In this document: piece after piece, positions 1-10,985 of the stretch
How positions within the stretch are numbered: position 1 is the first letter of the stretch
How the letters are laid out: each line of letters starts with the position of its first letter
Assembly (NCBI GenBank): GCA_021161545.1
Contig: JAGHAJ010000133.1
Span: 1 to 10,985, forward strand
Reading direction: 5' to 3'
Length of the DNA stretch: 10,985 nucleotides
DNA from: Synergistota bacterium
GTDB lineage: Bacteria; Synergistota; JAGHAJ01
Translations under genes and position numbers: made by a program
The notes under the pieces: generated by a model
The model's input: only the letters and a program-made list of their open reading frames with translations
Database searches by the model: none
Told to the model about the DNA's origin: nothing

Positions 1-797
1 CAGATAGAGTTGGTGAGTGGGTTGCGGTTTATGTTGCTAAGAGGATTCAGGATAGCTATAACTCTTCTAAACCCTTTGTCCTTGGTTTACCCACAGGTAG
101 CACGCCACTGTCTATGTATAAGAAGCTGATAGAGTTGAACAAGCTGGAAAAAGTAAGCTTCAAGAATGTGGTCACGTTCAACATGGATGAATACATAGGG
201 TTACCCAGAGAGCACCCCGCAAGCTACCATACCTATATGTTTAAGAATTTCTTTGACCACATAGATATACCTTCTCAGAACATAAATATACTTGATGGCA
301 TGGCTCCTGACCTTGAAGAAGAGTGTAAAAGGTATGAACGGAAGATAGAAGGATATGGGGGCATAGACCTCTTTGTTGGTGGTGTTGGGGAAGATGGTCA
401 TATAGCCTTTAACGAGCCTGGCTCCTCTCTGAGTTCCAGAACGAGGATAAAGGAGCTTACATACGACACGAGGCTTGCAAACGCAAGGTTTTTTGGAGGG
501 AATGTAGAAAAAGTGCCTAAGAGCGCCCTTACTGTGGGAGTAGGTACTATTTTGAGATCTAAGGAAGTGCTCATTATGGCGAGTGGTTATAGGAAGGCTG
601 TAGCTGTGTATCATGCTGTGGAGGATGGGGTAAATCATCTGTGGACGGTTTCAGCCTTACAGCTTCATGAGCATGCAACACTTGTGTGTGATGATGAAGC
701 TACAATGGAACTCAAGGTGAAAACGGTAATGTATTTCAAAGATATTGAGAAGGAATTTCTCGATGTTGACAGGCTTGAAAAGAGACTTCTGGGGTAG
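1..797 (+). CDS. nagB: Glucosamine-6-phosphate deaminase (5' end outside window)
   Basis: This enzyme converts glucosamine 6-phosphate to fructose 6-phosphate and ammonia, feeding amino sugars into glycolysis in the cytoplasm. The frame is open from base 3, well upstream of the first internal ATG at 114. It reads [13 protein letters not shown] and then LGLPTGSTP, the family's N-terminal phosphate-binding region, so only about ten residues are missing compared with the roughly 266-residue E. coli NagB. Seen in the sequence: [10 protein letters not shown] (Asp72 of E. coli NagB), [17 protein letters not shown] (Asp141, His143, Glu148), and SSRTRIKEL, which keeps the Arg158 and Lys160 equivalents that bind the allosteric GlcNAc-6-phosphate in E. 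coli. The C-terminal STMELKVKT is also typical. The gene appears intact up to its TAG stop. No rho-independent terminator is evident downstream. The downstream neighbour is a decayed transposase on the opposite strand, so nagB is the last gene of whatever unit it belongs to. Confidence 0.96.
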
Positions 798-1032
798 AGG
801 TTAAAAGATTATAGCTAACTCCTCCGCTTCTGCTCCGCTCTATGGTTTCCTTTTTCCTGGTAGTGTTGGTTTTATATGTGGTAAGCTGCATGGTAATCTG
901 TAGTTGGGATTTTGTGAAGCACTTGCTAATATTGGACCGCCAGAGAAATACGTCTTCTTTATTACTTCTCTATTGTGCCAGTATAAAATTGTGCTATGTC
1001 TTTATGTCTTGTTTGGATACGACTCAGATTAC
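798..1032. other. Gap with no supportable gene
   Basis: About 235 bp lie between the nagB stop and the inner side of the transposase remnant. Both strands are interrupted by stops. A + strand reading from 841 gives GFLFPGSVGFICGKLHGNL, a TAG at 901-903, and then LGFCEALANIGPPEKYVFF followed by a hydrophobic stretch up to the edge of the IS remnant. It could be a decayed membrane-protein piece, but I recognise no family in it. A short direct repeat (CTCCGC, five bases, CTCCGC) occurs near 824-840. No terminator hairpin is evident. Confidence 0.3.
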
Positions 1033-1059
1033 GGTAATGTCAACTTTTTGTGTTACCCC
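1033..1059. repeat. Probable terminal inverted repeat of the IS256-like remnant (transposase 3' side)
   Basis: The segment starts GGTAATGTCAAC and ends GTGTTACCCC, just beyond the transposase C-terminus. Its composition and position fit the outer end of IS256-family elements, as I recall them. I could not find the matching opposite copy near the other end (about 1740-1800), so that terminus appears to be lost. No target-site duplication can be tested. Confidence 0.4.
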
Positions 1060-1078
1060 TCTTTTATCATTTTCTCTC

Positions 1079-1784
1079 TCACTCCCCAAACACCTCTTGT
1101 ATAACACCAGAATATCTGAGCCTTCTTGATAACTATCTCTCACGCTTCTTGCTAAAGAACAGATAAAGAAACTTATCTGCACTCTTCTCCTTTTGTCCGA
1201 AAACCTCAAAAATTGGGTATAGTTGTCTATCTTGCCTTTCAAGGTTTGATATGAATTCTGGAACACCTCCTTCAAAACATTATCTAAACCCACTAAGTCA
1301 TCAGATATGATTAGCCTTGGTTCCCTTAGCCTCCTTTTGATCAAATCATCAAATATCTCCTTCCAATTGGAAGCTCTTTCATCTCCCCCTGGTAAATAAT
1401 AACCAAGCAATTCTCTTCTCCCATCATCCCTTAAACCTAATACAACATAAACCGCCTCTTTATCAACACTATCTCTCTTCAGTGGTACATATGTAGCATC
1501 TATGTAAAGCACAGGATAATAATCAGAGATAAAGTCCTGTTTCTAAACTCCTCTATCACACTATCTGCAATATCAGCAGATGAACTTATAAACGATGCAG
1601 AGACTGAAGAACCTACAAGCTCCATTTCTCCGAGAATTGTCTTTGGGCTTCTTAAATAATACCCATTTGCCCTTGTTTCCTTATTTTTCTCTAAATATGC
1701 CTTTCTCTCCCTAATCATAACCTCTTCAATCATGGCACTTGGTATGCAGATACTTACCATCCTGAAACTGGAACATATCTTCAT
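1079..1784 (-). pseudogene. Decayed IS256-family (mutator-type) transposase
   Basis: This is a broken DDE transposase assembled from three pieces. The N-terminal piece (about 1733-1617) reads MIEEVMIRERKAYLEKN and NGYYLRSPKTILGEMEL. It joins in frame at about 1616 to VSASFISSSADIADSVIEEFRNR, with some 50 residues of the usual family protein missing between. A frameshift near 1520-1527 then leads to the catalytic piece DYYPVLYIDATYVPLKRD (first Asp) through SDDLVGLDN (second Asp) to EVFQNS near 1248. More than 100 residues are missing there, including the region expected to hold the catalytic Glu. The sequence then resumes in another frame as NLERQDRQ and EVFGQKEKSADKFLYL. In that frame a TAG at 1133-1135 replaces what is normally Trp in the conserved (R)W..RRLRG segment. 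The frame ends with LSRRLRYSG to QEVFGE and a TGA at 1079-1081. The two open stretches at 1024-1512 and 1500-1784 are fragments of this one gene. It cannot encode an active transposase. Confidence 0.85.
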
Positions 1785-1792
1785 ACCTATCT

Positions 1793-2125
1793 GTGGAAAT
1801 ATTCAACAACAGCGCTGATATCTACTTCATTGACGAGCTCGTATTCGAAGAACTACTCACCAATATACCTACCCACATCCAGAAGAACTTTATAACTGAA
1901 ACACTAAAAGAACTGGAAGGAAAAGAGCATCTCATTCAAACACTTACTGCATTCTTTAACAACGGATTCAACATTTGTAAAACCGCAAAAGCAGCACATC
2001 TCCACAGAAATACCGTAAATAATCACTTACAAAAGATCCTCACCCTAACAGGGAAAGACCCTTTAAACTTTTATGATGCAGTTCAACTATACCTCGCAAT
2101 AATCCTGAAGAATCACGGTATCTAA
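1793..2125 (+). pseudogene. C-terminal fragment of a CdaR/PucR-type sugar-diacid regulator
   Basis: The 110-codon reading ends with a clear PucR/CdaR C-terminal helix-turn-helix domain at residues 46-106: HLIQTLTAFFNNGFNICKTA, HLHRNTVNNHLQKI, LTGKDPLNFYDAVQLYLAI. Family members carry IHRNTLRYRLxKI followed by LTGLD at the same place. Ahead of it, DIYFIDELVFEELL fits the region just before the HTH in full-length proteins. The ligand-binding N-terminal domain (about 250 or more residues) is absent, because the IS256 remnant begins immediately upstream. The frame can be extended only to 1766, after a TGA at 1763-1765. The GTG at 1793 has no convincing ribosome-binding site, so this is most likely a non-functional tail. 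Intact members activate sugar-diacid and glycerate genes, and E. coli CdaR controls gar genes that include a glycerate kinase. Here the TAA stop overlaps the stop of the convergent glycerate kinase gene. Confidence 0.8.
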
Positions 2126-3453
2126 GTGTATCCCACAAGTGCAACCACCACATCGTTCACATTTGTTTGCGTAGGACCCGTAAAGACAAGTCCTTCCAAA
2201 GCATTAAAAAAGTTATAGGAATCATTATTATCCAAATAACTGAGTGGATTTAACCCTCTATTTTGTGCCTTCAAAAGCGTAGTATCATCTACAACAGCAC
2301 CTGCAGCATCCGTTGGACCATCATTACCATCTGTAGAAAGAGATACGACCTTATATCCTTTCCATCCACTCATAGATACAGCAAGAGACAATGCAAGCTC
2401 TTGAGATCTACCCCCTTTGCCACTCCCTTGCACCTTCACAGTGGTTTCACCACCAAATATAAGCAGTTGCGGTTTTCTCTCATCACTGAAAAGATGCTCC
2501 TTCACTATCGCAGCTACAACCTTTGCAACTTCTCGTGCTTCACCCTCAACGAAACTCGTAAAGTGTATGGGAGAAACACCCAATTCAATCGCAGCATCAC
2601 ATAGAACACCACAAAAATATCTATTGTCTCCAATTATCTCCGTTACACTATCATTCATATCCTCATCTTCCGGTTTCAATGTCTCCTGCGCACGACCCTC
2701 TATGCCTTCCCGAAGATGCTTCCTAACAGAAGATGGAAGTCTATCCCACAAGCCATACCTTTTCAAAACATTTACCGCATCTTCAAATGTGGTAGAATCC
2801 ACAAACGTGGGACCAGAAGCTATTGAAGAAAGGTCGTTTCCAATAACATCAGATAGCACCATGGTAACAACCTTTGCCGGATAAGCAGCTTTCCTCAACT
2901 TACCACCTTTTAAAAAAGACAAATGCTTCCTCACACAGTTTATTTCCTGTATGGTAGCTCCACTCTTCAACAAAAGGTCTGTAACAAACATCTTATCTTC
3001 AAGGCTTATACCATCAGGAGCAGGTAAAAGCGCAGACCCACCTCCAGATATAAGCACAAACAGAATATCGCCATCAGAAAGCCCTCTCACAAGGTCATAC
3101 GCTGCTCGTGCCGCCCTAAGGCCATTTTCATCTGGTATTGGATGCCCAGCCTCCAATACCCTACACCTCCCCAGAGGCATGGAAAAACCGTATTTTGTGA
3201 CCACCAAGCCCCCCTTTAATCTATCTCCTAATATATCTTCTGCTCCTTTAGCCATAGCAACAGATGCTTTACCTATAGCAAGGATATATATATCTCCCTC
3301 TATCTTCACCCTTTTCCCTCTAATCACCAGACAATCACCAGAGAGCTTGAGATTATCCTTTACAACTACATCACCCCGAACCCGCTCAAAGGCTCTTTTT
3401 AGAATCTCCTCTAAAATCCTGCCACTCTCTCCATCTAAAGGTAGCTTCCACAT
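2122..3453 (-). CDS. Glycerate 2-kinase, MOFRL family
   Basis: This is a cytoplasmic kinase predicted to phosphorylate D-glycerate with ATP to 2-phosphoglycerate, an entry into lower glycolysis. Numbering from the ATG at 3453 gives 443 residues, normal for the family. The N-terminal DUF4147 domain has GKASVAMAKG (61-70), GHPIPD (103-108), ISGGGSALL (135-143), SDVIGND (201-207) and ASGPT (212-216). The C-terminal MOFRL domain has GGETTV (334-339), GKGGRSQE (345-352), STDGNDGPTDAAG (373-385) and GPTQTNVND (426-434). I chose 3453 because GAAGAAGG lies about seven bases upstream. An in-frame ATG at 3471 would add six residues but has no visible Shine-Dalgarno. It is the last gene of the operon, 7-25 nt behind the racemase gene depending on the start. 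Its TAG overlaps the convergent stop of the regulator fragment. The class is certain; the exact substrate (D-glycerate rather than a related hydroxy acid) is inferred from the family. Confidence 0.93.
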   Translation of the reverse strand: MWKLPLDGESGRILEEILKRAFERVRGDVVVKDNLKLSGDCLVIRGKRVKIEGDIYILAIGKASVAMAKGAEDILGDRLKGGLVVTKYGFSMPLGRCRVLEAGHPIPDENGLRAARAAYDLVRGLSDGDILFVLISGGGSALLPAPDGISLEDKMFVTDLLLKSGATIQEINCVRKHLSFLKGGKLRKAAYPAKVVTMVLSDVIGNDLSSIASGPTFVDSTTFEDAVNVLKRYGLWDRLPSSVRKHLREGIEGRAQETLKPEDEDMNDSVTEIIGDNRYFCGVLCDAAIELGVSPIHFTSFVEGEAREVAKVVAAIVKEHLFSDERKPQLLIFGGETTVKVQGSGKGGRSQELALSLAVSMSGWKGYKVVSLSTDGNDGPTDAAGAVVDDTTLLKAQNRGLNPLSYLDNNDSYNFFNALEGLVFTGPTQTNVNDVVVALVGYT

Positions 3454-3478
3454 ATCAACGCCTTCTTCCATAAAGTTA

Positions 3479-4750
3479 TCACATCAAAAGTGTATAAGGT
3501 CCCTCTGGGACAACATTCACGGTAAAATTATCACCATATCTCTTTCTTGCTTCATTAAACAGTTCATCTACCTTTTCTACAGGATTAACCATAAACCTCT
3601 TGATCCTCTCAGAGGAAAGCGATTCTGTATAGTAGAAAATATCCGCCTTCCTAAGCACTTTACACATCTCTTCAACCTGCCATTGATCTATCTTAAAGTA
3701 GTCTGGCTCCTTAAGTCTCTTCACCAAAAGCTCTGGATCTCCAAGCTCCCCGAGTTCAACAAGGACATCTTCAAACTCCTTCTTGCCTACCCCATTTGTG
3801 CAGGAAGATGCCACAAAGACTATACCACCCTCCCTAACAGCAGGTAAAACGGCAACCATGCCCTTTACCGACTGGTAAAATGTGGTATCCAGAGGATATC
3901 CTCCACCAGAGGATATAACAATATCTACTTCTTGAGCCACATCCACAACAGTAGAAGCAAGGAAATCAACAGCTTCATAAAATGCAGCTTTCAGATCTCC
4001 AGCAAACACCCCTGTAATATCCCTATCTTTGTTCAGCGTAACATTCAACATGAAATCCACACCGGCCATCTCAGCGATTTCCAATGCTTCTTCATGCACT
4101 GGATTATCCTTAATAACCCCAATTGCTGCATTGGGAGACTCCAAGAGCAAAGGACTATGCAAAACTTTTATGGTATCCAGCGCAGATATACCCGGTGCTA
4201 TACTTTTCCTTCCACCTGAAAACCCTGCCATAAAGTGAGGCTCCACAAGCCCAGTAATTATCTTCACTTCAGCATCTAAATATCTCTTATCTATCCATAC
4301 AGGAGTTCCTTTACGGGTAAGCCCCAAAAAGCTGTGAGAATGTTCATCAAGTGCATCATGCTGGAGTATTTTATACTCATCAACAATACCCTTACCCAAC
4401 ATTTCAATTAGTTCCTCCTTCGTGCACATCCTGTGCAACCCGGTTGCCACAAGAAAGTACACATCCTGCGGTGCCACACCACTTTCCTCAATAACACTCA
4501 GCATCACAGGCAGTATCACCTTATAAGGCACAGGCCTTGTAATGTCAGACACTACTATACACACCTTCTTCTTACCAGAAACCATCTCGGGCAATGAAAT
4601 AGAACCAATCGGATGCAAAAGACGATCTCTAATCTCAGACGCTATATCATGGATTCCATCAATCTGCTTACTCTCAACGATACCCAGAAGATTTTTATCC
4701 GGGACATCTATATCGAGAAACTTCATTCCATAAGGTATACTAACTATCAT
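3479..4750 (-). CDS. larA: LarA-family nickel-pincer 2-hydroxyacid racemase
   Basis: This family interconverts the two enantiomers of small 2-hydroxy acids (lactate in the founding member) using the covalently bound nickel-pincer nucleotide cofactor. The 423 residues match family length. The residues known in Lactiplantibacillus plantarum LarA are all present with a constant offset: Asp69 and Arg72 (SDITRPVP), His106 (TGLHR), His172 (EPHFMAGFSGG), Lys182 (GGRKSIAPG, the cofactor lysine), His198 (VLHSP, the nickel ligand), and Gln293 and Lys296 (FYQSVKG). It should therefore be catalytically competent. The larB, larC and larE cofactor-synthesis genes are not in this window and must lie elsewhere if it works. 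The ATG at 4750 follows AAGGTGGGAT at normal spacing, 16 nt after the LivF stop, and the gene ends 7 nt before the longer glycerate kinase start. The family includes enzymes for malate, gluconate and other hydroxy acids. The linked glycerate kinase makes glycerate a natural candidate substrate, but this is an inference. Confidence 0.9.
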   Translation of the reverse strand: MIVSIPYGMKFLDIDVPDKNLLGIVESKQIDGIHDIASEIRDRLLHPIGSISLPEMVSGKKKVCIVVSDITRPVPYKVILPVMLSVIEESGVAPQDVYFLVATGLHRMCTKEELIEMLGKGIVDEYKILQHDALDEHSHSFLGLTRKGTPVWIDKRYLDAEVKIITGLVEPHFMAGFSGGRKSIAPGISALDTIKVLHSPLLLESPNAAIGVIKDNPVHEEALEIAEMAGVDFMLNVTLNKDRDITGVFAGDLKAAFYEAVDFLASTVVDVAQEVDIVISSGGGYPLDTTFYQSVKGMVAVLPAVREGGIVFVASSCTNGVGKKEFEDVLVELGELGDPELLVKRLKEPDYFKIDQWQVEEMCKVLRKADIFYYTESLSSERIKRFMVNPVEKVDELFNEARKRYGDNFTVNVVPEGPYTLLM

Positions 4751-4766
4751 GGTATCCCACCTTCAT

Positions 4767-5477
4767 TCACATACCAAGATATGCCTTCTTAACTAATTCC
4801 GAATTCAGCAGTTCCTGTCCGCTACCTTCCAAAACTATTACCCCGTCCTGCAATACATATCCTCTGTCAGCAATTTCAAGTGCTCTGTGAATCTGCTGCT
4901 CTACCAAGAGTATAGGTACACCCTTCGAATGGATAACCTGAATTACCTCAAATATTTTATCCACTATCTTAGGTGCCAAACCCAAAGAGGGCTCATCCAA
5001 CATAAGCAACTCTGGATTACCCATCAAACCTCTCGCCATTGCAAGCATCTGCCTTTCTCCCCCACTCATGGTATCCGCCCTTGAGTGGTATCTCTCTTTC
5101 AAGACGGGGAAGATTTCCATCACTTCTTCTATCCTTTCTTCTATAACACTTTTGTCTTCCTTCCTATACTTGTAGCTTCCAAGATAAAGATTGTCCTTTA
5201 TCGTAAGCCTGCCAAATACTTTTCCACCTTCAGGCACAAGAACTATTCCCCTCTCTATCCGCTCATGTGGCTGATACTTCCCCATATCTTCCCCCATAAA
5301 CTCTATATTACCTTTCTTCAATCCTACAAGACCCACTATGCTCTTAAGTATAGTAGACTTTCCAGCCCCATTAGAACCTACTATAGTAACTATCTCTCCC
5401 TTATCGACCCTAAAACTCACATCCCTTATAACCGCCATGTTGCCATAACCTACCTGTATGCCATTAACCCTCAGCAT
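4767..5477 (-). CDS. livF: LIV-type (HAAT) ABC transporter ATPase, LivF-like
   Basis: This is one of two cytoplasmic ATPases energising the LivH/LivM channel encoded upstream. The 236-residue reading has Walker A GSNGAGKST (34-42), signature MSGGE (137-141), Walker B LLMLDEPSLGL (157-167), and LVEQQIHRALEIADRGYVL with Gln in place of the H-loop His, as is usual for LivF. The frame is open to 5519, but the ATG at 5477 (MLRVNGIQVGYG) aligns with the family start and has GGGGGA about nine bases upstream. The additional N-terminal residues of longer readings are unlike the family. The gene overlaps the end of livG by 14 nt, which implies translational coupling. The name LivF reflects subfamily and position. 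The cargo is probably not a branched-chain amino acid, given the racemase and kinase that follow directly. Confidence 0.93.
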   Translation of the reverse strand: MLRVNGIQVGYGNMAVIRDVSFRVDKGEIVTIVGSNGAGKSTILKSIVGLVGLKKGNIEFMGEDMGKYQPHERIERGIVLVPEGGKVFGRLTIKDNLYLGSYKYRKEDKSVIEERIEEVMEIFPVLKERYHSRADTMSGGERQMLAMARGLMGNPELLMLDEPSLGLAPKIVDKIFEVIQVIHSKGVPILLVEQQIHRALEIADRGYVLQDGVIVLEGSGQELLNSELVKKAYLGM

Positions 5478-6195
5478 GATAAACATCCCCCAAATAAGCT
5501 TTAATGACAGCAGGGTCATTTACTGCCTTTTCCTTCTCCCCATCAAATATCTTCCTACCATTTTCGAGAACTATTATCCTTTTACATATATTCATAACTG
5601 CACGCATAACATGTTCCACTATAATAAGCGTAATACCTTTTTTATTCAGCTTCCTCAGTATCTCCAATGATTCATCTATTTCAACCGCATTTAAGCCTGC
5701 CATCGCCTCATCAAGCATCAAAAGGGACGGGTTAGTGCTTAAAGCCATTGCTATCTCCAGTCTCCTTTGCTCAGGAGGAGGCAAACTCTCCCCTGAAACA
5801 TCCATCTTTTTACCTAACCCCACAAAAGAAAGAGTTTCAGCTGCCATGTCCTTCGCTTCAGAAACAGAGTTAGTCATCGCAAAGGCTCCTATCATCACAT
5901 TCTCAAGCGCCGTCATCTTTGGAAACACTTGAGTTATCTGAAATGTCCTTGCTATTCCTATCTTCGACACCCTATGGGGCGGCAATGCAGTTATATCCCT
6001 TCCGTCGAAAAAAACTTTACCAGAAGTCGGCTTATGAAAGCCGGTTATGCAATTGAAGAGTGTCGTCTTACCTGCCCCATTAGGACCTATAAGCCCTATA
6101 ATTTCACCCTTGTTAACAGTAAAGCTTATATCGTCATTGGCAACCAGACCACCAAACCTCTTCGTCAGACCCTCCACCTTGAGCAATTCACTCAC
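5464..6195 (-). CDS. livG: LIV-type (HAAT) ABC transporter ATPase, LivG-like, with altered signature motif
   Basis: This is the second cytoplasmic ATPase of the transporter, 243 residues. It has Walker A GPNGAGKTT (37-45), Q-loop RTFQITQVFP with Gln86, Walker B LLMLDEAMAGLNAVEID (from 158), and H-loop His195 (IVEHVMRAV). The C-terminal INDP-like segment AVNDPAVIKAYLG is typical of LivG. The ABC signature, usually LSxGQ or LPYGQ, reads LPPPEQRRLEIA (138-149). The glycine is lost, and the DNA shows three consecutive CCT codons. Related LivG ATPases whose Walker B reads LDEVMAGLNPTE also carry non-canonical signatures such as LTLAxRKRLE, so this looks like a subfamily trait rather than damage. 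Translation starts at a GTG (6195), supported by GGAAGGAGG ten bases upstream, 27 nt after the livM stop. Confidence 0.93.
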   Translation of the reverse strand: MSELLKVEGLTKRFGGLVANDDISFTVNKGEIIGLIGPNGAGKTTLFNCITGFHKPTSGKVFFDGRDITALPPHRVSKIGIARTFQITQVFPKMTALENVMIGAFAMTNSVSEAKDMAAETLSFVGLGKKMDVSGESLPPPEQRRLEIAMALSTNPSLLMLDEAMAGLNAVEIDESLEILRKLNKKGITLIIVEHVMRAVMNICKRIIVLENGRKIFDGEKEKAVNDPAVIKAYLGDVYHAEG

Positions 6196-6222
6196 TATAC
6201 CATATCCTCCTTCCAGCTCACT

Positions 6223-7167
6223 CTATTTGCGTATAAAGAATGACACAACTCCACGAGGTCTAAATATAGAAAATACCATTATTACAAAGCCGTAAACCAT
6301 TATATCCAACCCACTTCCCATACCTCCCCAGATTGCCCTTGCGTACTGCGAAAGTGGTACCAATATCAATGCTCCCCAAATAGGTCCCCATATAGTTCCA
6401 CTTCCACCAAACATAGCAATCAAGACTATCTCGACTGACAAAAAGTGTGCAAGGACACTCGGTGGGTCTATATAGAGAACATACTGTGCGTAGAAACTTC
6501 CAGCAACTGCAGTGAAAAAGGAAGCAATACTTATAGAAATAAGCCTATACTTTGCTATATTCACCCCAAGAGAAGCTGCAACCTCTTCATTCTCCCCAAG
6601 GGCCCTCAAGTAAAAGCCCGTTTTGGACTTAATCACCTTATTCACCACATAAACAGTAAGCAGCATCAAAAACAAACCTATATAATAATAGGGAAGCTTA
6701 CTACTCCTGAACTGAAAAGCATACCATGAGTCTGCAGGAGCCAGTTCAGGAGACAACCCAGTAGCTGCACCCACAAAGCTCCAATTAGTAAACAGAATAT
6801 TTATAATCCATGCGAACGCTATGGTGGCAATAGCAAAGTAATGTCCTTTTAGCTTAGAGCAAGGATACCCTATTGCGATACCTGCAGCTATAGCAACCAA
6901 ACCACCTGCAATCATACCTATCCAAGGAGTCAAACCCAACTGCATATAGAGAAGCGTAGATGTATACGCACCTATACCAAAAAACGCTGCCTGACCAAAG
7001 GAAAACAAGCCCGAATACCCTCCAATGACATTCCACGATTCTGCAAGCATCCCGTACATAAACACCATTATAGCCACATGCTGCACAAACGGGACATTAA
7101 ACACAATTGGAAAAACTATTGCCAATACCACCAAGACCACATAATACAAGTGCTTTCCCTTCTCCAT
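6223..7167 (-). CDS. livM: LIV-type (HAAT) ABC transporter permease, LivM-like
   Basis: This is an inner-membrane permease forming the translocation channel with LivH. It has 314 residues from the ATG at 7167 and many hydrophobic segments throughout. Family marks are NVIGGYSGLFSFGQAAFFG (46-64), the cytoplasmic ATPase-contact loop SKTGFYLRAL to EEVAASLGVNIAKYRL (181-209), and MFGGSGTIWGPIWGA (252-266) close to the C-terminal helices. An in-frame GTG at 7191 would add eight residues but lies inside livH. The ATG at 7167, four bases after the livH TGA, is preferred and uses a GGTGGTGAG sequence within the livH end, suggesting coupled translation. Confidence 0.92.
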   Translation of the reverse strand: MEKGKHLYYVVLVVLAIVFPIVFNVPFVQHVAIMVFMYGMLAESWNVIGGYSGLFSFGQAAFFGIGAYTSTLLYMQLGLTPWIGMIAGGLVAIAAGIAIGYPCSKLKGHYFAIATIAFAWIINILFTNWSFVGAATGLSPELAPADSWYAFQFRSSKLPYYYIGLFLMLLTVYVVNKVIKSKTGFYLRALGENEEVAASLGVNIAKYRLISISIASFFTAVAGSFYAQYVLYIDPPSVLAHFLSVEIVLIAMFGGSGTIWGPIWGALILVPLSQYARAIWGGMGSGLDIMVYGFVIMVFSIFRPRGVVSFFIRK

Positions 7168-7171
7168 AATC

Positions 7172-8038
7172 TCACCACCCAAAGAATCCACGAGGTTTTA
7201 TGAATATCACTATCAGGTAAAGGGAAAAGACCAGTGCATACTTGTATGCAGGTCCTACCAATACACCACCAAGACTTTCAACTTCTCCTATAATGATAGC
7301 AGCAATAACTGCACCCGTAATACTGCCAAATCCACCCAGCGCAACAATAACAAAGGACATCAATCCAAACAGCAACCCTACATAAGGTGAAATGTAGTAG
7401 TAAGATGACAGTATTGCACCGGCTATTCCAACGCATGCCAGGCCTATACCAAAGGAAAGAGCGTTTACTTTCTCGGTATCTATTCCCATCAGTTTTGCCG
7501 TTTCCCTATCTATCTCCGTGGCCATAATGGCCCTTCCTGTCATAGTGTTTTTCATAAACCAGGACAGAAATAGTGTTACAACAATAGTTATAAGCGAAGC
7601 AATGACTTGAGGATAAGAAACATAGACGCCATGGATATTTGTTGATTGACTCAATATACCAGAGACTTTTACTGTTCTATAGTTCCCAGTGAACAGAAAC
7701 AAAAACAATCCCTGCAGAAATGCACTCAAACCGAATGTAACAACAACCTGAGCCAACATAGGTCCACTCATTACCTTGCTTACAATATACCTATAAACCA
7801 GCCACCCTGTTCCAAAAAGTATCACCGCAGAAACTGGTATGGACATTACTGGAGAAAAGTGCCAAAATGTATACAATCCAAGCGTTATATACATTGACAC
7901 CATCAAGAACTCCCCGTGTGCAAAGTTTACTATGTTCATAACACCCCATATTATGGAAAGTCCCATTGCTATAAGTCCATAAGGCAAACCTAACAGCAAC
8001 CCACTAACCATTGCCTGTACCAAGTTTGTTGTGTCCAC
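7172..8038 (-). CDS. livH: LIV-type (HAAT) ABC transporter permease, LivH-like
   Basis: This is an inner-membrane permease partner of LivM, 288 residues, strongly hydrophobic. Family motifs are GLSIIWGVMNIVNFAHGEFLM (26-46), the coupling loop TGRAIMATEIDRETAKLMG (167-185), and ALGGFGSITGAVIAA (233-247), with a final IKPRGFFG before the stop. The start is a GTG at 8038 preceded by AAGGAGGGATTGATGA, a strong ribosome-binding site at about nine bases. An overlapping ATG in that spacer is in another frame. It lies 56 nt behind the solute-binding-protein gene, the largest gap in the operon, and that gap carries one half of a 14-bp inverted repeat. Confidence 0.93.
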   Translation of the reverse strand: MDTTNLVQAMVSGLLLGLPYGLIAMGLSIIWGVMNIVNFAHGEFLMVSMYITLGLYTFWHFSPVMSIPVSAVILFGTGWLVYRYIVSKVMSGPMLAQVVVTFGLSAFLQGLFLFLFTGNYRTVKVSGILSQSTNIHGVYVSYPQVIASLITIVVTLFLSWFMKNTMTGRAIMATEIDRETAKLMGIDTEKVNALSFGIGLACVGIAGAILSSYYYISPYVGLLFGLMSFVIVALGGFGSITGAVIAAIIIGEVESLGGVLVGPAYKYALVFSLYLIVIFIKPRGFFGW

Positions 8039-8067
8039 TCATCAATCCCTCCTTAAATTTTTAAAAA

Positions 8068-8081
8068 GCCAGCAGTGAGAG
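8068..8081 (+). repeat. 14-bp inverted repeat, copy 1 (between binding-protein gene and livH)
   Basis: GCCAGCAGTGAGAG on the + strand is an exact reverse complement of the segment at 9385-9398. The copies sit in the two non-coding spacers on either side of the solute-binding-protein gene, so in the operon transcript the 5' leader and this downstream spacer could pair perfectly. Confidence 0.6.
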
Positions 8082-8094
8082 ATAAAATCCATAC

Positions 8095-9357
8095 CTAACG
8101 CTTATTCCATGCAGGAACTGGAAATACTACTTTGGTAGAAGCAACATTCCACGGCCATACTGTATGATACTTGCCACCCTGAATCTGAACGAGTATGTAT
8201 CTTGCATAGATATTCTGGTGAATCTTGTTGAACTTCACACCCTTCCACGCCATGAGTATCTTGTCACCCGGGATATCTGTCTCTAAGAGTACCTTCCTTA
8301 TAGCATCTGGATCCAGAGAACCAGCCCTGTTTATAGCATCTGCCAATACTAAAGGTGCATTGAAGCTTCTTGCCGCAATACCACTCATATCCCTACCATA
8401 TTTCTTCTTGTAAAGCTCATTCACTTTCCCAATCAACGGCTTAATCCTTGCAAGGTCAGGATTAAATGTGGACCTGACAACAACATATTCCCCATCTTTA
8501 CCAACGGATTTTATGTAGTTAGGATCCAGATAGCCACTCATACCCATCCAGAGAGGCACATTGAAGTTTAACTTCTTGAAGGTCTTGGTGAAGAGTATAG
8601 CATCGGAGACATATGGTGCATGCATAAGGACATCCGGCTTGCTACTCTTGAGCTTCAAAACCTCACTTGTCACATCGGTAGCACCGTGATAGTAAGGAAT
8701 ATCCGCAACTATCTTGAATCCAAACTCTTTTGCCCACTTACGCTGCTGAGCAGCAACCTTGGAACCCCATTCTGTGTTCTCATACAGAAGTGCAACCCTT
8801 CTGAGTTTTCTGTTAAATTTCTTCTCCATATCCTGAACAAATTCAAAGAAGTTACGAGCAGAAATCACATCATCGGGGTTTACACGGAAGAAATACTTAA
8901 AACCTCTTCTTGTAAGAGCTGGAGATGTAGCATCAGAAAGGACATAAGGTATTTTCAATCTTTCTGCCGCGTAACTTGCCGTCTTCACAACTGCACTCTG
9001 ATAACCTCCAACCATTGCAACAACATGTTCGGAAGTAATTAACCTCTCCGCTTCCGCCATACCTGTCCTCGGTGAACCCTGGCTATCCGCAAAGATTATC
9101 TTAATCTTTGCCCCACCAAGAGAGGGGATACCTTCGGTACGTGCCATAATCAAATCAAGGTCGTATTTACCATTAATTATGTCAACTGCAAGCTCCACTC
9201 CCTCTTTACATAGTTTACCCGTAGGTGCTATATCACCTGTTAGCGGGTAAACTGCCCCAACTTTTATTACCTTGGTAGCAAACGCAACCCCATAAAGCGC
9301 AAACAAGACCAATGAAAGGGCTACCACCAAACCCAACACCCGTTTACCCTTACTCAT
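8095..9357 (-). CDS. Periplasmic solute-binding protein of a LIV-type (HAAT) ABC transporter
   Basis: This is the binding protein that captures substrate outside the cytoplasmic membrane and delivers it to LivH/LivM. It has 420 residues, type I periplasmic-binding fold (Peripla_BP_6 kind). The signal peptide is basic (MSKGKR) followed by a hydrophobic core to about residue 24, with likely cleavage after AFA27. No lipobox Cys is present, so the mature protein should be free in a periplasm, which argues for a diderm host. The mature start KVIKVGAVYPLTGDIAPTG is typical, followed by IKIIFADSQGSP, MVGGYQSAVVKTAS and RVNPDD. The ATG at 9357 follows GGGAGGT at good spacing. It is the first gene of the seven-gene operon and follows a leader with a candidate promoter and operator. 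Family members bind amino acids, amides, urea or aromatic acids. The ligand here is unknown; a hydroxy acid is inferred from the co-transcribed racemase and kinase. Confidence 0.93.
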   Translation of the reverse strand: MSKGKRVLGLVVALSLVLFALYGVAFATKVIKVGAVYPLTGDIAPTGKLCKEGVELAVDIINGKYDLDLIMARTEGIPSLGGAKIKIIFADSQGSPRTGMAEAERLITSEHVVAMVGGYQSAVVKTASYAAERLKIPYVLSDATSPALTRRGFKYFFRVNPDDVISARNFFEFVQDMEKKFNRKLRRVALLYENTEWGSKVAAQQRKWAKEFGFKIVADIPYYHGATDVTSEVLKLKSSKPDVLMHAPYVSDAILFTKTFKKLNFNVPLWMGMSGYLDPNYIKSVGKDGEYVVVRSTFNPDLARIKPLIGKVNELYKKKYGRDMSGIAARSFNAPLVLADAINRAGSLDPDAIRKVLLETDIPGDKILMAWKGVKFNKIHQNIYARYILVQIQGGKYHTVWPWNVASTKVVFPVPAWNKR

Positions 9358-9384
9358 CCTTCCACCTCCCTGATAATCATAAAA

Positions 9385-9398
9385 CTCTCACTGCTGGC
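9385..9398 (-). repeat. 14-bp inverted repeat, copy 2 (operon leader)
   Basis: On the - strand this reads GCCAGCAGTGAGAG, identical to the + strand sequence at 8068-8081. It lies in the transcribed leader about 28 bases upstream of the binding-protein start codon, just ahead of the ribosome-binding site. Pairing with the other copy would enclose the whole first cistron. Confidence 0.6.
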
Positions 9399-9459
9399 CG
9401 GTAATAAATCCATGCAAAAAATCCAGGAAAGTGCAGAAAAACCTAAATCTGCTAAAATT

Positions 9460-9488
9460 AATATAACACAATGATGAGAGATTTTCCA
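9460..9488 (-). promoter_or_regulatory. Candidate sigma-70-type promoter of the transporter operon
   Basis: On the - strand, TATATT (9465-9460) preceded by TG plus one base gives an extended -10 element. TGGAAA (9488-9483), 17 bases upstream, is a weak -35. Transcription would begin near 9453, leaving a leader of about 95 bases. The first bases of that leader could form a weak hairpin (GCAGA / TCTGC, 9452-9433). The weak -35 with an adjacent upstream dyad suggests an activated promoter. This is inferred from sequence only. Confidence 0.45.
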
Positions 9489-9489
9489 T

Positions 9490-9545
9490 GTTCAATATGC
9501 ACACCACAATCCGATAAATTAATTAACACGTAGTGCAAATTGAAC
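9490..9545. promoter_or_regulatory. Inverted pair of 13-bp sites, candidate operator
   Basis: GTTCAATATGCAC (9490-9502) and GTGCAAATTGAAC (9533-9545) are reverse complements at 12 of 13 positions. Their centres are 43 bp apart, about four helical turns, so they would lie on the same DNA face. Relative to the predicted start point they centre near -43 and -86, positions typical of activator sites. The space between is AT-rich with TTAATTAA. The pair also lies just after the pseB stop, so an RNA stem at the end of that transcript is an alternative, though no T-tract follows. Confidence 0.5.
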
Positions 9546-9566
9546 AACAAGAGGTCTTCGAAGGGG

Positions 9567-10568
9567 TTAATCTATACTTACAGTCCTGAGTCTATTTCTT
9601 ATGTCCTCAACTGTCAGCCACTTGTCATTTTTGTTAGAAGAAAATATAAAGCCGTATTCTTTTCTTATACCCCGTTCTCCCCAAACATTAACTTGATACT
9701 CTGGTCTACCCGCAAATGTAATTGAAGGTACAATTACATAATAATCCCTGAATTCTAATGTATTAAATGACTCGTCAAGCGAGACAAGGGTCTCATGAAG
9801 CTTTTCCCCAGGTCTTATCCCAACAATCTCAAATTCTGCATCAGGAAGTATGGCTCGCGCTAAGTCTACTATCCTCATAGAAGGGATCTTAGGTACAAAA
9901 ACTTCTCCACCTTTCATAGTTTCAAAGCACTTTATAACAAAATCAGCTGCTTCATCAAGTGTTATCCAAAATCGAGTCATATCTGGATGTGTAATAGGAA
10001 GCTTTTTAGCTCCATCTTTTGCAAGTTTCTGAAAAAGAGGTATTACACTCCCTCTCGATGCCATAACATTGCCGTATCTAACAATACTAAAACTTATATC
10101 CCTTGAACCCCTTATGTTGTTTGCAGCAATAAACAATTTATCACTTGCCAACTTTGTTGCGCCATACAGGTTTATAGGATTTACCGCCTTATCTGTAGAA
10201 AGTGCTATTACTTTCTTAACTCCCATATCTATGGCAGCATCTATAACATTGTTTGCACCCAATATATTAGTTTTTATTGCCTCCATCGGATTGTATTCAG
10301 CTACAGGTACCTGCTTCAGTGCAGCTGCATGTACTACATACTCTATGCCCTCCATAGCCCTCCTTAACCTATCCCTATCACGTACATCTCCAATGAAATA
10401 CCGCATACATTTGTTATTAAACACTCGCGACATTTCAAACTGCTTAAATTCATCCCTCGAGTAAACAACAACTCGCCTAGGTCTATACCTCCTTAATAAC
10501 AACTCAACGAATTTCTTACCAAAACTCCCCGTACCCCCAGTTATGAGAATAGCTTTCTCATCAAACAT
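9567..10568 (-). CDS. pseB: UDP-N-acetylglucosamine 4,6-dehydratase, PseB-like
   Basis: This is a cytoplasmic NADP-dependent extended SDR that removes water from UDP-GlcNAc (with C5 inversion in true PseB), the first step toward pseudaminic acid and related sugars for flagellin or surface glycans. It has 333 residues, normal family length. Seen in the sequence: cofactor loop TGGTGSFG (10-17); LSTDKAVNPINLYGATK with Asp126, Lys127, Tyr135 and Lys139, matching Asp132, Lys133, Tyr141 and Lys145 of H. pylori PseB with a constant offset; RYGNV (164-168); HPDMTRFW (194-201); RPGEKLHE (252-259). The ATG at 10568 has GGGGAG about seven bases upstream. The ATP-grasp-like gene ends 55 nt upstream on the same strand, so both are probably in one glycan operon. 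A non-inverting or capsule-type dehydratase of the same family is possible without the rest of the locus. Confidence 0.88.
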   Translation of the reverse strand: MFDEKAILITGGTGSFGKKFVELLLRRYRPRRVVVYSRDEFKQFEMSRVFNNKCMRYFIGDVRDRDRLRRAMEGIEYVVHAAALKQVPVAEYNPMEAIKTNILGANNVIDAAIDMGVKKVIALSTDKAVNPINLYGATKLASDKLFIAANNIRGSRDISFSIVRYGNVMASRGSVIPLFQKLAKDGAKKLPITHPDMTRFWITLDEAADFVIKCFETMKGGEVFVPKIPSMRIVDLARAILPDAEFEIVGIRPGEKLHETLVSLDESFNTLEFRDYYVIVPSITFAGRPEYQVNVWGERGIRKEYGFIFSSNKNDKWLTVEDIRNRLRTVSID

Positions 10569-10623
10569 TTTAATCTCCCCTCATACAACACCATTAACAC
10601 CATCAAAATTACAACACAAATAC

Positions 10624-10985
10624 CTAACTTACCCGCAAAATGGTATCTCTATACACATGACTAATCAAATCATCAACTGTCTCTCTGCTATCATCCGCAA
10701 AGACCAGAAAATACCCAAGCCTCTCAGTATGACTTCGCACAGGATAAACAACACTATCTCCCCTTCTATAATAAAGACCATAAGAATAAACATTTGGATG
10801 CTCATCCATCCACTCAGGAAATCTTATTTCATCTATAACACCTGTTCTATCAGGAAACAAATACCTCAAGGAAACAAATCGTTTGGAGTCATAAACAAGA
10901 GAAGCACTATCTATTCTCTCTCCCAACGCCAATTTTATAGAATTACCAAGAAAATCTATACCAGTATTAAGTGGTATCTCCATGG
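10624..10985 (-). CDS. C-terminal part of an ATP-grasp-like protein (5' end outside window)
   Basis: The reading frame enters from the right edge, so the ATG at 10983 is probably internal. About 119 C-terminal residues are present. EIPLNTGIDFLGNSIKLALGE resembles the end of the ATP-grasp core, where the metal-binding E.N.R/G region leads into a substrate helix. It is followed by FVSLRYLFPDRTGVIDEI, GDSVVYPVRSHTERLGYFLV and ADDSRETVDDLISHVY, the pattern of the small C-terminal domain of biotin-carboxylase-like ATP-grasp ligases. Such genes are common in surface-sugar loci next to pseB-like genes. Its acceptor substrate cannot be told from this piece. Confidence 0.6.
   Translation of the reverse strand, partial: MEIPLNTGIDFLGNSIKLALGERIDSASLVYDSKRFVSLRYLFPDRTGVIDEIRFPEWMDEHPNVYSYGLYYRRGDSVVYPVRSHTERLGYFLVFADDSRETVDDLISHVYRDTILRVS

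Follow-up and report, generated by a model that had tools for sequence, protein, structure and literature searches.

The LIV/HAAT branched-chain amino acid importers (LivKHMGF) combine a periplasmic binding protein with the permeases LivH and LivM and the ATPases LivG and LivF. In the binding proteins LivK and LivJ, the carboxylate of the ligand is held by Ser79 and Thr102, and its amino group by Glu226. Among the 2-hydroxyacid racemases of the LarA family, the lactate racemase (LAR) group possesses the residues F,F,W,E/Q at positions 175, 176, 358 and 359 of the pocket, and a Q at the last position, as found in the glycerate-preferring LarAH43, has been linked to that preference (PMC11770544). 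LarA_Ip of Isosphaera pallida (PDB 9eia, 9eid) is a broad-spectrum lactate racemase that works best on lactate and 2-hydroxybutyrate, followed by glycerate (PMC11851776).

The locus described here places an importer of the first kind next to an enzyme of the second and to a glycerate kinase. It lies in a window of 10,985 nucleotides, the whole stretch of DNA that was analyzed, which is the entire contig C21 of a Synergistota genome (1.58 Mb in 288 contigs, 82% complete). The comparison set consisted of 185 genomes of the same phylum, kin to this genome at the phylum level only; its family has no second representative among them. The initial annotation listed seven genes on a single strand, in the order binding protein, LivH, LivM, LivG, LivF, LarA and glycerate kinase, and both the open reading frames and the Pfam and NCBIfam family matches bear this out (Table 1). 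The intergenic gaps at the likeliest starts, from the binding protein to the kinase, are 56, 4, 27, -14, 16 and 7 nt. Thus, the spacing given earlier holds as well, with no gap above 56 nt, an overlap of livG and livF, and livM beginning 4 bases after livH. The livF-larA gap is 16 nt and the larA-kinase gap 7 nt. The livF reading frame opens at 5519 and its likely start, 5477 or 5486, overlaps livG. Chance reading frames were ruled out because all seven genes match curated families. Base composition is uniform, with a G+C content of 41-44% over all seven genes, which also rules out larA and the kinase gene as a visible foreign island. With a Peripla_BP protein, LivH, LivM, LivG and LivF in one predicted operon, the first five genes constitute a HAAT/LIV ABC importer. 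A weak promoter-like site precedes the binding protein gene, and such sites are no commoner in the window than in shuffled sequence. The outermost genes of the window, nagB and a putative sugar-nucleotide epimerase gene, appear unrelated to the operon.

Table 1. Features of the window and related loci.
Feature	Position	Strand	Evidence or remark
nagB without its N-terminal part	114-797		near contig end
IS256-family transposase, broken	1024..1784	-	Transposase_mut 4e-16; IS256 8.7e-24, partial, for 1024-1512
cdaR 3' remnant (CdaR-type, sugar-diacid regulator)	1793..2125	+	convergent with kinase; CdaR model 6.7e-13
Class II (MOFRL) glycerate 2-kinase	2122..3471	-	DUF4147 6e-82; MOFRL 5e-39
LarA, nickel-pincer-nucleotide (NPN) 2-hydroxyacid racemase	3479..4750	-	Lar_N 1.5e-63 and LarA_C
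LivF-type ATPase	4767..5477	-	ABC_tran; top model LivF 4.3e-72, matching from residue 14
LivG-type ATPase	5464..6195	-	ABC_tran; top model LivG 2.6e-67
LivM-type permease	6223..7167	-	BPD_transp_2 1e-38; reading frame open from 7191, start probably ATG 7167
LivH-type permease	7172..8038	-	BPD_transp_2 3.9e-38; top NCBIfam models, UrtB/LivH, score below cut-off
Periplasmic binding protein (Peripla_BP_6, LIV/HAAT type, 420 aa)	8095..9357	-	Peripla_BP_6 2.5e-53
Promoter-like site, weak	9488-9460		
Sugar-nucleotide epimerase, by appearance	9567-10568		
Second glycerate kinase operon, same genome	L203 445-6012		contig C27
Divergent LarA, same genome	L067 1147-8161		contig C40
LarA in microcompartment locus, Humimicrobium-type Actinomycetota	L089 567-7733		
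LarA and LIV-type importer in one run, genome G006	L072 4074-15386		
LarA-enolase-glycerate kinase clusters	L207 873-6376, L208 8190-12291, L224 6989-12805, L227 7290-13041, L228 203-5535		

We lean towards the view that the seven genes form one operon that serves to take up and metabolize a short 2-hydroxy acid of either handedness, most likely glycerate. The binding protein would capture the carboxylate outside the cell, and LivHMGF would import the hydroxy acid, glycerate of either enantiomer, at the expense of ATP. LarA would then interconvert the L and D forms, and the MOFRL kinase would phosphorylate D-glycerate to 2-phosphoglycerate, which would enter lower glycolysis at enolase. The basis of this pathway is the identity and order of the genes, the catalytic and pocket residues of LarA, the loss of the amino-binding acid from the binding protein and the recurrent linkage of LarA with glycerate kinase; we infer the substrate, its stereochemistry, the co-transcription and the flux.

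The importer possesses the same five components and fold families as LivKHMGF, but its binding protein is just 22% identical to LivK and carries Ser where LivK has Glu226. When this protein was aligned with LivK (verified as identical in sequence to PDB 1usg), LivJ and 3td9, the carboxylate-binding Ser79 and Thr102 proved to be kept, while the position of Glu226 was occupied by Ser274, a result with which profile-profile alignment agrees. An acid at this position was found in none of the 29 aligned relatives, nor in 8wch, a 'Probable Leu/Ile/Val-binding protein' that is the best PDB match (full-length, 1.1e-101) and on which a literature search returned no relevant publication. Both 3td9 and the paralog encoded on contig C22 of the same genome retain an Asp there. 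The window protein therefore falls outside the LivJ/LivK type as defined by an acid at Glu226, and because the amino-group-binding acid has been lost, an amino acid importer is unlikely. On the best reading of the sequence, the ligand would be a plain or hydroxy carboxylate that lacks an amino group, most likely L- or D-glycerate, with lactate as the rival. The import of a hydroxy acid, as first proposed, thus gains indirect support as far as a non-amino ligand is concerned. The accompanying claim of a new specificity for LIV systems was in part overstated, since members of the importer family for compounds other than amino acids, such as urea, have already been named (NCBIfam Urt models). The literature search found no paper on glycerate import by TRAP systems or on lactate binding by HAAT systems. 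A structure predicted for the binding protein from its single sequence was discarded (mean pLDDT 40).

LarA of the window carries both domains of its superfamily, the full set of NPN-binding residues and the catalytic residues R72, H106, H172, K182 and H198, which correspond to R75, H108, H174, K184 and H200 in LarA1 numbering. The NCBIfam model Ni_dep_LarA is the best match, although its score of 428 bits does not reach the equivalog cut-off of 460 bits. For maturation of the cofactor, the genome encodes three LarC matches and one LarE-family match, the latter just above cut-off. At the four selectivity positions, the enzyme reads F,M,W,Q and so shares three of the four residues of the LAR group; by its residues the pocket is of the lactate/glycerate type, a type within which sequence alone cannot separate the two substrates. 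LarA_Ip is the best solved match (7.6e-107). Both enzymes have the same catalytic set and a W and a Q at selectivity positions, but LarA_Ip has L at 175 where the window LarA has F. Phylogenetically, the window LarA groups with planctomycete and actinomycete LarA proteins, including LarA_Ip (SH-aLRT 99, on a long branch of a quick tree).

This relationship underlies the main alternative, that lactate or 2-hydroxybutyrate is the substrate of the operon, in which case lactate would be imported, LarA would be a lactate racemase of the ordinary kind, and the kinase would be a neighbor with an unrelated role. The nearest characterized LarA favors lactate and 2-hydroxybutyrate (PMC11851776), which counts against the glycerate pathway. 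The closest LarA relatives in other phyla occur in lactate-type loci, namely microcompartment loci that include an FAD oxidase of the lactate type, and the F,M,W,Q pocket is common among relatives from other phyla (59 of 79). However, the operon contains neither a lactate dehydrogenase nor an oxidase, the kinase gene follows larA after just 7 nt, and it is a different LarA of the genome, on contig C276, that adjoins a GlcD-type FAD oxidase and a symporter. On balance, the lactate operon seems unlikely. The genome encodes five copies of LarA, and the four outside the window have pockets of other types, one of them with the malate-racemase pair H,K. On contig C40, a divergent LarA has an FMN oxidoreductase on one side, preceded by a urocanase gene, and the two aconitase X genes on its downstream side. 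In a Humimicrobium-type actinomycetote, LarA was seen in a bacterial microcompartment locus with PduL, an aldehyde dehydrogenase, BMC shell proteins and a lactate-type FAD oxidase.

The kinase possesses the DUF4147 and MOFRL domains of class II glycerate kinases, and its matches to PH0495 (1x3l, 1.6e-106) and the glycerate kinase 2b8n (1.6e-95) are near full-length, at more than 320 bits. Its scores with both NCBIfam glycerate 2-kinase models fall short of the equivalog cut-offs. A second glycerate kinase, 59% identical to that of the window, is encoded on contig C27 of the same genome in an operon of the order CdaR-DctP-DctQ-DctM-kinase without LarA. The genome therefore uses the combination of importer and kinase twice, and by inference the TRAP-kinase operon, having no racemase, could be restricted to D-glycerate. 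A TRAP-kinase run matching that of C27 is present in genome G107 (L229).

Conservation of the seven-gene order was looked for and found in none of the relatives examined. Within the phylum, it was absent from the 185 genomes among the matches listed in searches with LarA and the kinase. Outside the phylum, the order was looked for from the LarA side; around the 80 LarA relatives of other phyla, at 38-48% identity, neither a class II kinase nor a LIV binding protein or permease was detected. The exact seven-gene operon is thus unique to the window's genome so far. That the order comes from one genome and that these LarA relatives lack kinase and LIV neighbors both count against the pathway reading.

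The functional idea of a pairing between LarA and the kinase holds up better than exact synteny. At least 11 other loci, in at least nine other genomes of the phylum, have larA co-directional with a glycerate kinase gene within 6 kb, as compared to 0.65 expected (219 possible pairs); these loci span five genera and three families and are not independent events. In the LarA tree, their complete sequences form two clades, and the window LarA represents a third lineage. Of the dedicated pathway put forward by the initial annotation, it is accordingly the LarA-kinase step that finds support, as the linkage recurs in two other LarA clades, one of them with enolase and TRAP genes.

The latter, enolase-type clade comprises five loci among the matches listed (G042:C265, G064:C6, G115:C32, G112:C5 and G110:C257). 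Enolase adjoins the kinase in all five, a 2-hydroxyacid dehydrogenase is present in four, and TRAP genes are in view in four. The LarA of G110:C257 is cut by the contig end and was left out of the tree; the four complete LarA proteins all have the pocket E,F,D,H, a set absent from the published list, and they are candidate dedicated glycerate racemases. Because enolase consumes the 2-phosphoglycerate that the kinase produces, the cluster reads as a near-literal module from glycerate through 2-phosphoglycerate to phosphoenolpyruvate. As in the window, a transporter, LarA and a class II kinase occur together. In contrast to the window, the transporter is TRAP and not LIV, enolase and the dehydrogenase are added, and LarA belongs to another clade.

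In the other clade, with six loci among the matches listed, LarA has the pocket F,F,W,E/Q, OtnK adjoins the kinase in five of the six, and PdxA was seen in three scanned loci. The neighbors of the LarA-PdxA-OtnK-kinase loci are tetronate and galactarate enzymes, suggesting a use of LarA in sugar-acid breakdown. Such clusters were observed at L204, L205, L223 and L226, one of them with KdgT and a galactarate/altronate dehydratase. By analogy with these neighbors, the window's operon might serve not free glycerate but a hydroxy acid of four carbons or of sugar origin (tetronate, tartronate or glycerate from sugar diacids), and the CdaR-type remnant beside it, together with the longer cdaR that heads the C27 kinase operon, points in the same direction. 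Since the operon encodes no aldolase, dehydratase, PdxA or OtnK, this is very improbable.

It is also conceivable, although doubtful, that the cargo of the importer is an amino acid or some other carboxylate that is used independently, and that LarA and the kinase are a separate two-gene module which came to lie beside the importer genes through chance or an IS256-driven rearrangement. The SBP-LivHMGF cassette is found in many genomes of the phylum; it stands alone and keeps its order in 14 of the 15 neighborhoods read, with varied neighbors, and its order with LarA and the kinase is unique. At 53, 49 and 46% identity, three binding proteins come closest to that of the window, one of them encoded in genome G006. 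The nearest relatives adjoin a 2-oxoacid oxidoreductase and fumarase, or IlvD/Edd, and not the glycerate kinase, a further point against the glycerate pathway. Moreover, the kinase adjoins the remains of an IS256 transposase gene and a piece of cdaR that was copied recently. The cdaR remnant is 95% identical in DNA to the cdaR of the C27 operon, and the transposase piece, also 95% identical, recurs beside the C27 kinase, indicating that the flank downstream of the window's kinase was recently rearranged. However, the rearranged DNA is found downstream of the kinase gene, away from the livF-larA junction, the binding protein lacks the amino-binding acid, and in genome G006 a binding protein of the same subfamily again occurs in a same-strand run with a larA.

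This long run encodes LarA, a phosphatase, a 2-oxoacid:ferredoxin oxidoreductase, SBP-LivHMGF and both fumarase subunits. The genes immediately upstream encode lactate permease and an oxidase of the GlcD type. The larA of the run is of another type than that of the window and is 73% identical to the copy on contig C246. The arrangement points to a further import pathway for a hydroxy acid that would rely on the same type of importer.

Taken together, and still tentatively, a LIV-type binding protein subfamily common in the phylum may have lost the amino-binding acid and import hydroxy acids, and may here have been wired to a racemase and a kinase as a dedicated glycerate uptake operon. The operon would then be one instance of a LarA-glycerate kinase pathway that arose independently three times in the phylum, another being that of the E,F,D,H clade, whose LarA would be a dedicated glycerate racemase. 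The in vivo roles of LarA enzymes remain to be determined (PMC11770544), and a literature search apparently found no paper with the term 'glycerate racemase'. LarA racemizes glycerate in vitro, and its repeated genomic pairing with glycerate kinase and enolase provides a concrete, testable pathway. Additionally, for a large group of importers of this phylum that are annotated as 'branched-chain amino acid', the actual cargo probably has no amino group.
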